Shown here one piece after another: positions 1 through 64,000 of a DNA stretch of 64,000 bases; position 1 is the first letter of the stretch; each line of letters opens with the position of its first letter. Below the pieces are notes generated by a model that did no database searches, was not told the DNA's origin, and was given only the letters and a program-made list of their open reading frames with translations. The stretch is taken from positions 1 through 64,000 of the forward strand of contig NZ_FXTD01000012.1 in the NCBI RefSeq assembly GCF_900182635.1, given 5' to 3'. Origin of the DNA: Halorubrum cibi (GTDB lineage Archaea > Halobacteriota > Halobacteria > Halobacteriales > Haloferacaceae). Made by a program: the position numbers and the translations under genes.

Positions 1-1341
1 CTCCAGGACGACGAGCGCACTTCCTTCGCCTTCGTCGGCAAGCCGGAGGACTCCTCGATCGACGAGATCGAACGCAGCGCGAGCGACCTCGGCGACCTCG
101 GGATCGAGTCGCAGCTGTTGATCCTCAACGGCTACCTCCCAGAGTCGGTGTGCGAGGACCCCTTCTTCGAGGGGAAACGCGCGGACGAGCAGGCCGTTAT
201 CGAGCGCGCCCGCGAGGAGTTCGACGCGGACGCGACGGCGACATACCCGCTCCAGCCCGGCGAGATAGCCGGGCTCGACCTGCTCGCTGACGTGGGCGGT
301 GTCCTCTACGACGGCACGGAGGCGACCGTCGACGTCGGGACCGCGACCGACGTGGACGCTGACGGTGCGGTCGAGTTCGATTCGATGGCGGACGCCGACG
401 CGGTTGTCGACCAGCTCACGCCGGGCGAGGAGACGGAGTACCTCTTTTTCACCGGGAAGGGCGGCGTCGGCAAGAGCACGGTCGCCTCGACGGCAGCGAC
501 GAAACTCGCTGAGGCGGGCCACGAGACGCTTGTCGTCACGACCGATCCGGCCGCGCACTTAGAGGACATCTTCGGTGAGCCCGTGGGCCACGAACCCACC
601 TCGGTCGGCCAGGAGAACCTCGACGCGGCGCGAATCGACCAAGAAAAAGCGCTTGCGGAGTACCGCGAGCAAGTCCTCGACCATGTCACCGAGATGTACG
701 AGGACAAAGAGGACACGCAGATCGACGTCGACGCCGCGATCGCGAACGTCGAAGAGGAATTGGAATCGCCCTGTGCCGAGGAGATGGCCGCGCTCGAAAA
801 GTTCGTGAGCTACTTCGACGAGGACGGCTACGACGTGGTCGTCTTCGACACGGCGCCGACAGGCCACACCCTTCGCTTGCTCGAACTTCCCTCCGACTGG
901 AAGGGGTTCATGGACCTCGGCTCGCTGACGAAGGGGGCTGCCCCCGCCAAAGGCGACCAGTACGACGAGGTCATCGAGACGATGAAAGACCCCGAACGGA
1001 GCACGTTCGCGTTCGTGATGTACCCCGAGTACACGCCTATGATGGAAGCCTACCGGGCCGCCGCCGACCTCAAAGATCAGGTCGGCATCGAGACCTCGCT
1101 GGTCGTCGCCAACTACCTCCTCCCCGAGGAGTACGGCGACAACGCCTTCTTCGCGAATCGGCGCGCTCAGCAGGCGCAGTATCTCGACGAGATCCGTGAC
1201 CGGTTCGACGCGCCGTTGATGTTGGCGCCGCTCCGGCAGGACGAACCGATTGGGCTCGACGAACTCAGCGCCTTCGGTGAGGAGATTACCGGACTCGCAG
1301 ACGTTGTCGAAGCGGACGCACCGGAGGTGACGCCCTCGTGA
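1..1341 (+). CDS. arsA: ArsA arsenical pump ATPase, 5' end outside window
   Basis: C-terminal part of a duplicated ArsA ATPase, which in the known family powers arsenite export or delivers metalloid and tail-anchored cargo. The reading frame is open from base 1, so the true start lies upstream. A TTG at 118 is internal. The visible part holds the end of the first ATPase half and the whole second half. The second half begins near 450 with the deviant Walker A GKGGVGKST, followed by TTDPAAHL and the switch motif FDTAPTGHTLRLL. ArsA of this family has two such halves, so roughly the first 300 residues are missing. Its stop overlaps the next gene (GTGA). The two ArsC-like genes that follow make an arsenic role likely. 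The family call is secure, but cargo cannot be read from sequence. Confidence 0.93.
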   Translation, partial: LQDDERTSFAFVGKPEDSSIDEIERSASDLGDLGIESQLLILNGYLPESVCEDPFFEGKRADEQAVIERAREEFDADATATYPLQPGEIAGLDLLADVGGVLYDGTEATVDVGTATDVDADGAVEFDSMADADAVVDQLTPGEETEYLFFTGKGGVGKSTVASTAATKLAEAGHETLVVTTDPAAHLEDIFGEPVGHEPTSVGQENLDAARIDQEKALAEYREQVLDHVTEMYEDKEDTQIDVDAAIANVEEELESPCAEEMAALEKFVSYFDEDGYDVVVFDTAPTGHTLRLLELPSDWKGFMDLGSLTKGAAPAKGDQYDEVIETMKDPERSTFAFVMYPEYTPMMEAYRAAADLKDQVGIETSLVVANYLLPEEYGDNAFFANRRAQQAQYLDEIRDRFDAPLMLAPLRQDEPIGLDELSAFGEEITGLADVVEADAPEVTPS

Positions 1342-1754
1342 GCGACGCACAGGACGTGGAAGGTGCGGCCGAGGACAGCGTGGGCATGTCGAATGAAGAA
1401 GACGTAGAAGCCAACGTTGAGGCGGCGCTCCACGAGTTCCTCGACACGCTCGACGAGTCTGAGACGTATCAGCGGTTCGTCGCGGCCGACGAGGCGTTAC
1501 AGGACGATGACGACGCGATGGCGCTGCTCCGCGAGTACCAGCGAAAGCAACAGCAGATGCAACGCGGCGGTTTCGACGAGTCGGTGATGGCCGAGCTGAA
1601 GCAGCTCCAGACCGAAATGTCGAACAACGAGACGATCCAGCGTCAGCAGGCCGCACAGGCCGATCTGATAGAACTGCTCAAGCGAACGAACGACGCCATT
1701 AGCGACGAAATCGGCGAGGAGTTCGCGCGGTCCACCGGAGGTGGGTGCTGTTGA
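1338..1754 (+). CDS. YlbF-like helical protein with C-terminal Cys-Cys (halo-CC-star large type)
   Basis: 138 residues, mostly charged helices, resembling the YlbF/YmcA family in the middle (LREYQRKQQQMQRGG), and ending GGGCC directly before the stop. I recall this type being called halo-CC-star protein HcsL in haloarchaeal annotation. The terminal Cys pair beside arsA could bind As(III) or another thiophilic metal, but that is inference. The GTG start overlaps the arsA stop and the 3' end overlaps the next gene, so the three genes are probably translated as one operon. Confidence 0.8.
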   Translation: MSDAQDVEGAAEDSVGMSNEEDVEANVEAALHEFLDTLDESETYQRFVAADEALQDDDDAMALLREYQRKQQQMQRGGFDESVMAELKQLQTEMSNNETIQRQQAAQADLIELLKRTNDAISDEIGEEFARSTGGGCC

Positions 1755-1969
1755 GCGCTTCCGGTCAGGACGCCAGCGAGGACGGAGTCACCGACGACGA
1801 GGTCGTCGCGGCCGCCGAGTCGCTCGGCGAAGAGCTTGCGGCGGCGAAAGAGTCCTCCTCGGAGTTCGCGTTCACCACGATGGTGATGCAGTGTAACGAA
1901 GCGATCGGCGACGAGACTGGTGTCGACTACGGGAGCGTCTGCGGCGCCGACGACGACGGCTGCTGTTAG
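1745..1969 (+). CDS. Small protein with C-terminal Cys-Cys (halo-CC-star small type)
   Basis: 74 residues, acidic, with an internal Cys near QCNEAIGDE, another in GSVCGADD, and a final DDGCC at the stop. It matches the small partner I recall as halo-CC-star protein HcsS. The GTG at 1745 and the TTG at 1751 are both possible starts, and the TTG gives a TTGA overlap with the preceding stop. Two consecutive genes ending in CC behind arsA suggest a paired metal-thiolate function, such as a chaperone handing metalloid to ArsA. That role is not established. Confidence 0.75.
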   Translation: MLLSASGQDASEDGVTDDEVVAAAESLGEELAAAKESSSEFAFTTMVMQCNEAIGDETGVDYGSVCGADDDGCC

Positions 1970-2012
1970 CGGAGGTCACAGGGGCGGTTCCGGCTGACGG
2001 CCCTGCCAATTG

Positions 2013-2468
2013 TCACTCCGCGGACGGAGTTTGCGACAGGAGTTCATCGAACAGCGAGACGATACGTTCTTCGATCTCGTCACGGATCTCCCGAACCTGC
2101 TCGATCGGACGCTCGTGGGGGTCGTCAAGCCCCCAATCGCGATTCTCGCCGTTCCACGTCGCTGGGCACACGTCCGATGCCGAACACCCCATCGTGACGA
2201 CGATATCGACCGCCTGTAGCTCGTCTGGCGTCACCTCTCGCGGCGTTCGGTCGCTGAGATCGATGTCCCGCTCTCTCATTGCTTCGACGACAATCTCGTG
2301 GACGTGGTCTGCGGGCTGTGTGCCACCGGTAACGATCGTAATCTGATCGCCCACACCGCGACGGTCGCGCTCGCGCTCAGCGAACGCCGCCGCCATTTGG
2401 CTCCGTCCTGCGTTTTGGACGCACACGAACGCGATCTGGTGGTCCGTCCGCTCATCGGATTCAGTCAC
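2013..2468 (-). CDS. arsC: Arsenate reductase / low-MW protein tyrosine phosphatase family (ArsC)
   Basis: Low-molecular-weight phosphatase fold. The catalytic loop CVQNAGRSQM has the C-x5-R signature, and the C-terminal half carries an Asp-rich DWGLDDP motif that supplies the general acid. This family includes the thioredoxin-coupled arsenate reductases, which reduce As(V) to As(III) for export. The GTG at 2468 gives an N-terminus comparable to the paralogue at 2625. An upstream GTG at 2513 would add 15 residues unlike the family. It is transcribed divergently from its paralogue, with about 155 bp between them, and lies just after the arsA operon in opposite orientation. Confidence 0.85.
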   Translation of the reverse strand: MTESDERTDHQIAFVCVQNAGRSQMAAAFAERERDRRGVGDQITIVTGGTQPADHVHEIVVEAMRERDIDLSDRTPREVTPDELQAVDIVVTMGCSASDVCPATWNGENRDWGLDDPHERPIEQVREIRDEIEERIVSLFDELLSQTPSAE

Positions 2469-2624
2469 ACCTCCACAAGCGAGTGGGATCGGTATAGCTG
2501 TTACTTCAGGCACAGCGGCTCTTGATAGGCTATCTGAGAAGTACTCTCAGAGCCGTGTTGAGCTAATGAGACGTATATATACCACATAGAAGTTCTCAAG
2601 TCGACGGCATCGATTCTGTTGTTT

Positions 2625-3059
2625 ATGAGTGATGATTTGCCGGTTACTCTAGGATTCGTTTGTGTACAAAATGCTGGTCGCAGTCAGATGGCAACAGCGT
2701 TCGCCGAACGCGAGCGTGACCGTCGTGGACTCGGAGACAGTGTTGAGATCATTACCGGTGGCACTCACCCCGCCGATAGCGTCCATGACGAGGTCGTGGC
2801 GGTCATGCAAGACCACGAGATCGATCTCTCGGATCGAGTCCCTCGAGAAGTCTCAACAACTGAGCTCGAATCATGTGACGTCGTCGCCACAATGGGCTGT
2901 TCGACACTCGAACTCGATGCTGAAGAGATAGATGTTCGCGACTGGGCGCTAACAGATCCTGACGGCCAAGATCTCGATCAGGTCCGTGAGATCCGAAACG
3001 ATATCGAACAGCGGGTTACAGACTTGTTCGACGAAGTTCACGCGAACGGTTCACAGTGA
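2625..3059 (+). CDS. arsC: Arsenate reductase / low-MW protein tyrosine phosphatase family, second copy
   Basis: 144 residues with the same CVQNAGRSQM loop as its divergent neighbour, the shared TGGT.PAD stretch and a DWALTDPDG acid loop. The ATG at 2625 is preferred over a TTG at 2619. A TATA-like acgtatatata lies at about 2570-2580, consistent with a short leader. The two paralogues are clearly related but not identical across most of their length, so this is an old duplication or two acquisitions rather than a recent copy. One copy may act on arsenate and the other on phosphotyrosine. Sequence alone does not decide. Confidence 0.85.
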   Translation: MSDDLPVTLGFVCVQNAGRSQMATAFAERERDRRGLGDSVEIITGGTHPADSVHDEVVAVMQDHEIDLSDRVPREVSTTELESCDVVATMGCSTLELDAEEIDVRDWALTDPDGQDLDQVREIRNDIEQRVTDLFDEVHANGSQ

Positions 3060-3189
3060 AACAAGCGCCTGCTGGAGCGGTACTCGAATGACGGACTGTT
3101 ATTGATTTAGCGAGGTTTTAATCAAGCTTTTTGTGAGAAAACAAAGGCACGCATGAGATCTATCCTCCGAAGTTATGTTCTGTGCAAGG

Positions 3190-3597
3190 TCATTCGTCTC
3201 CGAGTTCCGAAAGTCGAGCCTGAATTTCTTCAGCATCCGCATCAGAGAGCGCCTCAACACCGAACTGGACGAGTAGCGGGTAGAAGTGGCGGTTCTTCTT
3301 GAACTCGTCCTGCCCCGCCTTGCGGAGCTTTAGCTGGGACTCGAGGTAGGTATCCTCCATCTCGTCGAGTACATCGTCGGGAATGTAGATCGTTCGCCCG
3401 TTCCACTCGTCCTTGATGTTCGTCTTCGTTTTGCTCGTTTCGTTCGTTTCACTCGTTGAAGTCGATTCGGTCGTTTCGGTCGATGAACTGGTTTCCACCG
3501 TTTCACTCACCTCACTCGTTTCGCTGGTATCGACCTCATCGTCCTCCTCTTCGTAGTTGCCCTCGATGCCGGAAGCATCACCCCAGCCGTCGCTCAT
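3190..3597 (-). CDS. Acidic ParA partner protein (candidate centromere-binding protein)
   Basis: 135 residues. Residues 20-60 form a Ser/Thr/Glu-rich low-complexity linker. The C-terminal 75 residues are folded-looking, beginning WNGRTIYIPDDVLDEMED, a pattern common in ribbon-helix-helix or other DNA-binding partition adaptors. Its ATG overlaps the parA stop (ATGA), the usual layout of a parA-parB type operon. The linker is encoded by repeats of TTCGTT/CTCGTT that also fill the region upstream of parA, so the gene may carry part of its own binding site. Function is inferred from position. No ParB-family domain was recognised. Confidence 0.7.
   Translation of the reverse strand: MSDGWGDASGIEGNYEEEDDEVDTSETSEVSETVETSSSTETTESTSTSETNETSKTKTNIKDEWNGRTIYIPDDVLDEMEDTYLESQLKLRKAGQDEFKKNRHFYPLLVQFGVEALSDADAEEIQARLSELGDE
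3425..3520. repeat. TTCGTT/CTCGTT iterons inside the partition partner gene
   Basis: On the plus strand this stretch is a run of TTCGTT, CTCGTT and TCGTTTC words encoding the low-complexity linker of the minus-strand gene. The 15-mer TTCGTTTTGCTCGTT at 3425-3439 recurs exactly at 4571-4585 upstream of parA. The shared 15-mer suggests a functional DNA site and not only codon bias of a Ser/Thr/Glu linker. Confidence 0.65.
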
Positions 3598-4412
3598 GCT
3601 TTCACCTCCTCAGGCGCGGTCTTCTCGAACGTCTCGTCGAACAGGTCGGCGATCTCGTTGAACAGGTCGCGTGCATCCTCGACGCGCTGGTTCTCTTTGC
3701 CGAATCCGAAGACGGACACCCCCTCGCCGATCGACTGGGAGAGGTCGGTCCGCTTCGGAATCTCGAACACTGGGAGGGAGTACGCCGACTTGATCTCCTC
3801 GATGGTGTCGCGGTGTTCAGCGTTCTGCTCGACGCGGTTACAGACAATTGCGAGCCGATTGATGTCTCCGTACGCCTGTTCGAGGGAGCTCAGCTGCTTT
3901 GCGAAAATCTGGAGGCTGTTGGCGTTGAGCTTCTCTGGAATGACGGGGATGACGACGTTTCCGGTCGCGACGAGGGCGTTGTCGGTGAGGACGTTCAGGG
4001 ATGGCGGCGTGTCGACGATGATGTAGTCGTAGTCCTTGTCGAGCTCGTCGAGAGTCATCTCCAGCCGCTCGCGACTCTTCGGCGCCTCAAGGAGCGTCTG
4101 GATGTTCTTATTGTTCGCGAGCTTCTCGCTCGCGGGGAGGATGTCGAATTCCTCGTGCTCGACAATGATGTCGTTCACCGACTCCATCTGATCAAAGTCG
4201 AGGACGTCGAACAGCGTTGTGCGGTCGGTGTCGTAGTACAGATCGTTGTAGCCAAGCGAGCAGGTGAGCCCCCCGTGATAATCGATATCGACCAAGAGGA
4301 CGTCGTGGCCTCGGGCGGCGAGTGCGCCGCCTGTATGAATGACGTCGGTCGTCTTCCCTGCGCCGCCTTTCTGATTCGCCACCGTGATTCGTGCGGTATT
4401 GGTGTCGGTCAT
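3594..4412 (-). CDS. parA: ParA-family partition ATPase
   Basis: 272 residues with a deviant Walker A at residues 13-21 (QKGGAGKTT), Walker A' DIDYHGGLTCSLGY and Walker B DYIIVDTPPSL. This is the ParA/Soj class that moves plasmid or chromosome copies over the nucleoid using ATP-dependent DNA binding. It is the first gene of a two-gene operon with the acidic partner protein. The long iterated upstream region is typical of an operator or centromere. The start at 4412 puts the P-loop at the usual distance from the N-terminus. Confidence 0.92.
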   Translation of the reverse strand: MTDTNTARITVANQKGGAGKTTDVIHTGGALAARGHDVLLVDIDYHGGLTCSLGYNDLYYDTDRTTLFDVLDFDQMESVNDIIVEHEEFDILPASEKLANNKNIQTLLEAPKSRERLEMTLDELDKDYDYIIVDTPPSLNVLTDNALVATGNVVIPVIPEKLNANSLQIFAKQLSSLEQAYGDINRLAIVCNRVEQNAEHRDTIEEIKSAYSLPVFEIPKRTDLSQSIGEGVSVFGFGKENQRVEDARDLFNEIADLFDETFEKTAPEEVKA

Positions 4413-4710
4413 TATCTTCGTTTTTCTCGTTATGTTCGTTTCGTTCGTTTTGGTCGTTTAGTTCGGTGCGTTCGGTGAGGGTGTTTCACTCGGTGAGAGG
4501 ATTACTACGGTGTTAAAACCAACTGTTCGTTCCACTCGTTGAAGAGAATGCGTTCATTTTCATCATATTGTTCGTTTTGCTCGTTATGTTCGTTACGTTC
4601 ACCGAGCACTCTCAGTTCCGGCGTCGGTTCGGCTCGTTCCAGTTAATTCGTTCATTACTCGAAATACCCTCGTTGCGTTCGTTTCGTTCGTTCTATTCGT
4701 TTTTCAATGA
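4413..4710. repeat. Iterated CGTTCGTT region upstream of parA (candidate centromere/operator)
   Basis: About 300 bp without a gene, filled with TTCGTT, CTCGTT and CGTTCGTT words in one orientation. Dense blocks lie at 4417-4458, 4525-4540, 4571-4602 and 4670-4706. The block at 4571 contains a 15-mer identical to 3425-3439 in the partner gene. Spacing is irregular, often 9-10 bp within a block. The location immediately upstream of parA fits a centromere-like site that also serves as autoregulatory operator. No protein binding is shown by sequence. Confidence 0.65.
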
Positions 4711-4771
4711 CTGCCACCCAGAGTTCGCCCTGATCTATCGCAAGTTGAGCGTATTGGGCGAAATCAGAGGC

Positions 4772-7700
4772 CTAATCTACCAAATCCACCATTGACCGTA
4801 GTTCAGATTCCATCTCCGTCATCTGATCCGACACCCAATGGAACCGCTCCTCTATCCCCTCGTCAGTAAACCGGAGTGAAGCTCGTACGTCACGATTCCG
4901 GTCATGTTGGAGGAGGGCAAGAGCGTACGCGAGCATCTGCGGTCGATAATGTCCCGCGAGCTCATCCGATGTCGTAGCGGAGAGGTCGTTGGTCTTGTAG
5001 TCGATAATGTGGAATGCGTCCGGCGTGACGAGCAGCCGGTCAATATCACCCACAATCCGCGACTCATCGATTCGAGCGACAACAGAGTACTCGTCGTAAA
5101 CCTCCTGAAGCTCGGTATCGGACTCAATGCGATCAACAAATTCGACTGCATCGGCAGCATGGTTGACAGCATCACGGAGGTCCGATTCTGACGGCTCCTC
5201 ACCAGCCATCTGACTCAAACGACGGATCAGGGTGGTCCATTCGTCTCTCGGTGGACGAAGTTCGTTGATCCGGTGGACGACCGTCCCAAACGTCGTTGGA
5301 CTCAGGCCGGCCGACTCCTCACGCTGAGAGTAACTGTGACCGTCTGGAGACGCATCCGCCACCGCATTCACGAGGGTCGTCGCCGCGATCCGTTTCGCCG
5401 GCGGTAGCGACGGCGGTGAGGGGATCGATATCTCCAGCGCTGAATCGACAGCGTCGTCGTCGGTGTCCCAGTCTAATGGGCGCGGCGGCCTACGAACAGT
5501 ATAGCTGGCTCCATCTATCTCACCACGGGCCTGTCCGTCACGAACCGCCTCGGCGAGGAGTGCTCCGTCGAGGAGGGCTGGCTGTAACCAGTCGCGCCAC
5601 CGGTCTGCGTCGTCAAATGCTGCAGGCTCACCGAGTTCGATTGTACCAGACTCGTCGACATCGATGTCGTGCGTGCCGCAGAGAAGGAGATGATCGCGCG
5701 TTCGTGTACACGCTACGTAGAGGAGGCGTTTCGACTCCGCCCGCTCCTGTGGACGCGACCGTCGGTCAGCGTACTCGTGGACGGCCGTCTTCTCGATGGA
5801 GAACGCATCACCCGGATTCGGCCCACCAACCGCCGGCACCGGCGGCGCGTCATCAGTGCCGTCCACGAGTCGAACGTAGCCATGGTCGTCGACGGAGCGA
5901 CCGAAGTTGAGGTCACTCCCGAGATCGGGGACGGTGACGATCGGGAACTCGAGTCCCTTCGCAGAATGGATCGTCATAATCCGGACGCCCTCGGCGTCAC
6001 CCGGAATATCTGCCTCCCCCTCACGAGGGTCGATCTCGGCTTGGCGGTCGACCCGATGGAGCAACCCGGCAGCTGTGTGAACACCGTTCTCGCTCCAGGT
6101 ACGGACCTGGTCGCGGAACTTCTCAACGTTTGCGACGGCCTGTCGACCGCGTTCGTCAGCACTCACACTCGCCAGATACCCGGTGTCGTCGATCATCCGG
6201 GACAGCAGGCGGTTCCACGGGAGGACGCCATCTTCGGACGGCGTCGCACAGCCGCTGAGGGTCCGCCACGTTGTGAGGAGGTCGAAAGCGTCCGCGAGCT
6301 GTGGATCGTCCGTCTCGGCGAGCGCGTCCCACACAGAATCTGCCTCCGCGACCGCCGGTCCGAGGCGATCATCCGCGAATCCGAACAGCGGCGACCGAAG
6401 CACCCCATAGAGGGAGACGTCGTCCTGTGGATCACCGAGTACTCGAAGCAGGTTCGTGAGCGCCTGGAGCTCAGGCATATCGTAGAACCCGACGCCACCG
6501 ACGACAGTGTAGGGAATGTCGTACTCCTCGAGGGCGCGCTGATACCGATCCAGATGAGTTCGCCGGCGGAGGAGGATTGCCGTGTCGTCCGGCGTAGCGT
6601 CACGATGAGCACCTGTGTCGGGGTCTTGGACTTGCGGCGGATTGTCGAACAGGTGGGTCAGTCGAGCAGCGAGCGCTTGCGCTTCGGCCTCGATGGTGTG
6701 GTCGAGCGCGCCTTCGGCGACCGGATGGTCGTCGCCGAAGAGCTCCGCTGCCGTATCGGCGTCGTCGGGGACAGCAAGATACTCGACACTCCCGGTCAGT
6801 CCCTCGATGTCCTCGATACGGTCGCGTTGTGTGGTCAACTCCTGCGGTGGCGCTTCGTGGGGTTCGTGGCTGTCACCCTCCGACTGGAACAGGTACTCGA
6901 AGAGTTCGTTCAGGAACGACAGCGGCTCGTCCAGCGTCCGGAAGTTCCCGGAGAGTTCGAGCGCGGTCGGACTCTCGGCATCGCTGTCGGGAACGTCGTC
7001 AACCCCACGGGCCTCGTTGACGGTCTGGAGTTCTCTGCGCGCATCCCCGAACGTCGTCACGTCGGCCCCACGGAATCCGTAGATGCTCTGTTTCTCGTCG
7101 CCGACTAGGAAGACGTTCGACGCCGCCTGCTCGTCAACGCCCGTGAGGAGCTTGACCAACTCCCACTGGCGCGGGTCCGTGTCCTGGAACTCGTCGACCA
7201 TCACGGCCGCAAACTGCTCTCGTAGCCGCTCCCTGACGGCATCGTTCGTTCGCAAGAACTCAAGGGTGGTCTCGATCACGTCGGGGAAGTCGAGCGTATC
7301 GCGACGCTCTTTCTCGTCGGCGTAGGCGGCGAGGACGTCATCGAAGACCCGCATCAGAGCCAGCGCGTAATGGGCGCTGTTTGCTTCGAGCTCACCGGGT
7401 GTCGTCTCGACTGCATCCGCGTGCGGTTCGACGGCCGCGATGACCGCGTCGATAGCGTCCTTCAGGTCGTCGTAGACGTCACCGTACTCATTCCACTCGT
7501 CCCGGTCACCGACGACGTACCCCGAACTGCTGTACAGGCCGCCGTTCTTCTTCTCACAGGCCTCGTAGAGGTCGAGGATTGCCCGCTGACAGTCGCGGGA
7601 ATCGCTTTCCTCCGGGTCGTCTGGGAGTGTCGTCGCGACCTCGGTGAAGGTCCGGTAGGCCCGAAGACCGTCCTCGTCGCCGATAGCGCCCTCGCGGTCG

Positions 7701-8407
7701 ACGCGGCCCGCGACTGTGCGTAGCCGCTCAAGGAGTCCGTCCGCATACAGCGTCTGTCGGGCGTCGACGACGTCGAGATCACAAACGACCTCCCAGCAGA
7801 TATCGACGTAGTCGTCGACCTCGGCGTCACGCCACTCCTTGAGGACGGACTCGCTCTGTGGGCGCTCATCGAGTAGTCCAGTGAGTACATCGACCAGCTG
7901 GTCACGACTCCAAAGCTGAGCAAGGAGCTCCACGTCGTCATCGTCCTGGTTGCGTTCGAGGAACTCCGTCACGACTTCGCGTTGAAGTGTCGCGGCGCCG
8001 TCTTCGTCGAGCACGTCGAAGCCGAGCGGGACCGGAGCCTCGACGGCCCGTTCTCGCAAGAGACGGGTACAGAACGCGTGAATGGTGTGGACGTAGCCAT
8101 CCTCCAGATCGTCGAGGACGTTTCGCCACCGGTGATAGGCCTCTGGTGAGTCGACGGACTCCAGGCGGTCGTACACCTCCTCTCGGACACGCTCGGTCAG
8201 TTCGGCAGCGGCCTTTCGCGTGAAGGTGATCGTGACAATGTTCTCCGGCGTGAGTGACGGGTTCTCGGCCAGTATCGTCACGTACCGCTCGGTGAGCGTT
8301 GTCGTTTTCCCCGTCCCAGCGCCGGCAGTGATCGCGACGTTCCGGCCTTGGACGAGCGCGTCCTCCTGTTCCTCTGTGAGCTGAATCTCCTCGGGCACCT
8401 CAGTCAT
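4772..8407 (-). CDS. UvrD/RecB-type helicase with C-terminal PD-(D/E)XK nuclease (AddA-like)
   Basis: 1211 residues. Superfamily 1 helicase motifs occur in order: Walker A ITAGAGTGKTTTLTERY near residue 27, motif II VDEFQDTDP, motif III LVGDEKQSIYGFRGAD, motif IV SGNFRT, motif V TIHSAKGLEFPIV, and motif VI LLYVACTRTRDHLLL. The last about 200 residues hold a RecB/AddA nuclease: GTVVHRINE, then GDIDRLLVTPDAFHIIDYKT with the catalytic D...D-x-K. The protein should unwind and degrade DNA ends, for repair or destruction of foreign DNA. It overlaps the AddB-like gene by 8 bases (ATGACTGA), giving the bacterial addB-addA order. AddAB-like pairs are common in haloarchaea. Confidence 0.9.
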   Translation of the reverse strand: MTEVPEEIQLTEEQEDALVQGRNVAITAGAGTGKTTTLTERYVTILAENPSLTPENIVTITFTRKAAAELTERVREEVYDRLESVDSPEAYHRWRNVLDDLEDGYVHTIHAFCTRLLRERAVEAPVPLGFDVLDEDGAATLQREVVTEFLERNQDDDDVELLAQLWSRDQLVDVLTGLLDERPQSESVLKEWRDAEVDDYVDICWEVVCDLDVVDARQTLYADGLLERLRTVAGRVDREGAIGDEDGLRAYRTFTEVATTLPDDPEESDSRDCQRAILDLYEACEKKNGGLYSSSGYVVGDRDEWNEYGDVYDDLKDAIDAVIAAVEPHADAVETTPGELEANSAHYALALMRVFDDVLAAYADEKERRDTLDFPDVIETTLEFLRTNDAVRERLREQFAAVMVDEFQDTDPRQWELVKLLTGVDEQAASNVFLVGDEKQSIYGFRGADVTTFGDARRELQTVNEARGVDDVPDSDAESPTALELSGNFRTLDEPLSFLNELFEYLFQSEGDSHEPHEAPPQELTTQRDRIEDIEGLTGSVEYLAVPDDADTAAELFGDDHPVAEGALDHTIEAEAQALAARLTHLFDNPPQVQDPDTGAHRDATPDDTAILLRRRTHLDRYQRALEEYDIPYTVVGGVGFYDMPELQALTNLLRVLGDPQDDVSLYGVLRSPLFGFADDRLGPAVAEADSVWDALAETDDPQLADAFDLLTTWRTLSGCATPSEDGVLPWNRLLSRMIDDTGYLASVSADERGRQAVANVEKFRDQVRTWSENGVHTAAGLLHRVDRQAEIDPREGEADIPGDAEGVRIMTIHSAKGLEFPIVTVPDLGSDLNFGRSVDDHGYVRLVDGTDDAPPVPAVGGPNPGDAFSIEKTAVHEYADRRSRPQERAESKRLLYVACTRTRDHLLLCGTHDIDVDESGTIELGEPAAFDDADRWRDWLQPALLDGALLAEAVRDGQARGEIDGASYTVRRPPRPLDWDTDDDAVDSALEISIPSPPSLPPAKRIAATTLVNAVADASPDGHSYSQREESAGLSPTTFGTVVHRINELRPPRDEWTTLIRRLSQMAGEEPSESDLRDAVNHAADAVEFVDRIESDTELQEVYDEYSVVARIDESRIVGDIDRLLVTPDAFHIIDYKTNDLSATTSDELAGHYRPQMLAYALALLQHDRNRDVRASLRFTDEGIEERFHWVSDQMTEMESELRSMVDLVD

Positions 8408-11400
8408 CGCTCATCACCGCCTCGAGGTCCTCGTCATCGCGAACACGGAGCGGAAGGTACGCTGCGTCGTCCTCGTGGACCTTGTCGACGAACTCCCGCT
8501 TGCGGTGGTGGCGGACATCGCACGCACGACGGTAGTCGCAGTATCGGCAGTTCGCTCCGCGGGCGGACAGAAGCGTCGTGTGGAACCGACCGTTGCCGAT
8601 CGCCTCGTCGATCTGGCCCAACCACTCCGGAACGACATCGTTCAGGAACCGACGGAGTTCGACCTCTGAATCGAACTTCGATTCGACACCGCGTGGGATC
8701 TTGAGGTCGTTGGGGGGTCGCACCTGATAGTACGTCGCTGAAAGCGATCCCTGCTCGAACAGATCACCGTCGACGACGTTGGCCGCAGCGAGCAGATAGA
8801 TGGGGAGCTGGAACTTCGTGCCACCGGTCGTCTTCGTCATGTACGGTGCCCGCCCAGTCTTGTAGTCGTAGAGCGTGAGCGTCGGTTGTTCGCCATCCCG
8901 ACTCACGTCAACGCGGTCGATGTAACCCCGAATCGAGACAGTCGAGCCGTCCGGCCGCTCAACCGTGAACGGTCCAGCATCCGAGTCGGGAAGCCCCTCA
9001 CCGAACGGGGCTTCGAACAGGTGTGGGCGGCCGGCGCCGTCACGCAAGAGTTCGTTGTCGAGGAAGGTAGCGAACAATCCCTGTTCCGGTGCGTCGTGGG
9101 GTTTGCTCCCGGCCTGGTAAGGGGTGCTCTCGCCGTCATCCAAGCCCGCGAACAGCTCCGCTTTCCACCGCTCGTAGAACAGACCGTCGTACTCGAAGTC
9201 GGTATCCCGCAGTTCCTCGACGGCGATCTCGCGAAGGTGCGTCGCCAGTTCGTCCCGGTCGAAGTCCATGAGATCGACACCATCCTCGGTCTCGTCCCGT
9301 AGATCCGCGAAAAATCGTTCGAGAACGTCGTGAACGTACGACCCGGTTTCGAGGGGCGTAGGGACGACCTCAACGTCGTCGGGATCCTCGATTCCGAGCA
9401 CCTTCTCAGCGTAGAACTTGAACCCACACTCGACGTATCGCTCGATCCGACTCGCGCTGTAGGGTTCTCGTTCCGACGGAGGATAGACCTCAGCGACTGT
9501 CTCGGAATCCAACACACCATCGTGTTCAGAGAGGCCAGCCGTTCCCCTGTTGTCCGCACAGTGGAGTCCTCGATCCGTGCGCTTGGTCTGCTCGGGGGAG
9601 AGATCACCTCGGTCGCCGGCGCGGCTGACTGCCGCACGCCGGTCGGCCGTTGCAGCGACGTGGCGCTGGAGATCTTCGCGAGAGCCCACGCGGTCGTCGA
9701 CGCCGTCTTCGGGTTCGATGCCGATCACGCGCTGGAGTTCGTCGAGGACCGGCGACCGGACGACGGCGGACTCGTCATCGCCCGTCTCTGGTGTGGTGAT
9801 CGTGAGTTCGTCGACGTTCGCGAGGAGCGTCGCGAAGAGATAGCGGCCACGGAGGCGCTCGTCGCCGGTGTCGAACCGAGGGTGGGCGTCGGTCATCTCC
9901 TCGAAGAAGGCCGGCCGTTCCGGCGTCACCGGGAAGTGCTCGCTCGTCAGTCCCACGAGGAACACCTTCTCGAACGAGCGCATCCGGGCGTCGAGCAACC
10001 CCATCACTTCGACGTGGCCGCCAGCAGCGCGCTGTGGAACCCGGATGGGCACACCATCGAATGCCCGGGTGAACAGTGCCAACGGGGAAAGGTCGCTATT
10101 GACCGTCGCCAGCGACTCAAACGAAGAGAGGACCTCGTCCACGAGATCATAGGCCTGCTGTTCGACGGCTTGCTCTGCGCCGCTGGCGTAGTTCTCGGTC
10201 GCCGCTTCCAAGTCGAACCGGTCGTCCAAAAGTCGTCGGAGCGTCTCGGTTGCGCCCTCGATGTCCTCCGTTCGGAGCGTCTCTAGCGTGGCCAGCAGAT
10301 CCTCGATCAGCGCCACCGCTTCGTCGTCGACGTCATTGAGCAGGGGTGACACAGAAACAGTATCACGCCGGCGAGCAGCTGCCGTGACGGCGTTGGCTTC
10401 GTCGGTGTCGACGACGTTGACCAATGGATTTGCTAACAGGGACGTGAGGTCCTCGGCCCGTGGATCCGGTTCGGCGAGGTTCAGGAGATCGTGGAGGACG
10501 CTTCCGGTGAACGTCTGGTTTAGCTGTGAGGCGGCGGTCGTGACGTGCGGAATGTCGAACGTATCGAACGTGTCCTCGACGTACCCCGAATAGGCCTCGG
10601 TCCCGGGGACGACGACAGCCAGGTCGTCGGGGTCGCGACCATTGGCCAACTCAGTCCGGAGCTCACGAGCGACGAAGCGAATCTCGCGCTCGGGCGTCGG
10701 GAGTTCACGCCATCGCAGAGTGTCTGGAGCAGAGACAGTGTCCGGGTCCGGGCGGTAGAGCGACTCGGTGATCGTTCCGAAGGCCCGCCCTGACTCGTCG
10801 ACGGGATCGAGTTCTACTGTCTCAAAGTCAAGTGATTCGTAGACATCTAAAGCGTCCTCCGCAACGGCGTCGACTCCGCTCCGGCCATCTTGGTGGAGCG
10901 GCAACAGTGCGATCATTGGAAGTTCATCGACGAGGCGTTCGATGAGTCGGCGCTCAACAGGACGGAACTCGTGATACCCGGAAAGGATGACGACATCCAG
11001 TTCCGGCGAGAACGCCGATAGTGACTGCTCCGCCGTCGCGACGGCGTCGAACATTTCTCCCCGGGTACAGACCCACTCGTCGACGTAGTCAGCGTGGAGA
11101 TTCCGGTAGTGTCGGTACGCGTCGACAGTCGCTGTCGCGATACGGTCATCGAGGTCTGAGCCCTCGAACTCTGCTACGAGCGCGTCAGCGGTACCGACGC
11201 CGGCGTCGTCGAAGAGCGAGAAGCGGCTACTGAACGAATCAGCGAGAGCGGCAGAGGCAGGTTCGCCGGCGAGAGCGCCATCTGTCTCGGCTGTCGATCT
11301 GTCGAGAGCGTACTCAGCCAGCCGGCGGTTCAGCTGCCCGGACAGGGGTTGAACCGGGCCCTGGAGATTCTCGTACCACTCCCGAACGACCGCATCAAGC

Positions 11401-11588
11401 GTCTCGGCACGAAGACGGAGAGGTTCGTGGGAAACGGCCCAGCTGTCCTCGACCATACTCCGGCGAGCGTCGTTCCGCGTTATGTAGAGAATACTCCCCA
11501 GCGAGTCGGTGGCAATGTCATCAGCCCGCTGAAATGCCCGTCGTTCCAATCGGGCGTGTTTCGGGCCGGTGAGAAGCGTTGAATCCAT
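8400..11588 (-). CDS. AddB-like PD-(D/E)XK nuclease with Fe-S type cysteines
   Basis: 1062 residues. The C-terminal third has a RecB-family nuclease (GSYVHDVLERFF, then GYIDRVDVS and LTLYDYKTG). It is bracketed by the AddB cysteine pattern: one Cys in ECGFKFYAEKVLGI and three in CRYCDYRRAC, as expected for a 4Fe-4S staple. The N-terminus aligns in position with the AddB ATPase domain, but the P-loop equivalent (LLTGPKHARLERR) lacks the GK[ST], so it probably does not bind ATP in the usual way. It is the first gene of the pair and overlaps the helicase gene. Start 11588 is the first ATG in frame. Confidence 0.87.
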   Translation of the reverse strand: MDSTLLTGPKHARLERRAFQRADDIATDSLGSILYITRNDARRSMVEDSWAVSHEPLRLRAETLDAVVREWYENLQGPVQPLSGQLNRRLAEYALDRSTAETDGALAGEPASAALADSFSSRFSLFDDAGVGTADALVAEFEGSDLDDRIATATVDAYRHYRNLHADYVDEWVCTRGEMFDAVATAEQSLSAFSPELDVVILSGYHEFRPVERRLIERLVDELPMIALLPLHQDGRSGVDAVAEDALDVYESLDFETVELDPVDESGRAFGTITESLYRPDPDTVSAPDTLRWRELPTPEREIRFVARELRTELANGRDPDDLAVVVPGTEAYSGYVEDTFDTFDIPHVTTAASQLNQTFTGSVLHDLLNLAEPDPRAEDLTSLLANPLVNVVDTDEANAVTAAARRRDTVSVSPLLNDVDDEAVALIEDLLATLETLRTEDIEGATETLRRLLDDRFDLEAATENYASGAEQAVEQQAYDLVDEVLSSFESLATVNSDLSPLALFTRAFDGVPIRVPQRAAGGHVEVMGLLDARMRSFEKVFLVGLTSEHFPVTPERPAFFEEMTDAHPRFDTGDERLRGRYLFATLLANVDELTITTPETGDDESAVVRSPVLDELQRVIGIEPEDGVDDRVGSREDLQRHVAATADRRAAVSRAGDRGDLSPEQTKRTDRGLHCADNRGTAGLSEHDGVLDSETVAEVYPPSEREPYSASRIERYVECGFKFYAEKVLGIEDPDDVEVVPTPLETGSYVHDVLERFFADLRDETEDGVDLMDFDRDELATHLREIAVEELRDTDFEYDGLFYERWKAELFAGLDDGESTPYQAGSKPHDAPEQGLFATFLDNELLRDGAGRPHLFEAPFGEGLPDSDAGPFTVERPDGSTVSIRGYIDRVDVSRDGEQPTLTLYDYKTGRAPYMTKTTGGTKFQLPIYLLAAANVVDGDLFEQGSLSATYYQVRPPNDLKIPRGVESKFDSEVELRRFLNDVVPEWLGQIDEAIGNGRFHTTLLSARGANCRYCDYRRACDVRHHRKREFVDKVHEDDAAYLPLRVRDDEDLEAVMSDD

Positions 11589-11695
11589 CGAACACTCCCT
11601 ACCAAGATATCGGTCTCACTTCACTCTTGGCGAGACTGACAGCTTAGGAGTGCCTTACCCAGAGTGGCCAAAATAAATCAGAGAGGACTGAGGAT

Positions 11696-11968
11696 TTAGT
11701 CGACGGTCGCTAGCACCCGGACATCTATGTCCGAGTGTCTTTCGCGCTGAGTTCGAGCACCCCGTTCTTGCAGGAAGTCCTCTATCTCATCGGCCAGCGT
11801 ATCGGCGTCCTCTCTATCGACGTGTACGATCAGCGTTGGCCGGTCTGGATCGTTGTTGTCGATGACAAGCGATACGTCTTTGAATTCGTCCGGCTGTCTG
11901 TACGCCTCGAATTCCTCGGCGACCTGGTCAGCCAAGTCATCGAGAATATCCACTGGGTCTGAGGTCAT
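11696..11968 (-). CDS. Small acidic hypothetical protein
   Basis: 90 residues from the ATG at 11968. The frame stays open upstream to 12049, but those residues look non-coding. It has predicted alpha/beta character with an acidic N-terminal helix (DILDDLADQVAEEFEAY) and a strand LIVHVDREDADTLADEIEDF. I do not recognise a family. It lies between the AddB-like gene and the first TBP gene in the same orientation, with a gap of about 160 bp on its 5' side. Confidence 0.6.
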   Translation of the reverse strand: MTSDPVDILDDLADQVAEEFEAYRQPDEFKDVSLVIDNNDPDRPTLIVHVDREDADTLADEIEDFLQERGARTQRERHSDIDVRVLATVD

Positions 11969-12127
11969 ATTTGGATGAGGAGCACTTTGAAGACGATCAC
12001 ACCTGACGGGCTTGGAGAGAATTCTATCGACTACTACCACCTCCAACAACCAGTTCGATAGGCAGGTGTTCAGAAGCGTCGTTCTACGGACTGCGAGAGA
12101 CGTGTTTTTGCATAGAAGTCAGAGACG

Positions 12128-12676
12128 TTACTCTTCAAGATAGGCCGTCACTTGGTTCTGCAAGTGCTTGAACGCATCCTCAGCAGTATCCACATCAGAA
12201 GCCCCTGTGATGACTATTTTCCCGTTGGCAAAAACCAAGAGAACGGCTGGGTGGTCAGCGGGCCGATAGATGAGACCGGGGAACTGTTCTGGCTCATACT
12301 CCACGGATTCCAAGCCCAACGCGATAGAGAGTGTATTCAGATCGACCGGATCATCCAGCTGTGCCGTACAGACGACGTTCTGTACCGTGAATCCGGTTTC
12401 AGTTTCTGCGTCTACGATGTTCAGCTCGGACAGTGTCGTGAGGAACGCTTCGTCCGTCTCGTAGAGCTGTTGGAACGTAGAGCACCCACTGATGATGTAT
12501 TTCCCACTCCGATAAACCGTGATGAGCGGACCACCTTCAACAAGCCGAAGGTAAAGACCATGGTAGTTTGAAGGGTCGTATTCGGTGTACGGCAGATCCA
12601 TATCGGACTCAACCTCGGCGACATCGAGTTCCACACCCAAATCTCCCGATCCGACAGCGTTCGCGATAGAGATCAT
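12128..12676 (-). CDS. tbp: TATA-box binding protein homologue (TBP copy 1)
   Basis: 182 residues built from two direct TBP repeats, each with the pattern Y-E-P/D-x-F/Y-P/H-G-L-x-x-R and an IIxGxxxxx strand: YHGLYLRLVEGGPLITVYRS with KYIISG in the first repeat, and PGLIYRPADHPAVLLVF with KIVITGAS in the second. Archaeal TBP recruits TFB and RNA polymerase to promoters. Length is normal for the family. The start ATG overlaps the stop of a 54-codon frame (12673-12837) that resembles the end of DrmD. Haloarchaea often have several plasmid-borne TBPs, but a pair next to a DISARM locus is unusual enough to suggest dedicated promoters. Confidence 0.9.
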   Translation of the reverse strand: MISIANAVGSGDLGVELDVAEVESDMDLPYTEYDPSNYHGLYLRLVEGGPLITVYRSGKYIISGCSTFQQLYETDEAFLTTLSELNIVDAETETGFTVQNVVCTAQLDDPVDLNTLSIALGLESVEYEPEQFPGLIYRPADHPAVLLVFANGKIVITGASDVDTAEDAFKHLQNQVTAYLEE

Positions 12677-12837
12677 CCGTCCTTTGCCTCTGTAGGAGAG
12701 ACAACGTACGCCGTTGTTACTAATTCCGGTTTCTGGGGAGTGACGTTTTGTTCTTCCTCAAAACTGGATATCTCCTCATCACGTTCTAGTCGCAGACTCT
12801 CAAGCTTCTGTTTCGTGTTCCTAATAGGCGTGGACAT
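12673..12837 (-). pseudogene. 54-codon frame resembling the C-terminus of DrmD, overlapping tbp copy 1
   Basis: ATG at 12837, preceded by GGAGG 11-12 bases upstream, and TGA at 12673-12675 overlapping the tbp start (ATGA). The product is charged and coiled-coil-like (KQKLESLRLERDEEISSFEE) and then reads KPELVTTAYVV. This lines up with the last 45 residues of DrmD at 22114-25035 (RRRQLEDINSEREQVLAQLE, then EPKLVSIAVVV). I read it as the surviving 3' end of a second drmD-like gene, still translatable as a small protein. It may instead be a genuine small gene. Homology is judged by eye. Confidence 0.55.
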
Positions 12838-13009
12838 ATCTTTGCCCTCCTCAGCCCGCCGTTGATACTACTAAAAATGCGTTTCCCATTCCTCGTTGGG
12901 ATTTTGGATACAGCGAGGACAGACACACAGACCGACTCAGGATCGTCTTGGTCAACCTTACGAAAGCGAGAGAAATGATGATGAGAAATTCTTGTTTCCA
13001 GAGATTTAA

Positions 13010-13242
13010 TTAGGTGTGATTTCTGTTGTGTACGAACATCTCGCGATCGTAGATGACAAAGTTGCGGTCGAACTTCTCGCGGATCTCCTGCCACTGGACA
13101 GTCCGCGTCCCAAGCGGGACGATGAGCACCCGGTCGTGCAGTCACATATGATAACCTCTTCGTTGACGATCCCGGGTTCGATGGTCTTCTTGCCACGTCC
13201 GCCGGCGAATTTGTCGTAATCGCTCAAGAATAAATCCATCAT
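13010..13242 (-). pseudogene. Decayed fragment with DrmD-like helicase segment
   Basis: Two frames are joined. From 13242 (ATGA overlap with the upstream tbp stop) a frame reads MMDLFLSDYDKFAGGRGKKT and ends in nonsense after about 35 codons. From 13138 to the TAA at 13010 a different frame reads DRVLIVPLGTRTVQWQEIRE followed by KFDRNFVIYDRE. This closely matches DrmD (DRVLIVTPAPLQQQWQEELR, then KFGQEFVIYDRE). The helicase frame has an in-frame TGA just upstream of 13138. So this is debris of a SNF2-type helicase gene. Together with 12673-12837 it represents an internally deleted second drmD between the two TBP genes. Confidence 0.6.
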
Positions 13243-13790
13243 TCTTCAGCCAACAATGTTCTAATCTTGTTCTTCAATTCATGAAAGGCTTGCTCAGATC
13301 TCTCTCTACTACTTTCTCCTACGATATTCACCTTACCCGACCTAAATATCATAACTGTACAATTGGCTTGCTCAGGCGTATACAAAACTGCTGAAATTGA
13401 TTCTGGATTATACTCAGTCCTTTCTAATCCCAATCCGATCGTGATGGTACTCAAATCCAGCTCTGTATCCAAATCGCCAGATAGCACATAATTACACAGT
13501 TCAAAATTCTTCAGGTCGAGGGGTTGAGAAGTAACTTCAGATAATATTCTGGTACCTTCATCCCTTGTATGGTAGACTTCATCCTCCGACTTAGCGCCTG
13601 TAATAATAAATTTGCCTGTACCATAGATTATCATCAATGGCCTGTGGTCTTCAATACGTAGATACAGACCAGGATGCATTTCAGGCTCATACCGCACGTT
13701 TTCAGGTAGTGAAGCTGCTAATGAATTCAAATCAAATTCCTCGTCCAATAGACCCACTCCGACTACGTTCACTATTTTTATATCATCCAT
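13239..13790 (-). CDS. tbp: TATA-box binding protein homologue (TBP copy 2)
   Basis: 183 residues with the TBP two-repeat layout: INVVGVGLLDEEFDLNSLA-like start, then YEPEMHPGLYLRIEDHRPLM with KFIITGAKS, and a second repeat with SAVLYTPEQANCTVMIF and KVNIVGESS. It differs strongly from copy 1, so the two are not a recent duplication. Base composition is much more AT-rich than the AddAB genes and matches the 3' half of the adjacent drmMI, which suggests they arrived together. It starts about 60 bp after the drmMI stop in the same orientation, so co-transcription with the methylase is plausible. Confidence 0.87.
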   Translation of the reverse strand: MDDIKIVNVVGVGLLDEEFDLNSLAASLPENVRYEPEMHPGLYLRIEDHRPLMIIYGTGKFIITGAKSEDEVYHTRDEGTRILSEVTSQPLDLKNFELCNYVLSGDLDTELDLSTITIGLGLERTEYNPESISAVLYTPEQANCTVMIFRSGKVNIVGESSRERSEQAFHELKNKIRTLLAEE

Positions 13791-13851
13791 ACGATATTTG
13801 TGTTAAATGATCAAGATGTGGTAGGTAGTCTTGACAATGGCGACTTGTCGG

Positions 13852-16800
13852 CTAAATACCCTCTTTCACCGTCTTGATCTTCTCTTCTGGTATGCTATAC
13901 AGTTCGTATACCCGCTTATCAATATCTTGTTCTAGTTGTTCGACTTCGTTTTTTAGATTATCATAGCGGCTCTTATTCCTCTGGTAATTTTTGAAGGAAG
14001 TCTCAATATCAGAATACTGAGGGAGTGAAATTTTTTCTAGGCGATTAATGAGGGAATTTGTCTTGGTTGCTTTTTCTCGGAATCCCGCAAATCCGTTCCC
14101 CTTCTCAACAGCAAACGGAACAAACTGCTGAAGAAGATTTTCACGCTCTTGACTGAGTCCAATAAATTCTAGTGCAGCAAATTTCTGGGTCTCAGTGTAT
14201 CCCCACTGATCGGTATCATACTCTTCCGGATCTTCCGGTTTATACCGCGCTGACGCGTATATCGTCGTTTTCGTGCCTGTTGCCTCAACGTGTACATCTC
14301 CAACACGTAGGCCATCATAGTCCTCGCTTGTTTTGCTTAATATGGTATCTGAGACACCTGCTGGTGGTTGGTATCTTGGAATTTCTTGAAGAGAGGCACC
14401 CCATGAATATTCTCCCAAATAATCTGAGAGGTTGATATTGATTTCACTCATCTGGTTCTTGTTATCCAATATATCTTCGACAGCACGGACTATTTTTTGG
14501 TCAACACTCGTCGGCACTTGGAGTTCATGTAGAAAGCCGGTTTTGTAGGCCCGAAAGCCACCGCGTTTCTGCGGCGAAATACCGCGGTATATGAATTCTA
14601 AGAGCTCTGAATTAAGTAAACCAAGCAGGAATTTGAGGTTATAATCTTCGGTAACACGTATACTCTTCACTTTGGTGTTGAAGTAGTAATTTTCATCTCC
14701 CACATCTGCTGTGAAATTACTTTGATCAGATATTTCTGGCGTCAAAATCTTCGGATTTTGGTATATCCCGGAATCTCGTTCGCACCAAAGCTCGTACCAA
14801 TTCCGGTTTGAATTCATCACGTGTGTTCGGCTGCGAGCTTTTTCCTCGTTTTCTTTCAAATAATCCCAAGTATTCGGGAATTTGCTTTTCATTTGATCTT
14901 CAGGAATGACTCGATCGTTCTTATAGGGGTAGATAGATTTTAACACCGTTTTTGGGGGCTCATACCTTTTGACATCCTGCCCTTTCAAAACAGGTTTCAG
15001 AATTTCTTCTTCAAGTTGATATTCACTCACCGTTTCTGGATCCACGAAATAAACTTCGTCCTTAGATGTATCAATTCCTTGTGATATAGACTTAGTCACT
15101 ATATCTAAAGTGACCAGATCGTCGCTAAATGAGCCAAGGACGTTCGCTACTGGTGCAGGTATGACATCCCACGGCTTTTTTGATAAATCAGAATTATTTA
15201 AATTATAATTCTTCATACTTTCCCTGTCAAGAGTCTCGTAATCATTTGGATCAGGGGTATAAACAACGAATTCATCTTCACTGGAATTATTTGATAGAGA
15301 AAGGATACATACGTAGTTCGTGGCCTCACCGAATACCTGAACGTCAGATAGCTCCACGATTTCAGTCACGTGGGACCGTTCGCTAATCACCTTTCTGAGA
15401 CCCTCTCCATAGGGTCTCCTCAGGAACATGGATGGCTGTATATATGATATCGAATTAGTGCAAATTTCTATTCCCTTCTCAGTGAACAGACAATAGATGT
15501 CCCAGCGTCCAGTCGTTGAATCATATTTTGATTTGAAATACGATTTCTGGAACTCATCGAGCGATCGAGAGCGTATGTAGGGAGGATTTCCAATTACTGC
15601 GTCAAACCCTGGCTTGTCTTTCTCAACACCATCAGAACCATAGAACACTTCGGGATACTCAAGTCTCCAGTGGAAATAGCGGTCCCGAGAAGCCCACTTC
15701 TGGGCAGTACGGAACCACTCTAACTCTTCGATTGCTTTCCATTCTTCATCCTCATCTAAAGCAGCAGCCATCCTCTCATAAGCACCACTAGGAATCCCAT
15801 CCAAGCCAAAGTCGTCTGCCGTAGACACATTTGCCATCGCCTCCAGTCGCTGGCGGAGCTTGTTCCGTTCGAACTCGTCATACTTGGCCTCCATCTCCTT
15901 GACATCAGCGAGATCCTGATTCTCGATGGCGATGAAGTCCTGATAGATCCGCATTAGTTGTTCGATGGTCCCCTTCCGAGCCACACCGAAGTCAGCGAGT
16001 GAGGTGTTCTGCCCGTCTCCACCAGCATCGGATTCCAGCTCCTCGATCCCCTCAATGTCGCTCCCCACCAGCGAGTTCCCCGTCTTCAGGTGGTGATCCA
16101 AGAACGCGAGCGGCTGTTCAGCCGCGAGCGTCCGAAGCCAGAGCGACACTTTCGCGAGCTCGACGGCGAGGGGGTTCAGGTCGACACCGTAGATACAGCG
16201 CTGGGCGACCTGCCGGCGGGCCCAGTTAATATCGTGCTCTTCGTCAACGGTCTCGATACCCTGTTGTGCGGCCTGCTTTTCTTGGGCGTCAATAATCTCG
16301 CGAGCCAAGTAGTCGATTGCGCTCGTCAGGAAGTGGCCGCTTCCCATCGCCGGATCAAGGATTTTGAGGTCGAAGATACGCTCTGCGAATTCCGCTGCGA
16401 AGCCACGCTCACCTCGGGCACTCTGTGCCATGAGATCGTTCTGGATATCTGTGACGAGCGGATCTAGCGTCTCCTCCACGATGTACTCAACCACGTACAC
16501 CGGCGTGTAGTACGACCCCGTCGCTTTCCGTTCGCCAGAGCCAGTCGAAAGGTGGACTTCTCCCTCCTCAACGATCACTTCGTCACCATCGCCGGCAGGT
16601 ACATACGCACCATCCTCCAGTGCGAGTGGTTCATCAGCGACGGCGAGCTGATACTCGAGAAGGCCTTCGTAGATGCTCCCGAGATGGCGGACGTCCAGCG
16701 ACGAGTAGTCGACGAAAATCTTCCCACCACCGTTCTGACTCCGAGTTAGGAGTTCGATGACCTCCGCGAGGTAGGCATCGCCCACTTGGTGATTAGCGAG

Positions 16801-17961
16801 GAACTGGGCTTCGACACTATCGTCTTCATCAGGATCAGTTCGGAACAGCCCACCGTTGTATGCGGGGATGTAGAGGTCCTCCTCGGGGATACCACGGGAT
16901 TTACTCCCTTGATCAATCAGCTTGAATAGCCCGTCCAACTGATCCCAGAGGTTGTCCTGCCAGCCTCGATATTTCGGATTCGAACTGTCCAGTTCCTCAG
17001 CGATGTCCTGCTTAAGCGAGTTCAGACTATAGGATTCCTCGTAGATCTCGTTATTGGTGTCGAGCAGATCGCGACCCTCACTCTCGGCGTAAAGCACGAA
17101 GATCAGCCGGTACAAGTAGATGAGTGAACTGTCGTGAATGAGGTCGAGATCGTCTTCGGAGAGGTCGTTGTCCGGGTACTGCATAAACCCCTCCGAGAGC
17201 GTCTTGATCGCCTCGTAGATGTTGTCCTGCAGATCCTCTCCTAACTCTTGGGCAAAGACGTTGGACTCCCCGTAGACATCGTCAAGGAAACAATCACCGC
17301 TGGAATCCTCGAGAAACGCGCCATGTCGGAAGAAGAGATAGAAGTATTTGAAGTCCTCAAGATCGCCTTTTTCGAGGAGCGTCGGTAAGTCTATCTCGTA
17401 GTAGGAGTCCAGTCGGTGACTCGTCGGGCTGTAGTAGAGCCTCCATTTTTTCCCGTTGGTGAGCACGGCCCATCGTGCGTCGTCGACTTCCTGGAGGTAG
17501 ACGTGAATCTGGTAGCTCGGGTTCTCGAAGTCGCGTTCGTGTTCGCCACTCCCTCGGGTGTCGAGTGGACGGTCCCAGCGCTTAGCGTCTGCGACCGCGA
17601 CGGCGTCCTTGTAGAAGTCGCCCCCTTCCTCGCGGCGGTCGAACGCGCCACGTGCGGCATCCTCAGACTCGAAAAAGCCGTAGTCGGGACGGCGTTGAGT
17701 CCGGCTGGTACTCTCCTCAACCTCGAACGGGATGCCCAGCTTCCGGAACATCGGCCGGATGAACTTCTCCTCGAGTTGCGACTCGTTGCGCTTGGGAGCC
17801 GTCCCTTGCTCGCGCTCCCACAAGCCCATAATGTCCGCTTTCGCCTCACGGAGTTCGTCGTCGCTGAACTCCTCCCACGCTTCGGTTTCGGGAAGGTGCT
17901 CATCGAGGTAGTAGTTGGAGAACAGATCACGATTCGTTCGATATGATAGAGTCGTTTGCAT
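13852..17961 (-). CDS. drmMI: DrmMI-type adenine DNA methyltransferase, DISARM (Eco57I-like architecture)
   Basis: 1369 residues from the ATG at 17961. The frame stays open to 17997 without a better start. N6-adenine methyltransferase motifs are DPAMGSGHFLTSA near residue 537, YGVDLNPLAVELAKVSLWLR, and IGNPPYIRSRS near 789. The N-terminal 250 residues include PDYGFF and VAVADAKRW, resembling the degenerate nuclease region of type IIG enzymes. The C-terminal third is AT-rich and probably recognises the target sequence. In DISARM the methylase marks host DNA while DrmA-C act on unmodified DNA. DrmD, DrmA, DrmB and DrmC lie 4 kb away on the other strand. A stand-alone type IIG enzyme is the alternative reading. 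Confidence 0.8.
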   Translation of the reverse strand: MQTTLSYRTNRDLFSNYYLDEHLPETEAWEEFSDDELREAKADIMGLWEREQGTAPKRNESQLEEKFIRPMFRKLGIPFEVEESTSRTQRRPDYGFFESEDAARGAFDRREEGGDFYKDAVAVADAKRWDRPLDTRGSGEHERDFENPSYQIHVYLQEVDDARWAVLTNGKKWRLYYSPTSHRLDSYYEIDLPTLLEKGDLEDFKYFYLFFRHGAFLEDSSGDCFLDDVYGESNVFAQELGEDLQDNIYEAIKTLSEGFMQYPDNDLSEDDLDLIHDSSLIYLYRLIFVLYAESEGRDLLDTNNEIYEESYSLNSLKQDIAEELDSSNPKYRGWQDNLWDQLDGLFKLIDQGSKSRGIPEEDLYIPAYNGGLFRTDPDEDDSVEAQFLANHQVGDAYLAEVIELLTRSQNGGGKIFVDYSSLDVRHLGSIYEGLLEYQLAVADEPLALEDGAYVPAGDGDEVIVEEGEVHLSTGSGERKATGSYYTPVYVVEYIVEETLDPLVTDIQNDLMAQSARGERGFAAEFAERIFDLKILDPAMGSGHFLTSAIDYLAREIIDAQEKQAAQQGIETVDEEHDINWARRQVAQRCIYGVDLNPLAVELAKVSLWLRTLAAEQPLAFLDHHLKTGNSLVGSDIEGIEELESDAGGDGQNTSLADFGVARKGTIEQLMRIYQDFIAIENQDLADVKEMEAKYDEFERNKLRQRLEAMANVSTADDFGLDGIPSGAYERMAAALDEDEEWKAIEELEWFRTAQKWASRDRYFHWRLEYPEVFYGSDGVEKDKPGFDAVIGNPPYIRSRSLDEFQKSYFKSKYDSTTGRWDIYCLFTEKGIEICTNSISYIQPSMFLRRPYGEGLRKVISERSHVTEIVELSDVQVFGEATNYVCILSLSNNSSEDEFVVYTPDPNDYETLDRESMKNYNLNNSDLSKKPWDVIPAPVANVLGSFSDDLVTLDIVTKSISQGIDTSKDEVYFVDPETVSEYQLEEEILKPVLKGQDVKRYEPPKTVLKSIYPYKNDRVIPEDQMKSKFPNTWDYLKENEEKARSRTHVMNSNRNWYELWCERDSGIYQNPKILTPEISDQSNFTADVGDENYYFNTKVKSIRVTEDYNLKFLLGLLNSELLEFIYRGISPQKRGGFRAYKTGFLHELQVPTSVDQKIVRAVEDILDNKNQMSEININLSDYLGEYSWGASLQEIPRYQPPAGVSDTILSKTSEDYDGLRVGDVHVEATGTKTTIYASARYKPEDPEEYDTDQWGYTETQKFAALEFIGLSQERENLLQQFVPFAVEKGNGFAGFREKATKTNSLINRLEKISLPQYSDIETSFKNYQRNKSRYDNLKNEVEQLEQDIDKRVYELYSIPEEKIKTVKEGI

Positions 17962-18109
17962 GGTACTCAAACGCGGACCACAGACTTGCCCTCGCAAACT
18001 GGGTTATGTCCATGAGCCATAGGGTATGCTCATACCCATTGCTGGGGGTGTAATAATTCTTCGTCATCACCAGACGCTGGCTCCTTCTCCGAGCTACAGC
18101 TGAAGCCTG

Positions 18110-19456
18110 CTACTCCGATGAGAGCAATTCGGCTCGAATCGCCCTCGCAATGGTTTCCATCAGTAATGGTGGCACAGCATTCCCGACGATCTTATACGCT
18201 TGGGTCCGACTCACCGGGAATTCAAACGAATCTTTGAACCCTTGGAGGCGAGCCGCCTCGCGTACAGACAACGACCGCGCCTCTCGCGGGTGGATGAACA
18301 TATGGCCGTCTTTGTGAATATGCGCGAGGATCGTTGAGGCGGGCTTTCTCGGATGTTGCTTCTTGTATTTATCCAAGAACACATCTCCACGGTAGGGTTG
18401 TAAGTCCGTACTCACATCACCAATATTCCAGCCGACGCCCTCACCAAGTAGTTTGTAGATCGTCAAATCCAGCAGATTGTGCTCACGAGCCTCGTGATTC
18501 GTGAGTGGTGTCGGTTCGCTGTCGTCATCAGTATCCAAGTCCCGAGCCCATTCTTGGTACGGAGAAACTGCTGGAATCGTATACTCATCAGCCTTCACAG
18601 GTGGCTTCTCCCCTTTCGGCGACAGCGGAGGGAGGTCAAGGATTGCATCCGCAACCGTGACGTACGGCTGCCTATAGGATGGCTGTGATAGGGCCGACTC
18701 GTCATCACGATCCTCAGCTGCTTCTTCGTCACCAAAGGTCGCAAGCGTCGCTTGGTCAGAGGGACTAAACGCATCGGGCTCCTGTCGAACCCGCATCATA
18801 CTCTCTGAATCGGATTCGGGCTCGCGGTGCGTGCGCCACGTATCCAAATCCAGATCTCTCGCCCCTGATTGGGTGCCAATGAAGAAGACGCGATTCCGAT
18901 GTTGAGGCACACCATAATCAGCTGCATCGACTTCAAACACGTCGACCTCATAGCCGATCACTGCAAATTCTCGCCGTATGGCCTGCGCCGCCTGTTCCCC
19001 GTCAGCAGTTTTTGCTGATAGCATCCCTGGGACGTTTTCCATCGCCACAGCGGTCGGTTGGAAATGATCGACGAAGCGAATGAAGTCCTGATAGAGACTG
19101 TGCCGTTCGTCACTCGCAACGGATCGCCCATCCACCGACTGAAGCTTACTCCGGCCCATCATCGAAAACGTCGGACACGGAGGCCCACCTGCAACGAGGT
19201 CGAGCTCACCCGGATCAACCGTGGGAAGCACCGATTCGGGACCCGTTTCTGAGAGGTCCGCTTGCTCGACAGTCTCAGTTGTATCACCGAGATTCGTCCG
19301 GTAGGTTGTAACCGCGTCCGCATCTGAATCCGCGGCCCACAACACATCGAATCCAGCCGCTTGCAGACCGAGAGAGATCCCGCCGCCACCACAAAAGAGG
19401 TCGATGGCAGTGGGTGAATTAGTCGTCACTGCCAACGGATTGCCGTCCTCAGGCAA
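18110..19456 (-). CDS. C5-cytosine DNA methyltransferase (possible DrmMII-like)
   Basis: 448 residues with all key Dcm-family motifs: I IDLFCGGGGISLGLQAAGF, IV GGPPCPTFSMMG with the catalytic Cys, VI AMENVPGML, VIII QHRNRVFFIG, and the C-terminal IVGNAVPPLLMETIARA. It transfers methyl to cytosine C5. A variable, acidic stretch of about 100 residues between motifs VIII and IX is the likely target recognition region. It lies between drmMI and another cytosine methyltransferase, all on the minus strand. Class 2 DISARM uses a cytosine methylase (DrmMII) in place of DrmMI, so its presence beside drmMI makes this locus mixed. Confidence 0.9.
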   Translation of the reverse strand: MPEDGNPLAVTTNSPTAIDLFCGGGGISLGLQAAGFDVLWAADSDADAVTTYRTNLGDTTETVEQADLSETGPESVLPTVDPGELDLVAGGPPCPTFSMMGRSKLQSVDGRSVASDERHSLYQDFIRFVDHFQPTAVAMENVPGMLSAKTADGEQAAQAIRREFAVIGYEVDVFEVDAADYGVPQHRNRVFFIGTQSGARDLDLDTWRTHREPESDSESMMRVRQEPDAFSPSDQATLATFGDEEAAEDRDDESALSQPSYRQPYVTVADAILDLPPLSPKGEKPPVKADEYTIPAVSPYQEWARDLDTDDDSEPTPLTNHEAREHNLLDLTIYKLLGEGVGWNIGDVSTDLQPYRGDVFLDKYKKQHPRKPASTILAHIHKDGHMFIHPREARSLSVREAARLQGFKDSFEFPVSRTQAYKIVGNAVPPLLMETIARAIRAELLSSE

Positions 19457-19538
19457 ATATATTCGGAAATGTAGTATTGAAAGTTCGATATCCTACCAGA
19501 TTGCCCACAGAGACGACGGCATCCGCCGGAGACCTCTT

Positions 19539-21806
19539 CTAATCGTCGTCAGACACAGCAGCTTGTACCGAGCTGCCCACAGCCTCAACAGAGTCACTAG
19601 TGCTAGTGGCCAGGGTATCTGCGACGGCAGTTGCAACGTGATGACCCAGCAATGGTGGCACCGCGTTCCCGATTTGACGGAACCAACTCGTAAATGCTCC
19701 CAAAAACACGTAATCATCGGGGAACGTCTGAATCCTAGCCGCTTCCCGGGGTGTCACACCACGATTCCGTCGCGAATCTGCCTTTTCAGAGTTTACACTG
19801 ACGTGATCGTAGTAATCCGGGATGATGAAGTTGTTACTGTCTTTTGCGAGGTGTGCCACCACCGTTGGAGCGGGGTCATCCCAGCGAAGCATACGGTACT
19901 TATCACCGAATCGAGGCTCATCCTCTGTCCCGACATCGTAGTCAATGAGGTGGCCGTACTCCGTCGAATGGACGATATCCCAGCTGGTATCTCCGGGCGA
20001 CATTGCCGTCTCAAACAACTCTCGGTCTTTCGGCTTCGGATGCCGACGAGCTTGGTGATTAAACACTATCGAGGTGTCTGAACCTAACTTGTGGTCCGTC
20101 ACAAAGTCACTCCGACGACCACTGGTGCGACCGACCGTCACTTGGCCACCCCTTCCACGACGGATCTGGACAAGCCCTGACAGCGCATCACGGAGGTTCG
20201 GCGGGTCATCGGTTTGGTAGTCGTCAAGCCGATCGAACGCGCCAGCAACATCCGCCTCAGGAACAGCGCTATCGGCCTTCCGGCGACCAATAACAATAAC
20301 ACGGTCGCGTTTCTGTGGAATTCCATATTCTGAACAGTCCAGTTCGCGGTAATCGGCGTGATAGCCGGCATCGTCCAACTCCGCGATGACATCCTCGATA
20401 ATCCGATGGTCGGTCTCTTCAAGCCGATTCACGATTCCCATGACGTTTTCCATCACGATGAACTCAGGATCCAATCGTTGAATTGCCGCGATGTACTGTT
20501 CGTACAACGTCGTGCGGTGATCATCGATCACGCTGTAGCTGTCATCATCAGCCCGACGTGATCGGTAGCCCGCAATCGATAAGGCTTGGCAGGGCGGGCC
20601 GCCTACAACCACATCTACATCACCGCTGGCAGCTATTTTAGAGAAGGCGTCTGAGCTTACAGCCTCCTCGATATCCGTTGTCAGCACACGCTCGTGAGGA
20701 ATCTCCGGATGGTTCAGTCGATACGTATCGGTCGCAGCCTCGTTGTGGTCGACCGCCAAGGCCACCTGAAATCCGGTGGTCTCAAAACCCAGTGAAAGGC
20801 CACCGGCACCAGCGAAAAGGTCAACGATGACACTCTTGTTAGCTGCCTCTATAGGGCGTGCCTGCTTCTGCATCCGATACGACAGGAAGAACTTCCGTAC
20901 CTCAGTGGTCAGCTCCGATATGTCGGAGCCACGCATTTGCAAAATGGTTGCGAGTCCTCTGTGGAGGGGTAGGAGGAGACGATCTGTAATATCATCCTCG
21001 ATGCGTGGACGGTGCGCCTGCTCGGGGTCACGAGCGCTTGGTGCAAGCAGCCCGAGCGCGACTGCCCCATCTGTAAGGGCCGGATCAGTCGGCCAGACTG
21101 GTTTATCAAAGGCTGTCAGTAGCAACCACCATGCATCGTGTTTATCGATATTCGGCAGTTCGGTGAGAAATGCAACAAGGTGGTCGTAGCTCGTGGTTGG
21201 GAGGTCAGTTAGTGAAACGCCGTCTACGTAGCGGTGTTCGCTGAGGATGTCAAGTGCATCGAGGAGCTGCTGTGCCCGTTCTATCGCGACTCTGTGGTCT
21301 GTCCGTTCGTCTAGATACTGCTTGAGTTCGGTCGGTGTCCACTCAGCAATTTCTTCCCAAGTCCTGTCAGCGGTGAGCGTGGCGATACGCCGGCGATAAT
21401 CATGCTGGAAATATCGTGGCAAACATCCATCACAGGGGCCCGCAAGGACGGTTGCAGCGACGCTGTTCAGCGGGTTACCGTGACCACTCAACGGATCGCC
21501 ACAGCAGCACGAGCCGTCTTGATCCGAATGTGCAAGCTGGCCCGATGTCGCGTCGATAGTGGCAAGCGCACAGTCATATTTTTCATTATCCGTTGTGCGC
21601 TTTTTTGCAAGTGCAATGTCGGTCGCAGTCGGACACCCAACCGGTAACTGGCGGTGTGTGGTCGCACCATCTGCTAGCAGTGCTTTGGCAAGAGCTTCGG
21701 AATGGCGCATCAGCAGCTTTCGGTGAGCTGCGTACTCAGATGCCGGGGCATCGGCAGCGGTCGCCGCTGCCTCGGCTATCCCCGTATGTGCCATCCCTCG
21801 TGACAT
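19539..21806 (-). CDS. Fusion: endonuclease III-like (HhH-GPD) domain plus C5-cytosine methyltransferase
   Basis: 755 residues. From about 325 to 735 it is a Dcm-type methyltransferase: IVDLFAGAGGLSLGFETTGF, VVGGPPCQALSIAGYRSRR, IVMENVMGIVNR, PQKRDRVIVIGRR and a late QIGNAVPPLLGHHVA. Residues about 145-300 resemble endonuclease III: EEIAEWTPTELKQYL, then ELPNIDKHDAWWLLLTAFDK followed by PVWPTDPALTDGAVALGLL, matching the LPGVGRKTA...PVFPVDTHV region. Asp241 aligns with the catalytic Asp, but the Lys of bifunctional enzymes is replaced by His. A Cys cluster (C100-102, C125, C128) precedes this domain and may bind metal. A TATA box 23-31 bp upstream indicates a leaderless transcript. The methylase call is certain and the glycosylase-like fold is a by-eye assignment. 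Confidence 0.85.
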   Translation of the reverse strand: MSRGMAHTGIAEAAATAADAPASEYAAHRKLLMRHSEALAKALLADGATTHRQLPVGCPTATDIALAKKRTTDNEKYDCALATIDATSGQLAHSDQDGSCCCGDPLSGHGNPLNSVAATVLAGPCDGCLPRYFQHDYRRRIATLTADRTWEEIAEWTPTELKQYLDERTDHRVAIERAQQLLDALDILSEHRYVDGVSLTDLPTTSYDHLVAFLTELPNIDKHDAWWLLLTAFDKPVWPTDPALTDGAVALGLLAPSARDPEQAHRPRIEDDITDRLLLPLHRGLATILQMRGSDISELTTEVRKFFLSYRMQKQARPIEAANKSVIVDLFAGAGGLSLGFETTGFQVALAVDHNEAATDTYRLNHPEIPHERVLTTDIEEAVSSDAFSKIAASGDVDVVVGGPPCQALSIAGYRSRRADDDSYSVIDDHRTTLYEQYIAAIQRLDPEFIVMENVMGIVNRLEETDHRIIEDVIAELDDAGYHADYRELDCSEYGIPQKRDRVIVIGRRKADSAVPEADVAGAFDRLDDYQTDDPPNLRDALSGLVQIRRGRGGQVTVGRTSGRRSDFVTDHKLGSDTSIVFNHQARRHPKPKDRELFETAMSPGDTSWDIVHSTEYGHLIDYDVGTEDEPRFGDKYRMLRWDDPAPTVVAHLAKDSNNFIIPDYYDHVSVNSEKADSRRNRGVTPREAARIQTFPDDYVFLGAFTSWFRQIGNAVPPLLGHHVATAVADTLATSTSDSVEAVGSSVQAAVSDDD

Positions 21807-22113
21807 TATGACCTGGTATTAGTCCATCTCATATAAACCTACGTAGCTCACCTCGACGACGGCTAGCAGTTGCGGGGGACTGAAGGAAATCGTTGGCTGG
21901 CCAAGTGTTGGAAGACACAATTAGATGCTGTGAAAAGTTATATACGTCACCTTGTGGTTCTAACTCACATCAACCGGATAGCAGTATTACAGTCTAACAC
22001 TGCGAGCGGTACATAGACAGAATGACCGAGCAGGTCCTACCTCCACATATATCCGACGCACGAATTATGAAGATTCACCATCATCTGGCGTTATTCACAC
22101 GAAACGCAGCTGT
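21807..22113. promoter_or_regulatory. Divergent promoter region between the methyltransferase fusion and drmD
   Basis: 307 bp without a gene, separating the minus-strand methyltransferase block from the plus-strand drmD-A-B-C block. Reading minus, TTTATATGA at 21829-21837 lies 23-31 bp before the ATG at 21806, a haloarchaeal leaderless promoter. Reading plus, GAAAAGTTATATAC at about 21932-21945 is the best TATA/BRE match for drmD and would give a leader of about 140 nt. The region is a natural control point for balancing methylation against restriction. Confidence 0.55.
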
Positions 22114-25035
22114 ATGAGTGATTTCACCATCGGTGATCGCGTTGACTTTGGCAACGGGACTGGAGAAATCATCAAAATCGAAGGCGACCAAGCAGATGGC
22201 GGTATCTTGCACATCCTGTCGGCTGACGGCGAGCTAAAGAAACTGCCAGCTGGGCTCCCCCACATCACAGTCATTGAGTCTTCAGAAGGACTGCTGGCGA
22301 AGGGCGAATTTGCAGATCCACGACGCTACGATCTTAGACAGACAGCCCTTGAGCTTTCTGCGAACCGAAGTTACGATCACTTCATCGCACTTCCCCACAA
22401 TCGGATCAAAATTGAACCGTACCAAGTGAAGGCAGTCCATGAAATTCTCTCATCGTACGATCACCGGTATTTGATTGCCGACGAGGTAGGGCTCGGGAAG
22501 ACTATCGAGGCAGCGATGGTCATTGAGGAGTTGGCTGCTCGAGATCGTGCCGACCGCGTTCTCATTGTCACCCCGGCGCCGCTCCAGCAACAATGGCAAG
22601 AGGAGCTCCGCGAGAAATTCGGCCAAGAGTTCGTAATCTATGACCGTGAATTTGTTGAGACCCAACAGAACGCACATCCCTCGCAGAATGCGTGGATGCA
22701 AGAGGATCGTATCATCACATCTGTCGACTTTGCAAAGCAAGCCGATATTCGAGATGCACTCGGGAACCTTTCTCAAGAGTGGGATATCGCTGTGTTTGAC
22801 GAATCCCATCACCTGACTGCCCGACGTGAGGGGCAGGCTGGTATCGAGAAAACACAACGATATCGCCTCGGAGAGGTTGTTAGCAGACATTCTGATGGTC
22901 TTCTATTCCTTACTGGGACGCCACACAACGGGAAACGTGACCAGTTCTACTTCATGCTCAAACTACTCGACCCATACCGCTTCGAGGATGAAGATCACAT
23001 TACTCCCGATGGATTACGGGACCTGATGATCCGACGGCTGAAGTCTAACATGACGCGCGAGGACGGGAGTCGAATGTTCCCGGAGAAAGAGATCAGGACG
23101 CTCCCAGTCACCTTCACACAGGCCGAGCAAGCCCTCTATGAGGATGTTACGGAGTATATATCGGAGCACTTCAACCGCGGGAGTTCGTCAGATTCCAACG
23201 TCGCAGGATTCGCGATGGCGGTATACCAGAAGCGGTTGGTCTCGTCTGTCTACGCGATTCGGAAATCGATAGAAAATCGCATTCAAGCGTTGAGTGGTGG
23301 GGGTGCCGATGGAAAACTGTCCAAGCTTGTCCAACAACTGCTCCCGAAATACAGACGAGACCCCGAGATGCTTACTGACCAAGCTCGTGAACAGGTTGAA
23401 CGTGAATTAGAACAGGTCTCGTTTACTGACAATCCCGAAGAGCTGGAGCAAGAGCTTGAAATTCTCGAAGAACTCCGTGACCAAGCAAGACAGGTCAGAG
23501 TTGATTCAAAAGCACAGAAACTTCAAAAATTTGTTAATGGAATTTTGGAATCTGATCCTGACGAGAAAATCCTGATTTTCACAGAATATACCGACACGCT
23601 GGAATACCTTCGTGATGAGGTATTCAGCTCCTATCGAACCGCAGAGATTTACGGGGATCTCGGTCAGTCCCAGCGGCGAAAGCAAGTCGAACGCTTCGAG
23701 GAAGAGGCGAACCTGATGTTGGCGACTGACGCGGCACGAGAGGGGTTGAACCTTCAATTTGCACACATTATGGTCAACTACGATCTCCCTTGGAATCCAA
23801 ATCGTATTGACCAGCGAATCGGTCGATTACACCGCTACGGACAAGATGAGACCGTAAAGATTCACAATTTGTTCGTCGACGAGACTCGTGAGAGCGAAAT
23901 TTTGGAGCGACTTCTTGAGAAGATCGATGAAATCGAGTCTCAACTCGGATTGAGCTCTGATGTCCTCGGGTTAGTACTGGATGATTTCAACCTCGAAGAT
24001 GAGATTATGACTGCTGTCGCCTCACACAAAGAGGTGGATGACGTGATTGAGGAGGTTGAGCAGCATATCACCGCCAATCAAGCAGATGTTACAGCGGCAC
24101 AAGAGCAGCTGACTGCCGCTGAACACGAGTCAGATGAAGCCGAAACTAAGAAAATCAGGGAACTTATCGCTCGAAGCGAAGAGAACACGGTTCTTGGTGA
24201 TGAAGTCCGTCAGCTACTTCGACAGTTCTTCGCCGAATTTGGTGGAACTCTTCGGAAAGAGACGGGAACGGGGGAGCCTGTTTTGTTCCATGTTGAGCCC
24301 CCGAAAATCCTCCAAGGGAACAGTGTCGACGCGGTGTATGAGCAGGTAACATTTGATCGTGAAACCGCGGTCGAGAACCCGAAATCAGAGTTTATGTCCA
24401 TTGAGCATGAGTTAGTAGAAGCACTGCTTGCGTTCTGTAGCGACGAAGAACGGGCTGGAGGACTAACCACTGTGAAAACAGCCGCCACAGATGAGCCCAC
24501 ACCAGGAATTTTCTTCACATTCCGTTTGGAATGTATCGATGGGGTTGGGGACGTCGTTGCAGAAGAGCTCTTCCAGACCTACATTACATTGGATGGCGAA
24601 CTCCATGACCTACCAGAGTTTACTGGTGGCCTGCCACCTGAGCAAGCGAAGAGTTCCGAACCTGTCAACTCAGTCATTAATAAACACGAAAAGCTACAGA
24701 ATACGGCCGTGGCAGTTGCTCAAAGTCGAGGCGAGGAACTTCGAGCTACAATAGCAGAGGATCGTGAAAAAGCAACTGAGACGCGAATTGAGAACACCAA
24801 GGCATATTTCGACGCTCGTGAGGAGCGTTTGAACGCCGATTTAGAATCGTATCAAGAGCAAGACAAACAAGATGATAAAGATATGTCTGCACTCATCAAT
24901 AAGCGCCGTAGACAGTTAGAAGATATCAACTCCGAGCGTGAGCAAGTCCTTGCTCAACTCGAAACGAAGCAAGTAGTTGCTTGCGAAGAACCAAAGCTGG
25001 TCAGCATCGCAGTAGTCGTTGATGGCTTAAACTAA
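22114..25035 (+). CDS. drmD: DrmD, SNF2-type helicase of class 1 DISARM
   Basis: 973 residues. SNF2/RapA helicase motifs: Walker A ADEVGLGKTIEAAMVIEEL near residue 125, VLIVTPAPLQQQW, DESHH (DEAH box), LTGTPHNGKRDQFYFML, then in the second RecA domain ATDAAREGLNLQFAHIMVNY and PNRIDQRIGRLHRYGQD. The C-terminal 250 residues are helical and charged. This is the helicase that distinguishes class 1 DISARM. It precedes drmA by 84 bp on the same strand. Remnants of a related gene lie between the two TBP genes. It should use ATP hydrolysis to move on duplex DNA. The exact step in phage blocking is not known from sequence. Confidence 0.85.
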   Translation: MSDFTIGDRVDFGNGTGEIIKIEGDQADGGILHILSADGELKKLPAGLPHITVIESSEGLLAKGEFADPRRYDLRQTALELSANRSYDHFIALPHNRIKIEPYQVKAVHEILSSYDHRYLIADEVGLGKTIEAAMVIEELAARDRADRVLIVTPAPLQQQWQEELREKFGQEFVIYDREFVETQQNAHPSQNAWMQEDRIITSVDFAKQADIRDALGNLSQEWDIAVFDESHHLTARREGQAGIEKTQRYRLGEVVSRHSDGLLFLTGTPHNGKRDQFYFMLKLLDPYRFEDEDHITPDGLRDLMIRRLKSNMTREDGSRMFPEKEIRTLPVTFTQAEQALYEDVTEYISEHFNRGSSSDSNVAGFAMAVYQKRLVSSVYAIRKSIENRIQALSGGGADGKLSKLVQQLLPKYRRDPEMLTDQAREQVERELEQVSFTDNPEELEQELEILEELRDQARQVRVDSKAQKLQKFVNGILESDPDEKILIFTEYTDTLEYLRDEVFSSYRTAEIYGDLGQSQRRKQVERFEEEANLMLATDAAREGLNLQFAHIMVNYDLPWNPNRIDQRIGRLHRYGQDETVKIHNLFVDETRESEILERLLEKIDEIESQLGLSSDVLGLVLDDFNLEDEIMTAVASHKEVDDVIEEVEQHITANQADVTAAQEQLTAAEHESDEAETKKIRELIARSEENTVLGDEVRQLLRQFFAEFGGTLRKETGTGEPVLFHVEPPKILQGNSVDAVYEQVTFDRETAVENPKSEFMSIEHELVEALLAFCSDEERAGGLTTVKTAATDEPTPGIFFTFRLECIDGVGDVVAEELFQTYITLDGELHDLPEFTGGLPPEQAKSSEPVNSVINKHEKLQNTAVAVAQSRGEELRATIAEDREKATETRIENTKAYFDAREERLNADLESYQEQDKQDDKDMSALINKRRRQLEDINSEREQVLAQLETKQVVACEEPKLVSIAVVVDGLN

Positions 25036-25119
25036 TCCTGATGGTCGATTCTAACTTGAAATTCAGAGAGGGAGGCAAAAAGCTATGACACAGCGTCGAC
25101 ACGGTCAAACCAGCTATCG

Positions 25120-28100
25120 ATGAGCCAGCATAACCGGATGGGTGGAAATCCACCTGACTTCTCGTCTATTGAGTATGGCGACCGCGGGAGAATTGCGCAG
25201 CACCTTCGCCAAACTGTCTTAGATGAGATCACCGGGGCAAATGGGGGCCGGGTACACACTGACTTCCCACGTGATCGCTTCTTCGCCGGGACGTTAGCAG
25301 CGGAGTCTGCAGATCAATTTGACGACTTCGACGACGATCTGCAGTCGAAAATGAAACCCAGTGCGCTCGGTGCCAGCGTCAAACTGGACAACGTCACTCA
25401 CGAAACAACAGTTAAGATCCGACCAGAAGCAAGTGTCTGGGTCCGTGTCAATCCCACATATGACGAGCTGACCGACCGTGACCAGTTCATTTCACTAGCC
25501 GATTCTGAAGAGGACTCATCTGAAACAGAGGATCTCCTTCCTGTGTTCGAACGACTCGAATTGGATATCGGACCAATCGAGATCCCCGGCAAGCTGCTAA
25601 ACGGCGGATTCGAGACAGTGCCGCCTACAGTACAGGATGAGATCGATTCGAAATTTGAGGCTGCCTTCGCACAAGCGAAAGCGGATGCCCGGGCCAGTGA
25701 CTTGGACCTCTATATCGATGTTGAGGACGACGACGGAATGCCCGGGTGGGCGATGGAATCTGAAGAGCAATATCAGACATACCTTGACGAGCGGACTGGT
25801 CCAATCGGGTTCCCAGAGTGGGAAGCCGATCTCAACCTCACAGTTATCGAGGAGTCGAGCGGCCTACATCTCGATGTTGAGTTTGCGAACACTGCAGAGA
25901 TCCTCAAGGAGGACAATCGCAATACTACGCGAGACCCGACGCTCTTCGAAGCGAATCTCGAACTCAAGATCGACGGCGTTGGGGAATTCGTCCCATTCAC
26001 ATTTGACCCACTTCCCGAGGATTTCCGCTATAACCGCGATCTGTGGGGTCACGGTCGCAATTGCACGATTATTGCACCGGAGATCGATACAGTCGTTGAC
26101 GGGGACCCTCCAGGAACACGCACGCCACGGGAGGACCCCCGGACGAATCATCTCCGGACAACTGCGATTCCTGAGCATCAGCAGCTGTCCTACGATTCAG
26201 CGACGCGCGGCCCAAAGCCAACGTTCGAAGCACTGTCCGACTTAGAAGGCGGGGGCTTACAGCTGCTCAAAGACATCCACAAGCAGATGCAGGCGTATGA
26301 TTCGGAAACCTATGAGGAGGCACACAAGGAGTATCAAAAACAAGACGATTGGGACCAATCGGTCAACGGGCGGGGCGGCACTGATGAAGCAGACTTCCAA
26401 GAAGATCGTGACGCCTTTCGCCGAGAAATGGCTCGTTTCAAGCGCGGCATCGAATGTCTTGAAGAATATCCCGACACAGCAGGCCGGGCATTCGAGTTGA
26501 TGAATAAAACGATGCGTGAAATGCATCGTGGGTCGTTCGACAGCTGGCGACTGTTCCAGTTAGTGTTCATCGTGATGCTCCTCCCGGACGTCGCCAGTCG
26601 GGAATACGACGAATTCACGGAGGCGACGTGGCGTGCTGATTCAGCTCCGGGACCACACGACGAGAACGATGTTGAGGATGCCTTAGATGTCGTTGACGTG
26701 CTATGGTTCCCCACTGGTGGTGGGAAAACAGAGGCGTTCCTCGGTGTTGCTGTTTGGAGTGCGTTCTTCGATCGCTTCAGAGGCAAAGACTTTGGAGTAA
26801 CTGCTTGGACGCGATTCCCACTACGACTCCTGTCGATGCAACAGCTACAGCGCATGGCAGAAACGATGATGTACGCCGATCTCACCCGGCGTGAGGAGTC
26901 AGCGATTGCGTCATCACCAGCACATGCATTCAGCGTCGGGTTCATGGTGGGTAAACGGAACACCCCGAATCAGCTAACTGGCTATCGCAGTAACAAGGCA
27001 GCCGAGCTGGCCCGCGATGACAAGCGTCGGGAAGATCTCAAAGTCCTACCTACATGTCCCGTGTGTGGGTCAGAAACACGGATGGAAGTCATCGAGGAGG
27101 AGCACCGGCTCGCACACATGTGTACCGGTGGTGAGCTACAGTGTGCGTGGCAACAGCGGGATATCGACCCCGAGACGCCCTATCACCCGGCCGAGCTTCC
27201 GGTCCACATTGTGGACAATGAGCTGTATCGATATGCGCCGACCATCCTTGCAGGAACCATTGACAAGGTCACTGCAGTGGGGTATCAGCGAAAGATGGCA
27301 CATCTCATCTCGGGGGAGATGGAATACGAATGCCCGTACCATGGATTCGCCAGCTTAGGAGAGTGTACTGAAAAGTACGGCTGCGAGATCCCAAGGGATG
27401 AATTCGAAGACTACGCGACACCAGTCGAGCCATACGACCCGGCACCATCTCTAGAAGTCCCTGACGAGCTTCACTTACTCAATGAGTCGATGGGGAGCTT
27501 CGACGCTCACTATGAGACCGGTATCCATGAGCTCCAAGAGATGGCTGATGCGGGGCAAACCAAGATCATTGCTCCGACGGCGACAATCACCTCCTACGAC
27601 GACCAAGTGTATCATCTGTTCGTCCGAGAAGCTGAGCGCTTCCCAGCACCGGGGCCATATCTGAGAGGAAGCTTCTATGCGGAGGAGTCACCGGAGTTAC
27701 AGCGGCAGTACATCGGAATTACCCCTCACGGGAAAACACACATCAACGCGATTATTGACCTGCTTTTTTACTATCACAAAGCAATTCAAGACTTGCTCGT
27801 CACAGCAGTTGAGGAGCCCGATAAGCTCCTCGACGGAGACATTCTAATCCCGGACTCAAACGCTGCAGAGGGACCACTGGATGTTGAGTCAGTCCCGGAG
27901 TTGCTCGATATGCTAGGGGACTACACCACCAGTCTGACGTATCTGCTTGCCAAGAAAGATGGGGACAGACTCGACCAAAGTATCAGACTGCAGCTGGCGG
28001 ACTACTTCCACAAGCTTGACCGACCGGAGCTGAACCCCGATCGGATGACGGGCGGCACCCAATTCGATGAAGTCCAAGAGCGGTTGGACAAACTCGAAAA

Positions 28101-28956
28101 CCCGTGGCACTCGGGACGCGATCAAGAGATTGTCAGCAGTCTCATCGACCAGGACATTGTTGATGAGGAGAACAAAGACGTGCTCATCGAGCTTCGGGAC
28201 ATTATCGATGGATGTCTGCATGACGACCAGCCAACCAGCGTCTATCACGACGCCTTAGAGAGGGCGCCCGATGAAGTCGGCCAAGGATTGGCCTACCTCT
28301 TGGCGAGCCGCCTCAACTCAATCACCGCCACGAGTATGATCAGTCACGGGGTCGACATTGACCGATTCAACATGATGATCTTCTTCGGGATGCCCCGGGA
28401 CACATCAGAGTACATTCAGTCGAGTTCACGCGCAGGTCGAACCCATCCCGGTCTGATATTCAATGTCTTCCACCCCATCCGGGAACGAGACCAGAGCCAC
28501 TACCACTTCTTCGAGAAGTACCACCAGTTCTTGGACCGCCTTGTCGAGCCGGTGCCGATCAACCGATGGGCGAAAAACAGCATCCAGCGCACGCATCCGG
28601 GACTGTTTATGGGATTGTTGTTGAACCACTATATGTACGAAGACGACGCAGACCGACTGTTCTTCGGAAGCAACGCTCGGCAGTTCGTCCAGAATTTAGA
28701 CGACGAGTCTGAACTTTCTGACGCCATTCACCGAATGTACGGTGGGGACGCAGTCCCTGAGGAGTTCGCCGATACTGCAGAGGCGCTTACCAAAGAGGCG
28801 ATCGACGATATCCAGCTCAACGATGATGAAAAGTGGACAAGCAACCGGCTCGGTAACTCTGTCATGACGAGTCTGCGTGACATCGACAAAAAACTGCGTA
28901 TCCAATCGACGTACCGTTCAAAAGACGTATTCGACACCTTAGACAGGAGGCGCTAA
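25120..28956 (+). CDS. drmA: DrmA, large helicase of DISARM
   Basis: 1278 residues. A long N-terminal region of about 500 residues without recognised motif precedes a superfamily 2 helicase: Walker A VLWFPTGGGKTEAFLGVAVW near residue 530, a zinc-binding insert (PTCPVCGSETRMEV with a later MCTG...QCAW), a DELHLLNESMGSF box, the late motif ATSMISHGVDIDRFNMMIFF, and motif VI QSSSRAGRTHPG. This arrangement is DrmA. In DISARM, DrmA and DrmB form a DNA-bound complex that senses phage DNA. The stop is followed after 1 base by the drmB start, so the genes are translationally coupled. Length agrees with known DrmA. Confidence 0.88.
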   Translation: MSQHNRMGGNPPDFSSIEYGDRGRIAQHLRQTVLDEITGANGGRVHTDFPRDRFFAGTLAAESADQFDDFDDDLQSKMKPSALGASVKLDNVTHETTVKIRPEASVWVRVNPTYDELTDRDQFISLADSEEDSSETEDLLPVFERLELDIGPIEIPGKLLNGGFETVPPTVQDEIDSKFEAAFAQAKADARASDLDLYIDVEDDDGMPGWAMESEEQYQTYLDERTGPIGFPEWEADLNLTVIEESSGLHLDVEFANTAEILKEDNRNTTRDPTLFEANLELKIDGVGEFVPFTFDPLPEDFRYNRDLWGHGRNCTIIAPEIDTVVDGDPPGTRTPREDPRTNHLRTTAIPEHQQLSYDSATRGPKPTFEALSDLEGGGLQLLKDIHKQMQAYDSETYEEAHKEYQKQDDWDQSVNGRGGTDEADFQEDRDAFRREMARFKRGIECLEEYPDTAGRAFELMNKTMREMHRGSFDSWRLFQLVFIVMLLPDVASREYDEFTEATWRADSAPGPHDENDVEDALDVVDVLWFPTGGGKTEAFLGVAVWSAFFDRFRGKDFGVTAWTRFPLRLLSMQQLQRMAETMMYADLTRREESAIASSPAHAFSVGFMVGKRNTPNQLTGYRSNKAAELARDDKRREDLKVLPTCPVCGSETRMEVIEEEHRLAHMCTGGELQCAWQQRDIDPETPYHPAELPVHIVDNELYRYAPTILAGTIDKVTAVGYQRKMAHLISGEMEYECPYHGFASLGECTEKYGCEIPRDEFEDYATPVEPYDPAPSLEVPDELHLLNESMGSFDAHYETGIHELQEMADAGQTKIIAPTATITSYDDQVYHLFVREAERFPAPGPYLRGSFYAEESPELQRQYIGITPHGKTHINAIIDLLFYYHKAIQDLLVTAVEEPDKLLDGDILIPDSNAAEGPLDVESVPELLDMLGDYTTSLTYLLAKKDGDRLDQSIRLQLADYFHKLDRPELNPDRMTGGTQFDEVQERLDKLENPWHSGRDQEIVSSLIDQDIVDEENKDVLIELRDIIDGCLHDDQPTSVYHDALERAPDEVGQGLAYLLASRLNSITATSMISHGVDIDRFNMMIFFGMPRDTSEYIQSSSRAGRTHPGLIFNVFHPIRERDQSHYHFFEKYHQFLDRLVEPVPINRWAKNSIQRTHPGLFMGLLLNHYMYEDDADRLFFGSNARQFVQNLDDESELSDAIHRMYGGDAVPEEFADTAEALTKEAIDDIQLNDDEKWTSNRLGNSVMTSLRDIDKKLRIQSTYRSKDVFDTLDRRR

Positions 28957-28957
28957 C

Positions 28958-30958
28958 ATGGCAATGGAAAGAAGCCGCACGCAAGTAATGTTCCAGTTCC
29001 TTCCCGGGAACACCTTTGACTACAGCGATGGCCGGGGGATCTGGCGGACTAGCTATCTCGAAACCGATAGTATCGGTGGCGAGATCGACCGGGGATATAT
29101 CCTCAATAAAATCAAATACCGGGTCAGAAACTGGGACGGCGGCCAGATGGGCTTTAGCACATTTGACCCGGAACGCTATCATTTCGGCCGCCCCGATGAC
29201 GTTCGTGCTGATCTGTTCCCGCTCACGTTCCGCTGCCAGCGATGCGATCGAGCCCATCAGTACTACGATATCGACGATCTTGAGACGAAAAATTCTGATC
29301 TCACCTGTGAGCGTGGCGGATGTGATGGCGAGCTTCGCCAGTATCAATTCGTCAGTGTCCACAGGTGTGGCGAGATTAAAGGCCTGAATGTTCCCAGCTG
29401 TAACAACGAACACGGAGGAGACTACATCAAACTCAACACACAGGGTAGCCAGAAGGCTGGGAAATTCAAGTGGGAATGTGCGATCTGTGGATGGAATATT
29501 CCGGTCAAATACCTACAAACCTGCGACTGTGACTACGAGGAAGAGCATGCCAGCGATGACGAAGACGACGCCAACGGCGGTATGTACACCACGGTCCACC
29601 GAGCAAGTAGTGTCTACTATCCCCATTATCTGACCACCGTCAATCTCCGTTCGGCAGGACTTGGACAACTCCGAAGCACTAAACAGGGCCTCCGGAAAGG
29701 AATCGCCGCATATCTCGGGTTAGTCGCTGATGATGAGGTCCCAGTTGGTGATATCGACCTAAATGCCGAGACTGAACCAGACGAGATCTCCGAAGAAGAG
29801 TTGGCACACGTTATCGTTTCAGAAGACAGCGTAAGTACGATGGCCGAAGCCCGCGATCATCTCCGAAATACGGGTGAGCTGACAAGCACGACGCTCAACA
29901 GACGACTTGATGAGATATTGGACTTGGAGGAGCTGGCAGAAGAAGATCAGGGTGACGAAGATAACCAGCTGGAAGATGCTGGTGATGAGTTGCTCCAATA
30001 CTCCCTTTCGAAGCAAGAACTTACTAGTCGATCATTAGATGAATTAGAAGCGACCGCCCGAGAGCGTGGCTTCACCACAAAAGCCGATCGGATCGGAACA
30101 TACCCAAGCATCTTGGCCAACGCCGGAATTAATGATGTCAGAGTCATCGAAGACTTCCCCATTCAGACGTTCGTCTATGGCTATACTCGGGGTAGTCGTC
30201 AGGATGCCCAGATTCGGCCATTTACGACAAATAACAGCGATGCCGATAACAGACCGATTTTTGTCGATACAGCCGAAAGTGAGGCCGTTCAGTTCGAAAT
30301 TGACCCTGCGCACATTCTCCTGTGGATCGCTGCTACCCATCCGGAGACGAATGACCCGACCGCTGTCGCCGGCGATGTGACGCTCCCCAAAGTAGACGTG
30401 TCCTCACCAGGGGCTGTTGAGCGTGCGAAAAGTGAGATCGACGAAATGGATGAAGAGGTCCAGCGGGCGTTCATTCTGAATCACCTGACCGAAGTCGATG
30501 GATTCGGGCGGTTCAACACAGAAACAGAGGACTCCCTAGCGGGTGATATTACTGAAACAGTGTTCACGCTCATGCATACGATGAGTCACGTGTTCCTCAA
30601 GCAGGCCTCAACAATTAGCGGCTTCGACAGGACGAATTTGAGTGAGTATCTGTTCCCACGCGCACTGTCGTTCGTGATCTATGCAAATAATCGGAATGAC
30701 TTCAACATCGGTGGGATCACGACAATGGTAGAACAACAGCTCGATACGCTCATCACACAGGCGAAAACAGTCGGAAACGACTGTGTATATGACCCCGTCT
30801 GCTCGCGTCGTGGGGGCGCCTGTCTGTCGTGCCTTCACGTGAGTGAAATCAGCTGTTCGTATTTCAATCAAATTCTGGGGCGCCAATATCTCTATGGGAA
30901 CCACCGCCACGCTGGTGATGAACGGCCTGGATTCTGGGAACTTGCTGAAATGCTGTGA
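28958..30958 (+). CDS. drmB: DrmB, DUF1998-domain protein of DISARM
   Basis: 666 residues. The N-terminal half has several Cys pairs (FRCQRCDRAH, CERGGCDGEL, WECAICGWN, CDCDYEEEH) that are likely zinc sites. The C-terminal DUF1998 region has the signature cysteines CVYDPVCSRRGGACLSCLH and ISCSYFNQILGR. DrmB partners DrmA in the DISARM core. The gene sits between drmA (1 base away) and drmC (4-base ATGA overlap), the invariant drmA-drmB-drmC order. Confidence 0.88.
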   Translation: MAMERSRTQVMFQFLPGNTFDYSDGRGIWRTSYLETDSIGGEIDRGYILNKIKYRVRNWDGGQMGFSTFDPERYHFGRPDDVRADLFPLTFRCQRCDRAHQYYDIDDLETKNSDLTCERGGCDGELRQYQFVSVHRCGEIKGLNVPSCNNEHGGDYIKLNTQGSQKAGKFKWECAICGWNIPVKYLQTCDCDYEEEHASDDEDDANGGMYTTVHRASSVYYPHYLTTVNLRSAGLGQLRSTKQGLRKGIAAYLGLVADDEVPVGDIDLNAETEPDEISEEELAHVIVSEDSVSTMAEARDHLRNTGELTSTTLNRRLDEILDLEELAEEDQGDEDNQLEDAGDELLQYSLSKQELTSRSLDELEATARERGFTTKADRIGTYPSILANAGINDVRVIEDFPIQTFVYGYTRGSRQDAQIRPFTTNNSDADNRPIFVDTAESEAVQFEIDPAHILLWIAATHPETNDPTAVAGDVTLPKVDVSSPGAVERAKSEIDEMDEEVQRAFILNHLTEVDGFGRFNTETEDSLAGDITETVFTLMHTMSHVFLKQASTISGFDRTNLSEYLFPRALSFVIYANNRNDFNIGGITTMVEQQLDTLITQAKTVGNDCVYDPVCSRRGGACLSCLHVSEISCSYFNQILGRQYLYGNHRHAGDERPGFWELAEML

Positions 30959-31878
30959 TGATTCCAGACGACAACCAACGGTTACAGGCCGCATTGGCGA
31001 TCATCGAATTGACTGACGAGTTTGATACCATCGAGGGGGTGTTACTCCAAGCAGCCGGCGCTGACCAAACAATCTCGAGCGGGGATATCGCGACTGCAGC
31101 GGGGCTGTCAGCATCGCAAGGCACGGACTTGGTACGTCAGTTGAATCGTGCCGATGCCATTCAGCGATTACAGGCGGGGGATTCCTATACCGTCCAGTCA
31201 CGCCAAACGCGAGAGCTATTTACCGTGATTCGCCAAGCCGCATCGACGCTGGAATTACACCAGTCGCGAGCCCCACCAACAACTGATGTGACTCCCGTGA
31301 TAACCCTTCCAGAAGATCCGGCGTTTCGAGGTACATCGCCGCAGCAGTTTGGGATGAGTCACCTGATGCCGAGCTTAACCAGGCTGATCAAGCAAGCAGA
31401 AGAGGAAATTGTGCTGCTCTCGCCGTTTCTTGAAGCGGACGGTATCGAGCGACTACATCTCCCGCTGAAGAATGCACTCCAACGGGGCGTCGAAGTGACA
31501 ATCGTTACGCGATATCTTACGGATGAGGCATCATACAACTACTCGGTTCTTGCTGACTTGTGTGAAACATTAGAGAGTGATGCTATCCCGACCGAGGACA
31601 TCCAGTTTGTGGATTACACCGTCTGGGATGAGACTGTCCCCGCCGACGAGCAAGTTCAAGATGGGAGTGCACCCTCATTCACTTTTCACGCGAAGGTGCT
31701 TCTCTCAGATGAGTCTTATGTCTACGTCGGCAGTGCCAATTTGACAGATTATGGATTTGACCGCTATCTAGAACTTGGAGTGGTTCTGGAAGGACCAGCA
31801 GTCAGCTCATTTAGCGATCTGATCGCGTATCTTTTGGACACACAGGCTACGACAGTCGTTCGACCGTCAGTCCTCTGA
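30955..31878 (+). CDS. drmC: DrmC, phospholipase D-like protein of DISARM
   Basis: 307 residues. The C-terminal half is a phospholipase D/nuclease fold with the HxKx4D motif FHAKVLLSDESYVYVGSANL. A strand-turn LLSPFLEADGIERL marks the start of the domain. The first 100 residues look like a winged helix (ATAAGLSASQGTDLVRQLNR). One HKD motif means it would work as a dimer, as in Nuc-type enzymes. DrmC is the third core DISARM gene and reported as less essential than DrmA/B. The ATG overlaps the drmB stop. The 3' end overlaps the convergent HEPN-like gene by 12 bases. Confidence 0.85.
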   Translation: MMIPDDNQRLQAALAIIELTDEFDTIEGVLLQAAGADQTISSGDIATAAGLSASQGTDLVRQLNRADAIQRLQAGDSYTVQSRQTRELFTVIRQAASTLELHQSRAPPTTDVTPVITLPEDPAFRGTSPQQFGMSHLMPSLTRLIKQAEEEIVLLSPFLEADGIERLHLPLKNALQRGVEVTIVTRYLTDEASYNYSVLADLCETLESDAIPTEDIQFVDYTVWDETVPADEQVQDGSAPSFTFHAKVLLSDESYVYVGSANLTDYGFDRYLELGVVLEGPAVSSFSDLIAYLLDTQATTVVRPSVL

Positions 31879-32880
31879 GGTATCCATCTGCTCAACCAGC
31901 AGGTACAAGAAATCATAGAAAAATAGGACATCGCGAGCATATCGTTTCGAGAACGGCTTCAGATAGTTATGATCTACCGCTTCAGGATCATTATGAGTGA
32001 AAGGATTTCTAAGTGCGCCATTAGTACTCTGGAACATATCTCTCACCTTGTCCTGCTTCTGGCTATCTTTCGAGGCGAACAATTGGGGGTCGTCACCACT
32101 GAATAACTCTCCAAGTAGATTCTCAAACTTTTTGCTCGGATCAGCATTAAATCGTGCTCGTATTTCTTTTTCAAGCCCTTGACCCGCTTGGCCAACCGCG
32201 TCACCATAGTTACCAGCATAGTACTGGTCGATACACTTCGAGCTTAGCCGGTGATGGAGAGGCCCGGTGAATTCACCCATGTGGTCGAGGGCACGACGAG
32301 TCTCTGTTGGATATTCACTACAACGGATCGCCATATGCAAGAGGAAATCCAGCTCGTGCAAGTGTTCATGAGACGCGTTTCCCGGCTGGTCGGTCGCTTT
32401 CTTCGAGGAGGGGATGAGCGACTCACCCACTTCCGTATCGCCTTTTAACGGAATGACCAACAGACCCTCTTCAGATATTTCGAACTGTAACCGGGAGATT
32501 TCGTGCTTTTCACCCTCTGTGGTGAATTCTCCGTCGACAAAAGACGTTTCAAATTCGCGCATCGAGCGATCCTCTGCGACACACCAGTCACAAAGGATTT
32601 CGCTCAACTCGTCAAGCTCAGAAGTGTCTAGTAGCTCTACTTGGATTGTTGTAGCCTCCATCAGAGACTTATCAGAGGCCTTGCGTTCAGTTTCCAACAA
32701 CAGTGTGGTCTCATTCGTATCGACGGCTACCTCCAGCGATGCAAATTCTCTACCCTGGAACCCGTCGGTATCCCAAACCGCTTGCTCAAATGAGTGAGAG
32801 AATTGCATCGGAAGTAGGAGCCCCGGTAGTAATTCTACCGTTGCAGTCGGCGATATTATATTATTTGATTGTCCACACAC
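31867..32880 (-). CDS. HEPN/Ymh (TIGR02391)-like C-terminal protein next to DISARM
   Basis: 337 residues. The N-terminal 180 residues show no recognised domain. The C-terminal region (DQYYAGNYGDAVGQAGQGLE, then a helix containing GALRNPFTHNDP) resembles the TIGR02391 'Ymh' group and contains R-N-P-F-T-H, fitting the R-x4-H catalytic motif of HEPN ribonucleases. Such proteins often act as abortive effectors in defence islands. It is convergent with drmC and overlaps it by 12 bases. A later ATG near 32805 is also possible. The HEPN reading is a motif-level inference. Confidence 0.6.
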   Translation of the reverse strand: MCGQSNNIISPTATVELLPGLLLPMQFSHSFEQAVWDTDGFQGREFASLEVAVDTNETTLLLETERKASDKSLMEATTIQVELLDTSELDELSEILCDWCVAEDRSMREFETSFVDGEFTTEGEKHEISRLQFEISEEGLLVIPLKGDTEVGESLIPSSKKATDQPGNASHEHLHELDFLLHMAIRCSEYPTETRRALDHMGEFTGPLHHRLSSKCIDQYYAGNYGDAVGQAGQGLEKEIRARFNADPSKKFENLLGELFSGDDPQLFASKDSQKQDKVRDMFQSTNGALRNPFTHNDPEAVDHNYLKPFSKRYARDVLFFYDFLYLLVEQMDTSED

Positions 32881-33213
32881 AGAGAGCGTGCAGGTGCGTC
32901 ATACATCGTCCCACGGTAGTTCGACGACGTAGGCTACTATCAAACAGAGATACGTGGCTCTGTCCGAATCTTCATACGCTCGTTGAGAAGGATTGGGTGA
33001 AGAAATCAGAGAGATCGTCGAATGAATGGATACGTTCTAACTCGGCGTGGATACGCTAGATCGAGGTACGAGCTGAATGAGGATCAAGCTGCGTGGCACG
33101 AGGCATAGGGATCCATCTACATTTCCGGAAAATCGCATGACTGAGATAGAATTAGTGTTTCCGGAAACGACCCGAGTACAGTTTTGTATACTGAACCAAT
33201 AGAGATTGGCATA
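32881..33213. other. Intergenic region upstream of Orc1/Cdc6 copy 1
   Basis: 333 bp without a convincing gene. The right part holds two copies of the palindrome TTTCCGGAAA (see separate entry). The left part, read on the minus strand, has about 40 open codons ending VELPWDDV and a stop near 32905, with no start. This may be a gene remnant. Nothing else was seen. Confidence 0.4.
33121..33168. repeat. Two TTTCCGGAAA palindromes upstream of Orc1/Cdc6 copy 1
   Basis: TTTCCGGAAA occurs at about 33122-33131 and again, extended to GTTTCCGGAAAC, at about 33157-33168, 36 bp apart centre to centre and ending about 45 bp before the initiator start. Haloarchaeal origin boxes often start with TTTCC and contain GGAAAC, so these may be an autoregulatory or origin element. 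They lack the G-run of a full ORB. Confidence 0.5.
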
Positions 33214-34242
33214 ATGATCCGCGATGCTCGCGTTCTCCGCGCCGGGTTCGTCCCTCGAGAAGTTGAGCATCGCGACGCCGAGGTCAACCACCTCTCCAGC
33301 GTCCTCAAGCCAATCACGAACGGCGAACCCGCCGACACGGCCATCGTCACCGGACCCAGCGGCGCTGGCAAGACCTGCATCTCGAAATTCGTCACGGAAC
33401 GGCTCCGGGAAGAGGTCCTCGACGTCGAGACGACCTACGTCAACTGCTGGCGCAACTACACCCGGTTCCGCACGCTCTACCAGATCCTCGACGACCTCGG
33501 CGCGACCATCGACATCCACCGACAGTCGACGCCGCACGACGAACTCGTCGATCGCCTCCAGCAGCATGACGGCCCGCGAACCGTCGTCATCCTCGACGAG
33601 GTCGATCAGCTCGAAGACCCCAGCGTCATCTACGACCTCCACAGCCTCCCGCAGTTCGCGATCATCTGCATCGCGAACAAGGAAGAGGAGCTGTTCAGCC
33701 GCGTCGACGACCGCCTCGTGAGCCGCCTGCGCTCCAGCGAGCACGTCCGGATGGACAAGTACCACGACGAGCAGCTGTACGACATTCTGAGTGCGCGGGC
33801 GAAGTGGGGGCTCGACGAGGACGTCATCACCGACGACCAGCTCTACCGGATCGCCGACGCGGCCGCCGGCGACGCCCGCCTCGCAATCGGCATCCTTCGA
33901 ACGGCCGCCGGCAAGGCCGATCGCGAGAACCACGAGCGCATCACCGACGACATTCTCCTGGACGCCGCCGAGGATGCTCGAGCCCAGATCAAGCAGAAGA
34001 GCCTCGACTCGCTCACGCCGCACCAGCGCGTCGTCTACGACATCGTTCGCGAGCACGGCCCGGTCGGGCCGAGCGAAATCCACGAGCGATATTCCGAGGA
34101 GGTCGATGATCCACGGACGAAGCGGACTATCCGCACGTACCTCTCGAAGATGGACCAGTACAACCTCCTCGAGGCGGAGGGGACGAGTCGGGATCGAGAG
34201 TACTCCCTCGTCGATTCGGCAGCGGCGTCGCCGATGCAGTGA
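33214..34242 (+). CDS. cdc6: Orc1/Cdc6-type replication initiator, copy 1
   Basis: 342 residues from the ATG at 33214. A TTG 30 bases earlier extends the frame without family support. AAA+ motifs are Walker A VTGPSGAGKTCISKFV, Walker B TVVILDEVDQLED, and sensor-2 region AAGDARLAIGILRTAA. A C-terminal winged helix follows (HQRVVYDIVREHGPVGPSEI). Archaeal Orc1/Cdc6 binds origin boxes and loads MCM. The paired TTTCCGGAAA palindromes just upstream could be its operator. This copy is shorter than copy 2 and distinct from it. No full ORB array surrounds it, so it may be an accessory regulator. Confidence 0.9.
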   Translation: MIRDARVLRAGFVPREVEHRDAEVNHLSSVLKPITNGEPADTAIVTGPSGAGKTCISKFVTERLREEVLDVETTYVNCWRNYTRFRTLYQILDDLGATIDIHRQSTPHDELVDRLQQHDGPRTVVILDEVDQLEDPSVIYDLHSLPQFAIICIANKEEELFSRVDDRLVSRLRSSEHVRMDKYHDEQLYDILSARAKWGLDEDVITDDQLYRIADAAAGDARLAIGILRTAAGKADRENHERITDDILLDAAEDARAQIKQKSLDSLTPHQRVVYDIVREHGPVGPSEIHERYSEEVDDPRTKRTIRTYLSKMDQYNLLEAEGTSRDREYSLVDSAAASPMQ

Positions 34243-34260
34243 CCGTAACCCCGCCACCGA

Positions 34261-34946
34261 TCAGGAACTGAACTCGCCGAGGCCCGATTGCTCATGGTCT
34301 AGCGGCTCGATGACCTGAGGATCGTCGTTGCCGGGGTTGTTGACTCGCGTCGAAATCTCGTAGATGTCCAGATCGTCCTTCGGATACGGCTGGCACAGTT
34401 CCTTGCGGGTGTCGGGGTCTGCGGCGAGCCAGTCAGATTCCACGTCCTGCGGGAGGACGACCGGCATCCGGTCGTGGATTGAGTTCATCAGGTCGTTCGG
34501 CTCCGTCGTGAGAATCGTGACGCACGAGATCGTCTCGTCATCGCCCTCCCAGACGTCCCAGAGCCCGGCCATCGCGAATGCGGGGTCGTCCTCCCGGTAA
34601 ATCCGGTAGGGCTGCTTCGACCCGCCGTTCGGCGATTTCCATTCGTAGAACCCTGACGAGGGGACGAGGCAGGGACGTGATTTCCACACCCGCTCGAAGA
34701 CGCGTTTCTCGTCGGCAGTCTCGGATCGAGCGTTAATGATGCCCTCCTCGGGTTCGTCCGCCCAGAACGGAATCAGCCCCCAGTGGTAGGCGTCGATCTC
34801 GTCGGAAGCCTCGTCGTGATGATGAAGAGGTCCACGCCAGGCGCGATGTTGTATCGGGGTGTGTACCCGCCGTCTGCGGCGACCTCGGCGTCGAAGCGAG
34901 CCTCGAGGTCAGCCTGGTCGATGAAGAGCGAGTTTCGGCCACACAT
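34261..34946 (-). pseudogene. SRAP/HMCES (YedK-like) abasic-site protein, frameshifted
   Basis: The protein starts MCGRNSLFIDQADLEARFD at 34946, with Cys2 as the residue that crosslinks abasic sites in this family, and continues to PRYNIAPGVDLFII. The frame then breaks near 34818-34822. The rest (KSRPCLVPSSGFYEW, HDRMPVVL) is encoded in another frame down to 34261. The break reads as loss of one base in a codon such as AAC before GAGGCTTCCGACGAG. It is either a real pseudogene or a base-call error. Restored, it would be about 228 residues and would shield abasic sites in single-stranded DNA. Confidence 0.75.
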
Positions 34947-35207
34947 ACATCCGGGTCCGACCGGGAGAGTCTTCAACGTATCTGGAAAGTGAAGGGCTGG
35001 TTCTGTTGCTACCTCGTTTGACGGTTGATTTGGGAATTATCGGTAAGTACAGCCAACTAATCGATGATCGAGTCAGACCAATCATGACTGCACTCACTAC
35101 ACTCAAACTGGACCGGAATTTGGTGGATTATCGAACCCCGAACTTGGAACAGGACATTGAGGCTATCGAAAGCTGGCACGAGGATATCTGAACGCTGGTA
35201 GAGGAGT

Positions 35208-35822
35208 TTAGTAGAGCGCTGTCTGCAGTTCAATCTCGCTGAGTCCGGACATGGACTCGCCGACACCGTAGGCCAGCTGAAGGAACTTCTGGACATCAGT
35301 TCCTGGTTCGACCTCGTACGTCCGGACGGATTGGCGCATTGCCAGCCAGTTCTGCAGGTCCTCCGGTAGGAAGTGCTTCCTGTTGAACCTGCGCGGGGTC
35401 TCCGCCCATTTGACTTCCCGGTGGTGGGGGTAGCCGAACTCGTCCATGCAGTCGCTGTCCCAGTTCATCTCGTACTCGCCGGTGACTTTCCCAAGGCTGT
35501 ACACCATGTTGCGGCCGACGTACAGCCAGATGGGAGTTCCAACCGGGACGTCGCGGAACCGCAGGATCTGTTCGGCGTAGTTCTGAGCCGTTCCCTCGTT
35601 TTTACCGGCCTCAACGTACGCCTCTGTAAGTTCGTCCTTGGTGATGTTCTCGATGACCTCGGCCTCTGGGTCGAGAATCCCGGCGTTGAAGGGGTCATCA
35701 TCGATGAACGAGATCGCCGCCATGTCGTTGTCAGTCAGGTAGTTCGCGAACTCGTACCGTCGCTTGAACCCTTCCTCGTGCGAGTCTTTCCAGTGCCCCG
35801 AATTCACTTTGGCCAGTTGCAT
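35208..35822 (-). CDS. EVE/PUA-like domain protein, possible modified-base reader
   Basis: 204 residues. The centre reads GTPIWLYVGRNMVYSLGKVT followed by an HHREVKWAETPRRF segment. This pattern is seen in EVE/PUA-like domains fused to McrB-type restriction enzymes, which bind 5-methylcytosine or other modified bases. No nuclease or ATPase partner is present here. It may be a stand-alone reader or regulator. With three DNA methylases nearby, recognition of host methylation is conceivable. Domain assignment is by pattern only. Confidence 0.55.
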   Translation of the reverse strand: MQLAKVNSGHWKDSHEEGFKRRYEFANYLTDNDMAAISFIDDDPFNAGILDPEAEVIENITKDELTEAYVEAGKNEGTAQNYAEQILRFRDVPVGTPIWLYVGRNMVYSLGKVTGEYEMNWDSDCMDEFGYPHHREVKWAETPRRFNRKHFLPEDLQNWLAMRQSVRTYEVEPGTDVQKFLQLAYGVGESMSGLSEIELQTALY

Positions 35823-35985
35823 CGTACCACATCCCTTGACACTCCATTATTATTAATGTCCTCCTATAATTTCCCATCTTAGTCCATATTTTGCCATGTT
35901 TCGTGAATTCTAACGGTGGATCCGTGGGGGTGAGTCAGAGGGGTTAGGAGAGGCTCGAGTTCAGAAAAAGCAGACTAGAGTCCGG

Positions 35986-36819
35986 CTAGTTGATCCGTCG
36001 GAGAAAGACCTCAACAGTCATCCCAAATAGGATTCCGGCACCATGGGCGACGATGTTCTTCAGACCGCCTGACGAGCTGGTGATCTCAGTGGGCAATGCT
36101 GCAGCGAAGGCGAACGTACTCACGAGCGCAGCGATAACTAGAATCCCGCTTAGACGACGATTCTTATACCCCCAATCGGAGAGCTGCTCGGGGTGGGACA
36201 CATACTTTGTCCGGGTTCCTGCAAACACTGCTATCAGGGCTAGCACTCCAAATCCGAGGATAATGTATCGGGAGGTTAGAGCTCCAAGGCCCATGAACAG
36301 GTAGGCGAAGTAGAGTCCTACGGACAGCATTGCGACTTTTTCCTCCTGCTCTTGGGCAAATGTCTGGAGAATCGTCATCACTAGGAACCCGTCTACTGCA
36401 CCGACAACACCTGAGAACCCGCGATCATTCTGGATTTGTAGACCGAGGACTTCGTGGAACGCCAGATAACTGCTGATACTAGCGGCAAGTGCGCCGAGAG
36501 TTAGCAGTATCAGGAATCCGGTCCAGAATCTCCGTCTCTGGTTCCTATGGATGTAGAGTGCCCAGCACGGGAGGACCAGAATTGTATAACCTACGATGTT
36601 CCCTATGAGGTGGCCGTCACCGGGTTTGTGTTCGTGGACCAGCGAGTTCGTCCAGAACGTGTGGAGCGCCGGATTCGTGTGATCAAGGACCAGGTGATTC
36701 TGGAACGATATCGGGGTCAAATAGTAGATGACAGCAAGGATAAGCGGGATTGAGAGAAGAGTGAGGACCTCTCCCGCTTGCAGGGGAGTTACTCGGATTC
36801 GTCGATCCAGTTCCATCAA
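35986..36819 (-). CDS. Rhomboid-like intramembrane protease
   Basis: 277 residues with six to seven hydrophobic segments. Rhomboid features are an early HLIGNIVGY (the H-x-x-x-N helix), the catalytic-Ser motif GFSGVVGAVDG, and a late transmembrane AHGAGILFGM carrying the second catalytic-position His. Rhomboids cleave transmembrane substrates in the membrane. Substrate is unknown, and no obvious single-span partner gene is adjacent. It is flanked by gaps of about 160 and 250 bp, so it is likely a single-gene transcript. Confidence 0.7.
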   Translation of the reverse strand: MMELDRRIRVTPLQAGEVLTLLSIPLILAVIYYLTPISFQNHLVLDHTNPALHTFWTNSLVHEHKPGDGHLIGNIVGYTILVLPCWALYIHRNQRRRFWTGFLILLTLGALAASISSYLAFHEVLGLQIQNDRGFSGVVGAVDGFLVMTILQTFAQEQEEKVAMLSVGLYFAYLFMGLGALTSRYIILGFGVLALIAVFAGTRTKYVSHPEQLSDWGYKNRRLSGILVIAALVSTFAFAAALPTEITSSSGGLKNIVAHGAGILFGMTVEVFLRRIN

Positions 36820-37072
36820 TTGACATCGACGAAGTCTGTTATTAAGAGAGTTTTCCAGTATTTGCTTTGGTCGAATCGGCTGAACAGGTTACTCTGGGGG
36901 TTTTCCTTTCGGTTCAGTTCCTGAAGAGGCCGAACTTCGACCCGTTCTAGGTCTACATCGTTCTCTTCCAGGTTCTCGGTAAGTACGCAAACCCACGTAC
37001 CGGCTGTTTCACTGCAGATGGAATGTGACCAAGAGAGTTTCTGCAGAGCCGAAAAGGCTCTGAATCATGCGA

Positions 37073-37663
37073 TCAGAGCTCGGTCGGGGGCAGAAGCTCA
37101 CAGAGAACAGCTGCTTGGTCAAGAAGTGCGTCGAAGAGCCGTTCAGTCGGTCGGTATAGCCCGTGGTGTTCATCAACAGAGTATGGGGTTTTCTCATCAT
37201 CTGTGTGTGAGAGAAATCCGCACTCGAGAAGCGGAGCAAGGGTAGTATCCAGCGCAGTTCCGGAACGGCCGGATTCGGCTTCAAGAGTGTGTCGAGGGAA
37301 CTCAGAAAGGAACCGCGTACAGCAACTCAGGACGTGAGCACGTCGATCAGCGAATAGTTCGTTGAGCGCAGTACGATGGGTGCGTGTCCAATACTCATCG
37401 AGTTTGACGTATGTGCGAACGATAGGGGAAAGCTCGTTCAAGGAACCATTAGCATGGACGATGCCAAGGTCGTTGAGCGCATGTTGGTCTTTGGTGTCAA
37501 GAGACTCGCCGAGGGGATGGAGAACAGTTTGAAGCGCCTCGTGGTACCGCGAAGTGAGAAATTCCCCGGCAACAACGTGGGCGTTCACGATATTTCGAGT
37601 TGGGTGCATTGACTCGTGGTGATCGGGGTTTCGGTGGTCGACGTGGGTTCGTGGGTAGCTCAT
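37073..37663 (-). CDS. Hypothetical protein, possible helical DNA-binding protein
   Basis: 196 residues, His-rich N-terminus, helical middle (RTHRTALNELFADRRAHVLS), and a C-terminal region with LAPLLECGFLSHTDDEKTPY that looks like part of a winged helix followed by RPTERLFDALLDQ. I do not recognise a family. It is divergent from the RecA-like/PolB operon, and one copy of the 42 bp dyad lies in the shared upstream region, 75-116 bp before its start. Confidence 0.5.
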   Translation of the reverse strand: MSYPRTHVDHRNPDHHESMHPTRNIVNAHVVAGEFLTSRYHEALQTVLHPLGESLDTKDQHALNDLGIVHANGSLNELSPIVRTYVKLDEYWTRTHRTALNELFADRRAHVLSCCTRFLSEFPRHTLEAESGRSGTALDTTLAPLLECGFLSHTDDEKTPYSVDEHHGLYRPTERLFDALLDQAAVLCELLPPTEL

Positions 37664-37737
37664 AGAGCACCTCTTCCAACGTGGCGTTGAGCATTAACAT
37701 TCCGAGCAGTCAGGCTCGAGACTACAGCTGAGGAGGT

Positions 37738-37779
37738 TTAACCAACACGCCGCCGCCAATACGGCCGGATGTTGGTTAA
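37738..37779. repeat. 42 bp dyad TTAACCAACA...TGTTGGTTAA, copy 1
   Basis: Left arm TTAACCAACA at 37738-37747, right arm TGTTGGTTAA at 37770-37779, 22 bp between. It lies in the divergent region between the hypothetical gene at 37663 and the RecA-like/PolB operon starting at 37935. Arms are conserved in all four copies of the window while the spacer is not. This fits binding by a dimer or tetramer, or a DNA/RNA hairpin. Confidence 0.75.
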
Positions 37780-37934
37780 CACGGAGAACGCTGGATTCAG
37801 GAACTATTCTCGGAAACGGGATCCAATCGGGGACTACTCGGGACTGTACCGGGATTGGAGGAGTCACATCGAGTTTCCTGAAACGTGGAAGCAACACGCC
37901 GCGGCTTATCGGGAACGTAGACAACTAATCAAGT

Positions 37935-38879
37935 ATGGGAGAACACTCAACGTCGAACCGATTGGCGGTGGACCAGCCGACACGGGGCGCTGACCGCAAT
38001 CGGTCCCTTGCTGACCAGGCCGATCCGGCTACGGACGAGATGTTGTTGCCGTCACTCGGCGACGGCATCACGCTGCTCGACGTCGAGGGAGGCCGTGGCG
38101 TCCCGATCCTGCAGTCGCTCGTGCTCGACCATCTCCTCCTGCACGACGGGCCCGCCTTCTGGGTCGACGCAAATGGTCACGCGACGACGACGACACTCGC
38201 CCAGATCGCGCCCAGTCAGCGGTTGGTCAACCGAATTCACGTCGCACGCGGATTTACTGCGTATCAGCACTACGGCGCTGTCTGTGATCTGCCGGCAGCG
38301 GTGAACAAAGCAATCCAGATGTCCACCGCCGATGACGGGGCGGCCGGTCGAGGGGCGCCAGGTCGTGACGAGGACACGTCGTCCCACACACCCGCCCTCA
38401 TCGTAGCGCCGGCCGTCGACGCCCAGTATCGCGCCGACGATACCCTCAGCGAAACCCACGCGAAAACCCTCCAAGCCCGCACCCTTGCCCGGTTAGCGAC
38501 CTACGCCGAAGGATACGACATCCCGGTGCTCGTTACGCGAAACGAACGAAACGAATTCACCGAGTCAGTTGCGACGGTCGCCGACCACCACTTGGAGTGC
38601 GAGCAGACGCGGATGGGCCCACGGGTCGTCGGTGAGGACTTCGAGACGCTCGTCTATCCCGTCGACGACGGCGCGTACTACCAGACGACGTTCGCGTACT
38701 GGCGGCAGCTGCTCGCGGCACGCGCCACGCAGGTCGGCGTGGAACCGACGACGCCGGCGCCGTCGACGCCGACCCCGGAGGGTGTCGGGACGTGCGTCAC
38801 AGCTGACGGTGAGACGGTGGCGGCCACTGCGGATCCCTTGCTCGATGCGTGGACCGCGACCGGGACAGGAGGCCGATAG
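37935..38879 (+). CDS. RecA/RadA-superfamily-like protein with degenerate P-loop
   Basis: 314 residues. The opening of the ATPase-like fold is ITLLDVEGGRGVPILQSLVL. The Walker A position reads GGRGVPI and lacks GK[ST]. Later strands fit a RecA-like sheet (PAFWVDANGHATTTTLAQI, PALIVAPAVDAQY, DIPVLVTRNERNEF). It probably does not hydrolyse ATP in the normal way. It is the first gene of a tight operon with a small helical protein (2 bp gap) and family B polymerase. A RecA-like protein without P-loop beside a polymerase recalls bacterial ImuA in translesion cassettes. That analogy is a hypothesis. The stretch near 38540 contains GAAACGAACGAAACGAA, similar to the parA iterons. Confidence 0.6.
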   Translation: MGEHSTSNRLAVDQPTRGADRNRSLADQADPATDEMLLPSLGDGITLLDVEGGRGVPILQSLVLDHLLLHDGPAFWVDANGHATTTTLAQIAPSQRLVNRIHVARGFTAYQHYGAVCDLPAAVNKAIQMSTADDGAAGRGAPGRDEDTSSHTPALIVAPAVDAQYRADDTLSETHAKTLQARTLARLATYAEGYDIPVLVTRNERNEFTESVATVADHHLECEQTRMGPRVVGEDFETLVYPVDDGAYYQTTFAYWRQLLAARATQVGVEPTTPAPSTPTPEGVGTCVTADGETVAATADPLLDAWTATGTGGR

Positions 38880-38881
38880 CG

Positions 38882-39187
38882 ATGGGACGCACGAACCCGA
38901 CGTACCGAGATGCACTGCGGGCCATCGAAGAGCGCTGGGCAGAGTTCCGGCGGGCACTGCGGCGTCGCGACCAGCCGCGCTTCGACCGACTGTTCGAGTA
39001 CGCCCGCGAGCACGCCGACGCGAGCGGACTGTTGAACCACCAGAATCCGCTGCTGCCGGCGCTGCTCAGTATCGATCTCGAACAGGAGGCCCGCCTCGAC
39101 GACCACGAAGAGCGCCTCGAGGAGCTCGAAGTCGCGGTCGCAAAGAGCGATGACCAGGAGAGTGCCCCACCGGACGCGAACCCGTGA
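38882..39187 (+). CDS. Small helical protein between RecA-like and PolB genes
   Basis: 101 residues from the ATG at 38882. The longer frame from 38849 starts inside the upstream gene. Charged and almost entirely helical: YRDALRAIEERWAEFRRALR, then LEQEARLDDHEERLEELEVA, suggesting a coiled coil. It starts 2 bases after the upstream stop and overlaps the PolB start by 4 bases, so the three products are probably made in fixed proportion and may form one complex. No family is recognised. Confidence 0.7.
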   Translation: MGRTNPTYRDALRAIEERWAEFRRALRRRDQPRFDRLFEYAREHADASGLLNHQNPLLPALLSIDLEQEARLDDHEERLEELEVAVAKSDDQESAPPDANP

Positions 39188-41355
39188 CGATGCCGTTCAG
39201 TATCGACTTTCTGGACGACGGCCGCGTCCTGGAGTGGGAGGCAACTGCCGACGGCGCCGTCGCGACCGAGCGCCAAGACTACACCCCACACTTCTACGTC
39301 GCCGCTCGCGACCCTGATGCCGACCTCGACCTCACGACACTCCAGTCGGTGTACGACCAGCACCCGGACGTCGTCGCGACCGAGATGGTTGCGCGACGCC
39401 CCGGCTTTCGACGAGACGAGGAGGCCGTTCTCGCAGTCGACGTTGCCCACATCGATCGCGTCACTCCACTCGCCCGGCAGGCGCGTCAGCTGTCGGCCTA
39501 TCCAGTCGGGGATCTCGCCTGTTTCAACGTGGACTTTTCGCGAGAGTTCCGGTACTGTCTGGAGACCGGCGCCGATCCGACGCCGGCGAACGAGCTGTCG
39601 ACGCTCCGGCTCAGCGTCCCGGTAACCGAAACGGGCAACGACGTCTATGGGGAACTGTCCGTCGCCGGCGACACCGTCACCGGCTCGCCGACGGATATCC
39701 TGACCATCGTCCAAGGGGCGCTCGACGCACACGATCCGGACGTCCTGGTCTGCTCGACGAGCGAGATCGTCCCGACTCTGCACGAGATGGCGGCGGACGC
39801 CGGCGTCGACGACTTCTCGTTGAGTCGGTGGCCGGACATCGACTACCAGCAGCTTGCGAGCCGGTCGACGTACTCGAGCTACGGTCGCGTCGGCCACTCG
39901 CCGGCGCGGTACAACGTGCCCGGGCGGGCAATCATCGACGAGTCGAACACGTTCTTCTACGGGGAGACGAACCTCGACGGCGTCCTCGACCTCGTGTCGC
40001 GCTCGAAAAAGCCCGTCCAGGAGCTCGCGTGGGCATCGATCGGGAACGTCCTCACCGCGATCCAGATCTGTGAGGCCCACGACCGTGGCGTCCTCGTCCC
40101 GTGGAACTCCTGGCGCCACGAGTTCTACAAGCCGATGGGGACGCTCCACGACGCCGACCGCGGCGGCTTCATCTTCGCGCCTGAGGTCGGCCTCCACGAG
40201 AACGTCCACGAACTCGACTTCTCCTCGTTGTATCCGAACATCATCTGTACCCAAAACGTCTCGCCGGACGTCATCCGATGTGACTGCCACAGCGACCGCG
40301 ACAACGTCCCCGGCCTCGGGTACTCGATCTGCGACGACCGAGGCTACCTCGTCGACGTGCTACAGCCGATCATCGACGCTCGCGACGAGATCAAGGCGGC
40401 CATCCGTCACGAGAAGGAACGAGACGACCCCGACGAGGACCGGCTGGCGGAACTCGAGGGACGGTCGGGAGCGCTGAAGTGGATCCTCGTCGCCTGCTTC
40501 GGCTATCAGGGGTTCAGCAACGCGAAGTTCGGCCGCATCGAGTGCCACGAGGCGATTAACGCATTCGCTCGCGAGATTCTCCTGACGGCGAAACAGCGGC
40601 TGGAAGCCGGCGGCTGGCGGGTCGTCCACGGCATCGTCGACTCCATCTGGGTGACGCCGGACCCTGACGTCGACGACGAGGACCGCGAGGACCTCGGGAC
40701 GCTCGCGACGGAGATCACGGAACGCGTCGAAATTCGGCTCGAACACGAAGCCCACTACGACTGGGTGGCGTTCGTCCCGCAGCGCGAGAGCGACGCCGGC
40801 GCGCTGACGAAGTACTTCGGGAAGGTCGCCGGCGACGACGACTTCAAAATCAGAGGTATCGAAGCCCGACAGCGTTCGACCCCGCCGTTCATCGAGGACG
40901 TCCAGCGGGACTGTCTTGACCGGCTCAACGCGACTCGATCTCCAGACGCCGTACTCGACTGTCTCCAGGATGCTATCAAGCGCCTCCACGCTGGAACGGT
41001 GCCGGTCGAGCAGCTCGTCGAACGGAATCGTGTCTCCAAGCCGCTGGAGGGATATACGCAGAACACACAGAACGTGGCGGCGCTGAAGCGGGCTCGAGAG
41101 CAGGACCTCGCCGTCCACCCGGGACAGGACATCGAGTACGTAGTCATCGACGACGAGAAGAGCTCGCGAGAGCGAGTCGCGTTAGCCCACGAAGAGATAG
41201 AGTCGTACGATGCGTCGTACTACGAGACGCAACTCGTCAGAGCTGTCGAGAGTGTGCTGGCACCGCTTGGCTGCGATCGGACGGAGATTCAACGCGAGAT
41301 CGCGGAAACTCGGGAAACGGACTTGGCCGCCTTCACCGAGATTGAGAGAGGTTAA
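39184..41355 (+). CDS. polB: Family B DNA polymerase, plasmid type
   Basis: 723 residues. Palm motif A is VHELDFSSLYPNIICTQN. The fingers motif B region is GALKWILVACFGYQGFSNAKFG. Motif C reads VVHGIVDSIWV, so the usual YGDTDS is HGIVDS: the catalytic second Asp remains but the first is Ile. The N-terminal exonuclease-like region has only scattered acidic residues (DIDYQQLA), so proofreading is uncertain. It is shorter than replicative PolB. The GTG at 39184 overlaps the upstream stop. An ATG at 39190 is equally plausible. Its stop lies in the left arm of dyad copy 2. Likely roles are plasmid replication or translesion synthesis. Confidence 0.88.
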   Translation: MTMPFSIDFLDDGRVLEWEATADGAVATERQDYTPHFYVAARDPDADLDLTTLQSVYDQHPDVVATEMVARRPGFRRDEEAVLAVDVAHIDRVTPLARQARQLSAYPVGDLACFNVDFSREFRYCLETGADPTPANELSTLRLSVPVTETGNDVYGELSVAGDTVTGSPTDILTIVQGALDAHDPDVLVCSTSEIVPTLHEMAADAGVDDFSLSRWPDIDYQQLASRSTYSSYGRVGHSPARYNVPGRAIIDESNTFFYGETNLDGVLDLVSRSKKPVQELAWASIGNVLTAIQICEAHDRGVLVPWNSWRHEFYKPMGTLHDADRGGFIFAPEVGLHENVHELDFSSLYPNIICTQNVSPDVIRCDCHSDRDNVPGLGYSICDDRGYLVDVLQPIIDARDEIKAAIRHEKERDDPDEDRLAELEGRSGALKWILVACFGYQGFSNAKFGRIECHEAINAFAREILLTAKQRLEAGGWRVVHGIVDSIWVTPDPDVDDEDREDLGTLATEITERVEIRLEHEAHYDWVAFVPQRESDAGALTKYFGKVAGDDDFKIRGIEARQRSTPPFIEDVQRDCLDRLNATRSPDAVLDCLQDAIKRLHAGTVPVEQLVERNRVSKPLEGYTQNTQNVAALKRAREQDLAVHPGQDIEYVVIDDEKSSRERVALAHEEIESYDASYYETQLVRAVESVLAPLGCDRTEIQREIAETRETDLAAFTEIERG

Positions 41356-41392
41356 CCAACACTATCGAGGTATCGGGAGATTTGTTGGTTAA
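41352..41392. repeat. 41 bp dyad TTAACCAACA...TGTTGGTTAA, copy 2
   Basis: Left arm at 41352-41361 and right arm at 41383-41392, 21 bp between. The left arm supplies the TAA stop of PolB. It marks the boundary between the polymerase operon and the origin, about 50 bp before the first origin box. Confidence 0.75.
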
Positions 41393-41439
41393 TGCTGAGT
41401 GGAGACACGGAAGGGAGCTGGAGAGAATACCTCACCCAC

Positions 41440-41462
41440 ACACCCCTCGTCCAGAGTGAAAA
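41440..41462 (-). repeat. Origin recognition box, inverted, perfect
   Basis: On the minus strand reads TTTCACTCTGGACGAGGGGT followed by GT. It is identical over 22 bp to the boxes at 41840 and 42149 and faces the AT-rich stretch from the left. Confidence 0.85.
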
Positions 41463-41839
41463 CCAATCGGAGGTGTGGGATAAGGTCCACGGGAAATAGG
41501 GGTTCTCGTGAGAGAAGATCAGCAAGAATCACGGAAAGACTGCTTGAGACGAGAGAACACGGAAGAAATGGAACAGCGAACACGAGCAGCGGTTCGAAAC
41601 CACCCGGACGAATGCCGCCTTCGTCCTCATTTGTGTGCTGAATGCACTTGGGGAGTGGTAAGTAGCAGGTAGTAATAAAACTTCTAGGTAATACTATGTA
41701 GATTGGTATGTTTAGAGGATCCTCGGCTGTGTGACGACTGCTGTTAGAGGGATACACGTCTCATACCCTGTGATTTCAGCACTTTCCAGCCGACTCGTCG
41801 TGTGGTTTCCGCCCGGTCAACCGAGGGACTCTCGTAGCG

Positions 41840-41861
41840 TTTCACTCTGGACGAGGGGTGT
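41840..41861 (+). repeat. Origin recognition box, direct, perfect
   Basis: Reads TTTCACTCTGGACGAGGGGT followed by GT. With the inverted box 400 bp to the left it brackets the candidate unwinding element. Confidence 0.85.
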
Positions 41862-42066
41862 GGGGGTTCGATTCCGTCGTCAGTGTATTATGAGACGTTG
41901 AAGAAACTATCGTCATTCTAACTATTCGCTAACCAGCTAAGCGGCATCAAAGCCGAAATCGGGATTGGTATCTCTCGTTCTTCCTCGTCAACCGGAATCA
42001 AGATATCCAATCCCGACAGTTCCGGTTGTACCCTGCTTTGCTTCGGTTGGAGATCTGGTCAGCGTC

Positions 42067-42366
42067 TTCACTCTTGACTGGGGGTGCCGACGAACGCTCG
42101 TCACCATCACTCGAGGTTCACTTTCCACCCCAGCTCGTCACACCGGTGTTTCACTCTGGACGAGGGGTGTCTGACGCACGGCAGACACCCAGTGCCGTTG
42201 GTCCTCTCATAGAGATGATTGATTACCCGGCTCGGGAGATACACTCTGGACGGGGGGTGTCGTCTCAACCAACTACGCTGCTCACCGGGTGGAGGGCTAT
42301 TCACTCTTGATCAGGGGTGTGTCAAACCCGCTCCAGTCCGGCGTTTTCACTCTGGATTAGGGGTGC
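42067..42366 (+). repeat. Cluster of five direct origin recognition boxes
   Basis: Boxes at 42067-42086, 42149-42170 (perfect), 42239-42260, 42299-42320 and 42345-42366, all in the same orientation. Consensus is TTTCACTCTGGAC(G)AGGGGTGT, with changes mainly in the 4-5 bases before the G-run. Spacing shortens towards the cdc6 gene. They should bind Orc1/Cdc6 copy 2 cooperatively and may also control its promoter. Confidence 0.8.
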
Positions 42367-42400
42367 CGGTCTGCGACGGTAACGAACGCTTCGAATCCGA

Positions 42401-42500
42401 TTTCACTCGGGACCGACTCGACCCTTTGTGAGGATGATACGGCAGCGACAAAACATCAGAAGACGACCATAGCCCGATTTACACTCTGGTCGAGGTAGCC
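42401..42500 (+). repeat. Two degenerate origin recognition boxes in the cdc6 promoter region
   Basis: TTTCACTCGGGACCGACTCG at 42401-42420 and TTTACACTCTGGTCGAGGTA at about 42479-42498 keep the TTTCACTC / CTGG part but lose the G-run. The second ends about 40 bp before the initiator start and may be an autoregulatory site. Confidence 0.6.
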
Positions 42501-42539
42501 AAATCATTAAGTAGGTCCCATCCGCGATGTCTGATATTG

Positions 42540-43817
42540 ATGGCTGAGGAACCGTCCCAACTCTCTGACTTCGACGGCCGCTACGAGGATCCCGCTGACG
42601 ATCCCCTCTTCGACTTTGATGAAGACGACCCCGACCGAGCCAACATTTTCGCTCGCAAGGAGCTGCTGAAGGTTGGCCACGTCCCTGAAAGCGGACGTAT
42701 CGTCGGCCGAGATGGCGAGATCAAGGCTGTTGCTGCTGAACTCAGGCCGATCGTTCGTGGCGATCCGCCCAACAACGTGATTATTTACGGCAAAACGGGA
42801 ACCGGGAAGTCACTCGTTGCCCGTCACGTCACCGAACGAGCCCGGCGAGCCGCGGAGTCGAACGGTGTGTCCGTCGGCACGGTCTACGTCGACTGCGCGC
42901 AGCATAACACACAGACACGCGTCGCGAGGACGGTGACTCGTTCACTCAACGAAACGGACGAGACTGACTTCGATATTCCGCGCGCAGGGATTGGCAGCGG
43001 TGAATACTACGACTATCTCTGGGAGATTCTGGATACTGCCTACGAGTCCGTCATCATCATCCTCGACGAGGTGGACCGACTCGATGACGACGATATTCTT
43101 ATGCAGTTGTCACGGGCCCGCGAATCGGGGAAAGCTGATTGCCACTTGGGCGTCATCGCAGTCAGTAACAAGATCGAGTATCGCGACCAGCTGAACGAAC
43201 GCGTCAAGTCCAGTCTTCGCGAGGAGGAGTTTGTCTTCCAACCCTACGACGCGAATCAACTGCGCGAGATTATGAAGCACCGACGGGACGCGTTCCACGA
43301 TGGCGTTCTCTCGGATGATGTGATCCCGCTGACCGCGGCACTAGCCGCCCAAGAACACGGTGACGCTAGAAAGGCAATCGAGATTCTTCGTCACGCCGGC
43401 GAACTAGCCGAGCGAGAAAACGTCGAGACGGTCGTCGAGGAACACGTTCGCGATGCCCAGGAGTGGGCCGAAATCGATCGGTTCGAGGAGCTGCTACGCG
43501 GGTCGACGACCCAGGTCAAATTCATCCTCTATTCGCTCGCGCTGCTCACCGAAGAGAATCCGAACGAAGATGGATTCTCTACTAACCAGATTTACGAACG
43601 GTATCAGGCGACGACAGAGAAGGCTGACGCGAAGACTCTCAGCGAGCACCGCGTCTACGAACTGTTGAAAGAGCAGGCGTTCCTCGGTGTCGTTGAATCT
43701 ACTCGGACCGGTGGTGGTCGGGGTGAAGGCAGTTATCTTGAGCATCGGCTGGTGCAGGATACCGGCATCGTGCTGAAATCTGTCCTCCGGGACAGCCGGT
43801 TGGAAAACTTGGCCTAG
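42540..43817 (+). CDS. cdc6: Orc1/Cdc6-type replication initiator, copy 2 (origin-linked)
   Basis: 425 residues from the ATG at 42540. AAA+ motifs are Walker A VIIYGKTGTGKSLVARHVTE, Walker B SVIIILDEVDRLDDDD, and the ISM/sensor region YDANQLREIMKHRRDAF with EHGDARKAIEILRHAGELAE. A C-terminal winged helix (EHRVYELLKEQAFLGVVEST) contacts the ORB. It sits inside a dozen origin boxes, so it is the likely initiator of this replicon. It is longer than copy 1 and in the normal size range. Expression may be autoregulated through the degenerate boxes just upstream. Confidence 0.95.
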   Translation: MAEEPSQLSDFDGRYEDPADDPLFDFDEDDPDRANIFARKELLKVGHVPESGRIVGRDGEIKAVAAELRPIVRGDPPNNVIIYGKTGTGKSLVARHVTERARRAAESNGVSVGTVYVDCAQHNTQTRVARTVTRSLNETDETDFDIPRAGIGSGEYYDYLWEILDTAYESVIIILDEVDRLDDDDILMQLSRARESGKADCHLGVIAVSNKIEYRDQLNERVKSSLREEEFVFQPYDANQLREIMKHRRDAFHDGVLSDDVIPLTAALAAQEHGDARKAIEILRHAGELAERENVETVVEEHVRDAQEWAEIDRFEELLRGSTTQVKFILYSLALLTEENPNEDGFSTNQIYERYQATTEKADAKTLSEHRVYELLKEQAFLGVVESTRTGGGRGEGSYLEHRLVQDTGIVLKSVLRDSRLENLA

Positions 43818-43838
43818 CTCCCGGTTCGATCGCTCACC

Positions 43839-43860
43839 ACACCCCTAGTCAAGAGTGTAT
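43839..43860 (-). repeat. Origin recognition box, inverted, downstream of cdc6
   Basis: On the minus strand reads ATACACTCTTGACTAGGGGT followed by GT, one of the less perfect variants. It faces the gene from the right and could form the partner of an upstream box in a larger nucleoprotein loop. Confidence 0.75.
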
Positions 43861-44071
43861 CTCTCGATACGTCGGAAACAGGGGGTAGGTGATCCGAGGT
43901 TACCTTCTATTCCACAACTATCGACTTTGGCCAGGTGACGAAACGACGGAAACGCGGGGGGTGTGGTCCCTTCGAAGTCAGCCGCACCCTCTCCACCTAC
44001 ATCCAGTTACGACGGAAACGTGGGATGGGTATGTTCTCGACGAGTTTCACCTGTCTGGGCTGATCGGACCC

Positions 44072-44126
44072 ATTCACACTGAGGGGTGTGGGGTGGGTTG
44101 AACCCATTCACACTCTGGGGGGTGTC
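44072..44126 (+). repeat. Two shortened origin recognition boxes
   Basis: ATTCACACTGAGGGGTGTGG at 44072-44091 and ATTCACACTCTGGGGGGTGT at about 44106-44125. Both keep the CACT and the GGGGTGT ends but lack several middle bases. They end the origin region on the right. Confidence 0.6.
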
Positions 44127-44159
44127 GCCTGCTACGTGTTCAATGGTGCTGGAACAAAC

Positions 44160-44390
44160 ATTCAGCTATGGTTCTATCTCGTCTACTCGTCGATTCAGCT
44201 ATGGTTCTATCTCGTCTACTCGTCGATTCAGCTATGGTTCTATCTCGTCTACTCGTCGATTCAGCTATGGTTCTATCTCGTCTACTCGTCGATTCAGCTA
44301 TGGTTCTATCTCGTCTACTCGTCGATTCAGCTATGGTTCTATCTCGTCTACTCGTCGATTCAGCTATGGTTCTATCTCGTCTACTCGTCG
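44160..44390. repeat. Seven perfect 33 bp tandem repeats
   Basis: Unit begins ATTCAGCTATGGTTCTATCT and ends CTACTCGTCG. Seven identical copies start at 44160, 44193, 44226, 44259, 44292, 44325 and 44358. There are no spacers, so this is not CRISPR. The last 10 bases of the final copy encode the last codons and stop of the minus-strand gene 44381-44704, so each unit repeats that gene end. The period of 33 is a multiple of three and open in several frames, but no coding role is likely. Position beside the origin recalls plasmid iterons. Perfect identity points to recent expansion. Confidence 0.85.
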
Positions 44391-44704
44391 GGACTGACGG
44401 GGCCTTTGTACTGGGAACGAATCTTCTCCCCTTCTCGCCACTGCCAGTAGTAGTAGCGGTTGTCATTGATCTCCTTGATCGTGATCGTCGCCTTCGACGG
44501 GACGTCATCGGGGAGGTCCTCTGGTCGTTCTTCGACCTCCTCATCCTCCTCGTTTTCAGCTAGTCGTGCCTCCCGCTCGCGATGTTCGGCAAGTTCCTCT
44601 GCGAATCGAGCGACTTGTCGGAGTATCTCTGGGGATTGTTCATCGAGTTTTGAAGCGATGTCTGCTGGGACTTCTCGAGGTGGGTCTGGTGGAGAATAGG
44701 ACAT
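44381..44704 (-). CDS. Small conserved plasmid protein (DUF6788-like)
   Basis: 107 residues from the ATG at 44704. The N-terminal half is helical and acidic (ILRQVARFAEELAEHREREA). The C-terminal half is beta-like (ATITIKEINDNRYYYWQWRE), typical of a small family often found beside SWIM proteins on haloarchaeal plasmids. I believe it is DUF6788 but cannot confirm. The stop falls in the last unit of the 33 bp tandem repeat. Dyad copy 3 lies 14-55 bp upstream of the start, where a promoter or operator would be. Confidence 0.7.
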   Translation of the reverse strand: MSYSPPDPPREVPADIASKLDEQSPEILRQVARFAEELAEHREREARLAENEEDEEVEERPEDLPDDVPSKATITIKEINDNRYYYWQWREGEKIRSQYKGPVSPDE

Positions 44705-44717
44705 TGGACAGGTTCTT

Positions 44718-44759
44718 TTAACCAACGTTGTTGGGCAATATCTTAGAATTGTTGGTTAA
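44718..44759. repeat. 42 bp dyad TTAACCAAC...TGTTGGTTAA, copy 3
   Basis: Left arm at 44718-44726 (last base of the 10-mer changed), right arm at 44750-44759. The right arm lies inside the 3' end of the SWIM gene, where it encodes Ile-Asn-Gln-Gln. The left arm is just upstream of the 107-residue gene. Confidence 0.75.
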
Positions 44760-45306
44760 TTTCTCGTCTACTCAACGAGACTTCCTCGATAACCGCCACC
44801 GTGGCTTCGAGTTTCTGCCGACGGTCCTCGCGTTCTTCGATTTCTTGGTCCAGCTCGCGAATCTCCGTTGCAAGTTGTTCGACCACGTCCGTCGTTTCCG
44901 GGAGACGGCCATCAGGACGAGGGACGTTTCCTTCCCGAATTTCGAGATCGGCTCGCCGTAGATGCTTACACCCACCGCTTGGATTCCGCTTCGTGAAATC
45001 TGGACACGTACACGTCTCACTTGCGACATCGACCTCGTAGATGTTCCCTGACTCCGATTGTACCTCGTAGATTCCTCCCTTCTGGAGTAGCGAGACGTCC
45101 ATCTCTTCGGTTCGAGCTCGCTTTGTGCGAGGCTCGAGTTCCTCCTGAGACGGGTCTTCGCCAATGGTGGGTTGTTGGATCGCCTCAGTAGGTGTCGAAG
45201 CTGCAGGAGTCGATGCTACAACTCCACCATCCGGAGAGTACACCCGCTCTTCGTGTTCTGTTTCATCTTCGTTCCGTGTCTCGACGTCGTCAGTTCGTTC
45301 GGTCAT
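44743..45306 (-). CDS. SWIM zinc finger protein
   Basis: 187 residues from the ATG at 45306. The frame is open upstream to 45537, but that part overlaps the insertion sequence end. It contains the SWIM signature C-x-C-xn-C-x-H as CTCPDFTKRNPSGGCKHLRR, preceded by GNIYEVDVAS, and a C-terminal coiled coil (IRELDQEIEEREDRRQKLEA). SWIM domains bind DNA or proteins. On haloarchaeal plasmids these proteins sit near replication genes. The insertion sequence at 45.3-46.8 kb ends just before this start and may have replaced its promoter. Confidence 0.8.
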   Translation of the reverse strand: MTERTDDVETRNEDETEHEERVYSPDGGVVASTPAASTPTEAIQQPTIGEDPSQEELEPRTKRARTEEMDVSLLQKGGIYEVQSESGNIYEVDVASETCTCPDFTKRNPSGGCKHLRRADLEIREGNVPRPDGRLPETTDVVEQLATEIRELDQEIEEREDRRQKLEATVAVIEEVSLSRREINQQF

Positions 45307-45506
45307 GATTTCGGCTGAATCGACGTGACGAGTTCGCGCACGCCGTCGCCCTTCGACGGCGTGAAAAACCGTTTTCAAGTGAAACGGTAGCGCGGAGTCC
45401 CCCTCTTCAAGCAGCGAGCAAAACGAACGAGTCGGGAGGGGAAGGAGCGCATTCGTATCGATTACAAACGCCAGTCTATAAATAGCCGCGCACCTACATT
45501 GAAACT

Positions 45507-46760
45507 GTGGCAAACGACTACTTGCGTCGGACGGCAATCACTCGTCTCGAAGTTACGGACGAGCAACGCGACCTCCTCGAAGAGACGATTTCCGAGTGGA
45601 AGCGTGGTTGCCAACTCGCCACCGATATGGCGTGGGGCACGTGCAACGCCAAAAGCGACGTCCAGCCCCTCGCCTACGATACTGTGCGCGAACAGACCGA
45701 CCTCGGCAGTCAACACGCGATTCTCGCCACCCACCAAGCCGCCCAAGCCATCACCGGCTATCTCGAACGCCGCTCGAAAGGCAAGAAAGCCAGCAAGCCC
45801 ACCTTCACTGCCCCGACAGTGAAGTACGACACTCGGACCATGACGCTGTTTGGCGACGATACGGTGTCACTCTCCACTACGGAGAATCGAGTCCGGTGCG
45901 AACTTGCTCTGCCCGACGCCGACGATGGCTACCAACGGCAGTACCTCGACTCGGATGAATGGAGCGTCACGGAAAGTACGCTCACCGCCCGCGACGACGA
46001 CTACTTCTTGCACATCGGTTTCCGCCGCCACAAGACCGATACCGAACGAAACACCGCCGAGGACGGAACGGTTCTCGGGGTCGACCTCGGTATCGAAAAC
46101 CTCGCCGTCACAAGTACCGCCTCCTTCTTCAGCGGGCGGGAGTTGTCCCACAACCTCCGTGAGTTTGAGAAGGTACGTGCCGGGCTCCAACAGACCGGAA
46201 CGCGAAGCGCCCACCGAACGCTCGAACAATCGAGTGGCCGTGAACTACGCTACGTTCGGGACGTTCTCCACCGAGCGTCGAACGCCATCGTCACGGAAGC
46301 ACTCCGATTCGAGTGTGACGTGATTGCGTTCGAGGACTTGACCCATATCCGAGACCAAACGGGTGCGTCGTGGGGGCACAAGTGGGCGTTCCGAACACTG
46401 TACGAGCAGGTGGCGTACAAAGCCGAAGCGGAAGGCATCGCGGTGAAGCAAGTCGGTTCGGCGTACACGTCGAAGCGGTGCGCCGAATGCGGCTTTACGG
46501 CAGACGAGAATCGGCCGACACGTAACGATTTCCGATGCGTGAAGTGCGAATCGGAAGCGAACGCGGATTATAACGCGGCGAAGAACATCGGAATGCGGTA
46601 CGTCCGTCGGGGCCAACAGTCGTCTCGGCGGACGGGCGACAGTCAGCTTGCCCTAAAGTCTGGAACAGTGACGCCGAGCGGCGATTTTACCGCCCACCCG
46701 GAAGGGTTCGACGCCGAGTTCATGGACAAGCCCCACCCTCAAAGCACCGAAGGCGCTTAG
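45507..46760 (+). CDS. tnpB: TnpB RNA-guided nuclease of an IS1341-type element
   Basis: 417 residues. The RuvC-like nuclease triad is visible: DLGIENLAVTS (Asp), FEDLTHIR (Glu) and NADYNAAKNIG (Asp), with the zinc-finger CAECGFTADENRP and CVKC between the last two. All catalytic residues are present, so it should be active as an RNA-guided DNA nuclease. A TATA box TCTATAAATA at 45475-45484 lies 23-32 bp before the GTG, indicating a leaderless transcript. The guide-forming RNA of this family comes from the 3' end of tnpB and the right end. The C-terminal tail of about 40 residues after the RuvC domain is likely dispensable for catalysis. Confidence 0.93.
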   Translation: MANDYLRRTAITRLEVTDEQRDLLEETISEWKRGCQLATDMAWGTCNAKSDVQPLAYDTVREQTDLGSQHAILATHQAAQAITGYLERRSKGKKASKPTFTAPTVKYDTRTMTLFGDDTVSLSTTENRVRCELALPDADDGYQRQYLDSDEWSVTESTLTARDDDYFLHIGFRRHKTDTERNTAEDGTVLGVDLGIENLAVTSTASFFSGRELSHNLREFEKVRAGLQQTGTRSAHRTLEQSSGRELRYVRDVLHRASNAIVTEALRFECDVIAFEDLTHIRDQTGASWGHKWAFRTLYEQVAYKAEAEGIAVKQVGSAYTSKRCAECGFTADENRPTRNDFRCVKCESEANADYNAAKNIGMRYVRRGQQSSRRTGDSQLALKSGTVTPSGDFTAHPEGFDAEFMDKPHPQSTEGA

Positions 46761-46767
46761 GGTGGGG
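46731..46767 (+). ncRNA. Hairpin at the tnpB 3' end, likely part of the omega (guide) RNA
   Basis: CCCCACCCT at 46731-46739 pairs with AGGGTGGGG at 46759-46767 around a 19 nt loop, and the tnpB stop lies at the loop edge. In characterised TnpB elements the right-end transcript ends in such hairpins and the bases beyond the element form the guide. The guide would start at about 46768-46775. This assignment is by analogy. Confidence 0.5.
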
Positions 46768-46832
46768 TAGTTGACCGCACCCGGAACTCGATTCGTCCCG
46801 ACTGTGACGAGTTCCAGAGGTTGTCTGAATCG

Positions 46833-47759
46833 TTATTCCACGAGTGACCCAATGATCTCCTGAGCAGTGGAACTGATTCGACCGAGGCGCTCTTGAATCG
46901 CTTCCGGGTCATCGCCTTGCCACGCAGCGAGATAGAACGCAGATCCGCTCGTGTCGAGTCCGAAATACCGACCGACGATGTACGCGACGGCTTCTGCTTC
47001 GACCTCGCGCTTTGCCCGTTCGGGTTCATCTTCGATATCGAAGTGGAGCAACGCGTGGGCGTACTCATGGATCAGCGTGACAGCGAGATCTGCCTGATTC
47101 GATCGGGCTATCGCTTCGACGACTGGCTGGAGGTCGTGTAGGCTCCGGTACTTACAGACTCCCTTCGCGTCGCCATGGTCCCAGTCGTCAGCATCGACAA
47201 TGCGTACCGTCACACCGAGTTCATCAGCTGCTCCTTTGAGCGCTGGCACCAGGTCGTCGGCGTCGCCCATCGCTGCAGTCTCCAGTTCGGGAAGCGGTTC
47301 TCCGTCGGTTTGGGAGACGTCGAAGACTGGTGCTGGTTTGAACCCGACAAGGCCTTTCGACCACTCATCCGCCGACGTCTCGTTGTACTCACAGCCGATT
47401 TTCTCGTGGTAGCTGGGCGAATTCTCACACTCGGGACATCGCTTGGTGATGATCGGCGCCCAGATCCAGATGGCCTGCTCGCCTTCCTGGACGTGCCGAT
47501 CGAAGTCGTTTCGCCACGTGTTGTAGCCTGCGACCTTCGTTGCCTCTGGATGCTGGAGCTTGATCAGGAGCGTATTTCTGTGCGAATAGTCGTGGAAGCG
47601 ACTCTGGACGTCTAACCACTCCTGGAACTCCTCACTTGCTTGTGCATCGTCGACGCGGTCGACGAGGTCGTCGATCCACTCTTCGATGGTACTGTGCATC
47701 TCGTCGTGTCGGATGTCGGTCTTCTCGAACGAGACCGACGAATCACTACTCGTAGCCAT
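46833..47759 (-). CDS. ArdC-like antirestriction protein with zinc metallopeptidase motif
   Basis: 308 residues. The N-terminal half (FQEWLDVQSRFHDYSHRNTL, later TRWNDF-like and EQAIWIWAPI) matches the ArdC ssDNA-binding domain. A Cys-rich insert RCPECE...GCEYNE follows. The C-terminal half has the metallopeptidase motif TLIHEYAHALLHF and a downstream Glu-rich helix EVEAEAVAYIVGRYFG. ArdC proteins on conjugative plasmids protect entering DNA from restriction. Here it shares the element with a DISARM system. A leader hairpin lies about 45-75 bp upstream of the ATG. Confidence 0.82.
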   Translation of the reverse strand: MATSSDSSVSFEKTDIRHDEMHSTIEEWIDDLVDRVDDAQASEEFQEWLDVQSRFHDYSHRNTLLIKLQHPEATKVAGYNTWRNDFDRHVQEGEQAIWIWAPIITKRCPECENSPSYHEKIGCEYNETSADEWSKGLVGFKPAPVFDVSQTDGEPLPELETAAMGDADDLVPALKGAADELGVTVRIVDADDWDHGDAKGVCKYRSLHDLQPVVEAIARSNQADLAVTLIHEYAHALLHFDIEDEPERAKREVEAEAVAYIVGRYFGLDTSGSAFYLAAWQGDDPEAIQERLGRISSTAQEIIGSLVE

Positions 47760-47805
47760 GGTTTTCTGTAAATCGAGTTCACGGCAACTACGTCAGCTCA
47801 GGACG

Positions 47806-47834
47806 CGCCGCACCCCTCAGGGGCGTATAAAAAC
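47806..47834 (-). promoter_or_regulatory. Leader hairpin element, copy at the ardC-like gene
   Basis: On the minus strand a T-run (TTTTTATACG) is followed by CCCCTGAGGGG and TGCGG, then about 45 bases to the ATG. It is one of at least six similar elements in 47.8-54.6 kb. Confidence 0.5.
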
Positions 47835-48004
47835 ACGTCTCTTCACCGCAATTGACAACCTTAGCTACTCTCCGATAGGACGATTCACAGTACTATTGCT
47901 ACTCGCCATTCACCGATGGGAACTTACGCCTGCTACCACCACTTCTACGAAATGAGAGGATCTGGGTTGACGGATAGCGGCACCGGTTACCTCTCCGTAA
48001 ATCT

Positions 48005-49012
48005 ATGACCTCGCTCTCGAAGCGGTGGATTCAGCACAATCAAGTCGGTATCTACTTCGTTGCCGTCTTACTCGCGATCGGAGTCGGCCTCGGCCGTCCG
48101 AGTACGAGTTCGGTGCTGGAACCGCTGATCAATCCCGTGCTGGCAGTGCTGTTGTACGTCACGTTCCTCGAAATTCCATTTGTCCGGATTCGGCGGGCGT
48201 TCCGGAACGGCCGGTTCATGGCCGCGGCACTCGGGATGAACTTCGTGGTCGTGCCGGTCGTCGTGTTCGGCCTCACACGATTCCTCCCGCAGGAGCCAGT
48301 CATCCTCGTGGGGGCGTTCATGGTGTTGTTGACGCCGTGTATCGACTACGTCATCACGTTCACCGAACTCGCTGGCGGTGACGCCGAGCAGATCACTGCG
48401 GCGACGCCGGCGCTAATGCTTATCCAGCTCTTGTTGCTCCCGATGTACCTCTGGCTGTTCATGGGGCAGCAGGTGGCCGAGTTCATCGAAGCCGGGCCGT
48501 TCATCGAGGCGTTCGTCGTCATTATCGCGCTCCCGTTGACGCTCGCGTGGGCGACCGAATACTGGTCGGAGCGTTCCAGTCGTGGTGAACAGTGGCAGGA
48601 CACGATGGGTTGGTTGCCGGTCCCGATGATGGGGGCAACGCTGTTCGTCGTCATCGCTTCCCAGCTCCCGCGCGTGCAGGACTCGATCGGACAAATCATG
48701 TCGGTTGTCCCAGTGTACGTGGCGTTCCTCGTTATTATGCCGTTGCTCGGACGGCTGGTGGCCGGTCTCTTAGGAATGGACGTCGGCGAGAGTCGGGCGC
48801 TCGTGTTCACATCCGTCACACGGAACTCGTTGGTCATCCTCCCACTGGCGCTTGCACTCCCGTCGGGCTACGCGCTTGCACCGGCGGTCGTCGTCACTCA
48901 GACGCTCGTCGAATTGACGGGAATGGTTGTCCTCACACGAGTTGTCCCGGCGTGGTTGGTCCCAGATGCTCCTGATCAGTTACTGGATTTCGATGTCGGG
49001 CAGAGTGACTGA
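48005..49012 (+). CDS. acr3: Acr3-like arsenite efflux permease (BASS superfamily)
   Basis: 335 residues with about ten hydrophobic segments. The conserved Cys in the fourth region (LLTPCIDYVITFTELAGGDA) and a late RNSLVILPLALALP segment are typical of arsenic-resistance Acr3 proteins of the bile acid:sodium symporter superfamily. It should export As(III) by proton or membrane potential exchange. It is separate from the arsA/arsC block at the left end, 45 kb away. It is transcribed alone and divergent from the ardC-like gene across 245 bp. Confidence 0.85.
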   Translation: MTSLSKRWIQHNQVGIYFVAVLLAIGVGLGRPSTSSVLEPLINPVLAVLLYVTFLEIPFVRIRRAFRNGRFMAAALGMNFVVVPVVVFGLTRFLPQEPVILVGAFMVLLTPCIDYVITFTELAGGDAEQITAATPALMLIQLLLLPMYLWLFMGQQVAEFIEAGPFIEAFVVIIALPLTLAWATEYWSERSSRGEQWQDTMGWLPVPMMGATLFVVIASQLPRVQDSIGQIMSVVPVYVAFLVIMPLLGRLVAGLLGMDVGESRALVFTSVTRNSLVILPLALALPSGYALAPAVVVTQTLVELTGMVVLTRVVPAWLVPDAPDQLLDFDVGQSD

Positions 49013-49045
49013 ATGACGCTCGATGCCGCCATTCAGACTGCGGGC

Positions 49046-49396
49046 TTAGTACCGGAGTTCGTGTGGCTCGTCGGCGAATCCGACTGTAACGAGGTACTCG
49101 AGATACTCGTCGAACTGTTCTACGTCGCTGGGCGTGTCTGTCGCGAGGTGCCGTGACCACTCGATGGCCCACTGGAACGCGGGGTCGGTGCCATCCTTGC
49201 CGTGAATATACCACCAGCGGGCCGCTTTCAGCACGACGAGCGGATTCGTCGGCGGGTGCTCGCTTGCTAGTCCACAGGTGATCGATTGGATCCCCTCGGG
49301 AACGTTTGCTGGATCTACATCGGACGTCTGGGTGTTCGGTAGGTCGATTGGAATCTGATCGATTGAGATGTCACTCGGGTTCTTTTGTTGACTCAT
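49046..49396 (-). CDS. Small hypothetical plasmid protein
   Basis: 116 residues. The N-terminal 40 are acidic and disordered-looking. The C-terminal part reads LVVLKAARWWYIHGKDGTDP, then helices ending YLVTVGFADEPHELRY. No family is recognised. It is convergent with the Acr3-like gene (33 bp apart) and follows the 333-residue gene on the minus strand, with a leader hairpin between them. Confidence 0.65.
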   Translation of the reverse strand: MSQQKNPSDISIDQIPIDLPNTQTSDVDPANVPEGIQSITCGLASEHPPTNPLVVLKAARWWYIHGKDGTDPAFQWAIEWSRHLATDTPSDVEQFDEYLEYLVTVGFADEPHELRY

Positions 49397-49430
49397 GTGG
49401 AATCACTCTCTTGTACGCTCTCTTTCGAGC

Positions 49431-49457
49431 CCTCACCCCTTCCGGGGGCGAAAAAAG
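49431..49457 (-). promoter_or_regulatory. Leader hairpin element upstream of the 116-residue gene
   Basis: On the minus strand TCTTTTTTCG runs into CCCCCGGAAGGGG and TGAGGG, 35-60 bases before the ATG at 49396 and just after the stop of the upstream gene. Confidence 0.5.
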
Positions 49458-49466
49458 ACTCACTGC

Positions 49467-50468
49467 TTAGGCTGGCGGGAAGTAGACGCTTTGTTCGCCG
49501 GCTAGCTCTTCGAGCTGGTTCTGATGCCGATGCGTGAAGTAGCAGTCGTAGCTACAATACCCACAGATCTCTCCCGTATCATACTCTGCTACGAAGGGAC
49601 CTCGTTCAGTCGTCCAAACGTTCACATCGCACTCAGTACACGCTGCACCCTCGATATCACTCGGTGACGGGCCGCGATACTCGAACTCGATGCTGTCTTT
49701 CTTCGTTGTCGATTCGGGCCATACGCCTCGTGCCTGCCAGAATTCTCGAACCTTCGCGAGACTACATCGGACAGTTTTTCGGATCGTCATGTGCTCAGCG
49801 TCGCGACCACTGTCGTCCCACCCACCAGGTGTCCAGAATTCGCCGAACTGTGCGCCACGGTGAAGACCATTCCAGTCAAGGCCGACGATATCTGCGGGTG
49901 GGTCTCCCGTCAGTGTGGGACGGGTGAGCTGCTTAATGACGTCCAGTTGTTTCGTCGGACTCCCTCCAAGTATGTGGACGCGACGACCACGCCAATCGCT
50001 CGGCTCTGAGAACTCGTGAGCGAGTCGGTCGGCGTATCCCCGGGAGTACCCGACGACGAGGTCATCAGGGGTCGCGTGAATAGCGCCACGGCATTTGGGG
50101 ACGATGACGAGGTCTGATTCTGGGTAGCTTCCTTCGATCTCGCGAGCAGCAGCGACGTATCGGTCTACCTCGTCGACTCCGTAGGCATCACCAATCACCC
50201 CGATCTGGGGCTCGTGATCGAAAAAGCGCTCGACGTACCGATCAAGGTCTGGATTTCGAAAATCGTTATCGAGCATCCCGACAGGCAACTCTAACGCTTT
50301 GAACTGCTGCTGTTGGTAGGTACAGTCCTCCCGAAATCCGGTGAGAAAACCGAGGCTGAATGCATCTAATGCGAACGGAACTCGATGGAGGAACGCTATT
50401 TGATCGGCCTGCCGAGCAGCTGCAATTTCACTGGCTGCGTTGCTGGTTGTCTTCGCTGTGAGTGCCAT
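49467..50468 (-). CDS. Conserved haloarchaeal protein (DUF6610-like), possibly TGT/DpdA-like barrel
   Basis: 333 residues. The middle reads as a TIM-barrel segment: IGVIGDAYGVDEVDRYVAAA, DLVIVPKCRGAI, DLVVGYSRGYADRL, then RGRRVHILGGSPTKQLDVIK and IVGLDWNGLHRGA. The order of a 'VP...G' strand and a 'VHILGGSP' strand resembles tRNA-guanine transglycosylase-like DpdA proteins, but catalytic residues cannot be assigned. The C-terminal end has CTECD and CGYCSYDCYFTHRH, probably a zinc site. I believe the annotated name is DUF6610. Dyad copy 4 lies 70-111 bp upstream and a leader hairpin lies between. Confidence 0.7.
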   Translation of the reverse strand: MALTAKTTSNAASEIAAARQADQIAFLHRVPFALDAFSLGFLTGFREDCTYQQQQFKALELPVGMLDNDFRNPDLDRYVERFFDHEPQIGVIGDAYGVDEVDRYVAAAREIEGSYPESDLVIVPKCRGAIHATPDDLVVGYSRGYADRLAHEFSEPSDWRGRRVHILGGSPTKQLDVIKQLTRPTLTGDPPADIVGLDWNGLHRGAQFGEFWTPGGWDDSGRDAEHMTIRKTVRCSLAKVREFWQARGVWPESTTKKDSIEFEYRGPSPSDIEGAACTECDVNVWTTERGPFVAEYDTGEICGYCSYDCYFTHRHQNQLEELAGEQSVYFPPA

Positions 50469-50487
50469 AATGAATCAACGCGGAACT

Positions 50488-50517
50488 CGCCCCGCGCCCC
50501 CTCCTGGGGGAGAAAAA
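50488..50517 (-). promoter_or_regulatory. Leader hairpin element upstream of the 333-residue gene
   Basis: On the minus strand GTTTTTCTCCCCCAGGAGGG followed by GGCGCGGGG, 25-50 bases before the ATG at 50468. Arms are CCCCC / GGGGG. Confidence 0.55.
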
Positions 50518-50537
50518 CTGCTACCGGCGGCTAGCCG

Positions 50538-50579
50538 TTAACCAACATCGGTTGCTGTTGTACGGTTCCTGTTGGTTAA
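50538..50579. repeat. 42 bp dyad TTAACCAACA...TGTTGGTTAA, copy 4
   Basis: Left arm at 50538-50547, right arm at 50570-50579, 22 bp between. It lies between the stop of the 139-residue zinc-ribbon gene and the start of the 333-residue gene, immediately upstream of a leader hairpin. Confidence 0.75.
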
Positions 50580-50645
50580 TCGGGCTGGTTCCCTGTGGGG
50601 GCTGCTACGTTGTCGGTTCAGCAGAGATACCTCGCAGATCTCAGT

Positions 50646-51065
50646 TCAGTAAGGGAGGTAGTCCGGCGCGATATCTCCGGTCAGTACACTACTCTCGAAG
50701 GCGTCGCTTTCGCTGCCCTCGAGGTCGATGATTCGATAAACTGCATCACCGCTCCAGTCACACTCCTCGCTCGAACACACCGCGCTAGCCAGGGCTCCGT
50801 TCTCTGTATCGAGATGGACGCTCTGTAGATCGAGTCGCTCGCTACAGAGTGGGCACGTTGCCGGAACTTGCGCATATCGGTAGCCAGTACTGATGTCGAT
50901 GTCATCTTGCTCAGCGTCGATGCCACGAAGCCCTTCGACAAGATGGCCGACTCGTGAGCGAAACTCGGTGAGAAGCGCGCTGCGGGCTTGCTCGTCGACG
51001 GGGAGTTTCGCACTATCAAGAGTAATCGTCACTCGATACGCTGTCGTATCGTTGGAGTCTTTCAT
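50646..51065 (-). CDS. Small zinc-ribbon plasmid protein
   Basis: 139 residues from the ATG at 51065. The frame is open to 51104, but the leader hairpin lies there. N-terminal half: YRVTITLDSAKLPVDEQARS and helices. The C-terminal half has CPLCSERLDLQSV and CSSEECDWSG, a four-Cys zinc ribbon. No named function. It is followed by dyad copy 4. Confidence 0.7.
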   Translation of the reverse strand: MKDSNDTTAYRVTITLDSAKLPVDEQARSALLTEFRSRVGHLVEGLRGIDAEQDDIDISTGYRYAQVPATCPLCSERLDLQSVHLDTENGALASAVCSSEECDWSGDAVYRIIDLEGSESDAFESSVLTGDIAPDYLPY

Positions 51066-51094
51066 TTGGTTCACCTGGCGGGGGGACGTTTGAT

Positions 51095-51122
51095 TCCCCC
51101 GCACCCCTTTGGGGAGAAAAAC
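51095..51122 (-). promoter_or_regulatory. Leader hairpin element upstream of the zinc-ribbon gene
   Basis: On the minus strand GTTTTTCTCCCCAAAGGGGT followed by GCGGGGG, 30-57 bases before the ATG at 51065. This is the clearest copy of the element. Confidence 0.6.
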
Positions 51123-51146
51123 TATCCCCAGCTGTACCCTCCGGCG

Positions 51147-51474
51147 TCAATGGGTGGTTCCACTCTCGAGAATGGCAACGATATCGGAGAGATCGAATAG
51201 CCGGAGATCATCACGCTCGTCTGCAGCTTCCTCGACGGAGCGTTTGAACCCAGAGCGGCTGAACAAGGCGAATTCATACGTCTGCTCACCACCTCCGGTT
51301 GGTGTCCAATCGATTTGCTCCACGTCGTCTTCGAGGTCCGCGAGTACGTCATAGCCGAGGGGGGTGTTGGTAAATTTCGCTTCGCCAGCGATCAGCGTTG
51401 ACCCGCCAGTTGATGCTCCAAAGTTATGAACCAGACTATAATAGTCTGAACTATAATATCCTGGTCCCTAATAC
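51147..51474 (-). pseudogene. C-terminal remnant of an archaeal ATPase (DUF234-type nuclease-like domain)
   Basis: An open frame without a start reads STLIAGEAKFTNTPLGYDVL, then EFALFSRSGFKRSVEEAADE and DDLRLFDLSDIVAILES to the stop at 51147. GEAKFTN and the LFSRSGF strand match the C-terminal DUF234 domain of archaeal AAA ATPases, which has a PD-(D/E)XK-like core. An in-frame stop lies about 40 codons upstream, at 51475. The ATPase part is missing. The break falls near a short palindrome (GACTATAATAGTC, about 51434-51446), possibly an insertion or deletion scar. Confidence 0.65.
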
Positions 51475-51531
51475 GGTGGGTCAATTATTTGAGCCCCACC
51501 AAGGCTCCGACAGGCATTCCCGAATGTTCCG

Positions 51532-51753
51532 TTAGTCGTCCTGTGAGCGGATTTCGCTGGCCCGCTGTTCAAGCCGGCGGAGGATCTGGATGCGCCCCTG
51601 ATTCGCGTTCTCGTAGGCGACGCAGGCTCGGAGCGTCTCCATGTCGTGAATCGTCGCGATACCAGCGTTGATGAGTCGGGTGTTTGGCGGTTCGAGACGC
51701 TGTTCCGGTGTGAGACCGTCTGATTCGACGGATAGATTCGATGAGTCGCTCAT
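51532..51753 (-). CDS. Small conserved haloarchaeal plasmid protein
   Basis: 73 residues. RLINAGIATIHDMETLRACV forms the core of a helical protein that continues AYENANQGRIQILRRLEQRA. This is typical of short proteins found in strings of plasmid genes. No function is assigned. A weak leader hairpin variant (TTTTTGTCGCCTTGAGAGAG) lies 15-35 bases upstream. Confidence 0.65.
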   Translation of the reverse strand: MSDSSNLSVESDGLTPEQRLEPPNTRLINAGIATIHDMETLRACVAYENANQGRIQILRRLEQRASEIRSQDD

Positions 51754-51824
51754 TTTGTCCGCCTCCGCTCTCTCAAGGCGACAAAAACAGCTGCTAGGCC
51801 ACTCCCGGTCGAAGAAATTCTTTG

Positions 51825-52449
51825 TCAGAACTCTACGTTAGTTGGACGGTAGTTCGCGTCAGTGTCGACGCTGTCGTACATGCGGCCGAGCATGTCGAGT
51901 GCTGACTGGAAGTGCGCGTAGTGCTCGTTTGCGAACGCTACGGTTTCTTGGAGGGAGATAACGGGCCGTCCGTCGACCATCTCGGCCTCGATCTGTGGCC
52001 GCGGCTTGAGTACCACCTGAATCGCACTATTGAGGTCGTCAGCGGGCTGGCGCTGCTCTGTAGTCGGGATTCCGAATCGATCGAAGAACTCCGCCCAGGC
52101 GTCGAGTTCGGATTCGTGGACGGCGATGAACAGCGGATAATCCCCCGGGTCGCGAGCGACCTGGTAGCCACCGCGGGTCCAGATGTAGACCGCATCGATG
52201 CCGGTATAAGCATACTCCATCCCCGCGAATTGCGGGAGGACGTACGCCTCCGAGATCGACGGTGGCGAGGTGTCTGCTGCCGCCGTCAGGAACTCGAGAC
52301 CGACGTCTCGGATTGTCTGATCGACGAGATGGAGTCCATCGTCGTACGCGACGTATCGTCTCCCGATTCTCGTCAATGTTCCGAGCGACGCCTGAGATGG
52401 AATCCCTCGGGTCAAGCGCGAGGATGACCTTGAGTTCCTTCTCACCCAT
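51825..52449 (-). pseudogene. Winged-helix (MarR-like) regulator, disrupted
   Basis: The start at 52449 reads MGEKELKVILALDPRDSISG followed by VARNIDENRETIRRV, a winged helix. The frame then fails near 52345, and the rest of the protein continues in another frame: YVAYDDGLHLVDQTIRDVGL, FAGMEYAYTGIDAVYIWTRG, ending at 51825. Between them about eight residues expected of the recognition-helix and wing region are missing, so a small out-of-frame deletion is more likely than a single base error. The long open second frame suggests recent loss. Confidence 0.65.
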
Positions 52450-52500
52450 ACTTCGTACATCCTGCGGCTACACAATTCTGTGCAATAGTCAAAAGAAGTA

Positions 52501-52779
52501 CTATTCGTGTGGGTCAGCTGGCTGGATCTGGCGAGTGTCCTCAGCGAGGTCGTGGATATACTCGCGGAGGGTTTCCATATCCTCGCGGGCGTCTTCGAGC
52601 GTCTTGCCCTTCACTTTGGCCGTGATCTTGTCTTGATCGCGGGTGCCAGTACCGCGAGTGAGTTTGACGGTGAGTGAGACGCCGACATCGCTTCGCTCGA
52701 CGTACTCGGTTCGGTTCGTGCTTTCTCCACTGGACGGCGATTCAACTGCTCTACTTGGTTGTTGCTTTGAGTCAGACAT
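52501..52779 (-). CDS. Small hypothetical plasmid protein
   Basis: 92 residues from the ATG at 52779. A Ser-rich N-terminus is followed by VGVSLTVKLTRGTGTRDQDK and a helix LEDAREDMETLREYIHDLAE. It is a conserved type in haloarchaeal accessory regions, without known role. A leader hairpin lies 28-56 bases upstream. Confidence 0.65.
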   Translation of the reverse strand: MSDSKQQPSRAVESPSSGESTNRTEYVERSDVGVSLTVKLTRGTGTRDQDKITAKVKGKTLEDAREDMETLREYIHDLAEDTRQIQPADPHE

Positions 52780-52806
52780 ACGTTCTCCACGAGAGCTATC
52801 TGATAG

Positions 52807-52835
52807 CCCTCGCACCCTTTCGGAGGGTGAAAAAC
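52807..52835 (-). promoter_or_regulatory. Leader hairpin element upstream of the 92-residue gene
   Basis: On the minus strand GTTTTTCACCCTCCGAAAGG followed by GTGCGAGGG. Stem CACCCT / AGGGTG. It sits directly after the stop of the upstream antitoxin gene. Confidence 0.5.
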
Positions 52836-52841
52836 AAGTGG

Positions 52842-53261
52842 CTAGTCTGCGCTAGCGGGAGTACTGTCTACGTCGACGTCGTCGAGAAGTGGATAGTCGA
52901 TGTGCATCTCGATTTTATCGAAGGGGACAACTGGCTGGATCGCTCCGCCAGGGCCTCCCTCCTTGAGCTCTAGGATACCCAGTACCTCCAGCTGTTTCAG
53001 ATCTGCATGGACATCGGAGACGTCGCGGTCGACGAGTCGTGCAGCCTCCCGCATACTCGATGGGCGCTCTTTCGCGATCGCCTGAATGAGATCGAGGCGC
53101 AGTGGAGTGAGGCTGTCGACGAGATCGTCATAGGTCCCGAACTGGAGTACTGCACGCTCATTGCTTGCATCCAGTTCATCAGCCTCGGCAGTCTGAATGA
53201 ACTGGAGCGTGTCCTCTCGGAGCTGTGCTCGATCGCCGACGGTGATGTGAAGCGTGGTCAT
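52842..53261 (-). CDS. HVO_A0114-like winged-helix protein, putative antitoxin of a TumE-type pair
   Basis: 139 residues from the ATG at 53261. The winged helix reads LRLDLIQAIAKERPSSMREA, ARLVDRDVSDVHADLKQLEV and LGILELKEGGPGGAIQPVV. The N-terminus has the TLHITVGDRAQL strand typical of the HVO_A0114 group, which I recall being paired with TumE (DUF6516) toxins in haloarchaea. It should neutralise the toxin and repress the operon. It lies 35 bp downstream of the toxin gene on the same strand, so the toxin comes first. Confidence 0.75.
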   Translation of the reverse strand: MTTLHITVGDRAQLREDTLQFIQTAEADELDASNERAVLQFGTYDDLVDSLTPLRLDLIQAIAKERPSSMREAARLVDRDVSDVHADLKQLEVLGILELKEGGPGGAIQPVVPFDKIEMHIDYPLLDDVDVDSTPASAD

Positions 53262-53296
53262 GTTCGGGTGGGTTGGATCTGTATTGTATCTGCAGT

Positions 53297-53611
53297 TCAA
53301 TAGGGACGGGGTGGGTTGCCACCAATCGTATCCCAGTATTCGTCAGCACTAGCCCAAAACTCGACGATGAGCTCTTCCATACCAGGGAACTCGACGTCTG
53401 CCTCCCCGGCAGCGGTGTGGAGTTCGTGGCCTTTGGTGTCTTCGTGAGCGTTGTCGTAACGGATGAGCGTCAGATCTTGCAGCGTTCCCAGGTGCAATGT
53501 ATACTTCCAACCGGACGGGTAGGCATCTGTGTCGGTCGTCCGTCGGATGACGACGTTCTCGACGAGCCCGGCTTCGACGTGGGTGTAGCGGTGCGTGAGT
53601 TCTTGGCCCAT
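53297..53611 (-). CDS. TumE/DUF6516-like toxin
   Basis: 104 residues: ENVVIRRTTDTDAYPSGWKY, then TLHLGTLQDLTLIRYDNAHE and a C-terminal EYWDTIGGNPPRPY. The mix of strands, the RYDNAHE motif and the partner gene fit the TumE family (DUF6516), whose known members act on RNA. It is the first gene of the pair. An operator-like inverted repeat (53632-53656) lies 20-45 bp upstream of the ATG, as expected for autoregulation. Confidence 0.75.
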   Translation of the reverse strand: MGQELTHRYTHVEAGLVENVVIRRTTDTDAYPSGWKYTLHLGTLQDLTLIRYDNAHEDTKGHELHTAAGEADVEFPGMEELIVEFWASADEYWDTIGGNPPRPY

Positions 53612-53631
53612 CCCTCATCTGTTGGTTTGCT

Positions 53632-53656
53632 ACCCAACACGATAAGTGTGTTGGGT
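53632..53656. promoter_or_regulatory. Inverted-repeat operator of the toxin-antitoxin pair
   Basis: ACCCAACAC at 53632-53640 and GTGTTGGGT at 53648-53656, 9 bp arms with a 7 bp spacer. Further half-sites GTTGG (53621) and GCCCAAC (53661) flank it. The position just upstream of the toxin gene suits repression by the winged-helix antitoxin. Confidence 0.65.
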
Positions 53657-53699
53657 ATGCGCCCAACAGCTGCTCAGATGATAACAGGGTCTCGCAATC

Positions 53700-54047
53700 C
53701 TATTGTGGGACGATGAGCTCACCCCTTTCCGCACCAACTACCGCTTCAATCTCAGGACCGGTGAGTCGCCAACGCCCGTTAGGACCGGTACACTTCAGTT
53801 GACTCACGACCTCATTCTTGAACTGGGTGTAGTGATCTAAGGCGATTCGTTCGTCTTCGTAGTAATCGAGAAGCAGTGCACAGGCCAGTTGTGCCGGGCC
53901 ACTGCCTTGATAGCCAACCTCGAAACCGCTCGGACTGTGGTTTACAAGTTCCAGGCTTCGGTTCGGTGTGTGCCGCGTCCCATCAGGAGTTCGGACTACT
54001 TCCAACGTCCCTTGACGACGCTGGCCGACGTATCCTTCCTGAGTCAT
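53700..54047 (-). CDS. Small conserved protein (DUF6166-like)
   Basis: 115 residues: PNRSLELVNHSPSGFEVGYQ, GSGPAQLACALLLDYYEDER, then a helix FKNEVVSQLKC and WRLTGPEIEAVVGAE. The 'GYQGSGPAQLA.A.L' motif is that of DUF6166, small proteins of mobile regions in bacteria and archaea with unknown role. The ATG overlaps the stop of the HNH gene (ATGA). Confidence 0.72.
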   Translation of the reverse strand: MTQEGYVGQRRQGTLEVVRTPDGTRHTPNRSLELVNHSPSGFEVGYQGSGPAQLACALLLDYYEDERIALDHYTQFKNEVVSQLKCTGPNGRWRLTGPEIEAVVGAERGELIVPQ

Positions 54048-54529
54048 TTGAACCGCCCCCGTTTGTCACGCTCCCGCTTTGACTCGTCCCAATCTCTACT
54101 TGGCGGACGAATCTTGATACCGAACCCGTGCCGCTGTGCGTGCTCGGATTGACCGAGTAGTTCAAGATTCGTTGGACGATTATCCCACCTGACGCCATTT
54201 CGGTGGTGAACGTGTTTTCCAGCCACTGCATCGAACCCGTGTTTTGCAATCATCACTAGCCGATGAATTCCAACTGATTCAGTTGTACCACGGTAGTTCG
54301 ACGCACAAACAACGTATCCGCGGTCGATGAACACCGCTGGATGGAGCCGTCTGTTCGTTGCTGATTCATACGAACTTCGTCTCGAAATCTCGTAGCGGTT
54401 CATCCATTCCCAGACCGTCGACTGATCGCAGTTCAACTCGTCCGCAATCTCGTTCGTGCTCAACTCTTCTTCCCAGTATAGTTCATACAGGAGCGATTCA
54501 TCTCTCCACGGTGTTTCGGACTCATTCAT
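54044..54529 (-). CDS. HNH homing-type endonuclease with N-terminal helix-turn-helix
   Basis: 161 residues from the ATG at 54529. An N-terminal helix-turn-helix reads LYELYWEEELSTNEIADELN and CDQSTVWEWMNRYEI. The C-terminal HNH domain has VGIHRLVMIAKHGFDAV and HVHHRNGVRWDNRPTNLELL, with the catalytic His pair and Asn present. It is a free-standing nuclease of the kind found in phages and mobile regions. Translation of the downstream DUF6166 gene is coupled by overlap. Confidence 0.82.
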   Translation of the reverse strand: MNESETPWRDESLLYELYWEEELSTNEIADELNCDQSTVWEWMNRYEISRRSSYESATNRRLHPAVFIDRGYVVCASNYRGTTESVGIHRLVMIAKHGFDAVAGKHVHHRNGVRWDNRPTNLELLGQSEHAQRHGFGIKIRPPSRDWDESKRERDKRGRFK

Positions 54530-54560
54530 AGCTTGTGCTGCGGTGAGTGTATTCAGGCAC

Positions 54561-54588
54561 CCCCGCACCCCTCTCGGGGGAGATAAAC
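54561..54588 (-). promoter_or_regulatory. Leader hairpin element upstream of the HNH gene
   Basis: On the minus strand GTGTTTATCTCCCCCGAGAG followed by GGGTGCGGGGG, 32-59 bases before the ATG at 54529. The rest of the 285 bp gap (to 54815) shows nothing recognisable. Confidence 0.5.
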
Positions 54589-54815
54589 ACTACCAACCCA
54601 GAATTGCCCTTGAGTTACAACGGATCAGCTACCCACCAGAGCTGCCGAAGACTATTGAAGATGATTCATCCATCAGCCGTACTCAACGTGCCAAGGGTCG
54701 GATCACCTGATTTGCTCTACGGGAAATGGGGTTGCTCAGACCATCTCCTGCTGGAAGAATCCCTGTAAACACGGGAGTCCCGAACGTTAACTACCGGTGA
54801 AGCATACGTCTATGT

Positions 54816-55493
54816 ATGACAATTACGACTGAGTTTTGCCTCAGTTCACCGTCTCTCCCGCTGGTCAGTATCACTGAGAGACTCCCACCGGACCAAATTG
54901 AGTGCGTCCATGGGCTCTGTTTCGAACAGGACGCCCGGATGTTCATCGTCAGAATCGATTCCGAAGTCAACGTTTCAGAAGCCAACTTGGAATCGCTGGA
55001 CGAAGTCCAAGAGGCGACAACGATCGGCTACGCGGGCGAGCAAACCGTCCACAACCTTACGATAGACCTCGACGACGCGATCTCGGAAGTATTCAGTGGA
55101 GGAAGTTCTGTAGCGGCCAAACTCGAGCCGACAGTCGTCACACCGGAGGGGTGGTACGAGAGGAAAGTGTACAAGGACCGTGATTCGTTCATGGAGTCCC
55201 GGACCCGCTGTGAGAACTACGGGATCTCGCTCGACCTCATCTCGATGACCTCCACTTCATCTACCTCGGACGATGATCTCCCATTTGGGTTGACTGAACG
55301 GCAATACGAGGCGCTGACACTCGCGCTCTCTCGTGGCTACTACGAGAGCCCACGCCAGACCTCGACCGAGGAGCTCGCTGCGGAACTCGGCATCTCACAA
55401 CCCTCGCTCTCGAGACTCCTCAGGCGGGGTGAGCGGCAGCTACTCTCTTCGGCGCTCCAAACACAGGAGCACTTAAACACGGTTTCCAATTAG
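54816..55493 (+). CDS. HTH-10 (bacterio-opsin activator-like) transcription regulator
   Basis: 225 residues. The N-terminal about 150 residues form the sensory part of this archaeal family (MFIVRIDSEVNVSEANLESL). The C-terminal HTH-10 reads LPFGLTERQYEALTLALSRG, YYESPRQTSTEELAAELGIS and QPSLSRLLRRGERQLLSSAL. Such regulators control metabolic and redox genes. It is followed 52 bp later by an aldo/keto reductase gene on the same strand, which it probably controls along with the cupin and flavodoxin genes. Confidence 0.88.
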   Translation: MTITTEFCLSSPSLPLVSITERLPPDQIECVHGLCFEQDARMFIVRIDSEVNVSEANLESLDEVQEATTIGYAGEQTVHNLTIDLDDAISEVFSGGSSVAAKLEPTVVTPEGWYERKVYKDRDSFMESRTRCENYGISLDLISMTSTSSTSDDDLPFGLTERQYEALTLALSRGYYESPRQTSTEELAAELGISQPSLSRLLRRGERQLLSSALQTQEHLNTVSN

Positions 55494-55545
55494 CACCGTC
55501 GCTATCTGGCCGTAATCCCTCTGATCTGGTAGACAGAGACCTACG

Positions 55546-56397
55546 ATGAAGACAGTTGAACTCAACAACGGTGTGGAGATGCCGATTCTCGGATTCGGCA
55601 CGTATCAAATCGAGGACCTCGACGAGTGCGAACGAAGTGTTTCGGAAGCCCTCGAAACAGGGTATCGACTCATCGATACTGCGGCGTCGTATGAGAACGA
55701 GGAGGCGGTCGGGCGGGCAATCGAGAAGAGCGACGTGCCGCGAGACGAGGTGTTCGTGACGTCAAAACTCTGGGTCCGGGACACCGGCTACGAGGCTACG
55801 TTGGACGCGTTCGAGCGATCGTTGGACCGACTGGGCCTCGACTATCTCGACCTGTTCCTGATTCATCAGCCCTACGGCGACGTCCACTGTTCGTGGCAGG
55901 CTATGGAAGACCTCTACGAGGACGGCAAGATCAGGGCCATTGGAGTCAGCAACTTCCACCCCGACCGGGTGATGGACCTCATGGTCCACAACGACGTCGT
56001 CCCGGCAGTGAATCAGATCGAGACGCATCCCTTCTACCAGCGAACCGAGGATGCAGCATTCCTTGAGGAACAGGACATCCAACACGAGTCGTGGGGGCCG
56101 TTCGCCGAAGGCCAGAACGACATCTTCGAACATGACGTGTTGACCACGATCGGAGACCGCCACGGCAAATCCGCTGCACAGGTAGTACTTCGATGGCTCA
56201 TCCAGCGCGAAATCGTCGCCATTCCGAAGTCGGTTCACGCCGACCGGATCGCCGAGAATTTCGATGTCTTCGACTTCGAACTCACCACGGAGGAAATGGA
56301 GACGATTTCGGAACTAGACGAAGGAGAAAGCCAGTTCTTCGACCACCGAGACCCGGAGATGGTGAAGTGGTTGGGGGAGGCTGAACGGGACACGTGA
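55546..56397 (+). CDS. Aldo/keto reductase, class with 2,5-diketo-D-gluconate reductase-like fold
   Basis: 283 residues, complete (beta/alpha)8 reductase. Motifs: [40 protein letters not shown] with catalytic Asp and Tyr, [12 protein letters not shown] with the conserved His, [12 protein letters not shown], and the cofactor-binding [17 protein letters not shown], which suggests NADPH. It reduces aldehydes or ketones, substrate unknown. Second gene in the redox cluster behind the HTH-10 regulator. Confidence 0.92.
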
Positions 56398-56553
56398 GCT
56401 GATCTGAGCGCTCTCCCTACGTGACCTATCCGTCTCTCAGACGCGATCTCCGGTATCCCCTTCGCCACTTCAGAGACGACGGGAGTTAAATACGGTTTCC
56501 AGATAGCATCGAAGTCTTGGATATCAAACTCGCAATTCGCAAACGTACAAAAC

Positions 56554-56934
56554 ATGGATGTGACAAACGTTCCGGCCGCTGATAGAGAAGAATCCGATCA
56601 CCCGGCCCAAGTGACGACGGCGGTCGTTTCGGATGGTGTTTCGAGCGAGTTCGACGGGAACACCGTCCGCTCGGTGGAAGTTACGTTCCGACCGGGAGAA
56701 CGAACCAAATTCCACACGCATGCTGGCGTACAGGTGTTGTACGTCACTGAAGGCGAAGGGATCGTCGCGACCCGCAACGGAGAACGTGAGGTCTCGGAGG
56801 GCGACCTGATCGTCTTCGAGCCTGATGAAGAGTACTGGCACGGGAACACACGGAATGCCGATTCGCCGTTCAGCCACCTCGCCTTCATGGCTGAACCGGA
56901 CGGATCTGAAGTAACTGCCCTCGAAGAACCATAA
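56554..56934 (+). CDS. Single-domain cupin protein
   Basis: 126 residues with both cupin motifs: RPGERTKFHTHAGVQVLYVT as motif 1 and GDLIVFEPDEEYWHGNTRNA as motif 2, with His residues placed for metal binding. Small cupins of this kind are often quercetinase-like or stress-linked. No specific activity can be read. It ends 2 bp before the next aldo/keto reductase, so the two are co-transcribed. Confidence 0.88.
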   Translation: MDVTNVPAADREESDHPAQVTTAVVSDGVSSEFDGNTVRSVEVTFRPGERTKFHTHAGVQVLYVTEGEGIVATRNGEREVSEGDLIVFEPDEEYWHGNTRNADSPFSHLAFMAEPDGSEVTALEEP

Positions 56935-56936
56935 CC

Positions 56937-57950
56937 ATGGAATACACGACTCTCGGTTCGACCGGAATGGAGGTCAGCCGCATCTGTCTCGGCGGGATGA
57001 GTTTCGGTGTGAGCGACTTCCACGACTGGACGCTCGACGAGGAGGGCTCGCGCGAAATTATCGAACGCGCGATTGACCTCGGTATCAACTTCTTCGACAC
57101 GGCCAACGCGTACTCAAATGGAGAGTCCGAGGAGATCATTGGGAATGTTCTCGGAGGGTACGACCGCGACGAACACGTCGTCGCCACGAAATGCTACTTT
57201 CCGACCAACCTCTTCTCCGATGCAGACGAACCGCACCCGAACGCGTCGGGACTCTCCCGGAAGACTGTCGAACAGGAACTGGAGAATTCGCTAGACAGAC
57301 TGGGGATGGATACCATCGACCTCTACCAGATCCACCGCTGGGACTACGAGACACCCATCGAGCAAACGCTGCACGCCCTTGATGACGCAGTTCGACGCGG
57401 GAAGGTACGATACATCGGTGCGTCGTCGATGTGGACTCACCAGTTCGCCGAGGCACTGTACACCAGCGAGCACCTAGATCTTGAACAGTTTGTGACGATG
57501 CAGGACCACTACAACCTCGTCTACCGCGAAGGCGAGCGGGAGATGTTCCCCTTCTGCGAGAAAGAAGACATCGGCGTCATCCCGTGGAGTCCGCTCGCAC
57601 AAGGATACCTCACCCGCCCCCACGAAGAGATGACGGCGACGACCCGCGGCGAAGAGCTCACCGAGACGCACGAGGAATACCGGATGGGCGGCGGACCGGC
57701 CGTCAACGAGCGAGTTGAGGAACTCGCTTCGGAGAAGGGGGTGACGATGGCACAGCTCTCGCTGGCGTGGTTACTCCACCAGGACGTCGTTGATGCGCCG
57801 ATCATCGGCACCACGAGTGTCGAACATCTCGAACAAGCCGTCGACGCACTCGATATCGACCTGACGGATTCAGAGCTAGAGTACTTGGAAGAACCGTACG
57901 AGCCCCTGCCGATTGCTGGCGCTCCTGTCCCTGGGTCGGAAGCCAACTAG
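56937..57950 (+). CDS. Aldo/keto reductase, YhdN/Kv-beta-like group
   Basis: 337 residues. Motifs: LGSTGMEVSRICLGGMSFGV, INFFDTANAYSNGESEEIIG with catalytic Asp and Tyr, IDLYQIHRWDYETPIEQTLH with His, GKVRYIGASSMW, IPWSPLAQGYLTRP and the cofactor region IIGTTSVEHLEQAVDAL. This longer group acts on diverse carbonyls and is often induced by oxidative or aldehyde stress. Only 2 bp separate it from the cupin gene, and the flavodoxin gene follows 33 bp after. Confidence 0.92.
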   Translation: MEYTTLGSTGMEVSRICLGGMSFGVSDFHDWTLDEEGSREIIERAIDLGINFFDTANAYSNGESEEIIGNVLGGYDRDEHVVATKCYFPTNLFSDADEPHPNASGLSRKTVEQELENSLDRLGMDTIDLYQIHRWDYETPIEQTLHALDDAVRRGKVRYIGASSMWTHQFAEALYTSEHLDLEQFVTMQDHYNLVYREGEREMFPFCEKEDIGVIPWSPLAQGYLTRPHEEMTATTRGEELTETHEEYRMGGGPAVNERVEELASEKGVTMAQLSLAWLLHQDVVDAPIIGTTSVEHLEQAVDALDIDLTDSELEYLEEPYEPLPIAGAPVPGSEAN

Positions 57951-57983
57951 AGCTCGGTGATCTGTGGCTTCAGTCACTCCATA

Positions 57984-58667
57984 ATGAGAGAGAATACCCT
58001 ACGTACTTCGGACGATTCGGAGATCGATAGAACGAGTCGGCGTAAACTGCTAGGGGCAGCTGTAGTGGCAGGAGGTGGCTTCCTTGCGGGATGTATACAC
58101 CAGAGCGGGTCCGAGACGGAAGAGCAGAATACCCCCTCCCAAACTGCGGATGAGGACAGCGTACTGATCGTGTTTTTCTCTCGTACGGAAAACACCCAAG
58201 CTGTCGCTGAAATCATTCAGCAAGAAGTGGGTGGTGAGCTGTTCGAAGTGTTGCCGGCAGACCCGTACCCCGTCGATTACGACACGCTCGTCTCACAGGT
58301 AGACCAAGAAAACGAAGAGGGCTACACCCCGCCTCTCCAATGTAACGTGGAGAATATCGAGGCGTATGACACCGTATTTTTCGGTGCCCCGACGTGGGAT
58401 ATGCAGTTGCCACCGCCGATGAAGACCTTTCTGAGTGAACACGATTTGGGCGGGAAGACTGTGGTCCCGTTCAATACGAATGGTGGGTATGGCGTCGGGA
58501 GTAGCTTTCAAACGGTAGAAGATCGCTGTCCCGATGCCGACGTACGGGAGGGATTCTCTACTCGGGGTGGGTTGGAGAGAGATGGTGTGTACCTGGCAAT
58601 CAAAGACGATCGGCGGGAGGAAGTCAGGGCGGAAGTGACTGACTGGTTACAGAGGATTCAGATGTAA
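57984..58667 (+). CDS. Tat-exported lipoprotein flavodoxin
   Basis: 227 residues from the ATG at 57984. The N-terminus has a Tat signal TSRRKLLGAAVVAGGGFLAG followed directly by Cys, a lipobox, so the protein should be exported folded with its FMN and anchored outside the cell membrane. The flavodoxin fold has the phosphate loop VFFSRTENTQAVAEIIQQE, the FMN-binding FFGAPTWDMQLPPPMKTFL and VVPFNTNGGYGVG. It resembles flavodoxins that serve as quinone or disulfide reductants. It ends the redox cluster. Confidence 0.87.
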   Translation: MRENTLRTSDDSEIDRTSRRKLLGAAVVAGGGFLAGCIHQSGSETEEQNTPSQTADEDSVLIVFFSRTENTQAVAEIIQQEVGGELFEVLPADPYPVDYDTLVSQVDQENEEGYTPPLQCNVENIEAYDTVFFGAPTWDMQLPPPMKTFLSEHDLGGKTVVPFNTNGGYGVGSSFQTVEDRCPDADVREGFSTRGGLERDGVYLAIKDDRREEVRAEVTDWLQRIQM

Positions 58668-58717
58668 CCTCGGCCTTGCCGGTGCCGCGGCCGCACCTCT
58701 CTCATGGAATTGTTGCG

Positions 58718-59587
58718 TCACCGAAGTCGAACCGTTTCACCATCATACTCGAGAATATCCTTCGTGACAAGTCGCTCAATCGCGTCGTTGACGGCGTCTT
58801 CTTGATCGCCAGAAAGCGCCCGCACATTCGAGAGCGCCCGCTCTTGAATTGCTGCGACGCCGTTGATACCCTCGTCAACAGCCTTCAATACGGTGTATTC
58901 GATCTCGAATGCTGTCGCGAACGTTTCGATGTGGTCGATGAACGCATCCGGGAGCCCGGACAATGAGTTCACCGCCATTTCGATTGCGAATAGCGGGTGG
59001 GAGCGGTCACGGATCTGTCGTGCTTCAGTGGAGCCAGTATTGAACGGTCGCTGATCGTCAATCTCCGTCAGAATCACCTCATAGTCTAACCCACGCTGGG
59101 CATACGTTCGCATATCTTCGATGTCGCGGCGCCGGCCACTCCCCAGATCTCCGCCGGAGACCGCTTTTAGCAGAAACATATCCTCATCGGAGAGAATGTG
59201 TGCTGTTGCGTGACGGCCGGTCCAGAACTCTTCAGCCCGGTCGTGCATTCGGTCGGTGATCCACACTTTCCCGACGACCTGCCGTTCGAAGAGGTCAATC
59301 TGGAGTCCACGCTCTGCGTGATGCAGTTCGACGGTTTTCCCGACGCCCTCAAACGACTCTGTTGGCTCGCCGACCACTGAGAATCCCTTGGATGTGAGCG
59401 TCTGATAGACGTGTTCGAACTCAGATACCACCCCCAGCGCGAGGTCGATATCCTCCGTCTGGTCTTTCAACCCGTGAACTGTCATCGCCGATCCCCCAAG
59501 GAGATACACAGTTACGGACTCTGACAGCCAGCTGTCGAACTCTTCGAGAAACGCCCTGATTGCCTCGCTACCACTAAATACAGTCAT
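58718..59587 (-). CDS. Nucleotidyltransferase-fold protein (DUF6036/AbiEii-like), putative toxin
   Basis: 289 residues. Polymerase-beta-type nucleotidyltransferase motif LLGGSAMTVHGLKDQTEDID with GGS and D-x-D, then QIDLFERQVVGKVWI. The rest is helical, ending with a winged-helix-like DAVNDAIERLVTKDILEYDG. With the upstream helix-turn-helix gene (ATGA overlap) it resembles type IV AbiE systems, where the nucleotidyltransferase is the toxin. Order here is regulator first, then enzyme, as in AbiEi-AbiEii. Acceptor substrate is unknown. Confidence 0.78.
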   Translation of the reverse strand: MTVFSGSEAIRAFLEEFDSWLSESVTVYLLGGSAMTVHGLKDQTEDIDLALGVVSEFEHVYQTLTSKGFSVVGEPTESFEGVGKTVELHHAERGLQIDLFERQVVGKVWITDRMHDRAEEFWTGRHATAHILSDEDMFLLKAVSGGDLGSGRRRDIEDMRTYAQRGLDYEVILTEIDDQRPFNTGSTEARQIRDRSHPLFAIEMAVNSLSGLPDAFIDHIETFATAFEIEYTVLKAVDEGINGVAAIQERALSNVRALSGDQEDAVNDAIERLVTKDILEYDGETVRLR

Positions 59588-60534
59588 GCGACTCCGTACT
59601 GCTCTTTGAGTGCCCTGAATTCTGCTTCACTCGGGAGGACGACAGGAAGGTCCTCAGCGATGTCGAACTCTCCTTGGAGTGGCCGATACATCGCAGTCAC
59701 CGTAGACTCTAGACCGTACCACTGCGAAGTCCTTGTCAGCGTCTCTTGGTCGATGTCCGATGTCTCGATCAGGAGCATTGCATAACTGACGCGGCGGGAC
59801 CCGCTATCGAGGACGAGCGTGTGGCACACTACGTCGGCAGGTGTGAGTTCCATGTCTGGAGCATACCAGAACGCGGGTTCGCCAGCGAGGAAAAATTGCA
59901 GGCCGTACTCGGCAAACCGAGCAAGCCCGGTCAGTTGCCAGTCGGTGGCGCCCTCGAGTGCCTCCGTATCCTCGGCTGTCTGCACGCGGACGAGTGCTCG
60001 CTTCGGATCACACCATTCGACGGTCGCACTCGGTGCAAGTCTTCGGACGCGCGACCGGTGCTCGTGCCGGACGACTGCACGAGCGAACGTCAGCAGCGGC
60101 GAGAGGTCCTCACTCAACGCGTACTCCGGGCCGGAGGGGGATAGCATCGCGCGATGCTTGAGCGGTGACAGCGCCTTGTGGACGCCTTGCCGAGTAATCT
60201 TGAGTCGCTCGGCAATCTCAGACACACGTCGGGGCTCGTCGAGATACCAGCATACCCGGAGTGTAGCCGGCGAGAGAAGGTCGGACCACTCGACGTGTCC
60301 GAGTTCGGATCGAAGGGCCCGGTACGCTTCGACGACCGGGTGGTCTGTGAGGGAGACCTCCCGCTGGTTGTTTGCTCCACGGTGTTCGGCGAGCAATCCC
60401 GATTCGAGTAGTTCGTCGAGTACGTCGTAGAGATGAGTCTGCGAATACTCGGTTTCCATCGCGAGATCAGCTGCTGTTGCTTCCCGGCCGGTGCTCAACG
60501 CGCCGATGACGGCGAGTCCGGCCTTAGTGAGCAT
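59584..60534 (-). CDS. Winged-helix regulator paired with the nucleotidyltransferase, putative antitoxin
   Basis: 316 residues with two helix-turn-helix stretches near the N-terminus: AVIGALSTGREATAADLAME followed by YSQTHLYDVLDELLESGLL, and RVSEIAERLKITRQGVHKAL. The C-terminal half reads YGLQFFLAGEPAFWYAPDME and VVCHTLVLDSGSRR without a named domain, a position that in AbiEi holds the antitoxin domain. A TATA box (TATTTATAG, about 60559-60567 on the minus strand) lies 25-33 bp before the ATG, giving a leaderless transcript. Its stop overlaps the nucleotidyltransferase start. Confidence 0.78.
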   Translation of the reverse strand: MLTKAGLAVIGALSTGREATAADLAMETEYSQTHLYDVLDELLESGLLAEHRGANNQREVSLTDHPVVEAYRALRSELGHVEWSDLLSPATLRVCWYLDEPRRVSEIAERLKITRQGVHKALSPLKHRAMLSPSGPEYALSEDLSPLLTFARAVVRHEHRSRVRRLAPSATVEWCDPKRALVRVQTAEDTEALEGATDWQLTGLARFAEYGLQFFLAGEPAFWYAPDMELTPADVVCHTLVLDSGSRRVSYAMLLIETSDIDQETLTRTSQWYGLESTVTAMYRPLQGEFDIAEDLPVVLPSEAEFRALKEQYGVA

Positions 60535-60682
60535 CTGTGTCTACTGTAAGAACCATACCTATAAATACGTTTGCTGATTTAGGTTGACGACAATCGATTC
60601 AACAACGATTCGTCAATGCGATCTGCGACCGCAGTCTCCAATGATCTGTTGAGCTACTATCTGAATGCTGGAGCGAACATCG

Positions 60683-61078
60683 CTAAGCCAGATGTGACAC
60701 CTCGTCTGGCTCATCGACATCGTCGAATTCGCCGCGTTCGACCGGCTCCCAGTCCTCATTTGACTTCGGACTCCACCAGTCGACCTCATAGTCGCCTGAG
60801 GCACCGAGGACCTTCACCCGCGCCGACCCATCCGGAAGATCGCGACGGAGCTTCTCGTCAACGTGGAGGTTCCACGTCGAATCAGTGTCGAAGCAGGCGA
60901 GGACGGCCTCCTCGTAGCCGCGTGTCTCCTGTGACTCTTGCAGTTTGACCTGCGTATTGCAGTTCTTGCAGAACACTCCCTCGAAGAGAATGTGACTGAA
61001 CACTTCGTGCCCGCAGACCGGACACCAGAGGAACTCGAACAGTGCTTCGCTGTGGCGGTCGATGACTTCCAGACTCAT
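60683..61078 (-). CDS. Zinc-ribbon protein of a conserved haloarchaeal accessory cluster
   Basis: 131 residues. N-terminal four-Cys ribbon: LWCPVCGHEVFSHILFEGVF and CKNCNTQVKLQ. The C-terminal half has strand-rich STWNLHVDEKLRRD and ARVKVLGASGDYEVDWWSPK. No function is known. It is the last gene of a minus-strand string (62563 to 60683) that I recall recurring on haloarchaeal mobile elements. Confidence 0.75.
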   Translation of the reverse strand: MSLEVIDRHSEALFEFLWCPVCGHEVFSHILFEGVFCKNCNTQVKLQESQETRGYEEAVLACFDTDSTWNLHVDEKLRRDLPDGSARVKVLGASGDYEVDWWSPKSNEDWEPVERGEFDDVDEPDEVSHLA

Positions 61079-61155
61079 CTATGGATTTGGCCCGATTGAG
61101 ACGGGCCACCCATTCCGGCCCAAAATAAAGGTCACCGTAGATACGCACCCATCAA

Positions 61156-61521
61156 TCAGCGCTCGGCGCCGTAGACGATTGCCGAGCAGCTTTCGTAGCC
61201 GCAGTCGTGGCAGTCGAACCAGCGCTGAACTTTCGCCCCGTCTGCTGACTTCTCACCGACGAGGATGTCCTCGTTCGGGCATTCGGGACAACTCAATTCG
61301 GGCGCTGGCCGCTTCCGGAGCTCGTCACGGAACGATTTTGCGTCCTTCGTCTCGTACCCCCGCGACCATACTGGGTAGCCGCCGACGAGGATTGCGCCAC
61401 GCCACTTGTAGCGGTAGGAGTCTGGCGTTCTGTACAAGACAGCTCGAGCGCCAGTCTCGGTGTTCCGATACGCCAACGTTGGCGAGCGGCTCTCGCGTCG
61501 CCAGTTTGTGATTCTGGGCAT
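61156..61521 (-). CDS. Zinc-ribbon protein of a conserved haloarchaeal accessory cluster
   Basis: 121 residues: GARAVLYRTPDSYRYKWRGA with aromatic-rich strands, then a C-terminal ribbon LSCPECPNEDILVG and FDCHDCGYESCSAIV. It follows the 163-residue gene by 3 bases, so the pair is co-translated. Function unknown. It may bind nucleic acid through the ribbon. Confidence 0.72.
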   Translation of the reverse strand: MPRITNWRRESRSPTLAYRNTETGARAVLYRTPDSYRYKWRGAILVGGYPVWSRGYETKDAKSFRDELRKRPAPELSCPECPNEDILVGEKSADGAKVQRWFDCHDCGYESCSAIVYGAER

Positions 61522-61524
61522 TGT

Positions 61525-62016
61525 TTAGAAATGGACGTCCGCCGGAACGACCCAGAGGTCGTCACTCTCGTCGACGATGCGATCCAGCTGGCCCCGGTGG
61601 CGAATCCCGCAACCGTGTTGGTCGTACAGGAAAATCGAGGGACCGTCGTAGGCACCGACTTGATGGAAGGCATGCCGGGCGAGGTTCTCATCACGCATTA
61701 TCTCATCATCGCTAAGCTCGTCGAGCGCCTCCTGTACTTGATTGAGATTCCGCTGGAACTCGCTATTCGTCGCGCCCCAACCGCGCTCCAGAAGCTCCTG
61801 GCCTTCGTCAGAGTCTACGCGCGCTGCAACTGGGAGGTCGCCCCAACGGGCTTTCCCTGCCACCGTGGTGCCTTCTTGATCGAACGTGACGAAGTAGTCG
61901 AATACGGCGCCAGCGTGCGGATTGGCTCCAACCAGCCGATCGAACACTGCTTTACCGGTGGCCACTGCGTCGTCTCGCGTCGATGCCTCTACCAGGGTGT
62001 AAATGACCATATGCAT
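61525..62016 (-). CDS. Conserved hypothetical protein of the same cluster
   Basis: 163 residues. N-terminal MHMVIYTLVEASTRDDAVAT, a strand then helix, and a long middle with ARHAFHQVGAYDGPSIFLYD and GQLDRIVDESDDLWVVPADV. No recognised catalytic motif. A T-run (ATTTTTTTGAGC) followed by a GCGCCGGCGATGGGTGCCGG hairpin lies about 55-95 bases upstream, similar to the leader elements at 47.8-54.6 kb. An ATG 6 bases downstream is an alternative start. Confidence 0.72.
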   Translation of the reverse strand: MHMVIYTLVEASTRDDAVATGKAVFDRLVGANPHAGAVFDYFVTFDQEGTTVAGKARWGDLPVAARVDSDEGQELLERGWGATNSEFQRNLNQVQEALDELSDDEIMRDENLARHAFHQVGAYDGPSIFLYDQHGCGIRHRGQLDRIVDESDDLWVVPADVHF

Positions 62017-62122
62017 CGGTTTTCACCGTCGTCTGCCGACGCACGCGACTGCACACTGCCTCGCTACATGATGCGCCGGCACCCATCGCCGGCGCTCAAA
62101 AAAATAGTACTGACGATGCTGG

Positions 62123-62563
62123 CTAGACGTTCTCGAACTCCGACTGGCGGTCCTCTTCGTCGACGCTGATCGTCAGGTCCCCGGTTTCGTAATCGGCCTC
62201 GAACTCAACTGAGAACGTATCCGAGTTGTAGGCGGCGTGGTACGCACGATGTCGCTTGAGCGACCCGGTCGCCTTGAAGTGGAAGAAGGCAGCAGCTGTG
62301 TACGGCTTGCTTGCTGTTTCGACCTGTGCTTCGACTGCCGCCGGGAGTGCGATGTGCGGTGTGTCACTGTCGATTTCCGCGGCGAAGGATCGAGCTTCGT
62401 CTACGCTTGCTTGCGAATGTGCTGGTGTCTCACCGGTCAACACACTCACGGGTGTTTCCGTCTCATCTGTGAATAGCACGTCTTCGAAGGTACGAGTGCC
62501 AAGAATCGCGTCGGGGCTCAGCTTACAATCTTCAAATGGATCGTCGGCTAGTCCCTCAGTCAT
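62123..62563 (-). CDS. Conserved hypothetical protein of the same cluster
   Basis: 146 residues from the ATG at 62563. The frame is open to 62629, but those residues look non-coding. Acidic, with AAAFFHFKATGSLKRHRAYH in the centre and a strand pair SVEFEADYETGDLTISVDEE at the C-terminus. It heads the minus-strand string of four small genes. A variant leader hairpin (TTTTTCGGGGGCTGGAAGG) lies 25-50 bases upstream. Confidence 0.68.
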   Translation of the reverse strand: MTEGLADDPFEDCKLSPDAILGTRTFEDVLFTDETETPVSVLTGETPAHSQASVDEARSFAAEIDSDTPHIALPAAVEAQVETASKPYTAAAFFHFKATGSLKRHRAYHAAYNSDTFSVEFEADYETGDLTISVDEEDRQSEFENV

Positions 62564-62691
62564 GGAATCATGAGCCCACGAAGGCTCAGTCCTTCCAGCC
62601 CCCGAAAAACAGCGGCTGTCCCGAATCAACTCACCTACTGGCCCATCGCCTCAGAACGCGTTAGATCGCAAAGATGGTTCTGCTCTTCAGT

Positions 62692-64000
62692 TCATGTGTC
62701 GACGAGGTGATCGGGCTCGATCCGCGACAACCGCATCGCGTTCCCGGTGACGCCGAGACTCATCCCCATATCACCGACGACAACCGCCAGCGCGACGCTC
62801 ACGAGTCCCAGCGGTACGCCGAGCGCGAGCAGGAGCTTCACGCCGAGGCTGGCCCAGATGTTCTGCCGGATCACGCCGTTGGCCGTGTGCGACAGGTCGT
62901 ACAGGTAGGGGAGCTTTCCGATGTCGTCGCCCATTAGTGCGATGTCGGCCGTCTCGAGGGCGGTGTCGGTGCCGGCCGCGCCCATCGCGACACCAACCTC
63001 GGCGGTCGCCAGCGCGGGCGCGTCGTTGATACCGTCGCCAACCATCGCCACCTCACCATACTCCGCCTGTAACTCCTCGACAGCGTCGACCTTGTCCTCG
63101 GGGAGGAGTTCGGCGCGGTACTCGTCGACGCCGACTTGCTCGGCGATGGCGCGGGCGGTGCCCTCGTTGTCGCCGGTCAGCATCACTACGCGCTCGACGC
63201 CCAGCTCGTGCAGGCGTTCGACGGCCCGCTTCGAGGCCGGGCGCACTTCGTCGGCGATGGCGATCGCACCCAGCAACTCCGACTCCGTCCCGACGAGGAC
63301 GACCGTCTTGCCCTCACGCTCCAGTGAGGCGAGCGCGTCCTCGGCGAACGCCCCGTCGTTGGACGAACTAGCGTCTTCCGCCACAACGCCGCCGTCCGTC
63401 TCGCGGCGTGTCCGAGAGAGGTCGAAGCCCAGCTCCTCGAAGAGCGCCGGCTTGCCCGCGTAGTACGTCTCGCCGTTGATCTCCCCGCGGATGCCCTTCC
63501 CGGTGAGGCTCTCGAAGCCAGACAGGTCGGGGAAATCGTCCACGCTCGCCTCCTCAGCGCGGGCGAGAATAGCTGCGGCGATGGGGTGTTCGCTCCGCCG
63601 TTCCAACCCGGCGGCGCGACGGAGCAGATCGCCCTCCGTGGTATTACCGACCGGAACGACGTCGGTGACGGCGAGTTCGCCCTTGGTGAGCGTCCCGGTT
63701 TTGTCGAGGGCGACGGCGTCGACCTCGCCCATCGCTTCGAGGTAGTTGCCGCCCTTGATCAGGACGCCATTCTTCGCGGCGCTGGTGATGCCCGACACCA
63801 CCGAGACGGGTGTGGAGATTACGAACGCACACGGGCAGGCGATCACCAGCAGGGTGAGCCCGCGGATGAACCACGTTTGCCAGTCGCCCGCGAAGGTGAA
63901 CCCGTACCCGGCCACGTCCACCGACACCGGATCAGCGATAACCAGCGGCGGAATGGCGGCGGTCAGGATTGCCAGCACGACTACGAGGGGTGTGTAGTAG
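62692..64000 (-). CDS. Heavy-metal P1B-type ATPase, 5' end outside window
   Basis: C-terminal about 435 residues. The frame is open to the last base of the window, and the residues there (YYTPLVVVLAILTAAIPP) are a transmembrane segment, so the start lies beyond. P1B-ATPase motifs: LLVIACPCAFVISTPV with the metal-binding CPC, VALDKTGTLTKGEL with the phosphorylated Asp, SEHPIAAAI with the class HP pair, VVMLTGDNEGTARAIAEQVG and MVGDGINDAPALATAEVG. A CPC motif with this layout suits Zn/Cd/Pb or Cu export. The N-terminal metal-binding domain that would help choose is not visible. An unusual Ser/Asp-rich insert occurs in the nucleotide-binding domain near 63360. Confidence 0.93.
   Translation of the reverse strand, partial: YYTPLVVVLAILTAAIPPLVIADPVSVDVAGYGFTFAGDWQTWFIRGLTLLVIACPCAFVISTPVSVVSGITSAAKNGVLIKGGNYLEAMGEVDAVALDKTGTLTKGELAVTDVVPVGNTTEGDLLRRAAGLERRSEHPIAAAILARAEEASVDDFPDLSGFESLTGKGIRGEINGETYYAGKPALFEELGFDLSRTRRETDGGVVAEDASSSNDGAFAEDALASLEREGKTVVLVGTESELLGAIAIADEVRPASKRAVERLHELGVERVVMLTGDNEGTARAIAEQVGVDEYRAELLPEDKVDAVEELQAEYGEVAMVGDGINDAPALATAEVGVAMGAAGTDTALETADIALMGDDIGKLPYLYDLSHTANGVIRQNIWASLGVKLLLALGVPLGLVSVALAVVVGDMGMSLGVTGNAMRLSRIEPDHLVDT

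Follow-up and report, generated by a model that had tools for sequence, protein, structure and literature searches.

The fused gene and its DISARM locus

The DNA analyzed in this study, hereafter the window, is a stretch of 64,000 nucleotides from the haloarchaeon Halorubrum cibi (contig NZ_FXTD01000012.1, positions 1 to 64,000). One of its open reading frames, with an ATG start, encodes a protein of 755 residues in which an endonuclease III (EndoIII)-like N-terminus is followed by a C5-cytosine methyltransferase (Table 1). Genes for DrmA, DrmB and DrmC adjoin the methyltransferase genes, with strong PADLOC matches for DrmA and DrmB. Class 1 DISARM is reportedly defined by DrmD and DrmMI. Candidates for both are present in the window, the DrmD-like protein also resembling BrxHII/HmaA, which PADLOC ranks above DrmD for this protein. 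Because scores fell under the NCBIfam equivalog cut-offs, the locus is, as judged by sequence comparison, a divergent DISARM system of class 1 type. A preliminary description, made from the DNA alone, had suggested a DISARM neighborhood, and the PADLOC and NCBIfam matches to Drm genes agree with it. In the 3.18 Mb H. cibi genome, PF00145 was found at three places, two of them within this locus.

Table 1. Features of the fused gene and the surrounding DISARM locus (positions in the window)
Feature	Position	Strand	Evidence
Fused C5-cytosine methyltransferase with N-terminal EndoIII-like domain	19539..21806	-	ORF and translation; 20 fused ORFs in 391 genomes
C5-cytosine methyltransferase domain, residues 325-735	19602..20834	-	PF00145, E 3.7e-57
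EndoIII-like HhH-GPD domain, residues about 105-315	20862..21494	-	Profile matches, AF2, Foldseek, alignment with haloarchaeal EndoIII
Degenerate hairpin and Asp loop LPNIDKHDAWWLLLTAFDKPVWPTDPALT, residues 217-245, with H223 and D241	21072..21158	-	Ungapped alignment
Cys4 region C58-C79-C100-C102, putative metal site, residues 58-102	21501..21635	-	Conservation among homologs
DrmMI-like adenine methyltransferase, 1381 aa	13852..17997	-	PADLOC DrmMI, E 1.7e-100; Eco57I and TaqI_C domains
Second, unfused C5 methyltransferase, 448 aa, DrmMII-like	18110..19456	-	PF00145, E 4.9e-60; PADLOC DrmMII, E 2.3e-79
DrmD-like SNF2 helicase	22114..25035	+	NCBIfam DISARM_DrmD, E 6.3e-133, under curated cut-off
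DrmA helicase	25120..28956	+	PADLOC DrmA, E 7.5e-153
DrmB	28958..30958	+	PADLOC DrmB, E 1.5e-56
DrmC, PLD-family	30955..31878	+	NCBIfam DISARM_DrmC, E 4e-20; PLDc_2

Two paralogs of TATA-binding protein lie beside the locus, at 12128-12676(-) and 13239-13790(-) (PF00352, E 1.2e-41 and 2.7e-40), and a relative of this protein was detected inside the DISARM locus of another genome (L035 in G101, 14633-15259). Directly beyond DrmC, and convergent with it, a gene at 31867-32880(-) encodes a protein with a C-terminal Hypoth_Ymh domain (PF09509, E 5.5e-12).

Domains of the fused protein

The PF00145 match covers residues 327-727, and the PPC, ENV and QxRxR-type motifs are all present, confirming the earlier reading of residues 325-735 as a full C5 methyltransferase. 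Residues C406, E453, R500 and R502 are invariant in 24/24 fused homologs, and the nearest PDB sequence is M.HaeIII. Between motifs VIII and IX the enzyme also retains a long region of its own, which suggests that the EndoIII part supplements target recognition and does not replace it. The target-recognition region (residues 546-713) was not resolved in the full-length AF2 model.

When the N-terminus was searched as a single sequence in Pfam, NCBIfam and PDB, matches stayed at noise level and none passed any cut-off, the best being the NCBIfam monofunctional DNA glycosylase model NF053634 (E 0.033). A profile was built from 20 homologous sequences (19 homologs came from 391 genomes of the class, at 31-40% identity). 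This profile aligned residues 135-250 with Deinococcus EndoIII structures (PDB 8a5c and 4unf, E 1.9e-5 to 3.8e-5) and also matched canonical haloarchaeal EndoIII proteins, with E-values down to 3.5e-11. The EndoIII alignment spans the first core helix (DDPLDxVAAVVL), the hairpin and the Asp loop up to the LHRALAxH helix, which places the domain at residues 105-315 approximately. The EndoIII pattern that the preliminary description assigned to residues 145-300 or so is real; its boundary is not, as the domain begins near residue 105.

Structure prediction pointed in the same direction. The AF2 model of residues 1-323, computed from 10 sequences, had a pLDDT of 76, reaching 80-95 across most of the core, and a pTM of 0.81. 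When the model was compared with the PDB by Foldseek, all of the 50 matches listed were HhH-GPD glycosylases, including EndoIII, OGG1, AlkA-type and MagIII proteins (TM normalized to target 0.31-0.55, prob 0.94-1.00, best E 1.0e-3). These E-values are modest, and it is the uniformity of the matches listed that carries weight for the predicted HhH-GPD fold. Structure prediction and a Foldseek search were among the checks originally proposed for this domain, and the fusion of a methyltransferase to an HhH-GPD domain is now confirmed by profile, AF2 and Foldseek. Sequence-profile kinship to EndoIII and the predicted fold match both place the domain in the HhH-GPD superfamily.

Ahead of this domain, C58, C79 and C102 were conserved in 24/24 homologs and C100 in 23/24, suggesting a probable metal site; no sequence relative of this region was found in PDB. 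Among the Cys residues first noticed (C100-102, C125 and C128), C100 and C102 belong to the conserved set. C125 and C128 were rejected as members, since they are absent from the homologs and peculiar to the window protein.

Loss of catalytic residues in a conserved scaffold

D241 aligns with the catalytic Asp of EndoIII, and H223 with its Lys, free of gaps, as had been proposed from the sequence. In the AF2 model, D241 sits in the loop directly ahead of helix 242-251, the position predicted for the Asp of a Gly/Pro-Asp loop. The Asp column, aligned ungapped and anchored on the KP(V/I/T)WP motif, contained Asp in 20/24 distinct homologs and Gly, Asn, Ser and Ala in L009, L015, L021 and L127, respectively; it ranked only 87th of 211 in conservation. 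On the ML tree of the 24 homologs, in which the window sequence, L021 and L015 form long branches, these are four separate changes, and the Asp-less sequences are not each other's sisters. Haloarchaeal HhH-GPD proteins that are clearly canonical served as a control, and those examined all retained the Asp (three out-of-frame pattern matches were left out).

Other EndoIII features have also been lost. Lys was found in 0/24 homologs in its EndoIII column, which contained 11 residue types, and the C-terminal 4Fe-4S Cys set was absent: homologs had at most two of these Cys (CxxxC) and the window protein none. Neither hallmark of a bifunctional EndoIII (glycosylase/AP lyase) is therefore present. 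The base-flipping Gln wedge is missing from the fused family, most of the 24 homologs have another residue in place of the second hairpin Gly, and the window protein lacks both hairpin Gly residues (N219 and D221). The position of Glu42 of Mig.MthI is T119 here and Val in most homologs, and that of Tyr126 is H223 and variable. Net charge of the N-terminal domain, compared with that of EndoIII, was uninformative.

In contrast to the Asp, residues W226, W227, K235, P236, W238 and P239, which form a WW...KPVWP core, were invariant in 24/24 homologs. Loss of the Asp in four lineages while this core and the methyltransferase residues stayed invariant says that the scaffold is strongly constrained and that base excision by the known mechanism would be dispensable in at least these four lineages. 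D245, one helical turn past residue 241, is Asp in 23/24 homologs and Thr in the window protein, and could serve as an alternative acid where the Asp at 241 was lost; in L127, an Asp was found one residue after the catalytic column. With the Asp kept in 20/24 homologs, its bearers, including the window protein, could still be active.

Distribution of the fusion

The fusion was detected in 20 of 391 haloarchaeal genomes, in ORFs of 745-848 aa. When the same genomes were searched with the methyltransferase domain, all 20 spanning matches at 52% identity or more were the fused ORFs and the next intact full-length match had 37% identity; an intact methyltransferase of this lineage without the N-terminus was not found in any of the 391 genomes. 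Because every close spanning match carries the N-terminus, the fusion does not stem from an assembly error and is an obligate architecture that has been conserved. In G759 (L122), what looked like a match to the N-terminus yielded no recognizable Cys4 protein and was discarded. Viral contigs that were searched contained no relative, and a profile search beyond the class Halobacteria yielded EndoIII-like proteins only, with no fusion.

Occurrence of the fusion was strongly tied to DISARM. DrmA (E<1e-40) was present in 19/20 genomes with the fusion versus 33/371 without it (Fisher p 1.5e-17, uncorrected for phylogeny), and all 15 genomes whose DrmA was at least 56% identical to that of the window carried the fusion. 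In most loci, DrmA/B/C flanked the fused gene within about 10 kb; the fused gene co-occurred with divergent DrmA types. In 14 genomes, the contig with the fused gene also carried a separate C5 methyltransferase of the 448-aa type, at a distance of about 22 kb or less. The exception was G090, which has the fused gene, a second methyltransferase and a GHKL-ATPase-like protein; DrmA was absent, and other Drm genes were not found near the fused gene.

Possible roles of the EndoIII-like domain

We favor, with a probability of roughly 0.6, the view that the fused protein is a DISARM methyltransferase carrying an EndoIII-derived domain as a DNA- or partner-binding module, for which base excision is dispensable. 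An accessory C5 methyltransferase of haloarchaeal DISARM would have captured an EndoIII (HhH-GPD) domain as an obligate N-terminal module, with the Cys4 region ahead of it, and cleavage of the glycosidic bond would no longer be required of this domain. The Cys4-plus-EndoIII part may bind DNA and/or a DISARM partner, and could steer or gate methylation of self-DNA by the C-terminal enzyme. The fused protein most likely writes one of the self marks, the unfused C5 and adenine methyltransferases would mark other sites, and DrmA and DrmB would act on unmarked DNA. According to published work, DrmAB reacts to 5'-overhang DNA that is unmethylated, and methylated DNA dampens the DrmAB ATPase (PMC9142583). 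The preliminary description had offered a target recognition module as one of three options; of the three, a DNA-reading or docking role fits best, but target recognition itself need not come from the EndoIII part because the methyltransferase has its own VIII-IX region. The occurrence of the fusion without DrmA in G090 counts against the binding-module view, as do the Asp kept at position 241 in 20/24 homologs and the possible stand-in acids at D245 and, in L127, one residue past the catalytic column.

Alternatively, a single polypeptide might write 5mC and inspect or remove the base at its own site, making it a self-proofreading methylation enzyme in an antiviral system. This may take the form of T:G repair, or of a base-flipping readout of methylated or hemimethylated cytosine; we consider it doubtful.

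An active mismatch guard, which would remove T (or U) opposite G after deamination of self-made 5-methylcytosine, as Mig.MthI does, would account for the EndoIII ancestry, the attachment to a 5mC writer, the Asp kept in most homologs including the window protein, and the missing Lys, as in monofunctional glycosylases. However, four Asp losses occurred in proteins whose methyltransferase stayed intact, and the EndoIII base-flipping Gln, second hairpin Gly and EndoIII-type 4Fe-4S Cys set are all missing. In addition, thymine recognition by Mig.MthI uses Glu42, equivalent to MutY Glu37, and Tyr126 (PMC2714593), and these positions are Val/Thr and variable, respectively, in the fused family. Such a guard is thus unlikely, and the two excision-based options raised at the outset, a protein that writes a mark and excises a base and a T:G guard, are both weakened.

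The EndoIII fold could also be a pure docking or autoinhibitory domain that contacts DrmA, DrmB or a partner methyltransferase and makes no DNA contact. Loss of both hairpin Gly residues in the window protein, the invariant Trp/Pro-rich motif and the strong DISARM tie are consistent with this possibility, but the DrmA types that accompany the fused gene are divergent, and in G090 this gene has a partner methyltransferase in the absence of DrmA or a nearby Drm gene. We regard a pure docking role as about as unlikely as the mismatch guard. Finally, a restriction glycosylase that excises an unmethylated or foreign-modified phage base while the methyltransferase protects self, similar to R.PabI and its paired methyltransferase but with an EndoIII fold, would suit the defense context, and restriction by base excision is known (PMC10273834), but it is highly improbable given the same four Asp losses, the helicase and PLD components that DISARM already has, and the different catalytic residues described for R.PabI.

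Comparison with known systems

The fused N-terminus has the fold, helix order, hairpin-Asp loop and Asp position in common with EndoIII (Nth), but differs in lacking the catalytic Lys, the 4Fe-4S Cys set and the Gln wedge, in an Asp that is dispensable within the family, and in the Cys4 region and methyltransferase added on either side. DrmMII is likewise a C5 methyltransferase in a DISARM locus, and PADLOC DrmMII models match the fused protein (E 1.9e-70), although slightly better scores come from generic type II MTase models; the fused protein differs in its extra 320-residue EndoIII-like N-terminus and mostly occurs beside a separate DrmMII-like enzyme. Mig.MthI, also an HhH-GPD protein, repairs deaminated 5-methylcytosine, but is a separate protein with an iron-sulfur cluster, Glu42 and Tyr126, and the fused protein has none of the three. 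In DEMETER/ROS1 and MBD4, HhH-GPD domains are linked to 5mC biology within multidomain proteins, as here; however, those enzymes actively excise bases, and the parts attached to them are readers, not methyltransferases.

EndoIII-like domains, DISARM methyltransferases and a separate 5mC-serving T:G glycosylase, Mig.MthI, were already known individually. A fusion of a glycosylase to a C5 methyltransferase was not found in the literature covered, which was partial and left most subscription papers outside; within that coverage, no paper describes this architecture, in line with the preliminary description. As far as can be told, two features are new: that the fusion is obligate, and that its catalytic residue was lost repeatedly. 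A base-excision repair fold has been recruited as an obligate part of the DNA methyltransferase of an antiviral system, and seems to be retained for its shape, not for its cutting chemistry. With the catalytic Asp decaying repeatedly within a frozen scaffold, the role left to a glycosylase fold when excision is unneeded becomes directly testable, as does the way in which DISARM, a system that recognizes self through methylation, guides its methyltransferases.

Additional observations on fused loci

A degraded remnant of a fused methyltransferase was detected at G334:C2:55015-55344 (L149), with 71% identity over 109 aa and two stops; a DrmA gene lies about 24 kb away. On plasmid phalar01 of halophilic archaeon DL31, the annotated start of the fused homolog (L125, 14010-16166; Halar_0500) is at an internal codon, and an antisense ORF, Halar_0501, is annotated over its EndoIII-like part, masking the fusion.

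A GHKL-ATPase-like protein of about 910 aa, with weak HATPase_c matches and no PADLOC match, recurs beside the fused methyltransferase (L039 12515-15247, L025 5846-8581, L029 5891-8608, L033, L044 and, as two ORFs, L024); judged by position and size, L124 10717-13449 is probably the same protein. Its gene lies between the fused gene and DrmA in several loci, and is kept with the fused gene in G090.
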